This document shows positions 1-64,000 of a stretch of 64,000 nucleotides of DNA, piece by piece. The notes beneath the pieces are model-generated. The model made no database searches and was not told where the DNA came from. It worked only from the letters and a program-made list of their open reading frames with translations. The number at the start of each line of letters is the position of its first letter. The stretch's first letter is position 1. The DNA is from Halomonas halodenitrificans DSM 735. Its GTDB lineage: Bacteria > Pseudomonadota > Gammaproteobacteria > Pseudomonadales > Halomonadaceae. Both the position numbers and the translations under genes were made by a program. The DNA is taken from the NCBI RefSeq assembly GCF_000620045.1, contig NZ_KK211059.1, forward strand, positions 51,410-115,409, given 5' to 3'.

Positions 1-1
1 A

Positions 2-76
2 GCGGGAATAGCTCAGTGGTAGAGCATCGCCTTGCCAAGGCGAGGGTCGGGAGTTCGAATCTCCTTTCCCGCTCCA
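2..76 (+). tRNA. tRNA-Gly (anticodon GCC)
   Basis: A complete cloverleaf can be folded. The 7-bp acceptor stem pairs GCGGGAA with TTCCCGC. The anticodon stem TCGCC/GGCGA holds the loop TTGCCAA with anticodon GCC, and the T-arm carries GTTCGAAT. The discriminator T is followed by an encoded CCA. The gene lies at the very edge of the window, so its promoter and any co-transcribed tRNAs upstream cannot be seen. Confidence 0.96.
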
Positions 77-91
77 ATCGGTTGCTCAATA
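55..91 (+). repeat. Direct repeat copy 1: tRNA-Gly 3' end plus flank
   Basis: This 37-bp stretch covers the T-loop, the 3' acceptor strand, CCA and 15 bp of flank. It recurs at 132-168 with one mismatch (G84 versus C161). Confidence 0.9.
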
Positions 92-131
92 TCGGCCAAG
101 GCTCGAGTCACGAGCTGGGGCGCCAGCCCGG

Positions 132-168
132 TCGAATCTCCTTTCCCGCTCCAATCGGTTCCTCAATA
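132..168 (+). repeat. Direct repeat copy 2: detached tRNA-Gly 3' end
   Basis: This is a 36/37 match to positions 55-91. Only the 3' part of the tRNA is present, with no anticodon arm, so it cannot be a functional tRNA. A fragment like this is what is left by site-specific integration at a tRNA 3' end followed by excision, or by a collapsed tandem tRNA array. No integrase is visible in the window. The following bases, about 169-340, show no gene. Confidence 0.85.
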
Positions 169-342
169 CCCTTCAGATTCTTGATCGTGGGCCAGGGCAC
201 AAGCCTGGTTGCTGACGACTCCGTCACACCGCGTTCCTGTCTCAACAGATTGCATTATTTCCCCGGTCAGGCCAGGGCTCGAGATATGAGCCGTAGTGTC
301 CGCCCGGCTATTCCTGTTCGTTTGAGTGCGCTATGGTGCCTC

Positions 343-428
343 CTGGACACGGGGTGCGGCCGCGGCCGCTGAGATGATACCCGTCGAACCTGATCCAGTT
401 CACACTGGCGAAGGGATGTCGGCCGACT
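343..428 (+). promoter_or_regulatory. TPP riboswitch (THI element)
   Basis: The conserved core reads GCTGAGATGATACCC, then GAACCTGATCCAGTT, then GGCGAAGGGA. This is the hallmark of the thiamine pyrophosphate aptamer. It sits 40-120 bases upstream of the start of the SDR gene at 467. A short GC-rich hairpin (about 433-452) lies between the aptamer and the Shine-Dalgarno AGGAG (457-461) and has no T-run, so control is more likely at translation than by termination. Exact ends are approximate. Confidence 0.93.
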
Positions 429-466
429 CCAGCGCGGCGCCCTTTGCCGCGTACCCAGGAGTCGTC

Positions 467-1258
467 ATGACCGTTTCCTCTCTATCCATCGACCAGCAGG
501 CCATCGACCAGCAGGTCGTTCTCATCACCGGCGGTGCCCGTGGCCTCGGCGCTCACCTGACGCGCGCCTTCCTCGGCCAGGGCGCCCGCGTGGTGGTGAA
601 CTACTTCCAGAGCCGCGAGGCCGCCGAGGCGCTGGTGGGGGAGGCGCCGCAGCGCGTGCAGGCCGTCCAGGCCGACGTGCGTGACGCCGCGGCGGTCGGG
701 GCCTTGTTCGAACAGGCTCGGGCCCACTTCGGGGCGCCGATCACCACCGTGGTCAACAACGCTCTGCCCGAATTCACCTTCAACGGCGACGCGCGCCCCG
801 ACGCCGATACGCTCGACTGGGCACGCCTCCACCAACAGCTCGAGGGCGTCAACCGAGGCGCGCTTAACACCATCCAGGCGGCGCTAGCCGGCATGCGTGA
901 GCGGGGCGGCGGCCGCATCGTCAACGTCGGCACCAACCTCTTCCAGAATCCCGTCGTGCCCTATCATGACTACACCGCCGGCAAGGCCGCGCTGCTCTCG
1001 CTGACCCGCACCCTCGCCAACGACCTGGGGCCCGACAACATCACCGTGAACATGATCTCCGGCGGACTGCTGCGCACCACCGATGCATCCAGTGCGACCC
1101 CGGAGGCGGTCTTCGACCTGATCGCCCAGAATACGCCCCTGCGTCGGGTGACCACGCCGGAAGAGTTCGCCGACGCGGCACTCTTCTTCGCCTCGCCCTG
1201 GGCCCGGGCGGTCACCGGCCAGAACCTGATCGTCGACGGCGGACTGGTGAAGGGATGA
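467..1258 (+). CDS. SDR-family oxidoreductase under TPP riboswitch
   Basis: The 263-residue protein is a classical short-chain dehydrogenase with a Rossmann fold. The cofactor motif TGGARGLG is at residues 21-28 and the catalytic pair YTAGK places Tyr169 and Lys173. The usual catalytic Ser is replaced by Thr156 (GTN in place of SS), which keeps a hydroxyl. The start at 467 was chosen because AGGAG lies at 457-461 and the Rossmann fold begins soon after. A perfect 15-bp tandem duplication (486-515) doubles an IDQQ motif at the N-terminus. The stop overlaps the start of the monooxygenase gene by ATGA, so the two are translationally coupled. The upstream TPP riboswitch links it to thiamine supply or salvage; the substrate is unknown. 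Confidence 0.9.
   Translation: MTVSSLSIDQQAIDQQVVLITGGARGLGAHLTRAFLGQGARVVVNYFQSREAAEALVGEAPQRVQAVQADVRDAAAVGALFEQARAHFGAPITTVVNNALPEFTFNGDARPDADTLDWARLHQQLEGVNRGALNTIQAALAGMRERGGGRIVNVGTNLFQNPVVPYHDYTAGKAALLSLTRTLANDLGPDNITVNMISGGLLRTTDASSATPEAVFDLIAQNTPLRRVTTPEEFADAALFFASPWARAVTGQNLIVDGGLVKG
486..515 (+). repeat. 15-bp perfect tandem duplication in SDR N-terminus
   Basis: The unit CCATCGACCAGCAGG occurs twice in a row and encodes SIDQQ/AIDQQ ahead of the first beta strand. It keeps the reading frame. Confidence 0.9.
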
Positions 1259-2577
1259 TGACGCCACGTACAGCCCACGAAAAGCTGCATCTCAATCTGT
1301 TCGTCATGGGCTGCGGTCACCATCGCGCGGCCTGGCGGCACCCCGACTCCTGTGCCGAGCGGCTCGGCGACATCGTCTACTATGAATCCCTGGCCCGCAC
1401 TGCCGAGCGCGGCAAGCTGGACGCGGTGTTCTTCGCCGATGGCATGAGTGTTGGCAGCGTGGAGGACGGTTTTCACTGGCATCTCGAGCCGCTGACCGCG
1501 CTGTCCGCCATGAGCCGGGCCACCCGGCGAATCGGGCTGATCAGCACGCTCTCCAGCACCTTCTACACTCCCTTCCACGCGGCCCGGCTGGTGGGCTCGC
1601 TGGATCATATCTCCGGCGGGCGCGTGGGCTGGAACGTGGTGACCTCGATGTTCGACAGCGAGGCGCGCAACCACGGCTACCCGGCCATGCCTCCGCATGG
1701 CGAGCGCTATGCCCGCGCCGAGGAATTCGTGCAGGCGGTGCTGGCGTTGTGGGACAGCTGGTCCGATGACGCCATCGAGCGCGACCGGCAGGGCCGCTAT
1801 GCCGACCCGGAGAAGGTGCAGGCGATTCACCATCATGGCGAACACTTCCTGGTGGACGGCCCCCTGAACCTGCCGCGTCCGCCCCAGGGAAATCCGGTGC
1901 TGGTGCAGGCGGGCGCCTCGGCCCAGGGGCGCGACCTGGCGGCACACTTCGCCGAGGCGATCTACGCGGTCGCCTACGACCTGGAGGCGGCCCAGGCCTA
2001 CTACGGGGATATCAAGTCGCGCGTCGCCGCGGCCGGGCGCGCCGCGCCGGTGCCGGTCCTGCCGGGGCTGGTCACCTATGTCGGCTCCACCATGGAAGAG
2101 GCCCGCGCCAAGCAGCGCGAGCTGGACGACTGCCTGCCGGTAGCGGCCTCGTTGCGCCAGCTGGGACTGTTCATCGAGCAGGACTGCAGCGACTGGGAGC
2201 TGGATGCCCCGGTGCCGCCGTTGCCACCGCTGGCCGAGTTCCGCGGCCCCCAGGGGCGTTATGCCACCATCCTGCGTATCATCGAGACGGAAAGGCCCAC
2301 CCTGCGTGAGCTGCTGGGTCGGCTCGCCGCCGGTGGTGGTCACTGCACCATGGTCGGCACCCCCGAGAGCATCGCCGACGAGATGGAGCGCTGGTTCCAT
2401 GGCCGTGGGGCGGACGGTTTCAACCTGATGCCGCCGTCGCTGCCCTCGGGGATCGAGGACTTCGTGGACCAGGTGGTGCCGGAGCTGCAGCGCCGCGGAC
2501 TGTTCCGCGAGGCGTATGAGGCGACGACGCTGCGTGGCCACTTCGGCCTCGAGCGGCCGCCGGGGCGGCGCGCCTAG
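1255..2577 (+). CDS. Luciferase-like FMN-dependent monooxygenase (NtaA/SnaA/DszA type)
   Basis: The 440-residue protein has the length and layout of two-component, FMNH2-dependent monooxygenases of the NtaA/SnaA/DszA group. The N-terminal strand LNLFVMGCGHH is present, as is the family block GWNVVTSMFDSEARNHG followed by RYARAEEF and LWDSW. Such enzymes oxidise or cleave C-S or C-N bonds with reduced flavin supplied by a separate reductase; no flavin reductase is seen nearby. It overlaps the SDR gene by 4 bases and shares its TPP riboswitch. A role in remaking or salvaging a thiamine-related compound is therefore likely, but the substrate is not known. Confidence 0.9.
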   Translation: MMTPRTAHEKLHLNLFVMGCGHHRAAWRHPDSCAERLGDIVYYESLARTAERGKLDAVFFADGMSVGSVEDGFHWHLEPLTALSAMSRATRRIGLISTLSSTFYTPFHAARLVGSLDHISGGRVGWNVVTSMFDSEARNHGYPAMPPHGERYARAEEFVQAVLALWDSWSDDAIERDRQGRYADPEKVQAIHHHGEHFLVDGPLNLPRPPQGNPVLVQAGASAQGRDLAAHFAEAIYAVAYDLEAAQAYYGDIKSRVAAAGRAAPVPVLPGLVTYVGSTMEEARAKQRELDDCLPVAASLRQLGLFIEQDCSDWELDAPVPPLPPLAEFRGPQGRYATILRIIETERPTLRELLGRLAAGGGHCTMVGTPESIADEMERWFHGRGADGFNLMPPSLPSGIEDFVDQVVPELQRRGLFREAYEATTLRGHFGLERPPGRRA

Positions 2578-2638
2578 CGCTTCACGCCTGGCCCCCAGCG
2601 CTTAACACCTGGCACCCAGCGCTTAACACCCGGCACCA
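2576..2638 (+). repeat. Three tandem 21-bp repeats after the monooxygenase gene
   Basis: The unit AGCGCTTAACACCTGGCACC plus one base is present three times (2576-2596, 2597-2617, 2618-2638). The first copy is more diverged and starts inside the stop codon of the monooxygenase gene. Confidence 0.8.
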
Positions 2639-2668
2639 TCGAGCCCTTGAGAGATGCTCCAGGACGCC

Positions 2669-2694
2669 AAACGCCCCTCGACGGGGCGTTTTTT
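2669..2694 (+). terminator. Rho-independent terminator of the SDR-monooxygenase unit
   Basis: The stem AACGCCCC/GGGGCGTT has a 5-base loop and is followed by a T-run. The T-run overlaps the stop codon (2693-2695) of the convergent symporter gene, so the two units are tightly packed tail to tail. Confidence 0.88.
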
Positions 2695-4135
2695 AGCCTT
2701 CGAAGCGCCGGGCGCCGGCACCCAGCGCGGTAAAGTCGAAGCGCTGCTTCGCCGGCAGCAGGACCAACAGAGTGAGGCCCGTCACGACCGGCATGAAGGT
2801 GGCCAGCAGGAAGGATTCCATCAGGGTGTTCAAGGCGTCGCCCGGGGCCGGGAAGAGGATGAGGCCGGCGACCAGGCCGCTGAGGGTGGCGAGTACCGCG
2901 GCGCGCCCGTCGAAGCGGCGGTGGAAGAGCCCGAAGAACACCGGGAAGGCGGCCGCGCAGCAGAACAGGTCGGCCAGCAGGAAGAGGTAGAGCACGCTGT
3001 AGCCCTGGGCGGCCACGAAGGTCACCGGCAGGGCCAGCAGCAGGATCAGCCAGCGCGACAGGCGCATCAACCGCTGGTCACTGGCCTTGGGCAGCAGGCG
3101 CCCGCCGTCGACGGCGATCAGGCTCGAGGCGGCGCTGATGGTGGTATCGGCGCTGCTCATGACCAGCGCCAGTCCCAGCAGGATCAGGCCCACGGCGAAC
3201 CAGCCGGGGATGTCGGCGAGCAGCACGCTGAACAGTGCGACCGAGCCATCGCCGGCCAGCCCCAGCCCCACGAACGCCAGGCCGAACAGGCCCATCACGA
3301 AGATCATCGGGGCGCTCAGCAGGCCGCCGAGCAGAAAGCCCAGGCCCACGGCGCGGTTGCTCCGGGCCGCGTAGACGCGCTGCCAGTTGCCCTGATAGAA
3401 GAGCCCGGTCAGCATCACGGCCAGGAAGAAGGTGAGGCCGGCCTTGAGGCCTACCGGGTCGGTGATGTCGAGCAGCTGCGGCGCCGTCGCCTCGAGCCCG
3501 GCGAGGGTCGGGCCGACGCCGCCGGCGGCCTGCCAGCCGACGATCAGCAGCACGGCGAGCAGCGGCATGATCACGACCATCTGCACCTTGTCGGTGAAGA
3601 TCGAGGCGCGCAGGCCGCCATACAGGGTGTAGAGCAGGGTGGCGGCCATGACCACCGAGCTGGTCGCCCATAGCGGGACCGGCGCCAGCAGCCCGACCAT
3701 CTTGGCGATGGCGGTGATCCCCGCGGCCAGGGAGATGAACAGATAGAACAGCATGATGGCGAGGGTGAAGGCGTACATGGGGCGCCCGTAGCGGCTCATC
3801 ACGAACTCGGTCAGCGAATGGCCGCCCGGCGAGAGCTCGCGCAGGCGCCGCCCCAGGGGGATCATCACCAGCCGTGGCGCCAGCGAGCCCAGTGCATAGC
3901 CGGCAATGGCGCCCAGGCCGCCCCAGGAGGCCGCCTGGGCGGGGCCGAAGAGGATCCAGGTGCCCAGCGTCGAGGCCATCAGGGTCAGTACCGTGGCGGT
4001 GGCGCCCTGGCTGTTGCGGGCGATGATGAAGTCTTCGAGGCTCTCGTTGTGGCGGCGGGCATAGAGCATCCCCGGCACGGCGAACAGCACCGAGAAGGCG
4101 ATTAGCCACCCGAAGGCGTGGGCGGTCGACAGCAT
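2693..4135 (-). CDS. Sodium:solute symporter, TPP-riboswitch controlled
   Basis: The 480-residue protein is highly hydrophobic with about 13 predicted membrane helices and the layout of the SSS family. It begins with a helix at residues 5-25, then LEDFIIARNSQG and the TM region STLGTWILFGPAQAASWGG, which resembles the sodium-site region of the family. A TPP riboswitch lies in its leader (4229-4333). SSS transporters under TPP control have been predicted to take up thiamine or its precursors (the ThiV group). I infer a thiamine, HMP or thiazole-type substrate. Convergent with the TPP-controlled SDR-monooxygenase pair. Confidence 0.88.
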   Translation of the reverse strand: MLSTAHAFGWLIAFSVLFAVPGMLYARRHNESLEDFIIARNSQGATATVLTLMASTLGTWILFGPAQAASWGGLGAIAGYALGSLAPRLVMIPLGRRLRELSPGGHSLTEFVMSRYGRPMYAFTLAIMLFYLFISLAAGITAIAKMVGLLAPVPLWATSSVVMAATLLYTLYGGLRASIFTDKVQMVVIMPLLAVLLIVGWQAAGGVGPTLAGLEATAPQLLDITDPVGLKAGLTFFLAVMLTGLFYQGNWQRVYAARSNRAVGLGFLLGGLLSAPMIFVMGLFGLAFVGLGLAGDGSVALFSVLLADIPGWFAVGLILLGLALVMSSADTTISAASSLIAVDGGRLLPKASDQRLMRLSRWLILLLALPVTFVAAQGYSVLYLFLLADLFCCAAAFPVFFGLFHRRFDGRAAVLATLSGLVAGLILFPAPGDALNTLMESFLLATFMPVVTGLTLLVLLPAKQRFDFTALGAGARRFEG

Positions 4136-4228
4136 GACGTTCTCCCTAGCATGGAAAGGCCCGGTGCGATGCCGAGCGTCGCTACGAGAGGACGCAGTTG
4201 CGTTGGGTGAGAAACGTGGCCGTATGGC

Positions 4229-4333
4229 ACTTCCTTCCCTTCGCCGGCATGACCCGGATCAGGTTCGAAGGGTTACCGGCAGCGCGTCGTCTGGACACGG
4301 CGTCGGAGTCTCAGTCCGTCAGGACCCCCCTAG
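4229..4333 (-). promoter_or_regulatory. TPP riboswitch (THI element) for the symporter
   Basis: On the minus strand the conserved pieces appear in order: GGACTGAGACTCC, TAACCCTTCGAACCTGATC, then GCCGGCGAAGGGAAGG. The aptamer ends about 93 bases before the symporter start, which leaves room for an expression platform. Ends are approximate. Confidence 0.95.
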
Positions 4334-4503
4334 GAATGGATGCCAGCTTAGGGCCCCGGCGTCACGGGGTCAACACGGTGCGATGGCCCGCTGAAAACCG
4401 CCAGGGCCCGCTTGAATCGGTAGGGCATCGCCCGCATATCGTTAGCAGCTTAGTGATTGCGGCAGCCCCGCACTCAAACCCCGAATCGTTTCAAGGATTG
4501 CGC

Positions 4504-5478
4504 ATGGCCGAACCGGCTCTGTCCATCCGTGGCCTGACCAAGGTCTACGGCAATGGCTTCCAGGCCCTCAAGGGCATCGACCTCGATGTTGCCGAGGGCG
4601 ACTTTTTCGCGATGCTTGGCCCCAACGGTGCCGGCAAGTCCACCACTCTGGGCGTGGTCTGTTCGCTGGTGCAGAAGAGCGAAGGCAAGGTATCGATCTT
4701 CGGAATCGATATCGATCGTGACTTCGCCCGTGCCAAGTATCACCTGGGCGTGGTGCCCCAGGAGTTCAACTTCAACCAGTTCGAGAAGGTCCTGGACATC
4801 GTGCTGGCCCAGGCCGGCTACTACGGCATGTCGCACCGCGAGGCGCTGCCCCGGGCCGAGGAACTGCTGCGTGACCTGGGGTTGTGGGACAAGCGCAACG
4901 GCAGCGCGCGGATGCTCTCCGGTGGCATGAAGCGCCGCCTGATGATCGCCCGGGCCCTGATGCATCGGCCCAAGCTGTTGATCCTCGATGAACCTACCGC
5001 CGGGGTGGATATCGAGCTGCGCCGCAGCATGTGGGAGTACATGCGCCGCATCAACCGCGAGGAGGGCACCACCATCATCCTCACTACCCACTATCTGGAA
5101 GAAGCCGAAAGCCTGTGTCGCAACGTGGCCATCATCAACCACGGCGAGATCATTCGGAACACCAGCGTGCGTGACCTCTTGATGGAGCTGGATACCGAGA
5201 CCTTCCTGTTCGACCTGGCGCATGCGCTGGATGCGGCGCCGGACGTGCCGGGCTTCGAGGTCACGCAATCGGAGCCGGCGCAGCTCGCCGTGGCGGTGCA
5301 TCGCGGCCAGCGCCTCAATGATGTCTTCGAGGCGCTCTCCCGCCAGGGGATCCAGGTGGTGTCCATGCGCAACCGCGCCAACCGCCTCGAGGAGATGTTC
5401 GTCTCCATGGTGGAGCAGGGCAACAAGGCCCTGGATGAGTCCGCCGCCGCCGACCAAGACAAGGAGGCACGCGCATGA
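4504..5478 (+). CDS. yadG: ABC-2 type exporter, ATP-binding subunit
   Basis: This 324-residue ABC ATPase has Walker A GPNGAGKST near residues 38-46, the signature LSGGMKRR near 138, Walker B LLILDEPTAGVD near 160 and the H-loop TTHYLEEAE. The length and the following permease match the YadG-YadH pair of E. coli. The start at 4504 is preceded by AAGGA at a good distance; a longer upstream frame crosses the riboswitch region and lacks support. It overlaps the permease gene by ATGA. The substrate of YadGH-type exporters is not established. Confidence 0.9.
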   Translation: MAEPALSIRGLTKVYGNGFQALKGIDLDVAEGDFFAMLGPNGAGKSTTLGVVCSLVQKSEGKVSIFGIDIDRDFARAKYHLGVVPQEFNFNQFEKVLDIVLAQAGYYGMSHREALPRAEELLRDLGLWDKRNGSARMLSGGMKRRLMIARALMHRPKLLILDEPTAGVDIELRRSMWEYMRRINREEGTTIILTTHYLEEAESLCRNVAIINHGEIIRNTSVRDLLMELDTETFLFDLAHALDAAPDVPGFEVTQSEPAQLAVAVHRGQRLNDVFEALSRQGIQVVSMRNRANRLEEMFVSMVEQGNKALDESAAADQDKEARA

Positions 5479-6248
5479 GCCCCCAGCAGATCGCCATCGC
5501 CCTCTGGACCCTGGTCGTCAAGGAGATCAAGCGTTTCACGCGCATCTGGCCCCAGACCCTGCTGCCGCCGTCGATCACCATGACGATGTACTTCATCATC
5601 TTCGGCAACCTGATCGGGTCGCGCATCGGGGAGATGGATGGCTATACCTACATGGACTTCATCGTCCCCGGGTTGATCATGATGGCGGTGATCACCAACA
5701 GCTACTCCAACGTCGCGTCCTCGTTCTTCTCCAACAAGTTCCAGCGCAGCGTGGAGGAGATGATGGTATCGCCGATGCCCAACTGGGTGATTCTCTCCGG
5801 CTTCGTGCTCGGCGGCATGGCGCGCGGGCTGGGGGTCGGCCTGATCGTGACGGTCGTGTCGCTGTTCTTCACCCGCCTGAGCGTGGCGCACCCGGTGCTG
5901 ACCGTGCTGGTGGTGGTGCTGACGGCGGCGCTGTTCGCCATCGGTGGCTTTATCAACGCCCTGCTGGGCAAGAAGTTCGATGATATCTCCATCGTGCCGA
6001 CCTTTATCCTGACGCCACTGACCTATCTGGGCGGGGTCTTCTATTCCATCTCGCTGCTGCCGGACTTCTGGCAGGGCGTCTCGATGCTCAACCCCATCCT
6101 CTACATGGTGAACGTGTTCCGCTACGGTTTCCTCGGGGTCTCGGACATCCCCGTGGGCTGGGCCCTGGCCGCCATCTTCGCCTTTATCGTGGTGCTGTTC
6201 GCCGTGGCCCTGTGGATGCTGGAGCGCGGCAAGGGGATCCGTTCATGA
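5475..6248 (+). CDS. yadH: ABC-2 type exporter, permease subunit
   Basis: The 257-residue protein has six membrane helices and the ABC-2 membrane layout. The core contains YMDFIVPGLIMMAVITNSY, and a later segment PLTYLGGVFYSISLLP matches the conserved region before the last two helices. It is translationally coupled (ATGA) to the ATPase upstream and overlaps the queF start downstream. It forms the membrane part of an exporter with the upstream ATPase. The family is known from YadH and drug or polysaccharide exporters; no substrate can be read from the sequence. Confidence 0.9.
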   Translation: MSPQQIAIALWTLVVKEIKRFTRIWPQTLLPPSITMTMYFIIFGNLIGSRIGEMDGYTYMDFIVPGLIMMAVITNSYSNVASSFFSNKFQRSVEEMMVSPMPNWVILSGFVLGGMARGLGVGLIVTVVSLFFTRLSVAHPVLTVLVVVLTAALFAIGGFINALLGKKFDDISIVPTFILTPLTYLGGVFYSISLLPDFWQGVSMLNPILYMVNVFRYGFLGVSDIPVGWALAAIFAFIVVLFAVALWMLERGKGIRS

Positions 6249-7081
6249 GCCGGCGTCCCGAGACCCTGGCGGAGGCCCCGCTGGGGCGCGAGTCCGCCTA
6301 TCCCCAGCACTATGATGCCTCGCTGCTCTATGCGATCCCGCGTGCCGCCAACCGCGTACCGCTGGGCATCGAGGAGGGCGCCTTGCCCTTCGTCGGCGAG
6401 GACGAGTGGCACGCCTTCGAGGTCAGCTGGCTCAATGCGCGGGGCAAGCCGGTGGTGGCCGTGGCGCGCTTTCGCCTGCCGGCGGCCTCGCCCAACCTGA
6501 TCGAATCCAAGTCCTGGAAGCTCTACCTCAACGGCTTCAACCAGACCCGCTTCGACGGCCCCGAGGCGGTGATCGAGACGCTGGAGCGCGACCTGGCCCG
6601 GGTCGCCGGGGCAGCAGTCGACGTCGAGCTGTTCGGAGTCGATGACGCGGCGCTGATGCCGCGTCGCCTTCCCGGGGAGAGCCTGGACGAGCAGGATATC
6701 GAGATCAGCGACTATACGCCGGTTGGCGGCGAGCGCCTGGTCGCCGGTGAGGATATCGTGGAGGAGACCCTTTACTCCCACCTGCTCAAGTCCAACTGTC
6801 CAGTCACCGGCCAGCCCGACTGGGGCAGCGTGCTGATCCGCTATCGCGGGCCGCGGCTCGACCGAGCCGAGCTGCTGCGCTACCTGGTGGGCTATCGTCA
6901 GCACCAGGACTTCCACGAGCATTGCGTGGAGCATATCTTCATGGACCTGATGCACCATGCCCGGCCGGAGCGACTGTTGGTGCTGGCGCGCTACGTGCGC
7001 CGCGGCGGCCTCGATATCAGCCCCTGGCGAGCCACGCCGGGGCAGCGGCCTCCCGAGCCGCTGCGCCTGGCCAGGCAATAG
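6245..7081 (+). CDS. queF: NADPH-dependent 7-cyano-7-deazaguanine reductase QueF
   Basis: QueF reduces preQ0 to preQ1 in queuosine tRNA modification. The 278-residue length is that of the long two-lobed QueF type. The substrate motif ESKSWKLYLNGFNQTRF is present, and the second half has SNCPVTGQPDWGS, which gives the catalytic Cys185 and Asp192 with the spacing known in E. coli (190 and 197). The start at 6245 overlaps the end of the permease gene by 4 bases, so queF is read from the exporter transcript. No other queuosine gene is in the window. Confidence 0.96.
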   Translation: MSRRPETLAEAPLGRESAYPQHYDASLLYAIPRAANRVPLGIEEGALPFVGEDEWHAFEVSWLNARGKPVVAVARFRLPAASPNLIESKSWKLYLNGFNQTRFDGPEAVIETLERDLARVAGAAVDVELFGVDDAALMPRRLPGESLDEQDIEISDYTPVGGERLVAGEDIVEETLYSHLLKSNCPVTGQPDWGSVLIRYRGPRLDRAELLRYLVGYRQHQDFHEHCVEHIFMDLMHHARPERLLVLARYVRRGGLDISPWRATPGQRPPEPLRLARQ

Positions 7082-7177
7082 GCCGCCGGGGCGGCCACAC
7101 CGCCACGTTCAACCCGGCGGGGTGCCCGCAAGCTCTGCCATCGGGTCTTGGCCAGGTTCGCATTCGTCGGCTGAAAA

Positions 7178-7215
7178 AGACTGCCCCCGTTGCCTTGCGG
7201 CAACGGGGGCAGTCT
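7178..7215 (-). terminator. Rho-independent terminator of the HIUase-like gene
   Basis: A perfect 17-bp stem (7178-7194 with 7199-7215) and a 4-base loop are followed, on the minus strand, by a run of T (complement of 7174-7178). There is no T-run on the plus side, so it mainly serves the minus-strand gene, though the stem could also slow readthrough from queF. Confidence 0.88.
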
Positions 7216-7244
7216 CGTCTGGGACGCCATGGACGGCGATAGGC

Positions 7245-7664
7245 TTAGTTGCCGCGGTAGGTGGAGTAGCCGTAGGGGCTCAGCAGCAGCGGGATATGGT
7301 AGTGGTCCAGCTCGCCGTCGATGGCGAAGACCACCGGCACCTCGGGGAAGAAGGTCTCGGTATCGTGGCTGTCGAACCACTCTCCGGTATCGAACGTAAC
7401 GCGGTAGGTGCCGTTTTCCAGCTCGGTGTCTTCGGGGTAGAGGGCGCTGACGCGGCCATTGTCACCGGTCACGGCGCTATTGATCTCTTCCCATTCACCG
7501 TCGTCGTGACGCTGCTCGAGCGTGACGCTGACGTCCGGCGAGGGCAGGCCGTTTTCGATATTGAGCACGTGTACGCTCATGGGGTTGTCGGCGGCCGTTG
7601 CGGTGCCAGTCGTGGCAGCCATCAGGGCGCCGACGGCGAGTGCTGTAGGCAGTTTCATGGTCAT
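7245..7664 (-). CDS. Exported transthyretin/5-hydroxyisourate hydrolase-like protein
   Basis: The 139-residue protein has a signal peptide (MKLPTALAVGALMAATTGTATA, cleavage near residue 25), then a transthyretin fold. Family marks are HVLN near the start of the mature part, DNGRVS, TYRVTFDTGEWF and HYHIPLLLSPYGYSTYRG. HIUase hydrolyses 5-hydroxyisourate in uric acid breakdown. The family ends in YRGS; here the last residue is Asn (YRGN), which is unusual. The start at 7664 was chosen for the AGGAG eight bases upstream. No purine-degradation gene is next to it, so the function may differ from classic HIUase. Confidence 0.85.
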   Translation of the reverse strand: MTMKLPTALAVGALMAATTGTATAADNPMSVHVLNIENGLPSPDVSVTLEQRHDDGEWEEINSAVTGDNGRVSALYPEDTELENGTYRVTFDTGEWFDSHDTETFFPEVPVVFAIDGELDHYHIPLLLSPYGYSTYRGN

Positions 7665-7929
7665 GGTGTCTCTCCTGAGCAAAAGCTATTCAAATCTTAT
7701 ACATGATGCTGTGTGTGGGTTAAGTTTTATAGCACTTCGTCGATAGCGTCAAGGACGTCCTTGTCTTCGCGATGGCCTCGAGGGCCATCAGCCGTTTCTT
7801 TACTGCCGTATGCGAGACGGCTTCATCCCGTTGCTGATACGCTCATCGCGCGCGCGGCCGAATGGCCGAATGACTGTGCCAGCAAGGCGATACGCGCTGT
7901 TTGATCGATGGACCAAGGGAGAGATAACG

Positions 7930-8490
7930 ATGGACGCGATGACGCTGCTGCATGAACGCAGCTCCATGGGCAAGCTGATGGCCCCGGCGCCCGATGCCGA
8001 ACAACTCGAGGCCATCTATCGTGCGGCCCTGCGGGCGCCGGACCACAAGGAGCTGCGTCCCTGGCGGTTTATCGAGTTTTCCGGCGAAGGCCGGGAGCGG
8101 CTGGGGGAGCTGTTTGCCGAGGCGGAGTATCGTGAGGACCCTCATGTCGGAGATACCGCCCTGAACGCCGCCCGCAAGAAGCCCCTGCGTGCCCCCATGG
8201 TGATTGCGGTGATCGCCAAGGTTACCCCGGAGGTGCCCAAGGTACCCAAGGTGGAGCAGGTGATCTCGGCCGGCTGCGCGGCCCACGCCATCCTGCTTGC
8301 CGCCCATGCCCAGGGCTTCGGCGCCATGTGGCGCAGCGGCAAGTACGCCTTCGACCCCGTGGTACGCAAGGGGTTGGGGCTGAACGAGGACGACGAGGTG
8401 GTGGCCTTCATCTATCTCGGCACCCTGGGTGGCCGCCACAAGCCCATCGCCCAGCATGATATCGACGACTTCGTCGAGCGCTGGCGCTGA
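7930..8490 (+). CDS. ydjA: Nitroreductase family protein, YdjA-like
   Basis: The 186-residue protein is a compact FMN-binding nitroreductase. The opening HERSSMGKLMAPAPDAEQL and RAPDHKELRPWRF closely match the YdjA subgroup, including its short length. AAHAILLAAHAQGFGAMWRSG is the core helix region of the fold. It would reduce nitro or quinone-like compounds with NAD(P)H. The start at 7930 follows AGGGAGAG; a longer frame to 7810 lacks a ribosome site. The next gene starts one base after its stop, which suggests co-transcription. The 265-base gap upstream holds an AT-rich promoter region but no gene. Confidence 0.9.
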   Translation: MDAMTLLHERSSMGKLMAPAPDAEQLEAIYRAALRAPDHKELRPWRFIEFSGEGRERLGELFAEAEYREDPHVGDTALNAARKKPLRAPMVIAVIAKVTPEVPKVPKVEQVISAGCAAHAILLAAHAQGFGAMWRSGKYAFDPVVRKGLGLNEDDEVVAFIYLGTLGGRHKPIAQHDIDDFVERWR

Positions 8491-8491
8491 G

Positions 8492-8998
8492 ATGCGTGAG
8501 ATCGGCGTTCCCCACCCGCGACTCCCCCTGCCGCCCCAGGGCGGCGAGGATGACCCTGGCGAATTCCTCGCCTGGCTAGGCGAGGCGATTCCCCTGGTTC
8601 GGCAGCTGGGCATCCGCGAGATGCGCCGCGAGGGCGACCGGCTCGGCTGGGAGCTGGCGCTCGCCCCCAACCTCAATGACAAGGGCACCGGTTTTGGTGG
8701 TTCCCTCGCCGCCCAGACCACCCTGCTGGGCTGGTGCTGGACCACTCTATGGCTGCGCCGACACGGCATTAGCCGCGATGTCGTCGTGGCCGAGGCCGGT
8801 CAGCGCTTTTTGGCGCCGGTGACCGGCGACTATCGGCTGGAATGCCTGCCCGAGCAAGAGAAGGGCCCCGATAACCTGGCCCGGCATCTGGGGGAGAAGG
8901 GACGCGGGCGCATCACCCTGGTGCAGCGACTATGGTGCGATGACACCCTTTGTCTAAAGGCCCGGGGTGACTATGCGGTGTTGGCGGAGCGCTCGTGA
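8492..8998 (+). CDS. Hot-dog thioesterase, YiiD C-terminal domain type
   Basis: The 168-residue protein matches the putative thioesterase domain found at the C-terminus of YiiD. The diagnostic segment is APNLNDKGTGFGGSLAAQ, followed by a long hydrophobic helix TTLLGWCWTTLWL and the strand VVVAEAGQRFLAPV. Such hot-dog proteins hydrolyse acyl thioesters. It starts one base after the nitroreductase stop and is probably in the same transcript. In E. coli the domain is fused to an acetyltransferase; here it stands alone. The acyl substrate is unknown. Confidence 0.8.
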   Translation: MREIGVPHPRLPLPPQGGEDDPGEFLAWLGEAIPLVRQLGIREMRREGDRLGWELALAPNLNDKGTGFGGSLAAQTTLLGWCWTTLWLRRHGISRDVVVAEAGQRFLAPVTGDYRLECLPEQEKGPDNLARHLGEKGRGRITLVQRLWCDDTLCLKARGDYAVLAERS

Positions 8999-9028
8999 CC
9001 ACGGGTTGTCTCGGCGGTCACGAGCCGG

Positions 9029-9063
9029 CCGCCAGGCGCGCTTGTCCTATCGGCGCCTGGCGG
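9029..9063. terminator. Stem-loop between convergent genes
   Basis: An 11-bp perfect stem (CCGCCAGGCGC with GCGCCTGGCGG) and a 13-base loop lie between the tails of the thioesterase and CurA-like genes. There is no clear T-run, so termination is likely but unproven. Confidence 0.5.
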
Positions 9064-9073
9064 GGGGGAAGGC

Positions 9074-10072
9074 TTAGAGCTTGACCAGCATCTTGCCCTG
9101 GTTGCCGCCGGTGAAGAGGGCTCGGAAGGCCTCCGGCGTACTCTCCAGCCCTTCCATGACGGTTTCCTGATAGTCAATCTCGCCCTTGGCGACACGCGGG
9201 CCGAACTCGTTCAGGAAGTCGCCGTGATGCTGCCAGTGATCGAAGACGATAAAGCCCTCGGCGCGTGCGCGGCGAATCAGCAGCATCGCCAGGTTGGCGG
9301 GGCCGGCGGCGGGGCCTTCGTCGTTGTAGCGTGAGATCATGCCGCAGATGGCGATGCGGGCACCGACCCTGAGGTTATCGAGGGCCGCTTCCAGGCAGTC
9401 GCCGCCGACGTTTTCGTAATAGACATCGAAGCCCTCGGGGCAGGCGTCCTTGAGCGCCTGGCTCAGCTGGCTAGCATCCTTGTCGCGGTAGCTGACGGCC
9501 TTGATGCCGTGGGATTCGAGCCATTCCAGCTTCTTCGGGTCGCCGGCGATGCCGACCACGGTGCCGCCCTTGGCCTTGGCCAGTTGTACCGCAAGCGAGC
9601 CCACGGCGCCGCCGGCGGCGCTGACCAGCACGTTGTCGCCTTCCTGCATGTCGGCGATCACGTTAAGGCCTACCCAGGCGGTAGTGCCCGGCATGCCCAG
9701 GACGCCCAGATAGGCCTGGGGCGGCACATCGAAGGTCGGCAGCGGCTCGAGCTGGTCGCCGGGGAGCTGGGCGATATCGCGCCAACCGCCCATGTGGCGA
9801 ACCTTGTCGCCCTCCTTGAAGCGGGCATCCCGGGACTCGATGACCTCACCCACGGCGGCGCCTTCCAGGGGCTTGCCGAGCGTGAAGGGGTCGATGTAGG
9901 TCGTGACGCCGGACATGCGTCCACGCATATAGGGATCGACGGAGAGCCAGGCGTTGCGAACGCGCACCTCGCCTTCCGCCAGGGCGGCCAGCTCGGTCGT
10001 TTCGAGTTGGAACAGCTCGGGGGCGGGCATGCCCTGGGGATGTTCATGAATCGTGAAATAGCGGCTTTGCAT
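9074..10072 (-). CDS. curA: NADP-dependent MDR oxidoreductase, CurA-like
   Basis: The 332-residue protein belongs to the zinc-free medium-chain reductases (CurA/YncB, leukotriene B4 dehydrogenase type). It has LSVDPYMRGRM near residues 49-59, the nucleotide-binding segment VSAAGGAVGSLAVQLAKAKG and YYENVGGD. These enzymes reduce alpha,beta-unsaturated ketones and aldehydes with NADPH. The start at 10072 follows AAGGAG, and the extra upstream 34 codons have no support. It is divergent from a LysR gene with a 190-base gap that holds two short palindromes, so the LysR protein is its likely regulator. Confidence 0.9.
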   Translation of the reverse strand: MQSRYFTIHEHPQGMPAPELFQLETTELAALAEGEVRVRNAWLSVDPYMRGRMSGVTTYIDPFTLGKPLEGAAVGEVIESRDARFKEGDKVRHMGGWRDIAQLPGDQLEPLPTFDVPPQAYLGVLGMPGTTAWVGLNVIADMQEGDNVLVSAAGGAVGSLAVQLAKAKGGTVVGIAGDPKKLEWLESHGIKAVSYRDKDASQLSQALKDACPEGFDVYYENVGGDCLEAALDNLRVGARIAICGMISRYNDEGPAAGPANLAMLLIRRARAEGFIVFDHWQHHGDFLNEFGPRVAKGEIDYQETVMEGLESTPEAFRALFTGGNQGKMLVKL

Positions 10073-10164
10073 GGAAACTCCTTGGTGTCTCGGGTCTCTG
10101 CAGGAGGGCATACGGGTCGAAGTCCCGTTCCTCATCAGCGATGCATCAATGCTACGGCATTCGA

Positions 10165-10199
10165 GTGATATCACGCCAATGCAAGTTGCTTAAAAGCAA
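10165..10199. promoter_or_regulatory. Candidate operator between curA-like and LysR genes
   Basis: The perfect palindrome GTGATATCAC (10165-10174) and the inverted repeat TTGCTT-AA-AAGCAA (10186-10199) lie in the divergent gap. They are plausible LysR binding sites; no experimental motif is known. Confidence 0.4.
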
Positions 10200-10262
10200 T
10201 ATGCGAAAAGCTGATATCATTGCCATTGAAATACCGATGCCCATCACCATGAAGGCGTGCCC

Positions 10263-11216
10263 ATGCACCTCGCCGATCTCGCCCGCCACGATCTGAATGC
10301 CCTGGTGACCCTGCATGCGTTGCTGGACTCCCGCAGCGTCACTCGGGCCGCCCAGCGCCTCAATCTCAGCCAGCCCGCGGTGTCACGCACCCTGTCGAGG
10401 CTACGCCTGGCCTTCGATGACCCGCTGTTCGTGCGCACGCATCGTGGGCTGCGCCCCACGGCCAGGGCCGAGGCGCTGGGGCCACCCCTGGAACGCCTGC
10501 TGGAAGAGCTGGGGGCGCTGCTGGCGCCGCCCACGTTCGATCCGGCCAGTACCCGTCGCCGCTTTCAGCTGGCGTCCACCGACTATGGCATGCACGCCTT
10601 CCTGGCGCCCCAGTGGCAGATCCTCAAGCAGCAGGCGCCCCACCTGCGCCTGGATGTTCAGGCCTCCAGCGGCAGCATCGAGCAGAGGCTCGACGAGGGC
10701 GGCCCCGAGCTGGCGCTCTGTGTTCTCGGCGAGCATGTGCCGGCCAACGTGCACGGCCGCGAGCTGGGTCGCGACCATTTCGTCTGTGTGATGCGCGAGG
10801 GGCATCCGCTGGCCCGGGCGCCCGAGGCGGCCTTCACGCTGGAGGCCTTCCTGGAGGCCGATCATCAGCTGATCAGCATGGGCGGCGATGATCGCGGTGC
10901 GGTGGATCTGGCCCTGGCAAGGCAGGGCCTGACGCGACACGTCAGCCTGCGTCAGCCGCACTTCCTGGCGAGCTTTTCGGCCACCCAGCACAGTGATTTG
11001 CTGTTGTGTGTGCCAGGGTGTCTCGCCGCCAGCGTGGTGGAGCACTGGCCGCTGGCGTTGCGGCGGCTGCCCCTGGAGGTGGCGTCCTTTTCCTACTGGC
11101 TGGTGTGGCATGAACGCCACCATGCGGATGCCGGCCATACCTGGCTGCGCCAGACCCTCTTCGAAGGCCTAGAGGCGCGCTATCACTCGCTGCGCCGCCG
11201 CCTGCCGGCGGTATAA
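10263..11216 (+). CDS. LysR-family regulator
   Basis: The 317-residue protein has an N-terminal winged helix (residues 8-65, with SVTRAAQRLNLSQPAVSRTLSRLR) and a C-terminal effector domain. It lies head to head with the CurA-like reductase gene, the usual arrangement for a LysR regulator and its target. The start at 10263 follows GAAGG at good spacing, in preference to a GTG two codons earlier. The effector is unknown. Confidence 0.92.
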   Translation: MHLADLARHDLNALVTLHALLDSRSVTRAAQRLNLSQPAVSRTLSRLRLAFDDPLFVRTHRGLRPTARAEALGPPLERLLEELGALLAPPTFDPASTRRRFQLASTDYGMHAFLAPQWQILKQQAPHLRLDVQASSGSIEQRLDEGGPELALCVLGEHVPANVHGRELGRDHFVCVMREGHPLARAPEAAFTLEAFLEADHQLISMGGDDRGAVDLALARQGLTRHVSLRQPHFLASFSATQHSDLLLCVPGCLAASVVEHWPLALRRLPLEVASFSYWLVWHERHHADAGHTWLRQTLFEGLEARYHSLRRRLPAV

Positions 11217-11241
11217 GCCAACCGCCCTCGGAGCAGGAGGC

Positions 11242-12108
11242 CTAGAGGCGGGCCTTGAGCCACGCGATGGCGTGACGGGCGCGAGCCGTGAGCGGCCATT
11301 CGGCGCGCTGCAGAAGCCATAGCGAATCCACGACCCGGGGCAGATTCTCGACGACCTGGATCGCCTCGGGGCGCGCGAATGCCTGGCGGGCAAAGCGCGG
11401 CAGGACGCTGAAGCCCAGCCCCTCGGCGACCGGATCAAGAATCAGGCCGATCTGATTGGTAAAGCCTCGGCAGGGCAGCTGGCGCACCCCCGGATTCCCG
11501 GGGAAGCAGCGACTCAAGAGTCGAGTGGCCATGTCATGGCCATCCGGATGATCAATGAAGCCCAGCCGCATCAGGTCCTCCCAGCCGTGTACGCCTGCCC
11601 CGGCCGGCACCACCAGCTCGAGGGCCTCCCGCGCAAACAGCGACACCGCGAGGCGCGGGTCCTCCGGCTGCTGGCTGGCGAGCCCGAACTCCACACGATT
11701 ATCGAGCACACTCTCGATGACCTCCGCGGTCGGGCCAAAGCGATGATGGATGGTGAGCCCGGGCGCCTCGCCTTGCAGTGCCAAAAGGTGCGGATAGATG
11801 GCCAGGCCGATGCTGCCGGGGGTGATAAGGCTGAGCCTGCCCCGGGTCGCGTCATCGCCGGCCAGGCGCTGTTGCAGGCGCTGGTCGGCGGCCTGCATCT
11901 CTCGCTGATAGTCGAGCAGGGCATGGCCCGCGGGGGTCAGCTCCAGGCGCCTCGGCTGGCGGAGCAGTAGCGGGCCGAGCCGGGTTTCCAGGTGCTTGAT
12001 ATGTTGGCTGACCGCGGCCTGGGTCAGGTCCAGGCGCTCGGCCGCCCGGGTGAAGTTACCCAGCTCGACCACGGTCTCGAAGGTATGCAGCCAGTGAGGA
12101 TGAAGCAT
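11242..12108 (-). CDS. LysR-family regulator, divergent from VOC gene
   Basis: The 288-residue LysR protein has the DNA-binding helix FTRAAERLDLTQAAVSQHIKHLE at residues 17-40 and then a periplasmic-binding-like effector domain. It is divergent from the VOC-family gene at 12216 across an AT-rich gap with ATAA-N8-TTAT at 12129-12144. It tail-faces the previous LysR gene with a 25-base gap. Control of the VOC gene is inferred from position only. Confidence 0.92.
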   Translation of the reverse strand: MLHPHWLHTFETVVELGNFTRAAERLDLTQAAVSQHIKHLETRLGPLLLRQPRRLELTPAGHALLDYQREMQAADQRLQQRLAGDDATRGRLSLITPGSIGLAIYPHLLALQGEAPGLTIHHRFGPTAEVIESVLDNRVEFGLASQQPEDPRLAVSLFAREALELVVPAGAGVHGWEDLMRLGFIDHPDGHDMATRLLSRCFPGNPGVRQLPCRGFTNQIGLILDPVAEGLGFSVLPRFARQAFARPEAIQVVENLPRVVDSLWLLQRAEWPLTARARHAIAWLKARL

Positions 12109-12128
12109 AAGATTTTTTTATTGCCGGG

Positions 12129-12144
12129 ATAAGTGAGTGATTAT
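12129..12144. promoter_or_regulatory. Candidate LysR box upstream of VOC gene
   Basis: The imperfect palindrome ATAAGTGAGTGATTAT lies in an AT-rich divergent gap and fits the loose T-N11-A LysR pattern. It is weak evidence on its own. Confidence 0.3.
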
Positions 12145-12215
12145 TTTGTTTATGCCACGGGCTGCCTAACATGGCCAGTGTTATCGCCCCAGACGACACC
12201 ACAGGAGCTTTCGTC

Positions 12216-12719
12216 ATGAGCCAGCCCTATCCCCGCACCTTCTCGCATATCGGCATCTCGGTTCCCGATGTCGAGGCGGCCGTCGCGTTCTACACCGAGA
12301 TCCTCGGCTGGTACGTGATCATGGAGCCCACCACCATCGTCGAGGACGACTCCGCCATCGGCGTGATGTGCAGCGATGTCTTCGGCCCGGGCTGGGAGTC
12401 GTTCCGCATCGCCCACCTGTCCACCGGCGACCGAGTCGGCGTGGAGCTGTTCGAGTTCAAGGGGCAGGAAACGCCCGAGAACAACTTCGAGTACTGGAAG
12501 ACCGGTGTCTTCCACTTCTGTATCCAGGACCCCGACGTGGAAGGGCTCGCCGAGCGCATCGTCGCGGCCGGCGGCAAGCAGCGGATGCCGGTCAGGGAGT
12601 ATTTTCCCGGCGAGAAGCCGTTCCGCATGGTCTATATGGAAGACCCCTTCGGCAACGTCCTCGAGATCTATAGCCACAGCTATGAGCTGACCTACTCCGC
12701 CGGGGCCTATGCCTCCTGA
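12216..12719 (+). CDS. VOC (glyoxalase/bleomycin resistance) superfamily protein
   Basis: The 167-residue protein is a two-module vicinal oxygen chelate fold. The four expected metal ligands are visible: His11 (SHIGISV), Glu77 (GVELFEF), His100 (VFHFCIQ) and Glu150 (NVLEIYS). This is the 2-His 2-Glu set of glyoxalase I-like enzymes. Unlike textbook glyoxalase I it has an unusual central part (NNFEYWKTG). AGGAG at 12203-12207 supports the start at 12216. It is divergent from a LysR gene. The substrate is unknown. Confidence 0.85.
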   Translation: MSQPYPRTFSHIGISVPDVEAAVAFYTEILGWYVIMEPTTIVEDDSAIGVMCSDVFGPGWESFRIAHLSTGDRVGVELFEFKGQETPENNFEYWKTGVFHFCIQDPDVEGLAERIVAAGGKQRMPVREYFPGEKPFRMVYMEDPFGNVLEIYSHSYELTYSAGAYAS

Positions 12720-12751
12720 GGCGAGCCGACGCGACACCGATTCCCAGGTCA

Positions 12752-12777
12752 CGATGCCCGCTATGGAGCGGGCATCG
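12752..12777 (+). terminator. Stem-loop after VOC gene
   Basis: An 11-bp stem CGATGCCCGCT/AGCGGGCATCG with a 4-base loop lies 33 bases after the stop. Downstream is only weakly T-rich, so it is a candidate terminator. Confidence 0.5.
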
Positions 12778-12902
12778 GCGTTGGTTGTTCGGGGGGTGAC
12801 CCGTAAGCGGGGACGGTGGTCGTCGGCCATGACTCGAGGCTGCTCGGTACAGATATCGGCTGCACGATGGCCTAAGGCCTAAGGAAGGTAGAGACAAAGA
12901 AA

Positions 12903-12926
12903 AAGCCGCTGATTTCTCAGCGGCTT
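12903..12926 (-). terminator. Terminator of tRNA-Ser
   Basis: The stem AAGCCGCTGA/TCAGCGGCTT is followed on the minus strand by a T-rich run (complement of AAAGAAAA). It lies 13 bases after the tRNA-Ser 3' end. Confidence 0.88.
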
Positions 12927-12938
12927 GATCAAAAATCT

Positions 12939-13026
12939 TGGCGGAGGGGGAGGGATTCGAACCCTCGAAGCCTTTCGGCTTACCCGCTTTCCAGGCGAGC
13001 TCCTTCGACCACTCGGACACCCCTCC
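12939..13026 (-). tRNA. tRNA-Ser (anticodon GGA)
   Basis: On the minus strand the sequence folds as a class II tRNA. The acceptor stem GGAGGGG pairs with CCCCTCC, the discriminator is G and CCA is encoded. The anticodon loop CTGGAAA contains GGA. A long variable arm, AAGCC-GAAA-GGCTT, is present as expected for serine. A promoter upstream and a terminator downstream are both visible, so this is a single-gene unit. Confidence 0.96.
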
Positions 13027-13078
13027 GCAATGTTATTCCCACGCCAGGGCGGTTGCCTTTCGCGTCAGAACGGCGCAT

Positions 13079-13107
13079 ATAGTATCGACCTAAGTATGCG
13101 AATGCAA
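13079..13107 (-). promoter_or_regulatory. Sigma70-like promoter of tRNA-Ser
   Basis: On the minus strand TTGCAT and TACTAT are separated by 17 bases, placing transcription start about 45 bases upstream of the tRNA. Confidence 0.65.
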
Positions 13108-13214
13108 GCAGTTTTCGCACTTCGGCGGGTGAGGACCAGGGCTTGAAGGCCAGGGGTGCGCCCGAGGGCACTGGTTCGCTATGCTGGGGCCGAATCCACG
13201 ACAGGGAGAGTCCC

Positions 13215-13259
13215 ATGTCCTTACGCACCATGTCTTTACGAACCGTGTCTTTACCCGCC
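13215..13259 (+). repeat. Three tandem 15-bp repeats at the start of the DUF3617-like gene
   Basis: Units of the form (A/G)TGTC(C/T)TTACG(C/A)ACC encode MSLRT, MSLRT and VSLPA. Each unit begins with a possible start codon, so copy number changes would lengthen or shorten the signal peptide in frame. Confidence 0.85.
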
Positions 13260-13673
13260 ATGTTCGCCGGCCTGCTGCTGGCGCTGCCTATCTCCGCCCT
13301 GGCCGAGACGCCCAATATCGTGCCGGGGGAGTGGAAGTTCACCAGCACCACCTCGGTTTCCGGCGACCTGCCGTTTCCCGACCAGACCGAGACGTCCCGG
13401 CAGTGTATCGCCCAGGGGGATCTCGATGATCCCGACTTCCAGATGATCGAGGAAGAGGAGAACTGTGAGCTGCTCGAACACAATGTGGGCGTCGATGGCA
13501 TGGACTACCGCATGGCCTGTCAGGCCGAGGGTGGTCAGGCGGATATCGTCGGTAATATGGAGTTTCTCGGCGAGACCAGCGTGGGTCATGTCGAGGTCAC
13601 CATCCAGTCGCCGCAGATGGGCGAGATGGAGATGGTGACCGAGGTCGAGGGGCAGCGTGTCGGCGAGTGCTGA
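13215..13673 (+). CDS. Exported DUF3617-like protein
   Basis: The 152-residue protein has a signal peptide ending near ALA-ET and a mature part typical of DUF3617 proteins: it opens NIVPGEWKFTSTTSV, has paired Cys residues (RQCIAQ, NCELLEH, MACQAEG) and ends in GEC. The function of the family is not known; it is periplasmic or surface exposed. The start at 13215 follows AGGGAG. The first 15 codons are a threefold 15-bp repeat, so three start codons lie in register and the exact start is uncertain. A strong stem-loop follows. Confidence 0.75.
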   Translation: MSLRTMSLRTVSLPAMFAGLLLALPISALAETPNIVPGEWKFTSTTSVSGDLPFPDQTETSRQCIAQGDLDDPDFQMIEEEENCELLEHNVGVDGMDYRMACQAEGGQADIVGNMEFLGETSVGHVEVTIQSPQMGEMEMVTEVEGQRVGEC

Positions 13674-13691
13674 TGCCCTCGCCCTAGGCAC

Positions 13692-13729
13692 AACGCAAGA
13701 CGGCCACCCGAGGGTGGCCGTCTTGCGTT
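13692..13729. terminator. Strong bidirectional stem-loop
   Basis: A near perfect stem of about 17 bp (AACGCAAGACGGCCACC and its complement) lies between the tails of the DUF3617-like and RND genes and likely ends both transcripts. Confidence 0.75.
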
Positions 13730-13745
13730 CCGGGGTCGGGTGGGG

Positions 13746-16700
13746 TCAATGCCCCTCCGGGGTCGCCTCCATTTCACGCTCGAGGCGTTTCGTGACATCG
13801 CCGGGGGAGCCGGTGTGCCGCGCCAGCAGGTCGTAGGCCACCGGCACCACGAAGAGGGTAAACAGGGTGGCGGCGGCCAGGCCGCAAAGGATGACGATGC
13901 CGATCACCAGGCGCGTCTCGGCCCCGGCGCCGGTGGAGATGATCAGCGGTATGGCGCCCGCCATGGTGGTGACGGCGGTCATCACGATGGGGCGCAGGCG
14001 AGTCACCGAGGCCTCTACCAGCGCGTCGTGGAAGGCCCAGCCCTGGTCGCGCAGCTGGTTGGCGAACTCCACGATCAGGATGCCGTTCTTGGCCGCGAGC
14101 CCGACCAGCATTACCAGCCCGACCTGGCTGTAGATGTTCAGCGACTGACCGGTGACATGGAGCCCCAGCAGGGCGCCGCAGATCGCCAGGGGCACGGTGA
14201 GCATGATCACGAAGGGGTGTATGAAGCTCTCGAACTGGCCGGCCAGCACCAGGAAGACCACCAGGATGCCGAGGCCCAGCAAAAAGCCCGTGGCGCCGCT
14301 GGCTTCCTGAAAGTCGCGAGAGGCGCCCTTGACGTCGGTCTGGGCCTCGGGGGGGAGTTGTTCACGCACCGCCTCTTCCAGGTACTCCAGTGCCTCGCCC
14401 AGCGGATAGCCGTCGGCGAGGTCCGCCTCGAGGGTGATGGCGCGCACCCGATTGAAGCGATTCAGTGTGCTGGGGCCGGCAAAGTCGGTGAGGGTCACCA
14501 GGCTGGCCAGGGGAATCAGTTCGCCGCTGCGCTGTGAGCGGACCCGCAGGCTCTCCAGGCTTCGAGGGCTGGGGCGCGCGCCGGGTTCGCCCTCGAGGAT
14601 GACGTCGTACTCTTCGCCATCGTCGATATAGCGGGTGGCGGTACGCCCGCCCAGCAGGGTCTCCAGGGTGCGCCCGATCTCGGTGACGGTGACCCCGAGC
14701 TCGGCGGCTCGCTGGTAATCGACATCGACCTCGAGCTGGGGCTGGGTCTCCTCGTAGTCGCTGTCCAGCCCGGTGAGGCGAGGGTTGTCCTCGCGGATAT
14801 GGGCGAAGAGGGTGTCGCGCCAGGCCTCCAGCTCCTCGTAGGTGCCGCCACCCAGCACGAACTGCACGGGCTTCTCGACGCTGGCGCCGAAGCCCTGGCG
14901 CATTACCGGAAAGGCGCGCACCCCGGGCAGGTCGGTCAGCTTGCCACGGATCTCGTTCATGATGGCCCAGGCCGAGCGGCGCTCCCCCCAGTCGGCGAGG
15001 TTGATGATGACGAAACCGCTGTTGAAGGTCTCGATATTGCCCCAGCCCATTGGCGCGCGCACCACCACGCGCTCGACCTCTCCGGCCTCGACCATCGGCA
15101 GCAGCCGGGCCTCGATCTCGTCCATGTAGTCGAGCATATAGTCGTAGGTGGCGCCGGGGGGACCATTGACGATCACCCAGAAATTGCCACGATCCTCCTG
15201 GGGCGTGTATTCGTTGGGCAGTTCATTGTTGAGCCACAGCATGGCGCCGACTACCGCGAGAAGCAGTACCATCACGACCAGGCGCAGCCTGAGGGCGCGT
15301 TCCAGCAGGCGGCGGTAGAGGCGGCGCGAGTAATCCAGGGCCCGCTGTACGCCGCGGGCGAGGGGCCCCTCATGCATGCCCGCCTTGAGGAGTTTTGAGG
15401 CCATCATCGGCGTCAGGGTCAGGGCCAGCAAACTGGAGATGGCTACGGCCGCGGCCAGGGTCAGGGCGAACTCCGAGAACAGCCGGCCGATATCGCCCTG
15501 GAGGAAACTCAGCGGCACGAATACCGCGATCAGCACCAGGGTGGTGGCGATCACCGCGAAGGCGATCTGGCGGGTGCCGCGTAAGGCGGCCACCAGGGGT
15601 GTCTCGCCATGGTCATGCATGCGCCGGTGGATGTTTTCCAGCACCACGATGGCGTCGTCGACGATCAGGCCGATGGCCAGCACCAGGGCCAGCAGGGTGA
15701 GCAGATTGATGGTGAAGCCCATGGCGGCCAGGGCGCCAAAGGCGCCGATCAGGGCAATGGGCACGGTTACCGCGGGGATCAGGGTGGTGCGCAGGTTACC
15801 CAGGAAGAGAAAGATCGCGACCACCACCAGGCCCATGGCGATAAACAGGGTCTGCACCACCTGGGAAATGGCGCCCTGGACGAATACCGAGGAGTCGAAG
15901 TTCAGGCGCAGCGTCATGCCGTCGGGTAACCCCGGCTGCTGGCGGGCCATCTCGTCCTGTACCTCGCGAGAGATCTCCAGCACATTGGCGGTGGACTGCT
16001 TGACCATGCCCAGGCCCACCATGGGCGTGCCGTTGCCGCGGAAGATGGTGCGCTCCTCCACGGCACCGACCTCCACCCGGGCCACGTCGCCCAGGCGTAC
16101 CAGGTAGCCGTCGTCGGCCTTGTCCAGCACCAGGCGTCGGAAATCCTCCGCCGTCGCGAAGCCCCGCGGCAGGCGCACGATAAACTGGCGCTCGCTGGAT
16201 TCGATGGAGCCCCCGGGGAGTTCGGCGTTATCGGCGCGCAGGGCGTCTTCCACGTCGCCGGCGGTGAGCCCGCGGGCCGCCATGGCATCGGCATCGAGCC
16301 AGACGCGCATGGCGTATTCCCGTCCGCCGCCGATGATGACGCGCGAGACCCCCGGCTGGATCGAGAAGCGATCCACCAGGTAGCGGTTGGCGTAATCGGT
16401 GAGTTCCGCCATGGTGTAGCCCTCACCGGACAGCGACAACCAGATCACCACCTGGGAGCTGGAGTCGGCCTTCTGGACCTCGGGCGGGTCGGCCTCGTCG
16501 GGCAGGTTGCCGGCGGCGTCGGAGATGCGATCGCGGATATCATTGGCCGCCGAATCGATGTCCTGGTCGAGGCCAAATTCGATATTGATGCTGGAGCGAC
16601 CGTCCCGGCTCGAGGAAGAGATCACCTGGATGCCGGAAACGCCGGCGATACGGTCCTCCAGTACCTGGGTGATCCGGGTTTCCACCACGCTGGCCGAGGC

Positions 16701-16859
16701 ACCCGGGTAGCGGGTATCGACGCTGACGATGGGTGGGTCGATGGACGGATACTCCTGCAGCGGCAGGCGCTGCAGGGCGAGCAGCCCGAAGGCCACGATC
16801 AAGGCGGCCAGCACCGTGGCGAGTACCGGGCGCTGGACGGAAATATCGGAGAGGCGCAT
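13746..16859 (-). CDS. RND multidrug efflux permease (HAE1 family)
   Basis: The 1037-residue protein is a full-length AcrB-type inner-membrane pump: a first helix at residues 9-28, a large periplasmic loop, a helix bundle, a second loop and the final helix bundle. The proton-relay pair Asp401-Asp402 lies in AIGLIVDDAIVVLEN. It extrudes drugs or other amphiphiles using proton flow, with the membrane fusion protein encoded directly upstream. No outer-membrane channel gene is nearby, so a TolC-like protein encoded elsewhere is assumed. The start codon overlaps the stop of the upstream gene by one base. Confidence 0.95.
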   Translation of the reverse strand: MRLSDISVQRPVLATVLAALIVAFGLLALQRLPLQEYPSIDPPIVSVDTRYPGASASVVETRITQVLEDRIAGVSGIQVISSSSRDGRSSINIEFGLDQDIDSAANDIRDRISDAAGNLPDEADPPEVQKADSSSQVVIWLSLSGEGYTMAELTDYANRYLVDRFSIQPGVSRVIIGGGREYAMRVWLDADAMAARGLTAGDVEDALRADNAELPGGSIESSERQFIVRLPRGFATAEDFRRLVLDKADDGYLVRLGDVARVEVGAVEERTIFRGNGTPMVGLGMVKQSTANVLEISREVQDEMARQQPGLPDGMTLRLNFDSSVFVQGAISQVVQTLFIAMGLVVVAIFLFLGNLRTTLIPAVTVPIALIGAFGALAAMGFTINLLTLLALVLAIGLIVDDAIVVLENIHRRMHDHGETPLVAALRGTRQIAFAVIATTLVLIAVFVPLSFLQGDIGRLFSEFALTLAAAVAISSLLALTLTPMMASKLLKAGMHEGPLARGVQRALDYSRRLYRRLLERALRLRLVVMVLLLAVVGAMLWLNNELPNEYTPQEDRGNFWVIVNGPPGATYDYMLDYMDEIEARLLPMVEAGEVERVVVRAPMGWGNIETFNSGFVIINLADWGERRSAWAIMNEIRGKLTDLPGVRAFPVMRQGFGASVEKPVQFVLGGGTYEELEAWRDTLFAHIREDNPRLTGLDSDYEETQPQLEVDVDYQRAAELGVTVTEIGRTLETLLGGRTATRYIDDGEEYDVILEGEPGARPSPRSLESLRVRSQRSGELIPLASLVTLTDFAGPSTLNRFNRVRAITLEADLADGYPLGEALEYLEEAVREQLPPEAQTDVKGASRDFQEASGATGFLLGLGILVVFLVLAGQFESFIHPFVIMLTVPLAICGALLGLHVTGQSLNIYSQVGLVMLVGLAAKNGILIVEFANQLRDQGWAFHDALVEASVTRLRPIVMTAVTTMAGAIPLIISTGAGAETRLVIGIVILCGLAAATLFTLFVVPVAYDLLARHTGSPGDVTKRLEREMEATPEGH

Positions 16860-17953
16860 CAGCCGCTGGCCTCCGGGGTGTCACGATCCGCGCGCAGCAG
16901 CTCGGGGACGCTGGTGGATTCGTCGAGGATGCCCAGCAGTCGGGTGGGCTGGCCGTCGCGTACTCGCTCGGTGCCGTGGGCCACCACCAGCTGGCCTTCG
17001 CGGAGACCGTCGAGTATCTCCACTTCCCCCCTGCGGCGGGCGCCGAGGGTGATTTCGCGGCGCGTCACCCGGTGCTCGTCGTCCGGGGCCAGGGTCAGCA
17101 CGAACTGACGGCGTCCCTCGGGGATCAGCGCCGATTCGGGAATCACCAGGGCCTGGCGGGCTTCGCGCTGCACTACCACATTCATCAGCATGCCGGGGCG
17201 CAGGAGGCCCTCGGGGTTGTCGATCAGGGCACGCACGGTGAGGCTGCGGCTGACCGGGTCGACCCGGCTGGCGATGCTGTCGATCTCGCCGTGGAAGACG
17301 GTATCGCGATAGGCGGCACTGGTGGCACTGAGCGTCAGCCCCGGGGCTATCTCGCCCAGGGCCCGCTCCGGCAGGGTGAAGTCGAGCTTCATCACATCGA
17401 GCTTGTCCAGCGTGACAAGCTCGGTGCCCGGCGTCACCAGGGTACCCACGCTGACGTTGCGAAAGCCGACACGGCCGGCGAAGGGCGCCCGCAGGCGATA
17501 GTCGTCGAGGCGTGCCTCCAGGGCCTGGATATCGGCCTCCACCTGGCGCAGTCGCGACTGGGCGTCTTCCAGGTCTCCCCGCGGCGCCAGGTTCCGACGC
17601 TGCAGCTGGCCCAGGCGATTGACGGCGTTGCGGCGCTCCTCCCTCAGGGCCTGGGCGGCACGCAGGTTGGCCTGGGCCTCGTCATCGGCCAGCCGTACCA
17701 GCAGCTGGCCCGACTCGACGCGATCGCCGTCGCGGAAGTTCAGCTCCGCCACGGTATCGGTGACCGTCGCGGAAAGCGTGACACTCTCGTCGGCGCGCAG
17801 GGTCCCCAGCGACGCCAGTGGATCGGACCAGGAGACCCGGCGGGCCTCGGCGGCGATTACCGCCGTGGGCTGCTGGGCGTGTAGCGGTGTGGTCACCGCC
17901 AGTAGCAGACCCATCAGCAGGGGCAGTGAACGTAACAGGGTGCGTGGCGGCAT
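16859..17953 (-). CDS. RND efflux membrane fusion protein (periplasmic adaptor)
   Basis: The 364-residue adaptor has an N-terminal signal sequence (LLRSLPLLMGLLLAVTTPLHA), a lipoyl half-motif SLGTLRADESVTLSATVTD, a coiled-coil hairpin around residues 95-145 and the second lipoyl half YRLRAPFAGRVGFRNVSVG, followed by beta-barrel domains. It links the RND pump to an outer-membrane channel. The start at 17953 precedes the signal sequence but its ribosome site is weak, so the true start is uncertain by a few codons. A TGTACAAA palindrome lies about 140 bases upstream. Confidence 0.92.
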   Translation of the reverse strand: MPPRTLLRSLPLLMGLLLAVTTPLHAQQPTAVIAAEARRVSWSDPLASLGTLRADESVTLSATVTDTVAELNFRDGDRVESGQLLVRLADDEAQANLRAAQALREERRNAVNRLGQLQRRNLAPRGDLEDAQSRLRQVEADIQALEARLDDYRLRAPFAGRVGFRNVSVGTLVTPGTELVTLDKLDVMKLDFTLPERALGEIAPGLTLSATSAAYRDTVFHGEIDSIASRVDPVSRSLTVRALIDNPEGLLRPGMLMNVVVQREARQALVIPESALIPEGRRQFVLTLAPDDEHRVTRREITLGARRRGEVEILDGLREGQLVVAHGTERVRDGQPTRLLGILDESTSVPELLRADRDTPEASG

Positions 17954-18088
17954 AGGAGCAGTCTTGTCGTGAAGCGAAGTTGTCGTGAAACGCAGTGTGA
18001 GCGGCAGGGACGTCGTACAGCGTAACCGGATGCAGCCGCCGGAGTGTGACAATATTTCACAACCCGTCGAGGGCCCATGAGGGTTAAT

Positions 18089-18105
18089 TGTACAAAGTTT
18101 GTACA
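18089..18105. promoter_or_regulatory. TGTACAAA-G-TTTGTACA operator candidate
   Basis: A perfect inverted repeat with 8-bp arms around one central base stands out in a divergent gap between the efflux pair and the HI0933-type gene. The form is typical of dimeric repressors such as TetR or MarR types. No such repressor gene is next to it. Confidence 0.65.
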
Positions 18106-18195
18106 TGTGAGGCTAGCCTCGGCGCCTGGCAGCGCGGCTGCTAGAATGCGCGCCTCGCCGTTGGCGGTACGCGATATAGCCGGGAGGGCTCAAGG

Positions 18196-19371
18196 GTGAC
18201 ATACGACGTGATAGTGATCGGCGCCGGCGCCGCGGGGCTGATGTGTGCCCTGAATGCCGGCTACGCGGGGCGACGGGTGCTGGTCCTCGACCATGCCAAC
18301 AAGGCCGGCAAGAAGATCCTGATGTCCGGTGGTGGGCGCTGTAACTTCACCAACCTCAACTCCACGCCGGCCAACTTCTTTTCGGGCAATCCCCATTTCT
18401 GCATCTCGGCCCTCAAGCGTTATCGGCCCGAGCACTTTGTGGAGCTGGTGGAGCGCCATGGCGTCGAGTACGTGGAGAAGGCCCCGGGGCAGCTGTTCTG
18501 TGCCGACTCCGCCAAGGAAGTCCTGCGCGTGCTGCTGACCGAGTGCGACTGGGCGGGCGTGGATATCCGCCTGAAGACCCGTATCGACGCGGTGGAGCGG
18601 CGCGGGGAGGGCATGCGTCTGACCACCTCGACCGGCGTGATCGACGGTGGGGCCCTGGTCGTGGCCTGCGGGGGCCTCTCGATTCCCACCATGGGGGCCA
18701 GCGGCTTCGGCTACGAGATCGCCCGCCAGTTCGGGCTGACGGTGACCGATACGCGTCCGGCGCTGGTACCCTTCACCCTGACCTCACAATGGAAGGCGCG
18801 GGCCGAAGCGCTGGCCGGGGTCAGCTGCGAGGTGGAGGCCAGCTGCCGCGAGGGGCGCTACCGTGAGCCCATGCTGTTTACCCACCGCGGCCTGTCGGGC
18901 CCGGCCATGCTGCAGGCCTCGAGCTACTGGCAGCCCGGCGACGAGATCGCCATCGACCTGCTACCCGGCGAGGATGCCTTCGCGTCGTTATGTGCGGCGC
19001 GGCGGGACACGCCGAAGCGCCGCCTCTCTACCTGGCTGGGCGAGCGTCTGCCCAGGCGGCTGGCACAGGCGCTGGTGGAATGGCAGGGCGATGATGGCGT
19101 GCTGGCCGAATGCGGCAACGCGCGTCTGCAAAGCTGGGGCGAGGCGCTTAATCGCTGGCGGCTGAAGCCCGCCGGCACCGAAGGCTGGCGTACCGCCGAG
19201 GTGACCCTGGGTGGCGTGGATACCGGGGCGGTATCCTCTCGTGACTTCGCCGTCACGGGGCTGCCGCAGCTACGCTTTATCGGCGAGGTGCTGGATGTGA
19301 CCGGGGAGCTGGGCGGCCACAACTTCCAGTGGGCCTGGGCCAGCGGCGTGGCCTGTGGGCAGAGCCTTTAA
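18196..19371 (+). CDS. HI0933-family FAD/NAD(P)-binding flavoprotein (YhiN/BaiN-like)
   Basis: The 391-residue protein has an N-terminal dinucleotide fold (VIVIGAGAAGLMCALNAGYAG, residues 5-25), the family signature MSGGGRCNFTN, the motif VVACGGLSIPTMGASGFGYEIARQ split over two strands and a C-terminal GELGGHNFQWAWASG that closes the FAD site. This is the HI0933/YhiN family. Some relatives reduce bile-acid-like enones, but the role in proteobacteria is not settled. It starts with GTG, preceded by GGGAGGG. The stop codon falls in the first unit of a tandem repeat. Confidence 0.9.
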   Translation: MTYDVIVIGAGAAGLMCALNAGYAGRRVLVLDHANKAGKKILMSGGGRCNFTNLNSTPANFFSGNPHFCISALKRYRPEHFVELVERHGVEYVEKAPGQLFCADSAKEVLRVLLTECDWAGVDIRLKTRIDAVERRGEGMRLTTSTGVIDGGALVVACGGLSIPTMGASGFGYEIARQFGLTVTDTRPALVPFTLTSQWKARAEALAGVSCEVEASCREGRYREPMLFTHRGLSGPAMLQASSYWQPGDEIAIDLLPGEDAFASLCAARRDTPKRRLSTWLGERLPRRLAQALVEWQGDDGVLAECGNARLQSWGEALNRWRLKPAGTEGWRTAEVTLGGVDTGAVSSRDFAVTGLPQLRFIGEVLDVTGELGGHNFQWAWASGVACGQSL

Positions 19372-19419
19372 GCACGAGCCTTTAAGCACGAGTCTTTAAG
19401 TACGAGTCTTTAAGTACAT
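19364..19419 (+). repeat. Four tandem 14-bp repeats between flavoprotein and RNase genes
   Basis: The unit GCCTTTAAGCACGA is repeated four times; the last two copies carry T substitutions. The first copy contains the TAA stop codon of the flavoprotein gene, and TAA recurs in every copy. Confidence 0.88.
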
Positions 19420-19431
19420 GGGATCCCGACG

Positions 19432-19812
19432 ATGATGAAAAGAGTGTTGCTGGTAGCGCTGTTGGCCCTGGCGGGGCTTACCTGGTTCGAGGAGCAGTCG
19501 GAGCGGCCTGGAGAGGCCGGGCCGCCCGCCGTGGAGCAGCGTCTGCCGGGGCAGGCGCAGATCGATGCCACCCTACGCCTGATCGAGCGCGATGGGGCCT
19601 TCCCCCATTCACAGGACGGCACGACCTTCTTCAATCGCGAAGGCCGGCTGCCCCAGCAACCCCGCGGCTACTATCGCGAATATACCGTGGAGACGCCGGG
19701 GCTCTCCCATCGCGGGCCCCGGCGCATCGTGACCGGGGGAAAGCCGCCCGAGGTCTTCTACTACACCGCGGATCATTACGACTCCTTTCGGATACTGGAG
19801 GATCGTCGATGA
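19432..19812 (+). CDS. Secreted barnase-like guanyl-specific ribonuclease
   Basis: The 126-residue protein starts with a short signal anchor (VLLVALLALAGLTWF) and carries a microbial RNase domain. The three barnase catalytic positions match: Glu83 in YREYTVE, Arg98 in PRRIV and His115 in ADHYDSF. ATGATG gives two possible starts one codon apart. The stop overlaps the next gene by ATGA, and that gene encodes a barstar-like inhibitor, so enzyme and inhibitor are made together. RNA scavenging in the periplasm or medium is the simplest role; a toxic role is possible. Confidence 0.88.
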   Translation: MMKRVLLVALLALAGLTWFEEQSERPGEAGPPAVEQRLPGQAQIDATLRLIERDGAFPHSQDGTTFFNREGRLPQQPRGYYREYTVETPGLSHRGPRRIVTGGKPPEVFYYTADHYDSFRILEDRR

Positions 19813-20336
19813 AGCCGCCTGTCTCGAAACATGCGACCTCCTCGAGAGGTGTGCCCTCCTGGAGAGCGGCCCTGGCTCGCCATGTGAGCGATCCGGCCCA
19901 TGCCGGCGTCTATCGCCTGGAGGCACCCCGGCTCGCGGCCCTGTGTGATATACCGCATGGGGCAGTGGGCGATGCCTCGGGCGTCGACTGGCACTGCCTG
20001 GCCGCCGCGCCGCGCTGGAATCGCGAGGCGCTGCTCGATGGTCTGGCGGCGAGCCTCGCCTTCCCCGATTATTTCGGGCGTAACTGGGACGCCGCCTGGG
20101 ACTGCCTGACCGAGCTCGCCTGGGCGCCGGGCAGGCCGCGGGTGATGGCGGTGCCGGCGGCGCCCATGGAAGTGGGCGCCATGGCGACGTTCGTGGAACT
20201 GATGGCGGATGCCGCCGAGCACTGGGTGGCCCGGGGGCAGATACTGGTCACGCTGATTGGCTGGAACGATGAGGCGTCGGCCGGATTGCCGGCGCTGCCC
20301 GACCTCCCGCCTCAGGCGATGGATGGGTCGGCGTGA
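19809..20336 (+). CDS. Barstar-family ribonuclease inhibitor
   Basis: The 175-residue protein has no signal peptide and so stays in the cytoplasm, as expected for an inhibitor that protects the producing cell. The barstar core FPDYFGRNWDAAWDCLTEL lies near residues 77-95 (compare the YYGENLDALWDCLTG segment of barstar). It has N- and C-terminal extensions compared with the 90-residue barstar. It is translationally coupled by ATGA to the RNase gene. Confidence 0.88.
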   Translation: MKPPVSKHATSSRGVPSWRAALARHVSDPAHAGVYRLEAPRLAALCDIPHGAVGDASGVDWHCLAAAPRWNREALLDGLAASLAFPDYFGRNWDAAWDCLTELAWAPGRPRVMAVPAAPMEVGAMATFVELMADAAEHWVARGQILVTLIGWNDEASAGLPALPDLPPQAMDGSA

Positions 20337-20344
20337 TGAGGGCC

Positions 20345-20638
20345 TTAGCGTAGCAGGCGGCGCACCCGGTTGATCGCCAGGGCGCCGGTTGTTGCGCGAC
20401 GGCCGTAGTGAAGCAGGCGGCCGCGGTGCTTGCTTAGCCTCAGCACCAATAGCCCCCCCAGAGCGTAGAGGGGCGTCTTGAAGCGCATCAGCCTGTGCCA
20501 CCCGCTGTCGAGCGGTTGAGTGGCGGTCTGCCAGCGGCTGGCCTCGACCAGAATATCCACGCGTTGCTGTTCGATGCGCTCTTCCAGGGCGGCCTTCTCG
20601 TCCGACCGACTGGCATACGCGCCGTGTTTAGCCGCCAT
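20345..20638 (-). CDS. YqjK-like protein
   Basis: The 97-residue basic protein has an N-terminal helical part (DEKAALEERIEQQRVDILVEASRWQ) and one hydrophobic stretch (LYALGGLLVLRLS), followed by a basic tail. It is the third gene of a yqjD-yqjE-yqjK type run and overlaps the yqjE-like gene by 11 bases. The start at 20638 gives the short family-like form; the longer frame is antisense-like and Cys-rich and was not used. Function unknown; probably membrane associated. Confidence 0.7.
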   Translation of the reverse strand: MAAKHGAYASRSDEKAALEERIEQQRVDILVEASRWQTATQPLDSGWHRLMRFKTPLYALGGLLVLRLSKHRGRLLHYGRRATTGALAINRVRRLLR

Positions 20639-21041
20639 GCCGGGTCTCCTCGTGCCGGCGTTCGTGCTCCAGCAGTTCGCGGTCGGTGGCAAGATGCTTG
20701 AGGGTGCTGGCCAGCAGGGTGCGCCGCCGTGCCAGCTGCATGACGCGCAGGCAGAGCAGCAGGCCGCTGCCCAGCAGGACACCCGCGCTGACGGCGATGG
20801 CGGTCAAGCGGTAGCTGTCCCAGAAAAACACGATCACCAGGGTGGTGAGCACCGCGATGCCGAGCAGCAACAGGATCATTGCCAGCCCGGCAAGCAGCAG
20901 CATGCCCACCAGGCGGGCACGCTCCTCCTCGAGTTCCAGCACGGCGAGACGCAGGCGCGTTTCTCCGGTGGCCAGCAGGCTACCCAGCAGGCGCCTGCCG
21001 GCGGTGAATACCCGCTGAGCCGGTCCCTGGCTGGATGCCAT
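20628..21041 (-). CDS. yqjE: YqjE-like phage-holin-family membrane protein
   Basis: The 137-residue protein has an amphipathic start (RVFTAGRRLLGSLLATGETRLRLAVLELEEE) and two membrane helices (LVGMLLLAGLAMILLLLGIA and LTAIAVSAGVLLGSGLLLCL), the layout of YqjE. It shares one base with the yqjD-like gene upstream and overlaps the yqjK-like gene downstream. In enterobacteria this operon is linked to stationary phase and ribosome or membrane association through YqjD; the role of YqjE is not known. Confidence 0.85.
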   Translation of the reverse strand: MASSQGPAQRVFTAGRRLLGSLLATGETRLRLAVLELEEERARLVGMLLLAGLAMILLLLGIAVLTTLVIVFFWDSYRLTAIAVSAGVLLGSGLLLCLRVMQLARRRTLLASTLKHLATDRELLEHERRHEETRHGG

Positions 21042-21364
21042 CAGCGCCGTCCGATCAGCATGCCGATCACGACACCCACGCCGGCGCCGATGCCGATGCT
21101 GGTCCAGGGGTTGTCTCGCACGTAGCGGTCACAGGCATCCACCTGATGGTCGAGAGTTTCTCGAGCCTCGCCATAGAAGCGCTCGCCGCGGGATTCGAGG
21201 CGTTCGCGAGTGTCCTTGAGTCGCTTCTCGGCACGCTCACGCAGTTCCTTGATATTGCTGCGTGAATCGTCGGCTGTGGCGTTGACCAGCTCCTCGACGG
21301 TCTGGCTGAGGTGCTGAAGGTCTGCCTTGAGTTGCTCGGTGGATTCGTGGGTACGATTCGCCAT
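21041..21364 (-). CDS. yqjD: ElaB/YqjD/DUF883 family membrane-anchored ribosome-binding protein
   Basis: The 107-residue protein is charged and helical over residues 1-80 and ends in a single membrane helix with a glycine pattern (SIGIGAGVGVVIGMLIGRR). This is the typical DUF883 architecture. E. coli YqjD binds ribosomes and anchors them to the membrane in stationary phase. It is the first gene of the three-gene run, followed directly by the yqjE-like gene. Confidence 0.92.
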   Translation of the reverse strand: MANRTHESTEQLKADLQHLSQTVEELVNATADDSRSNIKELRERAEKRLKDTRERLESRGERFYGEARETLDHQVDACDRYVRDNPWTSIGIGAGVGVVIGMLIGRR

Positions 21365-21451
21365 TTGAGTCTTCCTGTGACGGTGGGTGACACGGCTAGC
21401 ATAGCAGCCGGGGCACGGCTTGGCAGCGCCCCGGCCCGCGGCCGGCTGCGA

Positions 21452-22513
21452 CTAGCGCAGCAGGCCGCTGTTGGGTGAAAACAACGGGTTGAGGCTGAAG
21501 CCCAGGCTGAGGCGCTGGGTCGTATGATCGTAGTCGATCAGGCTCTCGCCGTAGCCGTGATAGTACTGTACATGGGCGCGAACCTTGCTGTCGAAGAGCG
21601 GCCAGGAGTAGTCGAACTGCCCGCCCATATGCCCGGCCCCGGGATTGCCGCGCAGCATCAGGCTGAGCTCACTGTTGCCGAAGCGTCGCGCGACGGTGAC
21701 GTCGCCGTAGCCCATATAGCGCTCGATATCGGGGTTGTCGTCATCGCCGGTGGTTTCCGGCAGGCGGTAGTGGGGGGCCAGGCTGAGCGCCCAGTCGCCA
21801 CGCTGGAAGATGGTCTCCAGATAGAGGCGGTTCCAGCTGCGCGACAGTTCATTGGAACGGCCGTTGGACTGATGGTTGATGGCGATGCGGTTGCGTATAT
21901 TGGCCCAGCCGAAGACCTGCCAGTCATTGTCGAGGCTGAGGAATACTTCAGGCTCGTAGTTGGTCTCGCGAAATGGCGAGGAATCGTCGGTGTTGTAGGC
22001 TTGCCACCAGCTGCGTTGGGTATAGGCGAAGTAGAGGTCGCCGGTATCACCGAACAGCCCTTCGGCAATGGCCACCTTGGCGCTGAACTGAAACTTCAGC
22101 TCGTTACGCTCCATGCCGTCCTCGCCGGTCAATTGCGCGTAGGTGGCATGGTTGGGCTTGCGGTTATAGGTGAGCGGAAACAGGTAATTGCGCCGATAGG
22201 CAGTGATGGCATAGGGATTGCGGTTCGAGGCCTTTTCCAGCTCGCGCCGTCCGGCGGCCTCGACCACGGCAACGTCCCCCGGGGCGAGCCTCGGGGCCGG
22301 AGGCCAGGCGAATTCCCTCGCGTTCGGTACGGCCTCGTCCGGCGACTCCTCCAGGGTCTCGAGCCTTGCCTCCACGTCGGCGACCTCGGTGCGCAGCTCG
22401 TCCAGGCGTGCCTGAAGTTCGGCACGACTTTCGGTATCCGTTGCCGCCTGGGCCATGCCGGTGAAGAGCAGAGAGAGTGAAGCTAGGGCAGCGATGCTTA
22501 TCGGCAGACGCAT
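21452..22513 (-). CDS. pldA: Outer-membrane phospholipase A
   Basis: The 353-residue protein has a signal peptide (residues 1-23), then a predicted coiled coil (SRAELQARLDELRTEVADVEARLETLEE), and a 12-strand barrel. The active site is intact in NHQSNGRSNELSRSWNR: His214, Ser216 and Asn228, with the same spacing as in E. coli OMPLA (142, 144, 156). It hydrolyses phospholipids that reach the outer leaflet. The N-terminal coiled coil of about 45 residues is an addition relative to the E. coli protein. The mscK-like gene is divergent upstream. Confidence 0.94.
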   Translation of the reverse strand: MRLPISIAALASLSLLFTGMAQAATDTESRAELQARLDELRTEVADVEARLETLEESPDEAVPNAREFAWPPAPRLAPGDVAVVEAAGRRELEKASNRNPYAITAYRRNYLFPLTYNRKPNHATYAQLTGEDGMERNELKFQFSAKVAIAEGLFGDTGDLYFAYTQRSWWQAYNTDDSSPFRETNYEPEVFLSLDNDWQVFGWANIRNRIAINHQSNGRSNELSRSWNRLYLETIFQRGDWALSLAPHYRLPETTGDDDNPDIERYMGYGDVTVARRFGNSELSLMLRGNPGAGHMGGQFDYSWPLFDSKVRAHVQYYHGYGESLIDYDHTTQRLSLGFSLNPLFSPNSGLLR

Positions 22514-22654
22514 GTCGGGGATCCGGGCAGAAAGGTTGGGACCATCGTTCTACCATGCTCGAGGGGCAAGTCAACCAGGAAGCGTCGTGGCGATTGCCTT
22601 GCCGAGGATGGGCACGGAGAATCGACGGCCAGGATCATATAACGGGAGAGGGGC

Positions 22655-25600
22655 GTGAGCGGACGACCGGACGCGGGTGTCAGGGAAGGCGGGAGGTGTC
22701 TTGCCATATATTGGCTGCTGGGGTTGATGCTCCTGGCCATGACATGGCCGGCCCTGGCTCAGCAGGCGTCGCTGCCCGAGCGCGCCGCCGTGGAGGAGCG
22801 TCTCACCGGCCTTAAAGAGGGGGCGGGGGAGGCGGGGCCCACCGATGAGGAACAGGCCACCATCGAGTTGCTCGGCGCGACGCTTGCCGACCTCGATGCC
22901 CTGGCCAGGGTCGGCGAGCGCCAGGACGCCCTCGAGGAGCGGGTGGACCAGGCGCCCGAGGAGCTGATGCGCCTGGAGCGCGAACTGGAGGATGAGGCCT
23001 CGGCGCCCCGAGACTCCGCCGCCGAGCTGGATAAACTCTCCCTGGATGAACTGGAGGCCCGCCAGCAGCAGACGGTGGTGGCGCTGCAGCGTCTTCAGGA
23101 CCGCCTCGCCGAGGTCAATGCCCAGCTGCTGACGGCCCGGACGCTGCCCGAGCGGGCCCAGCAGGCAATAGCCGAGGCCATGCGCCAGGTAGAGGAGGCG
23201 CGGCGGAAGCTCGACGAGCTGGATGTCAACAAGGTGCCGGCGGATGCCCCCGAACGCTGGCGACACCAGGTGGCGCGCGCCCTTGCCGAGGCGCGACTGC
23301 TTTACCATCAGCGTGAGCTGTCGACCAATACTCGCCTGCGTGAGCTGGACCAGCAGCGCCAGGAACTGCTGACGCAGCAGCAGGCTCGTCAGCAGGCGGA
23401 ACTGGCGCTGTTGCAGAGCGTCATCGAACGCAAGCGCCGCCTGGCGTCCGAGCAGGCGATCGCCGATGCGGTCCGGGATGATCCGTTGCTGGAAGCGGGG
23501 CATCCGGTGCTGGAGAGTGCCCAGGAGGTAAACCGTACCCTCAGCCAGGAGCTGCTGCGTGCCAACGACCGCAGCAGCGTCCTGGTGCGTGAGGGCCTGT
23601 CGGTGCGCAGCATGCTCGACCAGGTGCGCCAGCTCGAGCGTAGCCTCAACGAGCAGATCGAGGCGATCCGTGGTTCGACGCTGCTGGCGCGCATACTTCA
23701 CGAGCAGCGTCGCGCGCTGCCCGAAGTGGAGGCGCGCCGCGACCTGCAGGATGAGATCGCCGATCTGCGTCTGCGCCAGTTCGACCTGGCACGCCAGCGA
23801 GACAAGCTGCGAGAAGGAGAACGACTGGCCGGGCAGCGCCTGGAGGAGGCGGGGGTGACCCGCAACGAAGGGCTGGTCGATTCCTTGCAGCGTCTCTATC
23901 AGTCGCGCCGTGAGCTGGTCGACCGGCTCGAACAGACCTATGGCAACCTGCTCAGCTCGGCCATCGAGCTACAGCTCAATCAGCAGCAGCTGCGTGATAC
24001 CACGCAGGAGCTGCGAGCCACGATCGATGAACAGCTGTTCTGGGTCGCCAATACCCGCCCGCTGGGCCTGGCCTGGCTGCGTCAACTTCCCGCCAACCTT
24101 GCCATGGAGTGGCGCGAAGGCGAATGGCGGCAGGCGTTGCCGGCGACCTGGGGCCTTCCCTCGGTAGGCGCCCTGGTGGGGCTGTTGCCGCTGCTGCTGG
24201 CCCTGGTCCTGGGCTGGAAGCGTCGCCGCATCCAGGCGCGCCTCGTCGGCCTGCATGAACAGATCGGTCATCTGCGCCGGGATACCCAGCTGCATACCCC
24301 GCTGGCCATATACCTCAATGCCCTGATGGCGGCCCCGGGCCCACTGCTGCTGGCGGCGGCCAGTCTGGCGCTGCTGGCCGGGGGTGACGTTACTGCGGGG
24401 GCACTGGGAATGGCAGGGCTGGAGCTCTCCCTGGCATGGGGCGTGGTGGCATGGTCGCGTCGGCTCCTGGTGTCCGATGGCGTGGCCACGACGCATTTTC
24501 ACTGGCCGGCCAGCTATGCCGCCCGCCTGCGCCGGCTGCTGGGCTGGCTGGGGATGGCCCTGGTGCCCGTGCTGGGCATTGCCACCCTGGCCAGGGAGTC
24601 GGACTTCGAACTGAGCAATCGCCCGCTGGCGCTGAGCCTGCTGTTGCTGGGGCTGCTGGTCATGAACGTCAAGATGACGCGGCTGATCCTGGCCCATGTG
24701 CCCTTCTTCGGCCTCAAGCTGTTCCGTCTGGTGCTGGGGCTGGCGATGGCCGGCGTGCCTCTGGTACTGATCGGGCTGGTGGTGGGCGGCTATGAGTATA
24801 CCGCCCTGAGCCTGGTCGGCCGCTTTGTCATCACGCTCTATTTGTTGGGGGTGTGGATCCTGGTGGAGGCAACGGTGGTACGTGGCCTCGCGGTGGCGGC
24901 ACGCCGCCTGGCATTTCGACGCGCGCTGGCGCGCCGCCATGCCGAGGAAATGGAGGGTGCCGAGGGCGGGCCGGAGGTAGTCGAGGAGCCGCCGCTGGAT
25001 ATGGAGCAGATCAACCAGCAGTCGCTGCGCCTCGCCAAGCTGTTCCTGCTGATCGCCTTTGCGTTTCTGTTCTACCTGGTATGGGCGGATCTGTTGACCG
25101 TGCTGGGCTATCTGGAAGAGGTGCGAATCTGGGGCGGCGAAGGGGATGAGCTGGTCACCGATGCCCTGTCGGTGGCCGATATCTTCACCGCACTCTTGAT
25201 CGTGGCGCTGACCATGATGTTGGCGCGCAACCTGCCGGGCCTGCTGGAGGTGAGCCTGCTGTCGCGCCTCGAGCTCAAGCAGGGCAGTGCCTATGCCATC
25301 ACGTCACTGCTTTCCTATACCATCATCGGTACCGGCCTGGTGGCCTCCCTGGGAGCCGTGGGGGTCTCCTGGGACAAGCTGCAGTGGCTGGTGGCGGCGC
25401 TGGGCGTGGGGCTGGGCTTCGGCTTGCAAGAGATCTTCGCCAATTTCATCTCGGGGCTGATCATCCTCTTCGAGCGGCCGGTACGCATCGGCGACACCGT
25501 GACGCTGGGCAGCCTGACCGGCACGGTGAGCCGTATTCGCATTCGCGCCACCACGGTGACCGACTTCGACAACAAGGAGATCATCATCCCCAACAAGACG

Positions 25601-26065
25601 TTCGTCACCGATCAGCTGATCAACTGGTCGCTAAGCGATACCGTCACGCGGGTGGTGCTCAGCTTCGGCGTGGCCCATGGCTCGGACTATTCCGTCGTGC
25701 ACCAGCTGTTGCGCCGGGTCGCCGACGACAATACTCGCGTATTGGCCGACCCCGAGCCCCAGGTGTTCTTCATGGCCTATGGCGAAAACGCCCTCGACTT
25801 CGAGCTGCGTATCTTCGTCAACAGCCTCGGCGACCGGCTCTTCGCCACCGATGAGATCAACTGCCGGGTAAGCGAGCTGTTTGCCGACCATGGCATCAAG
25901 GTTGCCTTCAACCAGTTCGATGTCTGGCTACACCGCCCCGATGGCCAGGCCAGGCGGGTCCAGCGGGCCTCGCCTGGCCCGGTGACGCCCCCCGCGCACC
26001 CCCCGCCAGGCACCCGGGGTGACCCGGGAGACCTCGATGGCGGTGGTGGCGCCGACGGCCGATGA
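22655..26065 (+). CDS. mscK: Large mechanosensitive channel, MscK/KefA-like
   Basis: The 1136-residue protein has a signal sequence (residues 20-35), a long helical periplasmic domain rich in Gln and Leu (about residues 40-480) and about eleven membrane helices. The C-terminal MscS core has the pore helix and amphipathic segment GLGFGLQEIFANFISGLIILFERP near residue 920. It releases solutes on osmotic downshock. A proline/glycine-rich tail (about 35 residues) follows the MscS domain. The start is GTG at 22655 after GGGAGAGG. Its end is 8 bases from the end of the convergent tlyA gene. Confidence 0.92.
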   Translation: MSGRPDAGVREGGRCLAIYWLLGLMLLAMTWPALAQQASLPERAAVEERLTGLKEGAGEAGPTDEEQATIELLGATLADLDALARVGERQDALEERVDQAPEELMRLERELEDEASAPRDSAAELDKLSLDELEARQQQTVVALQRLQDRLAEVNAQLLTARTLPERAQQAIAEAMRQVEEARRKLDELDVNKVPADAPERWRHQVARALAEARLLYHQRELSTNTRLRELDQQRQELLTQQQARQQAELALLQSVIERKRRLASEQAIADAVRDDPLLEAGHPVLESAQEVNRTLSQELLRANDRSSVLVREGLSVRSMLDQVRQLERSLNEQIEAIRGSTLLARILHEQRRALPEVEARRDLQDEIADLRLRQFDLARQRDKLREGERLAGQRLEEAGVTRNEGLVDSLQRLYQSRRELVDRLEQTYGNLLSSAIELQLNQQQLRDTTQELRATIDEQLFWVANTRPLGLAWLRQLPANLAMEWREGEWRQALPATWGLPSVGALVGLLPLLLALVLGWKRRRIQARLVGLHEQIGHLRRDTQLHTPLAIYLNALMAAPGPLLLAAASLALLAGGDVTAGALGMAGLELSLAWGVVAWSRRLLVSDGVATTHFHWPASYAARLRRLLGWLGMALVPVLGIATLARESDFELSNRPLALSLLLLGLLVMNVKMTRLILAHVPFFGLKLFRLVLGLAMAGVPLVLIGLVVGGYEYTALSLVGRFVITLYLLGVWILVEATVVRGLAVAARRLAFRRALARRHAEEMEGAEGGPEVVEEPPLDMEQINQQSLRLAKLFLLIAFAFLFYLVWADLLTVLGYLEEVRIWGGEGDELVTDALSVADIFTALLIVALTMMLARNLPGLLEVSLLSRLELKQGSAYAITSLLSYTIIGTGLVASLGAVGVSWDKLQWLVAALGVGLGFGLQEIFANFISGLIILFERPVRIGDTVTLGSLTGTVSRIRIRATTVTDFDNKEIIIPNKTFVTDQLINWSLSDTVTRVVLSFGVAHGSDYSVVHQLLRRVADDNTRVLADPEPQVFFMAYGENALDFELRIFVNSLGDRLFATDEINCRVSELFADHGIKVAFNQFDVWLHRPDGQARRVQRASPGPVTPPAHPPPGTRGDPGDLDGGGGADGR

Positions 26066-26072
26066 GGCGTCT

Positions 26073-26846
26073 TCAGGGTGTCGGCAGGCGCACGGCATGC
26101 AGCAGGAACTCGCGATTGCCGTCGCCGCCGAGCAAGGGGCTCTCCTGCCAGTGGCGTATCTCGAGGCCGAGCGGTGCGCAGCAGGCGCGAATGCGCTTCT
26201 CCACCTCGGCATAGCGGGTCGGGTCGGCGACCAGGCCCCGGGCGTTGATACCCCCGGGGCCTACCTCGAACTGTGGCTTGACCAGGCTGACAAGCTCGCC
26301 CCCGGACGGCAGCAGGGCGGCGACCTGGGGCAGGATCAGTGTCTGGGAGATAAAGGAGACGTCCATCACCGCGAGGTCGGGCCCCGAGGCCTGGCGGTCG
26401 GCGATGGCTTCCCTCAGTCGCGCATCCGCGGTCATGGCGCGGGCATTAAGGCCCTCCAGGCAGGTGATCCGAGGATCGTCGCGCAGGCTGGGGTCGAGCT
26501 GGTCATGGCCCACTTCCACACCGATCACATGGCGTGCCCCCCGGGACAGGGCGCAGTCGGTGAAGCCACCGGTCGACTGGCCCACGTCCAGCACCAACCG
26601 GTCGGCGAGCGCGAGCCCGAGCGTGTCGATGAGTGCCTCGAGCTTGAGGCCGGCGCGGGATACATAGCGCTCCTCGGGGTCCGCCTCCACCGTCAGTTGC
26701 GTGCTATCCGGCAGCTTTTCGCCGGGCTTGGCGAGCACTTGACCGGAGTCGGCCAGGCGCACCCGGCCATGGCGAATCAGTCGCTGGGCGCGGGTACGTG
26801 AACGGGCCAGGCCCTGGGTGACGAGCAGCATATCGAGGCGAGGCAT
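26073..26846 (-). CDS. tlyA: TlyA-family rRNA 2'-O-methyltransferase (hemolysin-like)
   Basis: The 257-residue protein joins an N-terminal S4 RNA-binding domain (residues 2-64) to a FtsJ-like methyltransferase with SAM motif DVGQSTGGFTDC near residue 87 and a Lys-Asp-Lys-type core (YVSRAGLKLEAL, AVMDVSFIS, LVKPQFEVG). TlyA proteins methylate 2'-O of cytidines in 16S and/or 23S rRNA; hemolysin naming is historical. The GASTGG of many members is GQSTGG here. It is a single gene, convergent with mscK. Confidence 0.9.
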   Translation of the reverse strand: MPRLDMLLVTQGLARSRTRAQRLIRHGRVRLADSGQVLAKPGEKLPDSTQLTVEADPEERYVSRAGLKLEALIDTLGLALADRLVLDVGQSTGGFTDCALSRGARHVIGVEVGHDQLDPSLRDDPRITCLEGLNARAMTADARLREAIADRQASGPDLAVMDVSFISQTLILPQVAALLPSGGELVSLVKPQFEVGPGGINARGLVADPTRYAEVEKRIRACCAPLGLEIRHWQESPLLGGDGNREFLLHAVRLPTP

Positions 26847-26913
26847 GGGGGCTCCGGTCGGGGAAAGAAGCCGCCATTATAGCCACCCAGAGGCCTTCGT
26901 TGGTGTGCCGGGA

Positions 26914-28962
26914 TCAAGGCCCCTCGTCCGGCCCCTCGGCGGCCTGCAGGTCGGTGGGCGGAATGCGGTCCGCCCCCCAGCTCCGGTAGATATAGTCGGC
27001 GACGCGGTCGAGCTCGGCCTGACTGATCTCGGCCAGCTCGCCGCGCTCCAGGGGATCGTAGTGGAAGATATACAGCCTCGACGCGAACTGCTCGAAGGGC
27101 AGTGACGACTCGCCGAAGCGCTCGCCGTGGTCGGAGGTGCTGACCTTGATGCCATCTCCCCAGTCCTGGCCGCTGTCGTTGTTGGGGTTGAAGAAGTAGA
27201 CCCGCATCACGTCAGAGGGGTCGAGGTTGACCCTGAGCATGGTGATCGCGTGCCAGCCGATAAAGCGCGCGGCGCTATCGGTGACCGCAATGCCCGCCGG
27301 TTGCGGATGAATAAGCGGCTGACTGCCGTTGTAGTAGGGGTGATAGCTGGCATAGAAATGGCGCAGGAAGGTGTCCAGCTCATCCAGCTGCCCCGTGGCC
27401 ACGTCGACGTTGATGCGAAAGCCGCGTCCCGACCACCAGCCATGGAATTCGGGGTTGACCCAGCGGTGCGGGTCACCCTCGCGGCCGATGCAGCGGCGCC
27501 CCATCTCGCCATAGATGCGGTCCAGGTGAGGTACCACGATCAAGGATACCGGGTCGAGATCCATGGGTAGCGTCTGGGCCACACCCGAGAGGCTGGCCAT
27601 GGAGGACAGGGGCATGCCCTCGAAGTGAATGATGATTTCGTCGTCCCGGGCCGCCCAGACCACCATCTGCAGCAGGTAGTCGGGATCGTTGTAGGCCCAC
27701 ATGGAGAGCGCCCGGGCGGATTGGCAGGTCGGGTTGTTGCCCTGGCCCACGCCCAGCGGCTGGCCGAGCATGCACAGGACGCCCTCGAGCAGTCGTGCCC
27801 GCGGCGAGACGGCTTCGCCGAAGGCCAGGTTCAGCCTCGCCTGGGACCATTCGGTGAGTGTCAGGCCCAGCTGGCGCCACATGGCCGGCGCGACCGGTGG
27901 CTGGTAGAGAATGCCGCGCTCGAGCATCAGGGCCAGGCCATAGGCGGCCTGGGGCGTGGCCGAGTGTACGCCGCCGCGAATCAGCGCCGTGACCAGCTCG
28001 CGGTAGCAGAGCAGGCAGTCGCGTCCGGTGGAGGAGAGCCCCAGCGCCTCCGCCAGCAGGTGGTCGTTGTGTTCCAGAAGGTGGCGCAACAGCACGGGGT
28101 GATAGGGGGAGACCAGGCCGGTATCGTGCATGGCGCGGGCAAACCCGGTGGCTTCGCCCTGCAGGGCGGTGGCATCCATGCGGGACAGGCGTTCGCGATA
28201 GACCTCCAGGCCGGGGTCCTCGCGACAGGCACGGGTGGGCCCGAACAGCGAGCTGACCAGGCGGTCGGCCCCCTGTCCGCTGGCGCCCAGGTCGATCGAG
28301 GGATCGGCCTGGCAGATGGCAATCTGGGTGATCATCCGCTTGACCGGCTCGACCTGTATCGGGCGCTGCTCGAGGATGCGCCAGATCTCCTCGATCAGGC
28401 GATCGATAATATGCTCATAGCCGATACGCTCGGCAAGGTGCCGAAACAGGTGACGAGGCACCTGGGCGAGCCGCCCCTGGGTCTCGCGCTCGGCCTCGCT
28501 GGGCGCGCCGAACAGCAGCCAGAGGTTGATGGCCATCGCCTGGGTCAGATAGTGGTGGGCCTGCTCCGCGGAAATCGCGGTGTGGAGGTATTCCTCCTTG
28601 GCGACCGCCAGCAGGCGCAGTTCGCTGAGTGCCTCGATCACCACGATGTTGGGGTCGGCACTCTTCAGCGCGTGGGTGGTAAGGGAGGGCACCAGATACT
28701 GGGGCGTCTCCCAGTCGGAGCCGGCGAAGATGCCGGCCCGTTCGAGTCTCTGGACGCGGGCTTCGACGGCGGCGGCACCGCCCTCCTGAAGCAGCACGCG
28801 GCGTGCGGTATCGAGCACTCGGGGGAGCTTGCCGGGCTTGGCGAAGTCTTGCGCCTCTTCGAACAGGGAGATTGCCGCATCGAGCTTCTCCAGCAAGAGG
28901 CGAAGCTTGGTATCGTCGGGTGGCGTGGCGCCACCCGCTTGAGTGTCGTCATGCGTTGTCAC
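26914..28962 (-). CDS. Uncharacterised 682-residue protein with papain-like Cys-His-Asn motifs
   Basis: I do not recognise a named family. The protein has no signal peptide or membrane helix. The first ~370 residues are mostly helical. The C-terminal part carries three segments in the order of papain-fold enzymes: GNNPTCQSARALSMWAY with Cys413, GWHAITMLRV with His571 and MRVYFFNPNNDSGQDWG with Asn592 or Asn594. These resemble the CxS-helix, HAV and NSWGxxWG blocks of papain-type proteases, but this is by eye only. It follows the ATP-grasp gene on the same strand after a 133-base gap, so the two may form a bond-making and bond-breaking or modifying pair. A transglutaminase-like fold is the main alternative. 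Confidence 0.7.
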   Translation of the reverse strand: MTTHDDTQAGGATPPDDTKLRLLLEKLDAAISLFEEAQDFAKPGKLPRVLDTARRVLLQEGGAAAVEARVQRLERAGIFAGSDWETPQYLVPSLTTHALKSADPNIVVIEALSELRLLAVAKEEYLHTAISAEQAHHYLTQAMAINLWLLFGAPSEAERETQGRLAQVPRHLFRHLAERIGYEHIIDRLIEEIWRILEQRPIQVEPVKRMITQIAICQADPSIDLGASGQGADRLVSSLFGPTRACREDPGLEVYRERLSRMDATALQGEATGFARAMHDTGLVSPYHPVLLRHLLEHNDHLLAEALGLSSTGRDCLLCYRELVTALIRGGVHSATPQAAYGLALMLERGILYQPPVAPAMWRQLGLTLTEWSQARLNLAFGEAVSPRARLLEGVLCMLGQPLGVGQGNNPTCQSARALSMWAYNDPDYLLQMVVWAARDDEIIIHFEGMPLSSMASLSGVAQTLPMDLDPVSLIVVPHLDRIYGEMGRRCIGREGDPHRWVNPEFHGWWSGRGFRINVDVATGQLDELDTFLRHFYASYHPYYNGSQPLIHPQPAGIAVTDSAARFIGWHAITMLRVNLDPSDVMRVYFFNPNNDSGQDWGDGIKVSTSDHGERFGESSLPFEQFASRLYIFHYDPLERGELAEISQAELDRVADYIYRSWGADRIPPTDLQAAEGPDEGP

Positions 28963-29051
28963 GCTGACTCCTTGTCGTCAGGCCGTCATGGCTACCCATG
29001 ACGCCTAGATCGGGCGAAGAAATCAAGCTAATGCCTCGCTGAATATCTTGG

Positions 29052-29103
29052 CTCAGACATCCCTTGGCTTACTTTTAGCTTAGACATGTTCTGTCTTAGA
29101 CAT
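29052..29103 (-). repeat. ATGTCTRAG direct repeats between ATP-grasp and papain-like genes
   Basis: Three copies of ATGTCT(A/G)AG are read on the minus strand (29095-29103, 29079-29087, 29052-29060). The first overlaps the ATP-grasp stop codon. They could be binding sites or the result of local duplication. Confidence 0.6.
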
Positions 29104-30319
29104 AGAAGTCGGTCTCTTCCAGCTGCTTGAGCAGCTCCTTCATGCGCGCCGCCTCATCGCCCTTGAAGTAGACCAGGCCCCAGTGCGTGCCGAAGGCGGT
29201 CCGCTTGGTGACCGTTTCCTCCAGCGGTGCCGTCAGCTCGTGGGACTCGAAGTAGGGGTCGTCCTCGACCTCTTCGGGGATCTCCAGCTTGCTGACGACT
29301 CGGCGCCGTGGGTATACCCCGAAACAGCCGGCGTAGCCATCGGCGTCCTCGACCTCCCTGGGGAAGAACTCGGCGACCTCTTCCGGCGTGCTCGTGGGGT
29401 CAAACACCAGCATCGAGGCCTGGTAGGCGTTGAAGCCATAGACCCGCTCGAGCAGCTCGAAGACCTTGAAGCCTGGCGGCCGATAGGCCACCTCGCCGAA
29501 GTACATTTCGCCATCGTTGGTGACGAAGTACTCGGGATGGATCAGGCCGAATTCGATGTCGAAGGCCTTGATCAGCTTCTCGATCTGGGCGGTGATCTGC
29601 GGGCGGTATTTCTCAAGCTCCGGGGAGGCCGGCACAAACACCGAATAGCCCAGGGTCACGTATTCGGAGATGTTGAGGAAGACGATCTTGCCGTTGTGGA
29701 TCCAGGCCTCCACCGCGAACTCCCAGCCGTCCAGGTGCGACTCCATCAGCACCGGGAATTCCTCCTCGGGAATGGTATCGACCTCGTCGGGGGTACGGAT
29801 CACCCGATGCCCCAGGCAGCCAGCCTTGTCGAAGGCCTTGAGGTGGATGGGGTCGTTGGGGTCGCCATCGAGCTTGAGCAGGGTCTGGTTGACCCGCTTG
29901 AGGAAGCGGATGACGTCTTCCTTGTCGTGGGCCTCCTCGAAGATGCCCACGCGGATGCCGCCAAGCTGGGCACGACGCTTCATCAGCGCCTTGTCGCGCA
30001 GCAGCAGCGACTGCCCGTAGAGCCGTGGGTTATCGAGCAGCACCGAGTTGATGGCGCCGGCCCATTCCACGGTTTCCTCGAACAGTGGAATGGCCACGTT
30101 GACGTCCATTTCCTTGAGGGTCTCGGCGATCTCCATGGAGCGGTCGTTCAGGCGCTCGAAGTTCCAGGGGACGTAGGGGATGTCATGCTGCTGGCAATAC
30201 TCTTCCGCCCAGTCGGGCGCCACCACAACGTAGCGTCGGTCGAAACTCTCGGCGGCTTCGACGGCATTCAGGCTCCAGCCCAGCAGGGCGATATGGCCCT
30301 TGTTCGGATCCTTTTTCAT
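29096..30319 (-). CDS. ATP-grasp superfamily protein
   Basis: The 407-residue protein begins with a Rossmann-like pre-ATP-grasp domain (HIALLGWSLNAVEAAESF), followed by central and C-terminal ATP-grasp lobes. MESHLDGWEFAVEAW and GLIHPEYFV precede the metal site GEVAYRPPG with Glu276 and Arg280; the usual Asn of E-x-N-x-R is Ala here. ATP-grasp enzymes join carboxylates to amines or thiols through acyl phosphates. The start at 30319 follows AGGAGG seven bases upstream. It is the first gene of a two-gene run with the papain-like protein. Product unknown; an amide-bond ligase is inferred. Confidence 0.85.
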   Translation of the reverse strand: MKKDPNKGHIALLGWSLNAVEAAESFDRRYVVVAPDWAEEYCQQHDIPYVPWNFERLNDRSMEIAETLKEMDVNVAIPLFEETVEWAGAINSVLLDNPRLYGQSLLLRDKALMKRRAQLGGIRVGIFEEAHDKEDVIRFLKRVNQTLLKLDGDPNDPIHLKAFDKAGCLGHRVIRTPDEVDTIPEEEFPVLMESHLDGWEFAVEAWIHNGKIVFLNISEYVTLGYSVFVPASPELEKYRPQITAQIEKLIKAFDIEFGLIHPEYFVTNDGEMYFGEVAYRPPGFKVFELLERVYGFNAYQASMLVFDPTSTPEEVAEFFPREVEDADGYAGCFGVYPRRRVVSKLEIPEEVEDDPYFESHELTAPLEETVTKRTAFGTHWGLVYFKGDEAARMKELLKQLEETDFYV

Positions 30320-30451
30320 GGGGCGCCTCCTGTTGTTCGCGATGGTCACTTTCCTCTCCAGGCCGTGACAAGGAAGGCGTAAGAGAGGGCATTCTGCATG
30401 CTACAGCACGTGACGCCGGTCTACATCCCGTAGCGAAGCGTTCGTGCGCTC

Positions 30452-30480
30452 TTGCCTGCATCCCGAGGCGCTGTTATAGT
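30452..30480 (+). promoter_or_regulatory. Sigma70-like promoter upstream of ffs
   Basis: TTGCCT and TATAGT are separated by exactly 17 bases. Transcription would start about 65 bases before the mature 4.5S RNA. Confidence 0.55.
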
Positions 30481-30554
30481 GCGCACTCTCTCGGCAAGAC
30501 GTTGATCGATAACGTCAATCGCGCCGAGTTGGCATCATCGTGATGCCGTGCTGT

Positions 30555-30667
30555 GGTGGCCCCGTCGGTCCTCCCGCAACGCTAAACTGCAAACCCCGCC
30601 AGGCCCGGAAGGGAGCAACGGTAGTGGTGGACGCGTGTGCCGGGATGTGGCTGTCGGGGCCGCCTCC
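30555..30667 (+). ncRNA. ffs: Signal recognition particle RNA (4.5S RNA)
   Basis: The SRP RNA core is unmistakable: CTCCCGCAACGCTA, then GCCAGGCCCGGAAGGGAGCA, the Ffh-binding tip with the GGAA tetraloop, and then ACGCGTGTGCCGGGATG. The ends GGTGGCCCC and GGGGCCGCC pair to close the hairpin. With Ffh it targets membrane proteins to the translocon. The ends given are those of the paired structure and may be off by a few bases. A T-rich stretch (ATTTTGGG) follows. The rest of the gap to 30947 has a run of ten C (30684-30693) and a pyrimidine-rich stretch but no gene. Confidence 0.95.
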
Positions 30668-30947
30668 ATTTTGGGCAGCGTCACCCCCCCCCCTTATCTT
30701 TATCCCCTCGACTGTATTCCCCCCTATTCTTTTCGATTCTCGGACTCCCCGTTTTCGGGACGTCGGTGATCTGATGGCTCAGTGGTCGTTCGGGTGTTAA
30801 CCCCCAGAGTAGCTGCTAAACGGACGTTCGTTGGAAAGTCGTATTGGCTGCGGCCGCGAAGCGCGCTAAGGTGCAGGGCCGGCCTTTTCAAGGCGGTTCA
30901 GAAGCTCATCGATCGAAACAACTCAAATGAATAGAAGAGGGAACACC

Positions 30948-31910
30948 ATGATGCGGCGTCGAATTCTCTCCGCGGTGCTGGGCTCCATGCTGGTGGCCGG
31001 CGTGGCACAGGCCGAGACCGTGAACCTGGGCATCACCCAGATAGTCGAGCACCCGGCCCTGGATGCCAGTCGCCAGGGGGCCCTGGACGAGCTCGCCGAG
31101 CGTGGCTATGTCGAGGGCGACAACCTCGAGGTCGACTTCCAGAACGCCCAGGGGGATACGTCCATTGCCGCCCAGATCGCGCGCAAGTTTGCGGGCGATC
31201 GTCCGGATCTGGTGCTGGCCATTAGCACTCCCTCGGCCCAGGCCGCGGCCTCGGCGCTGCAGGATGATATCCCCGTTGTGTTTACCGCCGTCACCGATCC
31301 GCTGATCGCCAAGCTGGTGACCGACATGGAGGCCCCCGGCGCCAATATCACCGGGGTAGTGGATGCGCCGCCCCTGAAGGCGCAGCTGCAGCTGATCCGT
31401 GACATGTTCCCCGAGGCCGAGCGGCTGGGAGTCATCTACAACCCCGGCGAGGCGAACTCCGTTTCCCAGGCCGAGAAGCTCAATGAGATGGCGCCCGAGC
31501 TCGATTTCGAACTGGTCGAGGTAACCGCCTCGCGCACCTCCGAGGTGATGGGAGCCGCACGCAGCCTGGCTGGCCGTGCCGACGCCATCTATGTACCGGT
31601 AGACAACACCGTGGTCTCGGCCCTGGAGAGCGTGTTGAAGGTCGGCTATGACGCCGATATTCCGGTCTTCACCGGCGACAACTCCTCCGTCGAGCGCGGT
31701 GCCCTGGCGTCTCTGGGCTTCAGCTACTACGACATGGGGCGCCAGACCGGCGGGATGATGGCCGATATCCTGGGAGGTGAGAAGGCCGGCGACCTGTCGG
31801 TGGGCACCGTCGAGAAGCTCGAGCTGATCCTGAACCGTGATGCCGCCGAGCAGATCGGTTATGAGATCCCGGCCGAGTTCGAGGAACAGGCGGTCGAGAT
31901 CTTCGAGTAA
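30948..31910 (+). CDS. ABC transporter substrate-binding protein (DUF534/TrpX type)
   Basis: The 320-residue protein has a signal peptide (RRRILSAVLGSMLVAGVAQA) and the fold of ABC_sub_bind proteins. Blocks include QIVEHPALDASRQGALDEL, DLVLAISTPSAQAA and VPVDNTVVSALESV, all typical of the TrpX/DUF534 family, some of which bind tryptophan or tyrosine. The start at 30948 follows AAGAGG. It heads a tightly packed three-gene unit with a permease and ATPase. An aromatic amino acid or related ligand is possible but not shown by the sequence. Confidence 0.9.
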   Translation: MMRRRILSAVLGSMLVAGVAQAETVNLGITQIVEHPALDASRQGALDELAERGYVEGDNLEVDFQNAQGDTSIAAQIARKFAGDRPDLVLAISTPSAQAAASALQDDIPVVFTAVTDPLIAKLVTDMEAPGANITGVVDAPPLKAQLQLIRDMFPEAERLGVIYNPGEANSVSQAEKLNEMAPELDFELVEVTASRTSEVMGAARSLAGRADAIYVPVDNTVVSALESVLKVGYDADIPVFTGDNSSVERGALASLGFSYYDMGRQTGGMMADILGGEKAGDLSVGTVEKLELILNRDAAEQIGYEIPAEFEEQAVEIFE

Positions 31911-32791
31911 TGAGCCTTATTGCCTTTCTAGGGGCCATCGAGCTTGGCCTCATCTTCGGTTTCGTGGCGCTCGGCGTTTACCTCTCCTTCCGCGTTCTCG
32001 ACTTTCCCGACCTGACCGTCGACGGCAGTTTCCCCCTGGGGGCTGCCGTGGCGGCGGTGTGGATCGTGGGCGGCGGCAATCCCTGGGTGGGTACCGGCCT
32101 GGCGGTGATTGCCGGTGCCATGGCCGGCACGGTGACCGCCTGGATGGCGGTGAAGCTGAAGATACTCAATCTGCTGGCGTCGATCCTGTCGATGATCGCG
32201 CTCTACTCAATCAACCTCCGGGTGATGGGGCGGCCCAATATTGCGCTGCTGACCGATGAGACCATCTTCACGCCGCTGGAGGCGTTGCCGGTCAGTCGCT
32301 ATGTGATCTTTCCGCTGGCGATCTTCGCGGGCCTGGTGGTGGTCACGGCCCTGCTCAACCGCTTTCTCAACAGCGAAGTGGGCCTGGGGATGCGTGCCAC
32401 GGGCGAGAATGCGCGCATGGCCTCGGGCAACGGCATCAACACCTCGGTCATGGTGCTTTCCGGCATGGCCCTCTCCAATGCCCTGGTGGCGCTGGGTGGT
32501 GCCTTGTTCGCCCAGAGCCAGGGCAGCGCCGACGTCACAATGGGGGTGGGTACCATCGTGGTGGGCCTGGCGGCGGTGATCGGCGGCCAGTCACTGATCC
32601 CGGGGCGTACCATCCTGGTGGCTACCCTGGCCTGCATCTTCGGTTCCATCCTCTATCGCCTGATGGTGGCGGTGGCGCTCAATGCCGACTTTATCGGCCT
32701 CAAGGCCCAGGATCTCAACCTGGTCACGGCGCTGCTGGTCGGTTTCGCGCTGGTGCTCCCGCGGCTCAAGCTCAGGAGGCGCAGCGCATGA
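31910..32791 (+). CDS. ABC transporter permease (TrpY type)
   Basis: The 293-residue membrane protein has about nine hydrophobic helices and resembles branched-chain/ribose-type permeases. It contains RVLDFPDLTVDGSFPLGAA near the N-terminus and the cytoplasmic coupling segment LGMRATGENARMASGNGIN, both characteristic of the permeases paired with DUF534 binding proteins. Its start overlaps the stop of the binding-protein gene by one base (TAATG) and its end overlaps the ATPase gene by four bases. Confidence 0.92.
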   Translation: MSLIAFLGAIELGLIFGFVALGVYLSFRVLDFPDLTVDGSFPLGAAVAAVWIVGGGNPWVGTGLAVIAGAMAGTVTAWMAVKLKILNLLASILSMIALYSINLRVMGRPNIALLTDETIFTPLEALPVSRYVIFPLAIFAGLVVVTALLNRFLNSEVGLGMRATGENARMASGNGINTSVMVLSGMALSNALVALGGALFAQSQGSADVTMGVGTIVVGLAAVIGGQSLIPGRTILVATLACIFGSILYRLMVAVALNADFIGLKAQDLNLVTALLVGFALVLPRLKLRRRSA

Positions 32792-33582
32792 TCGAACTTC
32801 ATGACATTCACGTTACCTTCAACCCCGGCACCCCGCTCGAGAACCACGTGCTCAAGGGGATCGACCTGACCATCGACGAGGGCGAGTTCGTCACCGTGAT
32901 CGGCGGTAACGGGGCCGGCAAGTCGACGCTGCTCAACGTGCTGGCCGGGGAGATCATCGCCCAGCCGGGACGAGTGTTGATCGGCGGGCGAGATGTCACT
33001 CGGCTGTCGGCCTTCAAGCGCGCCGACCTGGTGGCGCGTGTCTACCAGGACCCGCTGGCCGGCACCTGCAGCACCCTGACCCTCGAGGAGAACATGGCTC
33101 TGGCCTTCGCTCGTGGCCGGCGTCGGCGCCTGGGGCGTGCCCTCGATGCCTCGCTGCGCAGCCGTCTGCGGGACAACCTGGCCCGCCTGGGCCTGGGCCT
33201 GGAGGATCGCCTGCACGACAGCATCGGACTGCTGTCCGGGGGGCAACGCCAGGCGGTCAGCCTGCTGATGTCGGCGCTGCAGCCCATGGAGATCATGCTG
33301 CTGGATGAGCACACCGCGGCCCTGGATCCCCGAATCGCCAGCTTCGTGCTGGAGCTCTCCGCCGATATCATCCGCGAGCAGCGCCTCACCGCGTTGATGG
33401 TCACCCACAGCATGCGTCAGGCACTGGATGTGGGGCATCGCACCATCATGATGGATCAGGGAGAGATCGCCTTCGACGTCAAGGGCGAGGAGCGTGCCGG
33501 GCTGGATGTGCCGGACCTGCTCAAGCTGTTCGAGCGTGCCCGGGGCGAGCAGGTCGACGACGACTCGCTGTTGCTGGGATAG
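32788..33582 (+). CDS. ABC transporter ATP-binding protein (TrpZ type)
   Basis: The 264-residue ATPase has Walker A GGNGAGKST near residue 39, the signature LSGGQRQAV near 149, Walker B MEIMLLDEHTAALDP and the H-loop VTHSM. The Walker B is followed by His where most ABC proteins have Pro (DEHTAALD); this is common in the subfamily paired with DUF534 binding proteins. It completes the import unit. An imperfect stem-loop after the stop separates it from the convergent amino-acid transporter. Confidence 0.92.
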   Translation: MIELHDIHVTFNPGTPLENHVLKGIDLTIDEGEFVTVIGGNGAGKSTLLNVLAGEIIAQPGRVLIGGRDVTRLSAFKRADLVARVYQDPLAGTCSTLTLEENMALAFARGRRRRLGRALDASLRSRLRDNLARLGLGLEDRLHDSIGLLSGGQRQAVSLLMSALQPMEIMLLDEHTAALDPRIASFVLELSADIIREQRLTALMVTHSMRQALDVGHRTIMMDQGEIAFDVKGEERAGLDVPDLLKLFERARGEQVDDDSLLLG

Positions 33583-33597
33583 CGGGTCGTCGGGCTG

Positions 33598-33630
33598 AGG
33601 GCTGGCGGGCGGAAGGCCGCCCCTAGCCCT
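33598..33630. terminator. Imperfect stem-loop between convergent ABC units
   Basis: AGGGCT...GGGCGG-AAGG-CCGCCC...AGCCCT forms an interrupted stem across the 40-base gap and the last codons of the minus-strand gene. There is no T-run; this is a candidate only. Confidence 0.4.
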
Positions 33631-34402
33631 GGCTCCCCAGGTGTTTGCGCAGAAAGTGGCAGGTGCGCTCGTGGTCGGGGTCGGAGAACAGGCGGTCCGG
33701 GGTGTTGGCTTCGACCACGACGCCTTCGTCCATGAACATTGTCCAGTCGGAGACGTCTCGGGCGAAGGCCATCTCGTGGGTGACGATGAGCATGGTCATG
33801 TGCTCCTCGGCCAGGCCTTTCATCACCCGGTTTACCTCTTCTACCAACTCCGGGTCGAGCGCCGAGGTGGCCTCGTCGAACAGCATTACCTTGGGCTGCA
33901 TGGCCAGAGCGCGAGCGATGGCGACGCGCTGTTTCTGACCGCCGGAGAGCGAGCTGGGGTAGGCCTTGGCCTTGTCTGCCAGGCCCACGCGCTCGAGCAG
34001 CTCCATGCCCAGTTCGCGTGCGTCTGTCGACTGCATGCCTTTCAACCTGCGCGGCGCCAGGGTCACGTTGTCCAGGGTCGACATGTGCGGGAACAAGTTA
34101 AAGTGCTGGAACACCATGCCCATGTTCTGGCGGATATGATTGATGTGCCGCTCGAACGCCAGCCCCTTGAGGTCGGGGCGGTTGACCGGCATGCCGTCGA
34201 GTAGGATGTTTCCGCCGTCGATGACCTCCAGATGGTTGATCGAGCGCAGTAGCGTGCTCTTGCCCGAGCCCGACGGGCCGATGATCGAGATGATTCGGCC
34301 GCGGTCGACGCGCAGGTCGATTCCCTTCAATACCTCGAGGTCTCCGAAATGCTTCTTGACGCCCTTGAGCTCGACCATCGGGGTGTCCGTGCTTGTTGTC
34401 AT
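33623..34402 (-). CDS. Polar amino-acid ABC transporter ATP-binding protein
   Basis: The 259-residue ATPase has Walker A GPSGSGKST near residue 40, signature LSGGQKQRVAIARAL, Walker B VMLFDEATSALDPELV and H-loop VTHEM. FQHFNLFPHMSTLDNVTLAP is the Q-loop region of the GlnQ/HisP group. Note FDEATSALD with Ala in place of Pro, common in this group. It is the last gene of a nine-gene minus-strand run, next to its two permeases. Confidence 0.93.
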   Translation of the reverse strand: MTTSTDTPMVELKGVKKHFGDLEVLKGIDLRVDRGRIISIIGPSGSGKSTLLRSINHLEVIDGGNILLDGMPVNRPDLKGLAFERHINHIRQNMGMVFQHFNLFPHMSTLDNVTLAPRRLKGMQSTDARELGMELLERVGLADKAKAYPSSLSGGQKQRVAIARALAMQPKVMLFDEATSALDPELVEEVNRVMKGLAEEHMTMLIVTHEMAFARDVSDWTMFMDEGVVVEANTPDRLFSDPDHERTCHFLRKHLGSQG

Positions 34403-34414
34403 GCGTAAACCTCG

Positions 34415-35068
34415 TTAGCGGCGATAGGCGGCGCGACGCTCGATCCACGACTGGCCGGCTTCCATCATGAGATTGATCAGGTAGTAGATCACGGCGATGG
34501 TGATGTAGAACTCGAAGGGGCGAAAGGTCACGCTGATGGCGTACTGGGAGACATATACCAGCTCGCCGATGCCGATGGCGGAGAGCACCGAGATATCCTT
34601 GACCATGATGATCATGTTGTTGCTCAGCTGCGGCAGGGCGCGATAGAAGGCCTGGGGCAGGATGATGTAGATCAGCGTCCTGATATGGCCGAAACCCAGG
34701 GAGCGCGAGGCTTCGTACTGACCGTCCGAGACCGACCGGATGGTGGCGACGAAGATGTCGGCGTTATAGGCCATGTAGTGGAAGCCGAGCCCCAGAATGC
34801 CGACCACGATGGCGGGAATCAGGATCAGCTCGCCGAGGCCGAAATACAGGAAGTACAGCTGCAGCAGCAGCGGTGTGGTCATGAACAGCCAGATGAAGAA
34901 GCGCAGCGGCCAGCTCACGACACGGCGGGTATAGAGCGAGATCACCGCGACGATCTGGCCGCCCACAATCGACATGACGGCGACGGCCAGGCCGATCAGC
35001 AGGGTGACCCCTACGCCTTGCACCAGCGTGGGGAAGTACTCGATGACAGGGCTGAAGTCGAATTCCAT
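34415..35068 (-). CDS. Polar amino-acid ABC transporter permease 2
   Basis: The 217-residue permease has the HisM/GlnP layout with about five helices and the coupling motif EASRSLGFGHIRTLIYIILPQAF near residue 120. Segments FFIWLFMTTPLLLQLYFLYFG and SVLSAIGIGEL match the family. It pairs with the second permease gene just upstream to form the membrane channel. The gap of 40 bases to that gene is small and suggests one transcript. Confidence 0.93.
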   Translation of the reverse strand: MEFDFSPVIEYFPTLVQGVGVTLLIGLAVAVMSIVGGQIVAVISLYTRRVVSWPLRFFIWLFMTTPLLLQLYFLYFGLGELILIPAIVVGILGLGFHYMAYNADIFVATIRSVSDGQYEASRSLGFGHIRTLIYIILPQAFYRALPQLSNNMIIMVKDISVLSAIGIGELVYVSQYAISVTFRPFEFYITIAVIYYLINLMMEAGQSWIERRAAYRR

Positions 35069-35108
35069 GAGGCGATCCTTGAGCGCTCGGTCGTTGAGCG
35101 TGGTTGCG

Positions 35109-35765
35109 CTAGCGGTAGGTGTAGCGCGTGGCGCGTCGATACAGGAACTCGATCATCCCCATGACCGCGTAGATGATCACGATGTACATCAGCGCGCTGA
35201 GCATGAATACCTCCAGGGGCTTGTAGGTGGAGCCGATCAGGCGTTGAGCCTGATAGGTGAGCTCGACCACGGAGATGATGGAGACCAGCGACGAGTTCTT
35301 GACCAGGATGATGGCGAGCACTCCGATGGAGCGAATCATCAGGCCGGCCGCCTGGGGCAGGATGATATGCTGCAGCGTGGCCAGGCGACCGAAGCCCAGC
35401 GAGCGCGAGGCTTCGCTCTGGCCGCTGTCGACCGACTCGATGGCGCCGCGCATGGCTTCGCTGATGTAGGCGCCGATGTTGAAGGCGCCCACCATCACGC
35501 CGCAGGTGAAGGGGTCCAGGCGCAGGCCGATCGCCGGCCCGCCGTAGAACACCAGCAGCAGCTGCACGAAGTAGGGCGTGCCGCGAATCACGCTGATATA
35601 GGCCCGCGCCAGCCACCGCGGCGGCGCCAGGCGAGATGTCCTCAGCGCCACCAGGGCCGCGGCGATGAACAGGCCAAGGAACAGGGCCCGCGCCGAAATA
35701 TCGACTGTGACCCACGCCGCCTTGATCAAGAGCGGCGTGATGTCGATCATCAGATTGAAGTCCAT
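35109..35765 (-). CDS. Polar amino-acid ABC transporter permease 1
   Basis: The 218-residue permease belongs to the same family as its neighbour, with ISVIRGTPYFVQLLLVFYGGP and the coupling helix EASRSLGFGRLATLQHIILPQA. Two related but distinct permeases in tandem are typical of polar amino-acid uptake systems. It lies nine bases after the binding-protein gene. Confidence 0.93.
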   Translation of the reverse strand: MDFNLMIDITPLLIKAAWVTVDISARALFLGLFIAAALVALRTSRLAPPRWLARAYISVIRGTPYFVQLLLVFYGGPAIGLRLDPFTCGVMVGAFNIGAYISEAMRGAIESVDSGQSEASRSLGFGRLATLQHIILPQAAGLMIRSIGVLAIILVKNSSLVSIISVVELTYQAQRLIGSTYKPLEVFMLSALMYIVIIYAVMGMIEFLYRRATRYTYR

Positions 35766-35774
35766 GATCGGTAC

Positions 35775-36599
35775 CTAGTTGAGCTCGACGCCTTCGCCGA
35801 TCCACTCGTCGACGATCTCCTGATAGGTACCATTCGCCTTGATTTCCGCGAGCGCCTCGTTGAGCGCCGCCATGAGCTTGGGCGTATCCTCCTGGATGGC
35901 AATGGCGATGGGGCCACTGGGAAGCTCACCGACGTCGACCTGCTTGATGTCGACATTCTTTTCGTTGAGCGCCACGTAGACGGGGATGTCGTCGGTGATC
36001 ATCACGTCGATGCGCCCGGTGGTGAGGGCGTTGAGCATATCGGGAAGCCCCTGGAAGGTCTGGTTGCGCCAGCGCCCGTCGGTTCTCTCGGTGGCCCACT
36101 GGTTGCCCGTCTCGCCCAGCGTCGAACCGACCCGCTTGCCTTCGAAGTCCTCGACGCTGGAGATGTCGTCATTCTCGCCGCGCACCCAGATGGAAATGCC
36201 CGACATGTAGTAGCCGTCGGTGAAGTCGACCGCCTTTTCGCGCTCTTCCGTAACGCTCATGCTGCAGATACAGGCGTCGAAGCGGCCACCGGTCAGGGCG
36301 GCGACGATGCCGTTCCAGGGCGAGGATTGAATGTTGACGTCAACGCCCATTTCATCCGCCAGCGCCCTGGCGATATCGACGTCGAAGCCTACCAGGTTGC
36401 CGTCGGTATCGACGTAGCTGAAGGGCGGATAGGCGCCGGAGTTGGCCACCTGAAACACGTCCTGCTTGATCGCAGGAAGGTCGCGCGCTTCGGCCGGCGT
36501 GGAGGCTAGCGTCACCGCACCCAGGAGGGCGACGGCGCCGGCCATGGGATATAGAAGAGAGCGAAGGTGAGCGTGGAAGGGCACTTTGTGCATTGTCAT
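35775..36599 (-). CDS. Polar amino-acid ABC transporter substrate-binding protein
   Basis: The 274-residue protein has a signal peptide (about residues 1-38, cleavage after AEA) and a type II binding-protein fold. Ligand-binding blocks are VANSGAYPPFSYVDTDGNLVGFDVD, FDACICSMSVTEEREKAVDFT and the hinge GKRVGSTLGETGNQW. The start at 36599 follows a CAGGT-type site; 30 upstream codons lack support. It lies 98 bases after the thiolase gene. The ligand is probably an amino acid or derivative that feeds the enzymes encoded upstream. Confidence 0.92.
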   Translation of the reverse strand: MTMHKVPFHAHLRSLLYPMAGAVALLGAVTLASTPAEARDLPAIKQDVFQVANSGAYPPFSYVDTDGNLVGFDVDIARALADEMGVDVNIQSSPWNGIVAALTGGRFDACICSMSVTEEREKAVDFTDGYYMSGISIWVRGENDDISSVEDFEGKRVGSTLGETGNQWATERTDGRWRNQTFQGLPDMLNALTTGRIDVMITDDIPVYVALNEKNVDIKQVDVGELPSGPIAIAIQEDTPKLMAALNEALAEIKANGTYQEIVDEWIGEGVELN

Positions 36600-36697
36600 G
36601 TCGGTACCTGCATGTTGTTGGTTGTTTATGATGACGGTATCAGCGTATGTGAAAGTAGAGTTAATAGTTAGGGGTAGAGTCGGCAATGCCTCCTTGG

Positions 36698-37885
36698 TCA
36701 GCGTTCAAGAATCAGGGCGATGCCCTGGCCACCGCCGATACAGGCGGCGGCACAGCCATAGCGTCCCTGGCGATGTTGCAACAGTCGAGCGAGGGTGCCT
36801 GCCAGGCGAATGCCGGTGGCGCCCAGCGGGTGCCCCAGCGCCAGGGCACCGCCGCAGACGTTGACCCGCTCGGCATCGATGTCGAGTGCGGCCATGGCAT
36901 GGAGCGGCACGGCGCTGAAGGCCTCGTTGATCTCCCACAGGTCGATGTCGTCGACCCCGAGGCCCGTCTTGTCCAGCACGCGGCGGATAGCCGCCGCGGC
37001 GCCGGCGCCCATGCGCTCCGGGGCGACGCCGCAGTCGACGATCTCCACCATGCAGGCCAGCGGTGTCATGCCGTGCCGGGCCAGTGCGGCTTCGGACATC
37101 ACCAGCGCCGCGCTGGCCCCTGATGTCAGCGGCGAGCTGTTGCCCGCCGTGATCCGGCCGTCTTCGCTAAAGGCCGGGCCAAGCTCGGCCAAGCGCTCCA
37201 GGGTGGTATCGGCGCGGATATTGGCATCGCATTCGACGCGTTCGCCCTCGGGTGTGATCAGGCTCAGCCGCTCATCGTCGAACCAGCCGGATTTTTCTGC
37301 CGCGGCGGCGCGCCGATGCGAGCGCAGCGCGAAGGCGTCCATGGCCTGGCGGCTGATACCGGCCTCTTCGGCCAGCCTTTCGGCGGTCAGCCCCATGTTC
37401 ATGGCCACATTGAGTTCCAGCCAGTCAGCCTGCTCAAGCGCCTCGGGCATCGTCAGCACGCCCTCCTTGAACAGGCTCGGGCCCATGGGTACCCGAGACA
37501 TGTTCTCGAAGCCGCCGGCCAGGCCCACCTCGATGGCACCGGCCTGAATTTCGCGCACGCTGCCACGCAGGGCGGCAAGGCTCGATCCGCACTGCTGGTC
37601 GATCTGGCGCGACGGGCAGGCCTGGCCGGCGCTGGCCAGCTGCCGTGATAACCACTGGGGATAGCGACCGCCGAAGCTCCACTGCTCCTTGACCGGGAGG
37701 GCACAGCCGATGCTCAGGTCTTCCACAGCGCCTCCCTCAACGTCGCTGCGCTCCAGCAACGCATCGATTACCTGGCCTAGCAGGGCGTCGCCGCGCTGAG
37801 CGGACCAGGCATCGACGTCCGGCTTGCGCGGATGGGCCCGGGTGAAGGCGCTGCGGCCATAGTCGGCCAAGTAGGCGGCTCTCAT
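36698..37885 (-). CDS. Thiolase (acetyl-CoA C-acyltransferase)
   Basis: The 395-residue thiolase has the full catalytic set: nucleophile Cys99 (QQCGSSLAAL), His352 (LALGHPLGATG) and Cys382 (AAACIGGGQG). It splits a 3-ketoacyl-CoA with CoA, or runs in reverse. The start at 37885 overlaps the M20 gene by four bases and follows GGAG. With the CoA-transferase and aminotransferase upstream it completes a plausible route from an amino acid through a 3-keto acid to acyl-CoA plus acetyl-CoA. Confidence 0.93.
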   Translation of the reverse strand: MRAAYLADYGRSAFTRAHPRKPDVDAWSAQRGDALLGQVIDALLERSDVEGGAVEDLSIGCALPVKEQWSFGGRYPQWLSRQLASAGQACPSRQIDQQCGSSLAALRGSVREIQAGAIEVGLAGGFENMSRVPMGPSLFKEGVLTMPEALEQADWLELNVAMNMGLTAERLAEEAGISRQAMDAFALRSHRRAAAAEKSGWFDDERLSLITPEGERVECDANIRADTTLERLAELGPAFSEDGRITAGNSSPLTSGASAALVMSEAALARHGMTPLACMVEIVDCGVAPERMGAGAAAAIRRVLDKTGLGVDDIDLWEINEAFSAVPLHAMAALDIDAERVNVCGGALALGHPLGATGIRLAGTLARLLQHRQGRYGCAAACIGGGQGIALILER

Positions 37886-39168
37886 GGCAGGCTCCGTTTG
37901 GCGCCAGGCTCGGCTTTTGCCCAGCGGCTGATAAACAACGCATAGGTGGTCAGCACCCGCTGGATCGAGGCGATCTCCACGCACTCATCCACGCCGTGAA
38001 TGCGCTGGGCGACGGGGCCATAGCAGGTACCGTTGATGCCGCCCTGGACGTGAAAGGCGCGCAAGTCGGTGGTGCAGGTGGCGAGATAGTGGGCCGGCGG
38101 TTCGCCGACCAGGTCCTCATGGCAGCGCGACAGCAGGCGGATGGCCGGCGTCTCCAGGTCGACGAGGTGGCCTTCGGAGCGAAAGCCGTGGAACTCGATC
38201 TGCGGTTCGGGGCCAGCACCGCCGAGCTCGACGTAGCGCTGAGCGATGGCTTCGCGAACCCGGGTCATGGCCTCGTCGGTGCTCATGCCCGGCGGGAAGC
38301 CGACGCGCCCTTCGATAATGGCGTGGGCCGGCACGCTGGAGGCCCAGTTGCCGCCCTCGATCTTGCCGATGCTTAGGTTAAATGGATGATCCAGCGCCGC
38401 GTAAGGCGCCGGGCGCGGCAGCACATTCATTTCGTCCTCCAGCGCCTTGAAGGCCGGCAAGTAGGCCAGGATCTGCTCGATGGCGTTGCTGCCGGCGCGG
38501 GTGTCCAGCACGTGGGCCGGCACGCCGTCGAGGCGCAGCCGGAACCACAGCACGCCGACCTGGCCGCTGTATATCTGGGCGCCGAAGGGTTCGGGAATCA
38601 GCGCGAAGTCGCCGCCGTAGCCCTGATGCAGGCAGGCCAGGGCGCCGTTGCCGGTACACTCTTCCTCGATCACCGTCTGCAGCGTCAGCGGGAAATCGAG
38701 CTCCACGCCGGCCTGGCGCACGGCCTCCACCGCCATCACCATGGCGGCGATGCCGGCCTTCATGTCGCCGGCGCCGCGGCCGTAGAGCCAGCCATCTTTC
38801 TCCCAGGGCTCCCAGGGCGGGCGCGTCCACATGTCGGTGGGCTCGGCGGGCACCACGTCCAGGTGGCCGTTGAGCACCAGGTGGGGCTTGCCGGAGTCAG
38901 GGTTGAGCCGCGAGACGACGTTGTAGCGGCCTTCGCTGCTCCAGCGGGCCGGCGCGCGGTGCGGATTGTCGGCGAAGCCCGGCGCGTCCAGCGCCACGCG
39001 CTCGGTGGGCAATTCGAGGCGCCCGAACCAGCGCTCCATGGTGGCAAGCGCGCCGTGCTCCTGGCCCAGCACGCTGTAGCCGCGCACCAGGTCACGGGTC
39101 AGCGCCAGGGTGTCGTCCATCAGGGCATCGCAGCGCTCGAGAATGCGTTGTTCGGTGGCATTGAGCAT
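37882..39168 (-). CDS. M20-family metallohydrolase (ArgE/DapE-like)
   Basis: The 428-residue protein is an M20 amidohydrolase. The metal-site blocks are LNGHLDVVPAEP, GRGAGDMKAGIAAM and IEEECTGNGAL with the catalytic Glu pair, and a dimerisation domain lies in the middle. Family members remove acetyl, succinyl or formyl groups from amines. Its place inside the catabolic run suggests it frees the amine of an N-acyl substrate before transamination. It overlaps genes on both sides by one and four bases. Confidence 0.9.
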   Translation of the reverse strand: MLNATEQRILERCDALMDDTLALTRDLVRGYSVLGQEHGALATMERWFGRLELPTERVALDAPGFADNPHRAPARWSSEGRYNVVSRLNPDSGKPHLVLNGHLDVVPAEPTDMWTRPPWEPWEKDGWLYGRGAGDMKAGIAAMVMAVEAVRQAGVELDFPLTLQTVIEEECTGNGALACLHQGYGGDFALIPEPFGAQIYSGQVGVLWFRLRLDGVPAHVLDTRAGSNAIEQILAYLPAFKALEDEMNVLPRPAPYAALDHPFNLSIGKIEGGNWASSVPAHAIIEGRVGFPPGMSTDEAMTRVREAIAQRYVELGGAGPEPQIEFHGFRSEGHLVDLETPAIRLLSRCHEDLVGEPPAHYLATCTTDLRAFHVQGGINGTCYGPVAQRIHGVDECVEIASIQRVLTTYALFISRWAKAEPGAKRSLP

Positions 39169-39821
39169 CAGAACCTCCCCAGCCGCGATTCGTCGATGAT
39201 CAGCTCGGCCCCGGTGGCGGCGCGCAGCGCGTCCACGCTCAGATCTTCGGCGATATCCACCACTTCAAGTCCTGAATGGGTCACGCGCATGGCGGCCTTT
39301 TCGGTGATGATCAGCGACACGCAGCGTGGCGCGGTCAACGGCAGCCGGCAGTGCTCGAGAATCTTGGGGTTGCCGTGCTTGTCATTGTGCGAGCACAGCA
39401 CCACAAGGCGCTCGACCTTCTGGGCCAGTTCCATGGCGCCGCCGATGCCCGGCGAGAACTTGCCGGGAATCTTCCAGTTGGCCAGGTTGCCCTGCCGGTC
39501 GACCTCGAAGGCGCCCATGAAGGTGATGCCCACCCGACGACGGCGAATCATGGCAAACGACAGGGCACTGTCGAACACGCTGGCACCGGGACGGGTGCCG
39601 ATGTAGGCGCCGCCCGAGTCGATCATCTCCGGGTCGGCCTCGGCGCCGTTGTCGATCAGCTGGCAACCCAGCACGCCGTTTTCCGAGTGCACCAGCACCT
39701 CGAGATCCGGCGGCAGGTAGTGAAACAGCCGGGTGGGCAGGCCGATGCCCAGATTGACGATCTGCCCGGCGGTGATCTCCCGGGCGGCACGGGCCAGGAT
39801 GCGTTGCTGATCAGATGGCAT
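39168..39821 (-). CDS. 3-oxoacid CoA-transferase subunit B
   Basis: The 217-residue protein is the beta subunit of a family I CoA-transferase. The catalytic glutamate is in VHSENGVLG, and the N-terminal VNLGIGLPTRLFHYL is typical. It moves CoA from succinyl- or acetyl-CoA to a 3-oxo acid. The start at 39821 follows GGGAGG; the longer frame is rejected. It overlaps the alpha-subunit gene by 11 bases. Confidence 0.93.
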   Translation of the reverse strand: MPSDQQRILARAAREITAGQIVNLGIGLPTRLFHYLPPDLEVLVHSENGVLGCQLIDNGAEADPEMIDSGGAYIGTRPGASVFDSALSFAMIRRRRVGITFMGAFEVDRQGNLANWKIPGKFSPGIGGAMELAQKVERLVVLCSHNDKHGNPKILEHCRLPLTAPRCVSLIITEKAAMRVTHSGLEVVDIAEDLSVDALRAATGAELIIDESRLGRF

Positions 39822-40512
39822 GGGCGCGCCTCCCTTGTTCGCTGGTGGCAGGGTCGACCTGGACAATCTGGCTGACGAAGGCGCAGGGCGTATGAATCTG
39901 TTCGGGCACCAGGCCGCCGGGCGCCTTGACCGCAAAGGCCTGGGCGATGACGCGTTCGGCGGCCATGGCCATCAGCGGGTTGAAGTTGATGGCGGTACCG
40001 CGGTACACGAGATTGCCGTAGCGGTCGGCCAGGTCGGCATGCACCAGGGCGACGTCGGCGTGGATGGCCGGCTCGACGGCCCAGGTCTTGCCGTCGAAGT
40101 CGATCTCGCGGCGTCCTTCACCGATCTCGGTGCCGAGGCCGATGTCGGTCAAAAAGCCAAAGTGGCCGGCGCCGGCGCAGCGAATCTTCTCGGCCAGCAG
40201 CCCCTGGGGGTGAATCTCTACCGTCAGGCGGCCGGCATTCATTTCTTCGATGGCCACTCGGTTGAGGCCGATGTGCGAGGTGATCAGGCGGTCGACGCGA
40301 CCGGCGCCAATCAGCTTGCCGATGCCGATATCGGATTCGTTGGCGTCGTTCTTGATCAGCGTCAGCCGGCGCTGGCCCTGCTCCAGCAGGGCGTCCAGCA
40401 GGGCGAAGGGGGTGCCGGGCGAGCCGAAACCGCCGACCATGATCGAGGCGCCGTCTTCAATCCGCGCGATGGCGGCATCGATGTCCATGTATTTGTCATT
40501 GAGTCGCGTCAT
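39811..40512 (-). CDS. 3-oxoacid CoA-transferase subunit A
   Basis: The 233-residue alpha subunit has the family glycine motif VGGFGSPGTPFALLDALLEQG near residue 26-46 and the later EIHPQGLLAEKIRCAGAG. It forms an AtoD/AtoA- or PcaI/PcaJ-like enzyme with the next gene. The stop overlaps the beta gene by 11 bases; six bases separate it from the aminotransferase gene upstream. Confidence 0.93.
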   Translation of the reverse strand: MTRLNDKYMDIDAAIARIEDGASIMVGGFGSPGTPFALLDALLEQGQRRLTLIKNDANESDIGIGKLIGAGRVDRLITSHIGLNRVAIEEMNAGRLTVEIHPQGLLAEKIRCAGAGHFGFLTDIGLGTEIGEGRREIDFDGKTWAVEPAIHADVALVHADLADRYGNLVYRGTAINFNPLMAMAAERVIAQAFAVKAPGGLVPEQIHTPCAFVSQIVQVDPATSEQGRRAHAI

Positions 40513-40518
40513 GGGGGC

Positions 40519-41883
40519 TCAGCCTGTGATGCCGGGGGTGTGGGAGTCGTCGCGCAGTGGTGCTATGACATCGTCATCAAGTCGTGAAAGCGCCCGTTCG
40601 AGACGTTCGAGCAGCTGCTCTACTTCGCCCTCGTTGATGATGAACGGCGGGCTGACCAGGAAGTGATCGCCGGCCACGCCGTCGAGAGTGCGACGCGGGT
40701 AGATCAGCAAGCCTTCTTCCTTGGCGAGTGCGGTGGCCTTGGCAAACAGGTTGGCGTCGGCGGGAAAGGCGGTCTTGCTGTCGGCGTCGCTCACCAGCTC
40801 CACGCCCCATAGCAGGCCCAGGCCGCGCACGTCGCCAATCCAGTCGAAGCGTGCCTGCAGCGCGTGTAGGCCTTGCTGCAGCTGAGCACCGCGCGCCGCC
40901 ACGTTCTCGAGCAGGTTTTCCCGCTGAATGGCGCGGATGGCCGCCAGGGCGGTGGCACAGGCCAGCGGATTGCCGGCATAGGTGTGGCCATGCTGAAAAC
41001 CGTCGCTGGTCATCACGGCCTCGACAATCGGCGCCCGGCTGAGTATGGCGCCCACCGGGTAGTAGCCCGCGCCCAGGCCCTTGGCCGTGGCCAGAATATC
41101 CGGCGCCACGCCCCATTGCTGATAGGCGAACCAGCTGCCGGTGCGGCCCACGCCACACAGCACCTCGTCATAGATCAGCAGGCAGCCGATCTCGTCGCAC
41201 AGGTCGCGCAGGCCCTGGAGATAGCCGCGGTCGACCAGGCGTGCCCCGGTGCTGGCGCCGCCCACCGGTTCGACCACGACGGCGATAATGCTGTCGCCGC
41301 CGGCGGCCTCGAACCGGGCGCGGGTCTCGCTAAGCAGTCGGGCAATGTGAGCCTCGCGGCTGCCGTCCTGCTGGCGGTAGAAATCGGGGCTGGGCACCTT
41401 GATCGAGCCGGTGATGATGTCGGCGAAGGGAGCCTCCAGCGGCTGATAGCCGGTCAGGCCCAGGGCGCCGAGGGTGCTGCCGTGGTAGGAAGGGCGCAGC
41501 GAGACGAAATGACGCCGCTGGGGCTTGCCGATGGCGACAAAGTACTGGCGCGCCAGCTTCTGAGCCGACTCCATGGCTTCGGAACCGCTGGAAACGAAGA
41601 ACACCTTCTCGAGCTCGCTGTTGGTCATCTCGACCAGAGTTTCTCCGAGCTCGATGGCGGGGCCGTTCTCGAACTGGGTGCGGTAGGTGAAGGCAACGCG
41701 ATCCAGCTGCTCGAGCATGGCGGCGCGAATGTCGGGATGTCCGTGGCCCAGGTTGCAGGAGATGGCCCCGGAGCAGCCGTCCAGGTATTCCTTGCCCCGG
41801 GTATCCCACAGGAAGACTCCCTGGCCGTGGCTCACTTCCGGCATGGCGGGGCCGGCCTGATAGAACAGCGGGGATGTCGTCAT
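40519..41883 (-). CDS. Class III PLP-dependent aminotransferase
   Basis: The 454-residue enzyme is a class III (omega or beta-amino acid type) aminotransferase. The PLP lysine is in ILATAKGLGAGYYP. Cofactor phosphate residues are in VSSGSEAMESAQKLARQY, and DEVLCGVGRTGSW carries the PLP-ring Asp. Class III enzymes accept amines away from the alpha position, which fits a beta-keto-acid product for the CoA-transferase next to it. It is the first gene of the nine-gene run and is divergent from a LysR gene. Confidence 0.93.
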   Translation of the reverse strand: MTTSPLFYQAGPAMPEVSHGQGVFLWDTRGKEYLDGCSGAISCNLGHGHPDIRAAMLEQLDRVAFTYRTQFENGPAIELGETLVEMTNSELEKVFFVSSGSEAMESAQKLARQYFVAIGKPQRRHFVSLRPSYHGSTLGALGLTGYQPLEAPFADIITGSIKVPSPDFYRQQDGSREAHIARLLSETRARFEAAGGDSIIAVVVEPVGGASTGARLVDRGYLQGLRDLCDEIGCLLIYDEVLCGVGRTGSWFAYQQWGVAPDILATAKGLGAGYYPVGAILSRAPIVEAVMTSDGFQHGHTYAGNPLACATALAAIRAIQRENLLENVAARGAQLQQGLHALQARFDWIGDVRGLGLLWGVELVSDADSKTAFPADANLFAKATALAKEEGLLIYPRRTLDGVAGDHFLVSPPFIINEGEVEQLLERLERALSRLDDDVIAPLRDDSHTPGITG

Positions 41884-41966
41884 GGCGTCGGTCCGCTAGT
41901 GGTGGAGGTGGCGAGTAGAAATAAGCGTGGTGTGGTGAAGCCTGCTCTCAGTCTAGGTAGCCCCAC

Positions 41967-41990
41967 TGAAACATTTCAATATATGATGTT
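41967..41990. promoter_or_regulatory. Candidate LysR operator in divergent gap
   Basis: The perfect inverted repeat TGAAA-CA-TTTCA (41967-41978) is followed by an overlapping AACAT...ATGTT pair ending at 41990. They lie in the AT-rich 133-base gap between the aminotransferase and LysR genes. Confidence 0.45.
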
Positions 41991-42016
41991 TTTAGCGATT
42001 TCGATGAGAGAAAGTC

Positions 42017-42943
42017 ATGGTGGACGTCACGATTCACTCGCTGAAGGCGCTCGCCGTCTTCAAGACGCTCTTCGAGGCCGGCAGTGCCTCCCAGGCGGCG
42101 CGGATGCTAGGCATGACCCAGTCAGGCGTGAGCCGCTCCCTGGCTCAGCTGGAGGAGAATCTGGGGCTGTGCCTGTTTCACCGTGAGAAGAATCGTCTGA
42201 TAGCGACGCCGGAGGCCGGCGAGCTCTACGACGAGGTGCTGCGGTTGATGGGCAACATCGAGGAGCTGCGACACAGCGTGCTGGCGCTCAAGGAGTTCGG
42301 GGTGTCACGGCTGCGGATCGCCGCCGTGCCGGGGCTTTCCTTCGGTTTCGTGCCACGCCTGGTGGCGTCTTTACTGCGCGAACAGCCGCGGCTGAGCGTC
42401 AGCCTCGACATGATGGCCAGCCACGAGGTGCAGACGGCGGTGGAGTCGAGCCATGCCGATATCGGCTTCGTGACGCTGCCGGTGGCGGCCCATGCCATCC
42501 GTATAGACCCCTGGTTCGAGACCGAGGCGGTATGTCTGCTGCCGACGAGTCACTCTCTGGCTCGATTACCCTCAATCGACGTCGGCGACCTGCGCGACCA
42601 GCATCTGGTGGTCAGCAATCAGCCGAGCGTGCGCGCCAACCCTTTGCTGGAGCTGGTAGCGCATCACGGCGTGCCGATCGCCGCCAAGACCGAGGCCAAT
42701 ATCGGCACCATCGTGTCGCTGGTGGCCAACGGAGTGGGCATCACGGTGATGAACCGGATCACCGCCGAAGATCAGCTGCCCTCCGGGTGTCGCGTGGCCG
42801 TGCGGCCCTTTACTCCGGCGATGGGCTTCAGCTTCGGACTGGCCTACCGCGACAACTGGCGCCAGGGGAGGGCGCTGACCTTTATTCGCGAGCAGGGACG
42901 TCGCCTCAGCCGAGACTACTGCCAGTCCGACCAACCACACTAG
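42017..42943 (+). CDS. LysR-family regulator of the catabolic run
   Basis: The 308-residue LysR protein has the DNA-binding helix SASQAARMLGMTQSGVSRSLAQLE near residues 24-47 and a C-terminal effector domain with ANIGTIVSLVANGVGITVMN. It is divergent from the aminotransferase gene, which points to control of the nine-gene operon. The inducer is probably the transported substrate or an intermediate (inference). A 137-base gap follows with no supported gene. Confidence 0.93.
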   Translation: MVDVTIHSLKALAVFKTLFEAGSASQAARMLGMTQSGVSRSLAQLEENLGLCLFHREKNRLIATPEAGELYDEVLRLMGNIEELRHSVLALKEFGVSRLRIAAVPGLSFGFVPRLVASLLREQPRLSVSLDMMASHEVQTAVESSHADIGFVTLPVAAHAIRIDPWFETEAVCLLPTSHSLARLPSIDVGDLRDQHLVVSNQPSVRANPLLELVAHHGVPIAAKTEANIGTIVSLVANGVGITVMNRITAEDQLPSGCRVAVRPFTPAMGFSFGLAYRDNWRQGRALTFIREQGRRLSRDYCQSDQPH

Positions 42944-43080
42944 TCCTGCATGCCGCTGCTTACCGTGCGTGCCGGGGCTGAGCGTGGCCTCATGGACGGC
43001 GCCGAACGGGTGAATCCGCTCGCCATCGATGGCATGCTTGATCGCCTGCGACGTCTCCACTCCGAGGACCCTTTCACGCC

Positions 43081-44127
43081 ATGCGTATCTATCACTCCGA
43101 CATGACCAAGGCGCGGCGCGCCCGGACCGAGCTCGACGGCGGCAAGCTGGTGGTGCCCTGGGAGTGTCCGGAGCGGGTCGACATGATCCTCGCGGCCCTG
43201 GGCGAGGCGGGGTTCACTGAAGTGGTCGAGCCGGCCGAATATGGGCTCGCGCCGGTGCTGGCGGTGCATGATGCCGATTACGTCGACTTCCTGGCGACCT
43301 GCTGGGATGACTGGCAGGCGCTGGGTCGAGATGGCGAGGCCATCGCCTGGGTCTGGCCCACCCGTACGCTGCCGGGGCGTCGGATTCCCGACTGCGTCGA
43401 TGGGCGTCTGGGGTACTACGCCCTGGGGGCGGACACCTCGATCTGTGAGGGTACCTTCGAGGCGGCCATGGCCAGCAAGGATGTGGCGCTCTCGGCGCTG
43501 GATCATGTGCTGGCAAGCGGCGAGGCGGCTTTCGGGCTGTGTCGCCCACCGGGCCATCATGCCGCGGTGGACCAGTTCGGCGGCTACTGTTTCTTCAACA
43601 ACGCCGCCGTCGCCGCCCAGCGCGCGCTGGATGCGGGGCTATCGCGAGTCGCCATCCTCGATGTGGATTTTCATCATGGCAATGGCACCCAGCAGATCTT
43701 CGAGCAGCGCAGCGACGTGCTGTTTATCTCGATCCACGGGGACCCCATGACGTGCTTTCCCTACTTCACGGGCCATGCCGACGAAGTGGGCGAGGGGGAC
43801 GGAGCGGGTTACACCGTGAACTACCCGCTGCCGAAGGGCAGCGGCGCCGAGGTGTGGTTCCATGTGCTGGAAGCCGCCAAGGAGCGCATCCGAGAGTCGG
43901 GCTGTGAGTTGCTGATCGTGTCGTTGGGAGTGGATACCTTCGAGGGTGACCCGATCAGTGCCTTCCGACTGAGCGGCGATGACTTCACCGCGATGGGGCG
44001 GCGCCTGGCGGCGCTGGGCCTGCCGACCCTGCTGTTGATGGAGGGCGGCTATGCGGTGGAGGAGATCGGCACCAACGTGGCCAACGTGCTGAGCGGTATT
44101 ACGGAGGGAGGGGACGAGCGCGGTTAA
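43081..44127 (+). CDS. Histone-deacetylase-family amidohydrolase (acetylpolyamine type)
   Basis: The 348-residue protein has the HDAC fold active site: CRPPGHHAAVDQFGGYCFFNN gives the paired His, LDVDFHHGNGTQQIF supplies two zinc ligands (Asp and His), and VDTFEGDP gives the third. Bacterial relatives remove acetyl groups from polyamines or related amines. It follows the LysR gene on the same strand after 137 bases, so it may belong to the same amine-related regulon. A terminator follows. Confidence 0.92.
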   Translation: MRIYHSDMTKARRARTELDGGKLVVPWECPERVDMILAALGEAGFTEVVEPAEYGLAPVLAVHDADYVDFLATCWDDWQALGRDGEAIAWVWPTRTLPGRRIPDCVDGRLGYYALGADTSICEGTFEAAMASKDVALSALDHVLASGEAAFGLCRPPGHHAAVDQFGGYCFFNNAAVAAQRALDAGLSRVAILDVDFHHGNGTQQIFEQRSDVLFISIHGDPMTCFPYFTGHADEVGEGDGAGYTVNYPLPKGSGAEVWFHVLEAAKERIRESGCELLIVSLGVDTFEGDPISAFRLSGDDFTAMGRRLAALGLPTLLLMEGGYAVEEIGTNVANVLSGITEGGDERG

Positions 44128-44146
44128 TCCCTCATTCCACCTCGGT

Positions 44147-44179
44147 CGCCCGGCCCCCACGTTGAGGCCGGGCGTTTTT
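44147..44179 (+). terminator. Rho-independent terminator after HDAC-family gene
   Basis: The stem CGCCCGGCC/GGCCGGGCG is followed by TTTTT. It separates this unit from dnaX. Confidence 0.9.
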
Positions 44180-44289
44180 GGCTGTGTCCCTTCGCGCCGG
44201 TCGCTTTCCGCGACGCCCCCTGGGCGCTAGAATGAGCCTTTCTCGCCGGCGTTGCCGGCCTCCGTTTTCCCGCAAGGATATCGCGCCGC

Positions 44290-46284
44290 ATGAGCTATCA
44301 GGTTCTGGCCCGCAAGTGGCGACCGCGCACCTTCCATGAGCTGGTGGGTCAGGAGCACGTGCAGCGTGCGCTGGTGAATGCGCTGGACCAGGGACGGCTG
44401 CACCACGCCTACCTGTTTACCGGTACCCGCGGCGTCGGCAAGACCACCCTGGCGCGCATACTCGCCAAGTGCCTCAACTGTACCGCCGGCGGTCGCGGCG
44501 ACGAAGGCGTGACCTCCACGCCGTGCGGCGAGTGCGACAGCTGCCTGGCCATCGACGAGGGCCGATTCGTCGACTTGATCGAGGTCGATGCCGCCTCACG
44601 CACCAAGGTGGAGGACACCCGGGAGCTGCTGGACAATGTGCAGTATGCGCCGACCCAGGGACGCTACAAGGTGTACCTGATCGATGAAGTCCATATGCTC
44701 TCTACCAGCAGTTTCAATGCGCTGCTCAAGACCCTGGAGGAGCCGCCTCCACATGTGAAGTTCCTGCTGGCGACCACCGACCCGCAGAAGCTGCCTCCCA
44801 CGGTGCTGTCGCGCTGCCTGCAGTTTACGCTCAAGCATATGCCGCCGGAGCGCATAGTCGAGCACCTGGGTGCGGTGCTTGCGGCCGAGTCGGTGCCCTT
44901 TGAAGAGCGAGCCCTGTGGCTGCTCGGGCGTGCCGCCGAGGGCTCCATGCGTGATGCCATGAGCCTGACCGACCAGGCGATCGCCTTCGGCCAGGGGCGG
45001 GTCGAGCATGCCGACGTGGCGGCCATGCTGGGCACCCTGGACCAGCATCATGTGCTGGCCCTGGCCGAGGCCCTGGCCGACGTGGATGCCGCGCGCCTGC
45101 TCGCCGAGGTGGCCAGCCTGGCCGAGCGTGCCCCGGACTTCGCCGGCGTGCTCGACGAGGTGACCGGCGTGCTGCATCGGTTGGCCATCGCCCAGATGGT
45201 TCCCGAGGCCCTGGATAATGCCCAGGGCGACCGCGAGGCTCTGCTGGCGCTCGCCTCGCGATTTACCGCCGAGGACGTGCAGCTCTATTACCAGATCGGC
45301 ATCCAGGGGCGCGGCGATATGGCCAATGCCCCGGATCTGCGTACCGCGCTCGAGATGACCCTGCTGCGGATGTTGGCCTTCCGGCCCCAGGGCGTGCCCC
45401 GGCCGGCGACGACACCGCTGCCGCTGCGTGGCACGCCCGACAATGATGGCGCGTCACCGAGCGGCGCGACACCGGGCGGCGCGGCACCGGGCGGCGACGC
45501 GCCGCAGGGCAGGGCCGCCGGCGAGGCTTCCGTATCCCCGGCCCCTGCGGCATCCGCCGCCCCGGCCCCCGAGGCACCGCCCCGAGAGCCGCCATCGAAT
45601 CAGCCGCCACCGAGCCAGCCGCCAGCCGAGACGGTCGCTCCGCCGCCCTGGGTCGAGGCCACCCCCGCACCTTCACGCTCAGCCGAGCCCTTGCAGGCGC
45701 CACCGGCGGACTCGAAACCCGAGCCGGTCGACTCCAGACCCGAGCCGGAGCCGGCGCCTCCGGTTGAGTCGGCTCCGGCCGCAACGCCCCCGGCGTCGGC
45801 CGGCGACCCGGCGCCGCTCGAGCCGGCTGAGCCCATCGCGGACGAGGAACCCGAGCCGGCAACGCTGTCCAATGCCGTGGAGGGCCACTTTGCCCACGCC
45901 GACTGGCTGGCCATATTCGAGACGCTGGGACTTGGCGGGCTGACCCGGAACCTGGCAGCCGGCTGCGTGGTCGAGGAAGACGATGGCGAGCAGCTACGGC
46001 TGCGCCTCGACCCGACGCTTTCCGCGATGCGCGCCGAGGTTCACATCGAGCGTATGCAGCAGGCTCTTTCGAGGCACGGCGTCACTCGCCGCCTGGTGGT
46101 GGAAGAGGGCGAGATCCCCTCGGGCGTAGAAACGCCCCGTCAGCAGGCCGAGCGCCTGGCGGCGCAACGCCACGCCAAGGCGGTTGAGGCGCTGGGCAGT
46201 GACCCCCATGTACAGAAGCTTCAGCAGGCCTTCGGTGCCCGGCTGATCGAGTCCACGGTGAAACCCGCCGACGGCCTACATTAG
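44290..46284 (+). CDS. dnaX: DNA polymerase III subunit tau (and gamma)
   Basis: The 664-residue clamp-loader subunit begins [20 protein letters not shown]. It has Walker [10 protein letters not shown] at about residue 42-50, a four-Cys zinc site (CLNC, CGECDSC), Walker B-type LIDEVHMLS and the sensor segment. A long Pro/Ala/Glu-rich linker (about residues 370-530) leads to the tau C-terminal domain. The E. coli slippery site for making gamma (a run of six A before G) is not seen in the linker. Three tandem 15-bp units (45451-45495) lie in the linker. ybaB and recR follow in the usual order. Confidence 0.96.
45451..45495 (+). repeat. Three tandem 15-bp repeats in the dnaX linker
   Basis: Units of GCGRCACCGGGCGGC encode [10 protein letters not shown] and AAPGG. 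They are in frame and sit in the flexible linker. Confidence 0.75.
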
Positions 46285-46285
46285 A

Positions 46286-46316
46286 TATTAGACGACTACC
46301 CACACTATTAGACGAC
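46286..46316 (+). repeat. TATTAGACGAC direct repeat between dnaX and ybaB
   Basis: An 11-bp sequence occurs twice with a 20-base period just after the dnaX stop. It is short and may be a chance duplication. Confidence 0.5.
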
Positions 46317-46331
46317 AAGCGAGGACACACC

Positions 46332-46661
46332 ATGTTCAACAAGGGTGGAATGGGCAACATCATGAAGCAGGCCCAGGAAATGCAGGAGAAGATGCAGCAG
46401 GTCCAGGAGGAGGTCGCCCGCGCCGAAGTGCTGGGCGAGGCCGGTGCGGGCATGGTCAAGGTCACCATGAACGGCCGTCATGACGTCAGCAAGGTGGATA
46501 TCGATCCCAGCGTCATGCAGGAGGACAAGGAGCTGCTCGAGGACCTGTTGGCCGCCGCGGTGAACGATGCCGTCCGCAAGGTCGAGGCCAACTCCAAGTC
46601 CAAGATGTCGGAGGTGACCGACGGCATGAACCTGCCGCCCGGTTTCAAGATGCCGTTCTAA
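46332..46661 (+). CDS. ybaB: Nucleoid-associated protein YbaB/EbfC
   Basis: The 109-residue protein opens with [26 protein letters not shown], a Met/Gln-rich helix typical of YbaB. The core [21 protein letters not shown] and the end LPPGFKMPF are family hallmarks. It binds DNA as a dimer and is encoded between dnaX and recR as in most gammaproteobacteria. The stop and the recR start overlap by one base (TAATG). Confidence 0.97.
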
Positions 46662-47266
46662 TGAGTTTTTCCCCTCTCATCGAGACACTGATGGAGTCGC
46701 TGCGCGTGCTGCCGGGCGTAGGGCCCAAGACGGCCCAGCGCATGGCCATGCATCTGCTGGAGCGCGACCGCGATGGCGGGCGTCGTCTGTCCGCGGTGCT
46801 CGACGATGCCCTGGAGCGGGTCGGCTATTGTCGGCGGTGCCGGACGCTCACCGAGGATGATGTCTGTACGCTGTGCCAGAGCGCGCGTCGCGACGACGGC
46901 CTGCTCTGCGTGGTGGAGTCCCCCGCCGATCAGCTCGCCATCGAGGAAGCCGGCGGTTATCGCGGTCGCTACTTCGTGCTGCATGGTCATCTCTCGCCCC
47001 TGGACGGTGTCGGCCCCGAGGACCTCGGGCTCGACCATCTCGAGGCGCGCGTCGGCGAAGAGGGGGTCGAGGAGGTCATTCTTGCCACGAACCCCACCGT
47101 CGAAGGGGAGGCCACGGCCCACTATATCTCCACCCAGCTCACCGGCCATGGCGTGCGCCTCTCGCGTCTCGCCTACGGCGTGCCCATGGGGGGTGAGCTG
47201 GAGTATGTCGACGGTGGGACCCTGAGTCGGGCCTTCAATGGTCGCTTGCCGTTCCGGGGCGAGTGA
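46661..47266 (+). CDS. recR: Recombination mediator RecR
   Basis: The 201-residue protein has the helix-hairpin-helix [21 protein letters not shown], a four-Cys zinc finger (CRRC and CTLC), a Toprim domain ([18 protein letters not shown]) and the C-terminal Walker-like [12 protein letters not shown]. It acts with RecF and RecO to load RecA at gaps. It overlaps ybaB by one base, and rnd follows after 46 bases. Confidence 0.97.
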
Positions 47267-47312
47267 GCCCCGCACGCCTCGCCCTTTTTCCTTTACCACT
47301 GCCGGAGCCCTG

Positions 47313-48440
47313 ATGCCCCTGACCCCCGAGATTCACTGGATCGATACCCCCGAGGCTCTGGATGCCGCCTGCCAGGCGGTGGAGGATGCCGATGTCATCG
47401 CCCTGGATACCGAGTTCTTTCGCGAAAACACCTTTTACCCGGTGCCCGCACTGATTCAATTTTCTGCCGGTAGTGCGGCCTGGCTGGTGGACCCCCAGGC
47501 CGTGTCGTGCACCGATGCCTTCCGCCGCCTGCTGGCCGAGGGGCCGGTCAAGCTGCTGCACGCCGCCAGCGAAGACCTGGAAGTGTTCACGCGCTGGGCC
47601 GGAGTAACGCCACGCCCCCTGGTGGATACCCAGTTAGCCCAGGGGCTGCTCGGCGAGAATCCCGCCATGGGCTATCAGAAACTGGTGGAACACTGGGTCG
47701 GCGAGACCCTGCCCAAGGATGAGACGCGCTCCGACTGGCTGGTACGACCGCTCTCCGAGACCCAGCAGCAGTACGCCGCCCTGGATGTAGTCTATCTGGT
47801 GCAGGTATGGGAGCAGCAGCGTCGCGATCTCGAGCGTCTGGGGCGTCGTGAGTGGCTTCAGGCCGATGGTGACGCGATGCTCGATCAGGCTGAACGCGGT
47901 GTCGAGGCCGATGGCCAGTGGTACCTGCGTCAGCGTCAGCTGTGGCGCCTGGCCCCGCGGCAGATCGAGGCCTATCGGCGGATGACCATCTGGCGCGAAG
48001 GCGAGACGCGTGACCGGAACCTGCCCAGGGGCTGGCTGGTTCACGACCGCGTGCTGTTTGCCATCGCCGAGGCGATGCCGGGCAATCGCCATGAGCTGGC
48101 ACGGGTCGAGGGCGTCAGGCCGAGCCTGATCAAGCGCGACGGCGATACACTGCTGGCGCTGTTGGCCGAGGCGAAGCACTGCGACGAGGCCGACTTGCCC
48201 GGTGAGTTGCCGTCGCCCATGGAGCCCGCGTTCAAGCGTGGCATCAAGACCCTGAAGACGGTGGTGAATGCCGAGGCCGAGGCGCTGGGGCTGGCCCCCG
48301 AGGTGCTGATGCGGCGCCGCGATCTGGAGGCCCTGCTGGTGTCTCACCTCGAGGGGAGCGAGCCTGCACTGCCCGCCGGATGGCGGGGAGAACGCCTGAA
48401 TGCGGGACTCTTGAAGGCTCTGGAGGATGTGCCACGATGA
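47313..48440 (+). CDS. rnd: Ribonuclease D
   Basis: The 375-residue length equals that of E. coli RNase D. The DEDD exonuclease motifs are present: DTEFFREN, HAASEDLEVF and YAALDVVYLV (motif III with Tyr). Two HRDC-type helical domains follow. It trims the 3' ends of tRNA and other stable RNAs. The start at 47313 is preceded by CGGAG and gives the family N-terminus; an upstream frame into recR is rejected. It overlaps ycgL by ATGA. Confidence 0.95.
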   Translation: MPLTPEIHWIDTPEALDAACQAVEDADVIALDTEFFRENTFYPVPALIQFSAGSAAWLVDPQAVSCTDAFRRLLAEGPVKLLHAASEDLEVFTRWAGVTPRPLVDTQLAQGLLGENPAMGYQKLVEHWVGETLPKDETRSDWLVRPLSETQQQYAALDVVYLVQVWEQQRRDLERLGRREWLQADGDAMLDQAERGVEADGQWYLRQRQLWRLAPRQIEAYRRMTIWREGETRDRNLPRGWLVHDRVLFAIAEAMPGNRHELARVEGVRPSLIKRDGDTLLALLAEAKHCDEADLPGELPSPMEPAFKRGIKTLKTVVNAEAEALGLAPEVLMRRRDLEALLVSHLEGSEPALPAGWRGERLNAGLLKALEDVPR

Positions 48441-48748
48441 GTGATGATCGGATGTCCGGCAACCGCCTGCTGTGCCAGGTGTTCAAGAGCTCGCGCAAGG
48501 ATGCCATGTACCTCTATGTCGACAAGCGCGAGGGCGTGGAGCGGGTGCCCGAGCCGCTACTGGAGCGCTTCGGCAAGCCGGTGCCGGCCATGACGCTGAT
48601 CTTGAGCCCCGACAAGCGGCTGGGGCGCGCCAATGCCGAGGAGGTGATGCAGGCGATCCGCGATCAGGGGTTCTATCTGCAGCTGCCCCCGGCCAAGGAA
48701 GAGTATCTGCTGGATCTCTACCGCACCCCGACCGAGGCGCGTTATTAA
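48437..48748 (+). CDS. ycgL: YcgL domain protein
   Basis: The 103-residue protein matches YcgL: LLCQVFKSSRKDAMYLYVDKREG, then LILSPDKRLGRANAEEVMQAI and a C-terminal LPPAKEEYLLD. The function is not known; the gene commonly follows rnd and precedes ycgN, as here. It is translationally coupled to rnd. Confidence 0.95.
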   Translation: MSDDRMSGNRLLCQVFKSSRKDAMYLYVDKREGVERVPEPLLERFGKPVPAMTLILSPDKRLGRANAEEVMQAIRDQGFYLQLPPAKEEYLLDLYRTPTEARY

Positions 48749-48768
48749 TTTATTGCGCCCGAGCGAGA

Positions 48769-48901
48769 AGGGACTGTCCCCGGCAGTGGCACCGATGCTG
48801 GCGACGAGCATAAACACTGACCTGGTGGCTCGGCCGGGGACAGTCCCTTACGGCCGGGGACAGTCCCTGAGGCCTCCGGCAGTGCGGCCGGGGAGAGTCC
48901 C
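48769..48901. repeat. Cluster of GGGGACAGTCCC repeats
   Basis: GGCCGGGGACAGTCCCT occurs at 48832-48848 and 48852-48868, with a diverged copy (GGCCGGGGAGAGTCCC) at 48886-48901. An inverted copy is at 48769-48784. The inverted and direct copies could pair into a long hairpin after ycgL. It looks like a dispersed intergenic repeat family. Confidence 0.85.
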
Positions 48902-48971
48902 GACTGGCACTAAGTAAGTGCCATGATAGCCCCATTACGCCCGCCATTGTGTGGGAGGAAGGCAAGGTGCC

Positions 48972-49418
48972 ATGCGAGAACGTTTCTGGGAGCACTATCT
49001 CCTCGAAGAATTGACCGCCGAGGAGTGGGAGGCGCTCTGCGATGGCTGCGGCCAGTGCTGCCTGCTCAAGTTCCAGGACGACGAGTCCGGGGAGTTGGCG
49101 GTGCTCAACCTGGCCTGCGAGCTGCTGGATGTCCAGAGCTGTCGCTGCAGCGACTACCCCAATCGTCTGGCGCGGGTGCCGGAGTGTACTCAGCTGACGC
49201 CGGAGCGAGTGGATGAGTTTCGCTGGCTGCCGCGCTCCTGCGCCTATCGGCGGGTCGCCGAAGGGCGCAAGCTGGCCGCCTGGCACCCCCTGATCAGCGG
49301 CGACCCGGAGCGGGTGCATCGCAAGGGCGTCAGCGTGCGCAGCTTCGCGGTCACCAGTCGCGGGGTCCCCGAAGAGTACTACGAGGACCATATCATCGCG
49401 GTCATTCCGGTGGAGTGA
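48972..49418 (+). CDS. ycgN: YcgN family cysteine-cluster protein
   Basis: The 148-residue protein has the cysteine cluster CDGCGQCCLLKF (residues 24-35) and further Cys in SCRCSDYPNR and PECTQL, the pattern of the zinc/iron-chelating CxxCxxCC family. The function is unknown. The last 17 bases overlap the end of the convergent oligopeptidase gene. Confidence 0.93.
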   Translation: MRERFWEHYLLEELTAEEWEALCDGCGQCCLLKFQDDESGELAVLNLACELLDVQSCRCSDYPNRLARVPECTQLTPERVDEFRWLPRSCAYRRVAEGRKLAAWHPLISGDPERVHRKGVSVRSFAVTSRGVPEEYYEDHIIAVIPVE

Positions 49419-51486
49419 GGCCCAGCGCCCAGAGGATGAAGGCGTCCTGGCGGGCGCCGTCGTGCCATGCCTTGAAGCGCCCCGAGGCTCCGCCATGGCC
49501 GGCCGCCATATCGGTGCGTAGCAGCACCGGGCCCCGAGCGGTGCCGAGTTCGGTGAGCCGGGCATAGAGCTTGGCCGGTTCCCAGTAAGGCACGCGAGTA
49601 TCGTGCCAGCTGCCCTGCAGGAACATGGCGGGGTAAAGACGCTCGCCGAGGTTATCCAGCGGCGAATAGGCCTCGATACGCCGATGCACGTCGGAGTCGG
49701 TAGGGTTACCCCATTCGGTGTATTCGGCGATCGTCAGCGGCAGGTCGGGGTTTTCCATGGTGCGCAGCACGTCCACGAAGGGCACGTCGAGCACCGCCGC
49801 GCAGAAGGCCTGGGGGGCCAGGTTGAGGCTGGCGCCCACCAGCAGTCCCCCGGCGCTGGCACCGTAGGCGGCGATGCGCCCGGCGTCGGCGATGCCGTGT
49901 TCCACCAGGGTGTCGCGTGCCGCCAGAAAATCATGGAAGCTGTTGGCCTTGTGCTCGAGCTTGCCGGCGAGGTACCAGGGTTCGCCGCGGTCACCGCCGC
50001 CGCGCACATGGGCCACGGCGAAGGCCACGCCGTGGGCGAGAAGCTCCAGACGAGCCACCGAGAACCAGGGGTCGAGCACCTCGCCGTAGGCGCCGTAGCC
50101 GTAGAGCAGGGTCGGGCGCGGGTGGCCGACCAGGTCGGCGCGCATCACCACCGAGACCGGGATGCGCTCGCCGTCGTGGGAGGTCGCCCAGAGCCGCTGG
50201 CAGGCGAGTTTCTCGGGCTTGAGGTCACCGTGGACCGGCTGTTGCTTGAGCCGCCGGCGCTCGCCGCTGTCCAGATCATGCTCGACCCAGCTTGACGGTT
50301 GAACGAAGGACTCCTCGTGCAGGCGTAGGCGGCGGCTGTCGAAGTGGGGCGCATCGCCCAGCGCCTGGCTGCAGGGCGTTTCCGGCAGCGGCAGGTGCTC
50401 GTCCCGGGTGATGGCGTGATCGGGATCAAACTCCATGACCCGCAGGTGTACCTGGGCCTCGTCATGATCGCGTTCGGTGACCACCAGTCCCCACTGGAAG
50501 GCGTCGACACCCTCCAGGGTGTGGTGGTCGCGATGGGGAATCAGCGACCGCCAGCGTTGGGTATCGGCGGCCTTGTCGAGGCATGACGCATCCAGCCGGT
50601 CGAGTCGGAAATGAGGAGCCTCGCGGTTGTGCAGCAGGTAGAAGTGGCCGGGGCGGTGATCCAGCGCCATTTCCACGCCGTTCTCCCGGGGGCGGAAGCA
50701 GCGTGGCGGGGTAGCCGGCGCCCGGGCGGGTATCAGGTGGCATTCGCTGGTGTCCTTGGAGGCGCTCTCCAGCACCAGCCACTCCCGGGAACGGGTCTTG
50801 CCCAGGCCCAGCCAGAACTCGGGGTCCTCCTCGCGCAACACCAGGACGGGGGCGTCTGCTTCGCCCTCGTTCAAGCCCAGGCGCCAGACGCTCTCGGGGC
50901 GCTGGGTGGCGTCATAGCGGGTAAACAGCAGCGTGGCATTGTCCTCGGCCCAGGTGAGATCCGGGCCGATGCCGTTGAGCAGGCACCGGGGCTCGCCGTC
51001 GGTGAGGAGGACCAGGAAGAGGTCGAAGACCTCGTCGCCGGTGGTGTCTTCGGTCCAGGCCAGCCAGCGCTCGTCGGGAGAGAGCGCCATATCGCCGATC
51101 TCGAGGAAGTCGTGAGCCGCGGCGCGGGCTTCCAGGTCGAGGAAAGGAGCGGCGGCGTCGGGCGTGCCGTTGGGGTGGCGCCACCATACCGGGTAGTCGG
51201 CATCGGCGGCGGTCTCGCTCCAGTAGGTATAATGGTCCAGCGGCGTGCGCAGGCCATGGACGGCGAGTTCGCGGCGTGCCAGGTGGCCGTGATACAGGCG
51301 TTCGACCAGGGCCTCGAGTGGGGCGAACCAGGCATCGCTCTCGGTATTGGCGTCTTCCAAAAAGCGTGTTACCTCCGCGTCTTCACGCTGTTCCAGCCAG
51401 TGCCACTCGGGGTCTTCGGGACGTTGGCGGTGGAATGCCGGGGAGGCGGAAGAACGCTCGAGGCGCTGTGGTGGCTGTGCTTTCAT
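49402..51486 (-). CDS. ptrB: Oligopeptidase B (S9 prolyl oligopeptidase family)
   Basis: The 694-residue enzyme has an N-terminal beta-propeller and a C-terminal alpha/beta hydrolase domain. The nucleophile Ser544 lies in YGASAGGLLVGA; Asp is in WHDTRVPYWEP and His in AAGHGGASGRF. GYGAYG and YEHIAHVRGGG-type segments (here AHVRGGGDRGEPWY) are typical. It cleaves short peptides after Arg or Lys. The 3' end overlaps ycgN by 17 bases tail to tail. Confidence 0.94.
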   Translation of the reverse strand: MKAQPPQRLERSSASPAFHRQRPEDPEWHWLEQREDAEVTRFLEDANTESDAWFAPLEALVERLYHGHLARRELAVHGLRTPLDHYTYWSETAADADYPVWWRHPNGTPDAAAPFLDLEARAAAHDFLEIGDMALSPDERWLAWTEDTTGDEVFDLFLVLLTDGEPRCLLNGIGPDLTWAEDNATLLFTRYDATQRPESVWRLGLNEGEADAPVLVLREEDPEFWLGLGKTRSREWLVLESASKDTSECHLIPARAPATPPRCFRPRENGVEMALDHRPGHFYLLHNREAPHFRLDRLDASCLDKAADTQRWRSLIPHRDHHTLEGVDAFQWGLVVTERDHDEAQVHLRVMEFDPDHAITRDEHLPLPETPCSQALGDAPHFDSRRLRLHEESFVQPSSWVEHDLDSGERRRLKQQPVHGDLKPEKLACQRLWATSHDGERIPVSVVMRADLVGHPRPTLLYGYGAYGEVLDPWFSVARLELLAHGVAFAVAHVRGGGDRGEPWYLAGKLEHKANSFHDFLAARDTLVEHGIADAGRIAAYGASAGGLLVGASLNLAPQAFCAAVLDVPFVDVLRTMENPDLPLTIAEYTEWGNPTDSDVHRRIEAYSPLDNLGERLYPAMFLQGSWHDTRVPYWEPAKLYARLTELGTARGPVLLRTDMAAGHGGASGRFKAWHDGARQDAFILWALGLTPPE

Positions 51487-51531
51487 GGCGCGAGATGTAC
51501 CATACTCGGATAAGTGAAAAGTGAGGTGGCA

Positions 51532-51966
51532 ATGCCTATTACCGAATCAATGAGCCTACTATGGCTGAGCTATGGCGTCTTGTCGCTGGTGATCTTGCTC
51601 ACCGGCTACCTGGGCCTGGCATTTCTGCCACGAATGCTGCGTCTGCCGATCACCTGGCTGGTGGCCGGTGTGATGTGGATGCCGGCACGCTTCCAGCTGC
51701 CGCTGCTCGATGAGGGCGATGTCTACACCGGTCTTGCGCCGGCGGTGGTCGTGGCGACGGTGGCCTTCCTCGAACGCAACGCCGAAGCGCTGACGCCGGC
51801 CCTGACGCTGACGCTGCTGGGGGCCGGTCTTGGCGTGCTCTTCGGGCTCCTGCTGTGGTGGCTCGGCAGGCGCCGCCACCAGCCGGCCACCCGGGAGGCC
51901 CATGACGATGATACCGACGAGCCTCGCGGTGCCGTGCGTCGGGAGCCGGTGCTTGGCCAGGGGTGA
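51532..51966 (+). CDS. Small membrane protein upstream of VWA gene
   Basis: The 144-residue protein has three hydrophobic helices (LLWLSYGVLSLVILLTGYLGLAF, VYTGLAPAVVVATVAFL and LTLTLLGAGLGVLFGLLLWWLG) and an acidic/basic C-terminal tail (EAHDDDTDEPRG). I do not recognise the family. It starts 45 bases after the ptrB start on the opposite strand and lies 32 bases before the VWA gene, so it probably shares the VWA transcript. Confidence 0.75.
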   Translation: MPITESMSLLWLSYGVLSLVILLTGYLGLAFLPRMLRLPITWLVAGVMWMPARFQLPLLDEGDVYTGLAPAVVVATVAFLERNAEALTPALTLTLLGAGLGVLFGLLLWWLGRRRHQPATREAHDDDTDEPRGAVRREPVLGQG

Positions 51967-51998
51967 TCGACTCGGGATGATCGAATAAGGAGGCCGGG

Positions 51999-53834
51999 AT
52001 GGCCAGCAGAATCCGGGGCAGGGTGGCGCGGGGTGTCGGCATCTGGATGGCGTTCGTCTGTCTGGGGGTAGTCCATGTGCCTGCCGCCTTGGCGCAGGCG
52101 GTGACGGAGCCACCCGAGGTGCGAGTGATCATCGATGTCTCCGGCAGCATGCGCGTCAATGACCCGGAGCATCTCAGCGCCAGCGCCCTGGAGCTTCTGG
52201 TATCGCTGCTGCCGGAGGGAACCACCGCCGGCGTCTGGACCTTCGGCGAGACCGTGACCAACCTGCTGCCGCCCGCCGAGGTCAATGCCGACTGGCGCCG
52301 GCGGGTCGAGGCGCTGGGGCCGGCGCTTGAGGGGGGGCAACCCTATACCGACATCGAGGCCGCGGTGCGGCGTGCCGCACGGCCCGATGCCGATGGCTGG
52401 CGTCACCTGGTGTTGCTGACCGACGGGGTGATCGATCTGCCGCCATCCCGTGGGGCCAAGCCCCGAGTGGATGCGGCCTCGCGCCGGGAACTGCTCGACG
52501 AGCTGGCGCCGAGCCTGGCCAATGACGGAGTGGTCGTGCATGGCATTGCCTTCTCCGACCAGGCCGATATGACGCTGGTGGAATCACTCGCCCGCACCAC
52601 CGGCGGCCTGCCTGCCCTGGTGGCATCTCCCGAGAGTCTCCACGGAGCCTTTCTGGATATCGTCGAACGGATCTTCCCCGCCGACCGCATTCCCCTGGAA
52701 GCGGGGCGCTTTCACATCGAGCCTGGCATCGAATCCTTCTCGGCGTTGCTCTTTCATGACCCCGACGCCGAACCGCTGGTGCTGGTGGGGCCGGAAGGCA
52801 ACGAGTATCGCGCCACCACGCCCGTCCCGGGCGGACGCTGGCAGGTGGAGCCGCGTTTCGATCTGCTGCGAGTGCCCGAGCCGATGCCCGGGGAATGGCG
52901 TGTCGAAGGCGCCCTCGAACCGAAAAGCCGCATCGGGGTCGCCTCCGCCCTGACCCTGCGTGCCGGCGAACTGCCGGCCACCGCCTTCCTGGGTTTCCCG
53001 CTGCCGATAGAGGCGTGGCTTGCGCGTAATGGCGTGCCCTACACCGAGGAGCTCGAGGGGCTGACCCTGCGTGTCGATCTCGTCGATGCCGACGGTGAGG
53101 TGCTGGGAGCGACGCCGCTTGCCCGTGACGGGAAGCGCTTTCGCGGGGTACTGCCAGCCCCTTCACAGCCGGGTAGCGCCCGCCTGGTCATCGGTGCCGA
53201 AGCCGAAGGCTTTGTCCGCCAGCAGGTTCAGGCGATCAATCTGCTGGCGCCCCTGGTGGCCAGTCATGAACCGGATCGCCAGCGCGTGGTGTTGAGGGCC
53301 CGCCATCCCGAGCTGGACCATGACAACACACGCCCCTGGGCAGAGCTGGCCGGCGAGCGTCTCGCTGTCGAACCGCTGGATGGGCAGCGCTGGGCGTTCG
53401 CCTTGCCCCGGCTCGATGAAAGCGTCAGCCGTCCACTGCTGATGGGGGCCGAGATAGACCTGAATGACGAGACACGAGAACTGAGCCTGCCTCGCTTGAT
53501 GCTGTTTGCCGATTCCGCCACCGGCCTCGACCTGGCCGCGACAGAAGGCGAACTCTCCGCCGAGCGCTTCCATCAGGATCTCTCCGCCGGTCGTGGCGAG
53601 AAAGCGGCGCCCGATGGCAGCGTGGAGCGTTCCGTGGCCGCCCTCAACGAGTTTGTCGCGGCCGTTGTCGAGCGTTGGCGCACTGCCTGGTGGCCCCGGC
53701 TGCTGGCGGTGGCCGCCCGGCCGCTGGCCTGGGGCGTGGCCGGCGCCGGTGCGCTGCTGGTCGTGTGGTTTCTTGTATGGCGTGGTCGTCGCGAGCGGCG
53801 ACGTCATGCTCACCGGGAGGACCCGAATGTGTGA
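51999..53834 (+). CDS. VWA-domain protein, exported and membrane anchored
   Basis: The 611-residue protein has a signal peptide (residues 1-33) and a von Willebrand factor A domain with MIDAS metal motif DVSGSM (Asp46, Ser48, Ser50) and TDGVIDLP. Beta-rich domains follow, and a C-terminal helix (about residues 573-592) is followed by a basic tail. The main part therefore faces the periplasm. It overlaps the glutamine amidotransferase gene by 8 bases and follows a small membrane protein. The function is unknown; VWA domains usually bind protein partners. Confidence 0.88.
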   Translation: MASRIRGRVARGVGIWMAFVCLGVVHVPAALAQAVTEPPEVRVIIDVSGSMRVNDPEHLSASALELLVSLLPEGTTAGVWTFGETVTNLLPPAEVNADWRRRVEALGPALEGGQPYTDIEAAVRRAARPDADGWRHLVLLTDGVIDLPPSRGAKPRVDAASRRELLDELAPSLANDGVVVHGIAFSDQADMTLVESLARTTGGLPALVASPESLHGAFLDIVERIFPADRIPLEAGRFHIEPGIESFSALLFHDPDAEPLVLVGPEGNEYRATTPVPGGRWQVEPRFDLLRVPEPMPGEWRVEGALEPKSRIGVASALTLRAGELPATAFLGFPLPIEAWLARNGVPYTEELEGLTLRVDLVDADGEVLGATPLARDGKRFRGVLPAPSQPGSARLVIGAEAEGFVRQQVQAINLLAPLVASHEPDRQRVVLRARHPELDHDNTRPWAELAGERLAVEPLDGQRWAFALPRLDESVSRPLLMGAEIDLNDETRELSLPRLMLFADSATGLDLAATEGELSAERFHQDLSAGRGEKAAPDGSVERSVAALNEFVAAVVERWRTAWWPRLLAVAARPLAWGVAGAGALLVVWFLVWRGRRERRRHAHREDPNV

Positions 53835-54642
53835 GCTGTTGGGCATGAGTGCCAATGTGCCGACCGATATCTGTTTCAGCTTTACCGGCTTTCTGCATCG
53901 AGGGGGTGGCACCGGACCGCATCGCGACGGCTGGGGCATCGCCTTCTATGAGGAGGGCGGCTATCGCGACTTCCGCGACCCGCATCCGTCGGTACGCTCC
54001 CCCATTGCGCGCCTTATCTGTGACTATCCAATCAAGTCACATAGCGTGATCAGCCATATCCGACAGGCCAATGTCGGCCAGGTGCGGCTGGCCAATACCC
54101 ATCCCTTCGTCCGCGAGATGTGGGGCCAGCCGTGGTGCTATGCCCATAATGGCCAGCTCGAGGGGTGGCAGTCCCTGCCCCTGACGTTCTATCGTCCGGT
54201 GGGGGATACCGACAGCGAGCATGCCTTCTGCTGGCTGCTCGGCGAGCTGCGTCGTGGCTTTCCGCAGCGCCCGGAGAGTGCGGAGCAGCGCCAGGGGTTG
54301 TGGCAACTGCTTCACGCGCTTTGCGAGCGGCTTCGGGGGCTGGGGGTGTTCAATCTGCTGCTCGCCGATGGTGACTACCTCTATGCCTACTGTTCCACCA
54401 AGCTGGCGCATATCACCCGCCGTGCCCCCTTCGGCAAGGCCAGCCTGTCGGACGCCGAGCTGACGGTGAACTTCGCCGAACACACCACTCGCCGCGACAT
54501 TGTCTCGGTGATTGCCACCGAGCCCCTCACCGACAACGAGGATTGGGAGCGCATGGCACCCGGTGAGCTTCTGGTGTGGCGAGACGGCCAGATCGAGGCG
54601 CGTTTCGGCCATGACGAGGCCTCCTCGAGCCTTCCTGCCTAA
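53827..54642 (+). CDS. yafJ: Class II glutamine amidotransferase (YafJ-like)
   Basis: The 271-residue protein has the Ntn-hydrolase start MCELLGMSANVPTD with catalytic Cys2 after Met removal, GPHRDGWGIAFYEE, HIRQANVG and THPFVREMWGQPWCYAHNGQL, all typical of YafJ. No synthase domain is attached, so ammonia from glutamine, or amide hydrolysis, serves an unknown partner. The start at 53827 is fixed by the Cys2 requirement and overlaps the VWA gene by eight bases. The overlap suggests linked expression with the VWA gene. Confidence 0.92.
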   Translation: MCELLGMSANVPTDICFSFTGFLHRGGGTGPHRDGWGIAFYEEGGYRDFRDPHPSVRSPIARLICDYPIKSHSVISHIRQANVGQVRLANTHPFVREMWGQPWCYAHNGQLEGWQSLPLTFYRPVGDTDSEHAFCWLLGELRRGFPQRPESAEQRQGLWQLLHALCERLRGLGVFNLLLADGDYLYAYCSTKLAHITRRAPFGKASLSDAELTVNFAEHTTRRDIVSVIATEPLTDNEDWERMAPGELLVWRDGQIEARFGHDEASSSLPA

Positions 54643-54759
54643 ACAGGCAAACGACAGTTTTAATCGCTTGTTTTACAGCATGGAGGGCACGGTAGTAAGG
54701 TTGGCTTCGGGAAAACAACAAGCGTCGATGCCACATCGGCGATATTGCGGAGACACGCC

Positions 54760-56415
<1,656 letters not shown>

Positions 56416-56528
56416 CCCCAAGTTTCCATGACCATGATTGGCCGCGGCCATGGCCGCGGCGTTACAATCAATCGCCCGCGCCGGAGCCTCCGTCGCGGGC
56501 GTTGTTGTCAGCCCTGACCGGAGTTGCC

Positions 56529-59500
56529 GTGTCCGACGAGACCCCCGCCGCCATGTCCCCAGAACTGTCCGATGCCGATCGTCTGCGCCAGCTGCGCCGA
56601 GGGCTGGAGAGCGTGCTGCTGCGTGATCGCCCCGGCCTGGAGAAACGCCTCAAGGGGTTGTCGCGTCGCGTGAAGGAGGGCAAGCCGGCCGATCGTGGTC
56701 TGGCCGAGGTGGAGACGGTCATGGCACGCTCCCGTGGCCTGGTGGAGCGGCGTACGGCACGACCGGTGGCGCTGAACTACCCGCCTGAACTGCCGGTGGT
56801 GGAGCGTCGCGAGGATATTCTGGAGGCCCTGCGCGACCATCAGGTCGTGGTGGTGGCCGGCGAGACCGGCTCCGGCAAGACCACCCAGCTGCCCAAGCTC
56901 TGCCTGGAACTGGGCCTGGGACGACGCGGGCTGATCGGCCATACCCAGCCGCGGCGCCTGGCCGCCCGCTCGGTGGCCACCCGCCTGGCCGAGGAGCTCG
57001 AGACACCGCTGGGCGAGCAGGTGGGCTATCAGGTGCGTTTCACCGACCAGAGCGGCGATGACACCCTGGTCAAGCTGATGACCGACGGCATCCTGCTGGC
57101 CGAGACGCGTCACGACCCCGATCTGCGCCGCTACGAGGCGATCATCATCGACGAGGCCCACGAGCGCAGCCTCAATATCGATTTCCTGCTCGGCTATCTG
57201 CGCCGCCTGCTACCGCGTCGCCCCGACCTCAAGGTGATCATCACCTCGGCGACCATCGACGTGGAGCGCTTCGCCGCACACTTCGCGTTGCCCGAGGAAG
57301 GGGCAGAACCGACGCCAGCGCCGGTGGTCGAGGTGTCGGGGCGCACCTATCCGGTCGAGGTGCATTACCGTCCGTTGGCGCGCGAGGCCGATGACGAGGA
57401 GGATCGCACCCTCCAGGAGGGCATCCTCCACGCCGTGGAGGAGATCGAGCGGATCGAGCGCGAGAAGGGCTGGCGCCATGGCCCCCGGGATGTGCTGGTC
57501 TTTCTGCCCGGTGAGCGGGAAATTCGCGAGACCGCCGATACCCTGCGGCGTGCCGAGTTGCGTGGCACCGAGATCCTGCCGCTCTATGCGCGGCTCTCCA
57601 ATGCCGAGCAGAACCGTGTCTTCGCCCCCCATGCGGGGCGGCGTATCGTGCTCTCCACCAACGTCGCCGAGACCTCGCTGACCGTGCCGGGCATCCGCTA
57701 CGTGATCGACCCCGGCCTGGTGCGCATCAGCCGCTACAGCTACCGCTCCAAGATCCAGCGCCTGCCGGTGGAGCCGGTCAGTCAGGCCAGTGCCAATCAG
57801 CGCAAGGGGCGCTGTGGGCGTATCGCCGAAGGAGTGTGCATTCGCCTGTATGACGAGGAGGATTTCCTCGCCCGCCCCGAATTTACCGACCCCGAGATTC
57901 GTCGTACCAACCTGGCCTCGGTGATCCTCTCGATGCTGTCGCTCAAGCTGGGCAGCATCGAGGCATTTCCCTTCGTCGATCCGCCCGATGCACGCTTCAT
58001 CACCGACGGCTTCAAGCTGCTGTTCGAGCTGGGGGCGGTCGACCAGGCGCAGCGTCTGACCCCCATCGGTCGCAAGCTGGCCCGGCTGCCCATCGACCCG
58101 CGCCTGGCGCGCATGGTGCTGGCCGGCGCCGAACAGGGCGGGCTGCGTGATGTGCTGATCGTGGTGTCGGGGCTGGCGGTGCAGGACCCCCGTGATCGCC
58201 CGGCGGATAAGCGCCAGGCCGCCGACCAGGCCCATCGGCGCTGGCAGGATCCCGAGTCCGATTTCATGGCGTTGCTCAATCTCTGGCACGGCTTCGAGGC
58301 TGCCCGAGAGGAGCTCACCGGAAACCGCCTCCGGCGCTGGTGCAAGGAGCGCTATATCAACTATCTGCGCATGCGCGAGTGGCACGATACCTTCCGCCAG
58401 CTTCGCCAGCTGCTGCGCGACATGCAGATCGAAGTGCCGCCGCCGGCGCCTCTCCCGGTTTCCGAAGATGGCGAGCCCACGGAAGCCGCCCGCGAGGCGC
58501 AGCGACGCAACAGCCTGGCGCTGCATCGCGCGCTGTTGCCGGGGCTGCTCTCTCATCTGGGGCTTCTCACCGAGAATCGCGACTATCTGGGGGCGCGCAA
58601 TCGCAAGTTCGTCATCCATCCCGGCTCGGGACTGGCCAAGAAGTCCCCCAAGTGGCTGATGGCCTTCGAGTTGGTGGAGACCACGCGGCTCTTTGCCCGC
58701 ACCGTGGCCAGGATCGACCCCCGCTGGATCGAACCGGCGGCCGGCCACCTGGTCAAGCGCAGCTACGCCGAGCCTCACTGGGAAATGAAGCGGGCCCAGG
58801 TCGTGGCCAGCGAGCAGGTGACACTGTTCGGCCTGCCCATCGTGAGTGGTCGGCGGGTGCACTATGGACCCATCGCACCGGCCGAGGCCCGGGAGCTGTT
58901 TATTCGCCGCGCCCTGGTGGAAGGCGAGTTTCGGACTCGCGGGGAATTCTTCGCCCACAACAGGGCGCTGGTCGAGGAGGTCGAGGATCTCGAGGATCGT
59001 GCCCGCAAGCGGGACATCCTGATCGACGAGGAGAGCCTGTTTGCCTTCTACGACGAGCGTATCCCCGCGGAGATCAACAACGGCAAGGGGTTCGAGGCCT
59101 GGCGCAGTCAGGCCGAGCGGGACAACCCCGCCATTCTCAAGTTCGACCGCCATGCCCTGTTGGCGCGGGAGGCCAGCGAGGTCACCGCGAGTGACTACCC
59201 GGATGCGCTCACCCTCAAGGGGGTGCGCTACCCGCTCGACTACCATTTCGCGCCCGGGGCCGTGGACGATGGGGTGACCCTTACCGTGCCGGCGGCGATG
59301 CTGCCCCAGCTGCCGCTGGCACGCCTCGAGTGGCTGGTGCCGGGGCTGCTGCGCGAGAAGTGTATCGCGCTGATGAAGTCCCTTCCCAAGTCGATTCGTC
59401 GCCAGGTCGTGCCGATTCCCGACTGGGTCGATGCCGCCCTGGACACCATGGTCCCCGAGAACGTGCCGCTCACCGAGGCGCTGGGCGAATTCCTGCGGCG

Positions 59501-60554
59501 CAGGACCGGTGTGCGGGTGCAGCCCGATGACTGGCGACAGGATCAGCTCGAGCCGCACCTGGTGATGAATCTACGGGTGGTGGATCATGGGGGGGAGCTC
59601 CTGGGCCAGGGCCGCGATGCTCGGGAGCTCGAGCGCCGCTTCGAGGCCGCCGCAGGCGAGGGGGCTCGGGCACTGGCCCGTCAGGCCAGCGCCGCCGACG
59701 ACATCGAGGGCCTGCCCGAGGCAGGGTTGCCGGAGTCCCGGGCCACCACCCAGGCCGGTATTCGCGTCGAGGCCTTCCCGGCCCTGGTGCCCACGGAGAA
59801 GGCCTTTCGGGTGGAGTTGTTCGACCATCCCGACAAGGCACGCCTGGCCCACCGCGATGGCCTCGTGGCCCTGGCCATGCGGGAGCTGCCCCAGGTCGTT
59901 CGCGAGATCGAGCGGCTCAAGGGGGTGGAAACCTGTGGGCTGCTGTTCGCCAAGGTGGGCAGCCGACGCCAGCTCGCCGATGATCTGGTGCGGGCGGTGT
60001 TCGCCGGCATCCTGGCGGTGGAGCCGCTGCCGCGCTCCCGGGATGAGTTCGCGGTGCGGTTGACGCAGTGCCGCGAGGCGCTGCTGCCTGAAGCGAAGCG
60101 ACGCCTGGCCCTGGTGGAAGGCGCCCTGAAGGGGCACCTGACCGTGACCAAGGCGCTGAAAGGGAGCCTGAACCTGGCCCTGGCACTGGTCTACTCTGAT
60201 CTCAAGGCGCAGATGGCCCGTCTCGTGTACCCCGGCTTCATCAGTGAAGCAGGGGAATGGCTGGAGGCGTATCCTCGCTATATGGAAGCGGCCTCGGTGC
60301 GTCTGGAGAAGGCCGCCAGGGAGCGCAATCGTGACCAGATGCAGATGCAGCAGGTCCAGGAATTCGAGGCACGGCTTGCGGCGCGACTCGACAGCGAGCG
60401 TCGCGGTGGCGTGGTGCCCGCCGAACTCGAGGAGTTTCGCTGGTGGATCGAGGAGCTACGTGTCTCGCTCTTCGCCCAGCAGTTGGGTACCGCCTTTCCC
60501 GTGTCTGCCAAGCGGCTCGAGAAACGCTGGGCCGAGATTACCGGGCGTGGTTGA
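56529..60554 (+). CDS. hrpA: ATP-dependent RNA helicase HrpA
   Basis: The 1341-residue DEAH-box helicase has Walker A GETGSGKTTQLPK near residue 112, IIDEAHERSLNIDF near 207, TSATID, and VLSTNVAETSLTVPG with QRKGRCGR for motifs V and VI. The long C-terminal half (OB fold and DUF3418) is typical of HrpA. In E. coli HrpA acts in mRNA processing and rescue of collided ribosomes. The start is GTG at 56529 with CGGAG upstream; the frame is open to 56502, so the exact start is uncertain. Confidence 0.95.
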   Translation: MSDETPAAMSPELSDADRLRQLRRGLESVLLRDRPGLEKRLKGLSRRVKEGKPADRGLAEVETVMARSRGLVERRTARPVALNYPPELPVVERREDILEALRDHQVVVVAGETGSGKTTQLPKLCLELGLGRRGLIGHTQPRRLAARSVATRLAEELETPLGEQVGYQVRFTDQSGDDTLVKLMTDGILLAETRHDPDLRRYEAIIIDEAHERSLNIDFLLGYLRRLLPRRPDLKVIITSATIDVERFAAHFALPEEGAEPTPAPVVEVSGRTYPVEVHYRPLAREADDEEDRTLQEGILHAVEEIERIEREKGWRHGPRDVLVFLPGEREIRETADTLRRAELRGTEILPLYARLSNAEQNRVFAPHAGRRIVLSTNVAETSLTVPGIRYVIDPGLVRISRYSYRSKIQRLPVEPVSQASANQRKGRCGRIAEGVCIRLYDEEDFLARPEFTDPEIRRTNLASVILSMLSLKLGSIEAFPFVDPPDARFITDGFKLLFELGAVDQAQRLTPIGRKLARLPIDPRLARMVLAGAEQGGLRDVLIVVSGLAVQDPRDRPADKRQAADQAHRRWQDPESDFMALLNLWHGFEAAREELTGNRLRRWCKERYINYLRMREWHDTFRQLRQLLRDMQIEVPPPAPLPVSEDGEPTEAAREAQRRNSLALHRALLPGLLSHLGLLTENRDYLGARNRKFVIHPGSGLAKKSPKWLMAFELVETTRLFARTVARIDPRWIEPAAGHLVKRSYAEPHWEMKRAQVVASEQVTLFGLPIVSGRRVHYGPIAPAEARELFIRRALVEGEFRTRGEFFAHNRALVEEVEDLEDRARKRDILIDEESLFAFYDERIPAEINNGKGFEAWRSQAERDNPAILKFDRHALLAREASEVTASDYPDALTLKGVRYPLDYHFAPGAVDDGVTLTVPAAMLPQLPLARLEWLVPGLLREKCIALMKSLPKSIRRQVVPIPDWVDAALDTMVPENVPLTEALGEFLRRRTGVRVQPDDWRQDQLEPHLVMNLRVVDHGGELLGQGRDARELERRFEAAAGEGARALARQASAADDIEGLPEAGLPESRATTQAGIRVEAFPALVPTEKAFRVELFDHPDKARLAHRDGLVALAMRELPQVVREIERLKGVETCGLLFAKVGSRRQLADDLVRAVFAGILAVEPLPRSRDEFAVRLTQCREALLPEAKRRLALVEGALKGHLTVTKALKGSLNLALALVYSDLKAQMARLVYPGFISEAGEWLEAYPRYMEAASVRLEKAARERNRDQMQMQQVQEFEARLAARLDSERRGGVVPAELEEFRWWIEELRVSLFAQQLGTAFPVSAKRLEKRWAEITGRG

Positions 60555-60568
60555 GCGCGCGGGAGCCA

Positions 60569-60588
60569 GGGGTCGCCGTGACGACCCC
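60569..60588 (+). terminator. Short stem-loop after hrpA
   Basis: GGGGTCG-CCGTGA-CGACCCC forms a 7-bp stem 15 bases after the hrpA stop. There is no T-run, so it is weak. Confidence 0.3.
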
Positions 60589-60617
60589 GGCGGCGATGCC
60601 GTCACAAGGAGAATGTC

Positions 60618-61730
60618 ATGAAGCAAGCGGTGATTACTGGTACGGGGCTCTTCACTCCGCAGGACAGCATCGATAACGATGCCCTGGTGGCGTCGTTCAA
60701 TACCTGGGTAGACGCCGAGAATGCGCGTCGTGAAGAGGCGGGCAACGCAGAGCGCCTGGTGTATTCCAGCAGTGAGTTCATCGTCAAGGCGTCGGGTATC
60801 CACAGTCGCCATGTGCTGGACGCCGAGGGCATCCTCGACCCCGAACGCATGCGTCCACGCCTGCGCGAGCGCAGCAATGATGAGCCCTCGATTCAGTGCG
60901 AGATGGGTGTCACTGCCGCCCGCGAGGCGCTGGAGCGTGCGAGCGTGTCGGCCGAGGATATCGATCTGGTCATCGTCGGCTGCTCCAACCTGGAGCGCCC
61001 TTATCCGGCGTTGGCGGTGGAGCTGCAGGCCGAGCTGGGGTCCGGCGGCCATGCCTTTGACATGAACGTGGCCTGTTCCTCGGCCACCTTTGCCATCGAG
61101 ACGGCGGCCAACGCCATCCGTGCCGGAAGCGCCAGTCGAGCCCTGGTGGTCAACCCTGAAATATGTTCGGCGCATCTTAATTTTCGTGATCGCGACAGCC
61201 ACTTCATCTTCGGTGATGCCTGCACCGCCCTGGTGCTGGAGCGCGATGACCTGGCAACCAGCGATGATCGCTTCGAGATCCTCGGCACCCGCCTGGTGAC
61301 GCGCTTCTCCAATGCGATTCGCAATAATGCCGGCTTCCTGAATCGGGTGACCGATGCGGATCCGCTGGCCGTCGACAAGCTGTTCGTGCAGGAGGGGCGG
61401 CGGGTCTTCAAGGAGGTGTGCCCCATGGTGGCGGCGCTGATTCGCGACCACCTGCATGACCTGGGGCTGGAGAGCGAGGATGTGACGCGGCTGTGGTTAC
61501 ACCAGGCCAACCGTCACATGAACGACCTGGTCGCCCGTCGCGTGCTGGGGCGTGATCCCGACGAGCACGAGGCACCGATAATTCTCGACCGCTATGCCAA
61601 CACGAGCTCGGCGGGGTCGATCATCGCCTTTCATCTGCATCGTGATGATCTGGACGCCGGCGATAGCGGCGTGATCTGTTCCTTCGGTGCCGGCTACAGC
61701 GCGGGAAGCGTGATCGTGCGTCGCGTCTGA
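60618..61730 (+). CDS. FabH-like beta-ketoacyl-ACP synthase III
   Basis: The 370-residue protein has the KAS III triad: Cys153 (MNVACSSATF), His295 (LWLHQANRHMN) and Asn328 (YANTSSAGSI). It is longer than E. coli FabH (317), and an insert around residues 25-75 (NTWVDAENARREEAGNAERLV) marks the FabH2-like group represented by P. aeruginosa PA3286, which diverts medium-chain acyl-CoA into fatty-acid synthesis. That substrate assignment is by resemblance. AAGGAGA precedes the start. The mlaA gene follows after 25 bases. Confidence 0.9.
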   Translation: MKQAVITGTGLFTPQDSIDNDALVASFNTWVDAENARREEAGNAERLVYSSSEFIVKASGIHSRHVLDAEGILDPERMRPRLRERSNDEPSIQCEMGVTAAREALERASVSAEDIDLVIVGCSNLERPYPALAVELQAELGSGGHAFDMNVACSSATFAIETAANAIRAGSASRALVVNPEICSAHLNFRDRDSHFIFGDACTALVLERDDLATSDDRFEILGTRLVTRFSNAIRNNAGFLNRVTDADPLAVDKLFVQEGRRVFKEVCPMVAALIRDHLHDLGLESEDVTRLWLHQANRHMNDLVARRVLGRDPDEHEAPIILDRYANTSSAGSIIAFHLHRDDLDAGDSGVICSFGAGYSAGSVIVRRV

Positions 61731-61755
61731 CACGAATAATTTCAGGGAGATGATG

Positions 61756-62532
61756 ATGAGCAATGCCAAGGGGCAGGGTAAGCGAGTGCTGCGTGGGGCG
61801 ATGGCGCTGACGGCGGCCGCGCTGCTGGCGGGGTGCGCCAGCAGTGGGGCGACTCAGGAGCGTCACCCGGACGACCCCTGGGAGGGGTTCAACCGCAAGA
61901 TGTTTGCCTTCAATGACGTCCTGGATCGTTATGCCCTGAAGCCGGTAGCGAGGGGGTATCGCTTTATTACCCCCGACCCGGTGGAGACCGGCGTAGGGAA
62001 CTTCTTTTCCAACCTGGGCGAGCCGCGTACCGTTCTCAACAGCCTGCTCCAGGGCAAGCCACGCAACGCCAGCGTCGCCACGGCTCGCTTCCTGATCAAC
62101 ACCACGGTGGGGGTGGCCGGCCTGTGGGACGTTGCCAGCCGCATGGAGGTTACCGGCCAGGAAGAAGACTTCGGCCAGACCCTCGGCGTTTGGGGATGGG
62201 ATGAGTCGCGTTACCTGGTATTGCCGCTGTTCGGCCCGAGCACCGTCCGTGATACCGGTGGGCTGCCCGCGGACATGTACGCCTACCCGACGGCCTACAT
62301 CGAGGATGACAAGACGCGTCTGGGGCTGACGGCGCTGCGTTTCGTCGACAAGCGAGCGGGGCTGCTGGACCAGGAGGCACTGATCCAGGGGGATCGCTAC
62401 AGCTTCGTGCGTGACGCCTGGTTGCAGCAGCGACGCTTCGAGGTCAGCGATGGTGAGCTGGGAGATGACCCCTTCGCCAGTGATGATTTCGACTTCGACG
62501 ATGGCGATTTCGACGACGCTTTTGCCGACTGA
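61756..62532 (+). CDS. mlaA: MlaA (VacJ) outer-membrane lipoprotein
   Basis: The 258-residue lipoprotein has a lipobox LLAGCASSG. The conserved DPWEGFNRKMFAFNDVLDRYALKPVARGY, NFFSNLGEPRTVLNSLLQGK and GVAGLWDVASRM identify MlaA. It removes phospholipids from the outer leaflet in the Mla pathway. Three consecutive ATG codons (61750, 61753, 61756) follow AGGGAG; the third gives the best spacing. An acidic C-terminal tail (DDFDFDDGDFDDAF) is unusual. The other mla genes are not in the window. Confidence 0.93.
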   Translation: MSNAKGQGKRVLRGAMALTAAALLAGCASSGATQERHPDDPWEGFNRKMFAFNDVLDRYALKPVARGYRFITPDPVETGVGNFFSNLGEPRTVLNSLLQGKPRNASVATARFLINTTVGVAGLWDVASRMEVTGQEEDFGQTLGVWGWDESRYLVLPLFGPSTVRDTGGLPADMYAYPTAYIEDDKTRLGLTALRFVDKRAGLLDQEALIQGDRYSFVRDAWLQQRRFEVSDGELGDDPFASDDFDFDDGDFDDAFAD

Positions 62533-62541
62533 GGCCTGACC

Positions 62542-63702
62542 ATGGAACGTCCCAAGCAGCTGATCGGCGTCATCGATGAGCCGGGCCCGGCGCGTGATGC
62601 CCTGGCAGAGACCATCGCGCGCGATGGCCTGTCGGTAGTGGCGGTCACCGACAGCGGTGCGTTGCCGCCGGAAGTGGCGCTGGCGGTGGCGCACGTGCGG
62701 GCCGTACCGGCGGCCGACTGGCCGGCACTCTGCGAGAATCTGCCGACTCTGGTGGTCAGCGATAGCCGCGATGCCCCCGATCTGCTCTCGGCGGTGGATG
62801 CGGGGCTGGTCAACTATATCGTGGAGCCGCGTCGACACGGTCAGCTGCTGCGCCGCATGATTCGCAAGGCGATTCGCCTGCGTGCCCTCGAGGATGACCG
62901 GCGCCGCGACAGGCTGCGCCTGGAGGAACTCAACGAAACCCTGGAAACGCATCTGGCCATGCTGCGTCTCGATCAGCAGGCCGGTGGCCAGATCCAGCGC
63001 AGGCTGCTGCCGTCCAGGCCTCAGACCCTGGGGGGAGTGACCTGCGATTACTGGTTTGCACCCTATCTCTATCTGTCAGGCGACTTCCTCGATTTCCATC
63101 TGCTCGACGAGCGTCATGTTCTGTTCTATTTTGCGGATGTCTCGGGGCATGGCGCGTCCTCGGCCTTCGTTACGGTGCTGCTCAAGTACCTGGCCAATCG
63201 GTGGCAGACCGAGTGGGACGGTCGGCAACCCGAGACCTTGCCGGCGCGCTGGCTGGCGGATCTCAATCGGGAGTTGCTGGATACCGGCATTGGCAAGCAC
63301 GCCACTCTGTTCGTGGGTATCATTGACCTCGAGCAGCGCTATCTGCACTATTCGCTGGGCGCTCAGCTGCCCATGCCCTTGTTGGTGGCAGGGGGCAAGG
63401 TGACCCCACTGGCCGGCGAGGGCATGCCGGTGGGGCTATTTCCGGGTGCCGAGTATCCCACGCTGGGGTGTTCGTTGCCGGAAGACTTCCATCTGTGGTT
63501 GTGTTCCGATGGAGTACTGGAGTGTCTGCCGGGCGATACGCTCGACTCGCGGCTCAGGGAACTCGAGCAGCAGATTCAGGCGAGCACGACGCTTGCCGAC
63601 CTGCGGGCCAATATGGCCCTTGACCTTGCGTTGGGTGATGAAGCCTTGCCCGACGACCTGACGATCTTGATGTTGAGCGGATTTGGCCATGCTGATTCAT
63701 GA
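62542..63702 (+). CDS. SpoIIE/PP2C-type phosphatase with degenerate receiver domain
   Basis: The 386-residue protein has an N-terminal receiver-like domain (residues 5-115), a coiled-coil linker (about 120-150) and a SpoIIE phosphatase domain with VSGDFLDFHLLDERHVLFYFADVSGHGA and CSDGVLE metal residues. The receiver lacks the phosphoacceptor loop and has VEPRRHG where active receivers have the KP(F/L) motif, so it probably does not take phosphate in the usual way. Together with the next gene (a STAS protein) it resembles the HsbR-HsbA switch of Pseudomonas. It dephosphorylates its STAS partner, by analogy. Confidence 0.88.
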   Translation: MERPKQLIGVIDEPGPARDALAETIARDGLSVVAVTDSGALPPEVALAVAHVRAVPAADWPALCENLPTLVVSDSRDAPDLLSAVDAGLVNYIVEPRRHGQLLRRMIRKAIRLRALEDDRRRDRLRLEELNETLETHLAMLRLDQQAGGQIQRRLLPSRPQTLGGVTCDYWFAPYLYLSGDFLDFHLLDERHVLFYFADVSGHGASSAFVTVLLKYLANRWQTEWDGRQPETLPARWLADLNRELLDTGIGKHATLFVGIIDLEQRYLHYSLGAQLPMPLLVAGGKVTPLAGEGMPVGLFPGAEYPTLGCSLPEDFHLWLCSDGVLECLPGDTLDSRLRELEQQIQASTTLADLRANMALDLALGDEALPDDLTILMLSGFGHADS

Positions 63703-64000
63703 AGGGCGTATCAAGGCGGCATTCGATGCCGGCGTATTCGTCCTCAAGCTGTGCGGCGACGTACGGCTCACTCTCTGCGCTACCCTGGACCGTCAGGCCC
63801 AGCAGCTGGCGCAGACGCCCGGTCTCGAAACGTTGATCATCGATCTGCGCGATGCCAGTAATGTGGACTCCACGGCGCTTGGCTTTCTGGCCAAGGTGGC
63901 CATGGCGGTGCAGGGCCGGCTGGCCGAGTGGCCCACCATCGTGGTCGACAGCCCCGACGTTCGGCGCATGCTCGACGTGATGGGGTTCTCGCGTTTCTTC
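63689..64000 (+). CDS. STAS-domain anti-sigma factor antagonist (partial, cut by window end)
   Basis: The first 104 codons are open to the window end. The STAS core ETLIIDLRDASNVDSTALGF contains the Ser that is phosphorylated in such proteins (VDSTALG), followed by LAKVAMAV and VRRMLDVMGFSRFF. The gene starts inside the phosphatase gene (14-base overlap). It probably is the substrate of the phosphatase and controls an anti-sigma factor, as HsbA does in P. aeruginosa. The 3' end lies outside the window. Confidence 0.9.
   Translation, partial: MLIHEGRIKAAFDAGVFVLKLCGDVRLTLCATLDRQAQQLAQTPGLETLIIDLRDASNVDSTALGFLAKVAMAVQGRLAEWPTIVVDSPDVRRMLDVMGFSRFF

Follow-up and report, generated by a model that had tools for sequence, protein, structure and literature searches.

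Two neighboring genes on the minus strand of a Halomonas halodenitrificans DSM 735 contig, a predicted amide ligase gene (A) and a gene for a protein of an unnamed family (B), raise the question of what reaction the pair carries out and to which pathway it belongs. In the window, the whole 64,000-nt stretch of DNA analyzed here, A lies upstream of B with an intergenic gap of 133 bp (Table 1). An earlier note, made from the letters alone, had described an ATP-grasp gene followed 133 bases on by a 682-residue gene, and both its coordinates and the gap were reproduced. The listed open reading frame of A opens with a GTG at 30349 (417 amino acids), and its codon 11 is an ATG at 30319 (407 amino acids), which is the start seen in A homologues such as that of L041, the start codons in homologous loci having been picked by a script. 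Residue numbers of A are counted from the GTG.

Table 1. Positions in the window of the A/B genes, their predicted domains and residues, and the neighboring RNA gene
Feature	Positions	Strand	Evidence
Gene B, encoding the 682-aa partner of A (unnamed family)	26914..28962	minus	ORF list, family searches, co-occurrence
B residues 16-372, helical, alpha-solenoid-like	27847..28917	minus	all-helical model; weak, nonsignificant ARM/HEAT/PUF-like matches
B residues 374-636, predicted papain-like domain	27055..27843	minus	Z 7.4-8.2 with calpain cores, 5.6-5.7 with staphopains
B Gln407, six residues ahead of Cys413, predicted part of the oxyanion hole	27742..27744	minus	invariant in 50/50
B Cys413, predicted nucleophile, opens helix 413-425	27724..27726	minus	model and 50/50 conservation
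B His571, within strand 567-580	27250..27252	minus	model and 50/50 conservation
B Asn592, directly after strand 586-591, then Pro	27187..27189	minus	model and 50/50 conservation
Gene A, ATP-grasp carboxylate-amine ligase	29096..30319	minus	Pfam, Foldseek, homologue start
A Glu273, predicted metal-binding Glu 1	29531..29533	minus	48/48 sequences; aligns with Glu of RizA HLE
A Glu286, predicted metal-binding Glu 2	29492..29494	minus	48/48 sequences; GEVAYR vs RizA GEIAMR
ffs (SRP RNA)	30563-30659	plus	Rfam, E = 1.5e-13

Three lines of evidence bear on the nature of A. First, the protein matched the Pfam family ATP-grasp_4 (PF13535) at 28.9 bits, against a cutoff of 27. Second, Foldseek placed the structural model of A closest to the L-amino acid ligases, with RizA and BL00235 at ranks 1 to 3 and RizA (4wd3) as the top match (E = 1.8e-19); the TM scores of the best matches (RizA 4wd3, BL00235 3vot, and BacD/YwfE 3vmm) were 0.59 to 0.65, and the model is of low confidence in the region from 120 to 210. 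Third, Glu273 and Glu286, which presumably bind metal, were both invariant in the 48 aligned A sequences and aligned with RizA, to which A is also alike in its E-x-A-x-R motif. However, the identity to these ligases is only 12 to 18% and the rmsd is 6.8 to 8.7, and A, unlike them, has the partner B. Together, these data support the prediction that A is an ATP-grasp amide ligase nearest in fold to the L-amino acid ligases, which agrees with the earlier reading of A as an ATP-grasp maker of amide bonds.

For B, no Pfam family matched at the cutoff and no NCBIfam family matched, and sequence searches against PADLOC and PDB chains returned nothing usable. A weak match to DUF2891 (E = 0.058) covered residues 422 to 468 and was dropped because this segment excludes Cys413. 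The structural model of B (pLDDT of 89) has a helical N-terminal domain and a C-terminal domain predicted to be papain-like. A helical domain as large as this one is unusual for a small-molecule amidase and counts against such an enzyme. In a VIA structural search, calpain cores occupied ranks 1 to 15 and staphopains ranks 28 and 33, with matches over the C-terminal domain, the top Z score of about 8 (maximum, 8.2) being at a level that VIA warns is common. In Foldseek searches of the PDB and of viral models, for which B was folded as a whole protein, no match fell below an E value of 0.001 (best, 0.034), and the top viral-model match was a papain-like peptidase (E = 0.07). Structure prediction for both proteins, one of the checks proposed earlier, placed A beside the L-amino acid ligases and gave B a C-terminal domain with a modest papain-like match.

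Because that match is modest (calpain cores at a Z of about 8), much of the case for a papain-like B is borne by its residue pattern. In papain and calpains, a Gln lies six residues before the Cys and an Asn-Pro follows a strand; B is alike in both respects, and we take its Gln407 and Cys413 to be the counterparts of papain Gln19 and Cys25. The papain-like Cys, His, and Asn blocks had been put at residues 413, 571, and 592 in the earlier note, and B has C, H, and N at these positions: the three did not vary among 20 aligned sequences or, with Gln407, among 50 at identities down to 39% (the window's sequence included in both counts), and the poor conservation that would have spoken against them was not found. 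The order Gln-Cys-His-Asn, with the Gln six before the Cys, was kept in all 50 sequences. When 95 loci were scanned for motifs, every one had the Gln/Cys, His, and Asn blocks; two entries, L001 and L082, both represent the window's own locus. The relatives were the best 80 of at least 583 and came mostly from Halomonadaceae; sequences with in-frame stops (A of L067 and B of L040 and L092) were excluded from the alignments and included in the motif scan. These results support a C-terminal domain of papain-like type in which the predicted Gln-Cys-His-Asn set is complete. The placement of Cys413 at the beginning of a helix and of His571 within a strand, like the fold match, fits a predicted contact between the two side chains.

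The likeness of B to calpains and staphopains lies in this residue order and in the structural matches of the C-terminal domain. However, the identity is 10 to 14%, with Z scores near the VIA noise level, and B differs from both in having the N-terminal helical domain and a ligase gene as partner. The calpain family Peptidase_C2 of Pfam was not listed for the window's B at an E value of 1 or for 50 members at an E value of 0.1. Glutathionylspermidine synthetase/amidase offers another comparison, as it joins an ATP-grasp ligase and a papain-like amidase of the CHAP type, acting on the same amide, in one protein. It has its own ATP-grasp family, whereas A and B are two genes, and neither the CHAP amidase nor the GSP-synthetase Pfam family was listed for A or B at an E value of 1.

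The A/B pair is conserved in other genomes. Among 39 genomes selected for carrying A or B, which also served for the EctC, EctA, and deacetylase searches, both genes were present in all 39, and A lay within 6 kb of B in 36, so the conserved pairing for which the earlier note had proposed a genome-context search was found. At L176, the two genes overlap by 8 bp. Halomonas elongata 153B (L050), a laboratory producer of ectoine, also carries A and B. The ffs gene next to the pair is probably a chance neighbor, as had been suspected, because none was found above threshold beside A/B in any of the eight non-Halomonas loci scanned, and a link between ffs and the pair was rejected on this ground. A promoter scan of 26700 to 30900 gave one site (plus strand) against 0.6 expected, and we therefore make no claim on the regulation of A/B. 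Phage searches gave no match, and with nothing usable for B from PADLOC, A/B are not taken for phage-borne genes or a known defense system; one Halomonas plasmid record was matched, at a place with no annotated feature.

Ectoine is a main bacterial salt protectant and an industrial product. B was found in 13 and EctC in 53 of 369 Gammaproteobacteria, and all 13 B genomes have EctC (Fisher P = 2.8e-12); among 194 genomes of the host order, A was found in 25 and EctC in 94, with all 25 shared (P = 2.0e-9), both P values ignoring shared ancestry. EctC and EctA were each present in all 39 A/B carriers searched. The restriction of A/B to EctC genomes (13/13 in the class sample, 25/25 in the order sample, and 39/39 carriers) describes these samples rather than a full survey. 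B was missing from 40 of the 53 EctC genomes, which means that ectoine is synthesized without need for B. As a control, the betaine gene betA was found in 4 of the 13 B carriers compared to 11 of the 40 EctC genomes without B, in a set made up of all 13 B carriers, all 40 EctC-only genomes, and 27 of the 316 EctC-less genomes. This link between A/B and ectoine is a new finding that goes beyond the earlier note.

Some loci also bring these genes together physically. Five genomes, each of a different family, have EctC no more than 8 kb from A or B, and on the tree of A the EctC label requires at least three gains or losses. By count, 5 of 46 EctC copies (0.33 expected) and 7 of 28 copies of a subfamily of the histone deacetylase family (0.25 expected) were within this distance. 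The expected values were derived from rounded genome sizes, and the tests are post hoc: both EctC and the deacetylase had first come to attention as neighbors, one of which supplied the deacetylase query. For example, only 1 bp separates B from EctC at L176, and the deacetylase stands alongside a GNAT, A, and EctC at L164 and L172. In genomes G809 and G644, the sole EctC found adjoins A, with EctA located elsewhere; in G809 and G894, EctC is near A only, and B is elsewhere. The other 34 of the 39 genomes had no EctC that close to either gene. In the window's genome, A/B (contig C5) are not adjacent to ectABC, EctC and EctA being on contig C6, and the deacetylase subfamily is absent (best match, 41% identity). 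A histone-deacetylase-family gene beside the pair in L003 and L064 was not counted, as it belongs to a different subfamily (30 to 38% identity), and a second group of neighbors, ABC ATPases of varied length with one scanned member of the molybdate type, was not used.

We tentatively read A and B, with a little less than even confidence, as a two-enzyme module of ectoine producers in which A forms an amide, B cleaves or transfers it, and the amide is tied to ectoine metabolism. From its fold and conserved residues, A would use ATP to activate a carboxylate and then join it to an amine in the manner of an L-amino acid ligase. B would act as a Cys-His-Asn enzyme, hydrolyzing or transferring the acyl group of the same kind of amide via a thioester, and its helical domain may hold the substrate or a partner. 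The metabolite would most likely meet the ectoine pathway (at ectoine, diaminobutyrate, or N-acetyl-diaminobutyrate), given that the sampled A/B were always accompanied by EctC and EctA and that certain copies cluster with EctC and the deacetylase, two of them with a GNAT as well. The reaction catalyzed, the direction in which it runs, and the compound acted on are inferred.

Other explanations were weighed against this module. Tubulin is tagged by ATP-grasp enzymes, the tubulin tyrosine ligases, and freed of the tag by vasohibins, which are cysteine peptidases. Similarly, A may attach a peptide or a single amino acid to a protein from which B, through a protein-binding helical domain, removes it, with a protein of the ectoine pathway or of osmotic stress as a conceivable target. 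The helical domain of about 350 residues, the calpains as best structural matches of B, which cleave proteins, and the better conservation of A (81% mean column identity versus 65% for B) fit this explanation. However, the nearest folds of A are ligases of free amino acids, no candidate target stood out beside the pair, and the recurrent neighbors identified outside Halomonas are metabolic, and we regard a protein tag as rather unlikely. It is also unlikely, and slightly more so, that the pair serves an unrelated high-salt process and shares genomes with EctC since both mark halophiles. The A/B genomes do not sample lineages at random, and ect genes are absent from the vicinity of most A/B loci, but EctC was found in 13 of 13 B carriers whereas betA, another osmolyte gene, was in 4 of 13, and the proximity of EctC in five families, with its repeated gains or losses, also argues against mere hitch-hiking.

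A doubtful reading is that A, B, and an adjoining EctC make a new ectoine-type solute, such as acyl-ectoines or ectoine conjugates. A would put an N-acyl amide on diaminobutyrate (or ectoine) using a carboxylate other than acetate, EctC would close the ring, and B would trim or exchange the acyl group, which would account for the existence of some extra, "solitary" EctC genes. Quite improbable is a turnover or control of ectoine with no new compound, in which, for example, B opens ectoine or acylated diaminobutyrate, A re-forms the amide, and the deacetylase removes acetyl groups, even with this deacetylase beside A or B in seven genomes and grouped with a GNAT, A, and EctC in two loci. Known ectoine breakdown has doeA and doeB as its diagnostic genes, and none of the present results points to a catabolic operon.

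In the available portions of PMC5924519, a review, and PMC6344544, a structural study, the function of solitary EctC is called unresolved, and A/B do not appear in those portions of their accounts of ectoine and solitary EctC. Among the papers found in a literature search, in the portions available, none joined the A/B pair to ectoine; the accessible part of PMC10318531 cites a 2009 survey of amidoligases by Iyer and others. Within the sampled genomes, A/B look like an unrecognized step of ectoine-related metabolism. B represents a protein family with no match at the cutoff in the Pfam copy used, and the pair provides testable partners for some solitary EctC proteins. Seen only in carriers of ectoine genes and in a few cases beside EctC, A and B may belong to a branch or side step still missing from the picture of ectoine metabolism.

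The ATP-grasp ligase gene (A) and its 682-residue partner gene (B) lie on the same strand of contig C5, B downstream of A after a gap of 133 bases, and a scan of the minus strand of the A/B region found no terminator-like site. The earlier note was right in describing this pair, and a residue check placed Cys413, His571, and Asn592 of B where it had put them. A matched Pfam ATP-grasp_4 barely over the curated cut-off. A PDB search with a 48-homologue profile found a phosphoribosylglycinamide synthetase entry and two L-amino acid ligases, RizA and BL00235 (E, 1.7e-4 to 7.4e-4). When the AlphaFold2 structure (mean pLDDT, 82; lower confidence at residues 120 to 210) was searched with Foldseek, these two ligases filled the top three places, with E values of 1.8e-19 to 2.5e-16 and TM-scores of 0.59 to 0.65. 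Glu273 and Glu286 (numbered from the GTG) align with two Glu residues of RizA and were the same in 48 of 48 alignment rows. Many ATP-grasp enzymes have Asn at a motif position where A and RizA both have Ala. Together, the Pfam match, the L-amino acid ligase fold, and the invariant Glu residues make A very likely, by prediction, an active carboxylate-amine ligase.

For B, the best Pfam match for any of 50 members was no better than E 0.03, neither NCBIfam nor PADLOC matched the window protein, and a PDB sequence search gave no usable relative. Its best 80 of 583 relatives included an uncultured Halomonas record at 99% identity. The model was confident (mean pLDDT, 89), with residues 16 to 400 helical, a helix beginning at Cys413, His571 within a strand, and another strand stopping just short of Asn592. 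Foldseek alone found nothing significant (best E, 0.034). A second-look aligner ranked calpain protease cores 1 to 15 (Z, 7.4 to 8.2; 203 to 216 residues aligned inside residues 366 to 642; rmsd, 4.3 to 4.7) and found two staphopains (Z, 5.6 to 5.7). Because the tool warns that Z scores near 8 are common, the papain-like assignment rests also on conservation: Gln407, Gly408, Cys413, His571, Asn592, and Pro593 were identical in 50 of 50 sequences, the most distant of which shares 39% identity with the window's own B. Papain and calpain carry a Gln six residues before the Cys and an Asn-Pro pair, as does B (Gln407 and Asn592-Pro593). With the ligase fold of A, the calpain-core matches and invariant residues largely support the earlier structural guess of a ligase paired with a papain-like protein.

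The pairing was conserved in other genomes. Both genes were present in 39 of 39 genomes chosen for carrying either, within 6 kb of each other in 36; G894, G912, and G670 retain both in separate places. A long A match (E 1e-10) shared the locus in 85 of 95 B loci, two of which are the window's own. Among the other 10, L081 ends at a contig edge, L054 has a fragment of A, and eight had none at that threshold. Several of these exceptions, in Halomonadaceae, still carry short pieces of the A C-terminus ahead of B, so A was probably lost there. Some genomes hold up to five copies of B and up to three of A; in three of family f4 (G070, G174, and G138), B has three to five copies and A two or three.

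Features of the window and of compared loci (L-numbers).
Feature	Location	Strand or position	Remark
A	30319 (ATG) to 29096	minus	ORF listing; listed from GTG at 30349
B	28962-26914	minus	ORF listing
TPP riboswitch	340-433	plus	
TPP riboswitch	4219-4341	minus	
tRNA-Ser call	32115-32203	plus	ARAGORN; probably false
Permease-like ORF	31910-32791		
Distant histone-deacetylase-family match	43432-44109 (G000:C5:94841-95518)	plus	
A C-terminus remnant	L054 5634-5947	upstream of B	
A C-terminus remnant	L060 5819-5938	upstream of B	
A C-terminus remnant	L062 5827-5946	upstream of B	
A C-terminus remnant	L065 5742-5963	upstream of B	
A C-terminus remnant	L037 5848-5946	upstream of B	weak
Second-kind EctC	L150, L164, L172, L183, L189, L192, L196, L197, L200-L203, L206, L207, L209, L210		L207 and L209 copies same as in L150 and L164

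Adjacency to the SRP RNA gene ffs, which the earlier note thought might be chance, is probably incidental: ffs was found in 0 of 8 non-Halomonas A/B loci scanned, within the locus stretch examined. The tRNA-Ser call lies inside a permease-like ORF where Rfam had no tRNA at threshold, so it is probably false. The two TPP riboswitches lie on opposite strands less than 4 kb apart.

A tie to ectoine genes was apparent. First, B was carried by 11 of 398 Pseudomonadota and 13 of 369 Gammaproteobacteria (one carrier, G016, falls outside this class by kinship label). Ectoine synthase (EctC) occurred in 53 of the 369 and in all 13 carriers (Fisher p, 2.8e-12, on an assumption of independent genomes that does not hold). 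Second, in the order sample (A in 25 and EctC in 94 of 194), all 25 A carriers had EctC (p, 2.0e-9, on the same false assumption), and EctA was present in 39 of 39 A/B genomes. Third, betA, the single salt-adaptation control gene, was found in 4 of the 13 genomes with B, in 11 of the 40 that have EctC but no B, and in 0 of 27 without EctC, so this other osmolyte gene does not show the tie to EctC. The lead for these tests came from neighbour clustering (59 loci) and family scans, which gave ectoine synthase (PF06339) and a histone-deacetylase-family hydrolase (PF00850) as non-Halomonas neighbours, with GNAT in two loci. EctC copies were no more than 8 kb from A or B in 5 of 46 cases (expected, 0.33; P, 2.6e-5) and deacetylase-subfamily copies in 7 of 28 (expected, 0.25; P, 9e-9), both tests being post hoc because these families were first noticed as neighbours.

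The five EctC cases (G800, G894, G644, G809, and G748) represent five families; 34 of 39 genomes had no EctC within 8 kb. Given the well-supported branches of the A tree, the EctC label must have changed three or more times, by gain or by loss. The gene spacing is suggestive of operons: L176 has an 8-bp overlap between A and B, with EctC 1 bp from B, and in L144 a distance of 6 bp separates the deacetylase and B. The sole EctC found in G809 and G644 is the copy beside A, with EctA far off or on another contig, so in these two genomes A has the ectoine synthase itself as a neighbour; G748 gave the same picture but is 75% complete. The copy in G800 and G894 is an extra one, and in G809 and G894 EctC is close to A only, with B elsewhere. 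In all five copies, the L176 one incomplete at a contig end, Glu, Tyr, and His are retained in motifs that putatively form the iron site described in PMC6344544, whose residue numbers were placed on the alignment in this analysis. A second kind of EctC has HET and WYK in place of HIT and HYQ/HYK. No EctC was found beside EctA in G070, G138, G174, G849, G872, G893, G906, and G912. GNAT adjoins the deacetylase in 5 of 27 loci compared (L164, L172, L227, L229, and L234), with or without A and EctC. The window's distant deacetylase match, about 13 kb from A, is 38% identical to the L144 protein.

The data fit a ligase and a papain-like enzyme acting on an amide: A would make the amide and B would break or transfer it, within or beside ectoine metabolism. 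The main rival to this reading is a protein-tag role, since B has a helical domain. Glutathionylspermidine synthetase/amidase similarly couples ligase and amidase in one system; neither of its domain families was listed for A or B in the Pfam search. Because of the ectoine link, the A/B pair is more interesting than the earlier note said.
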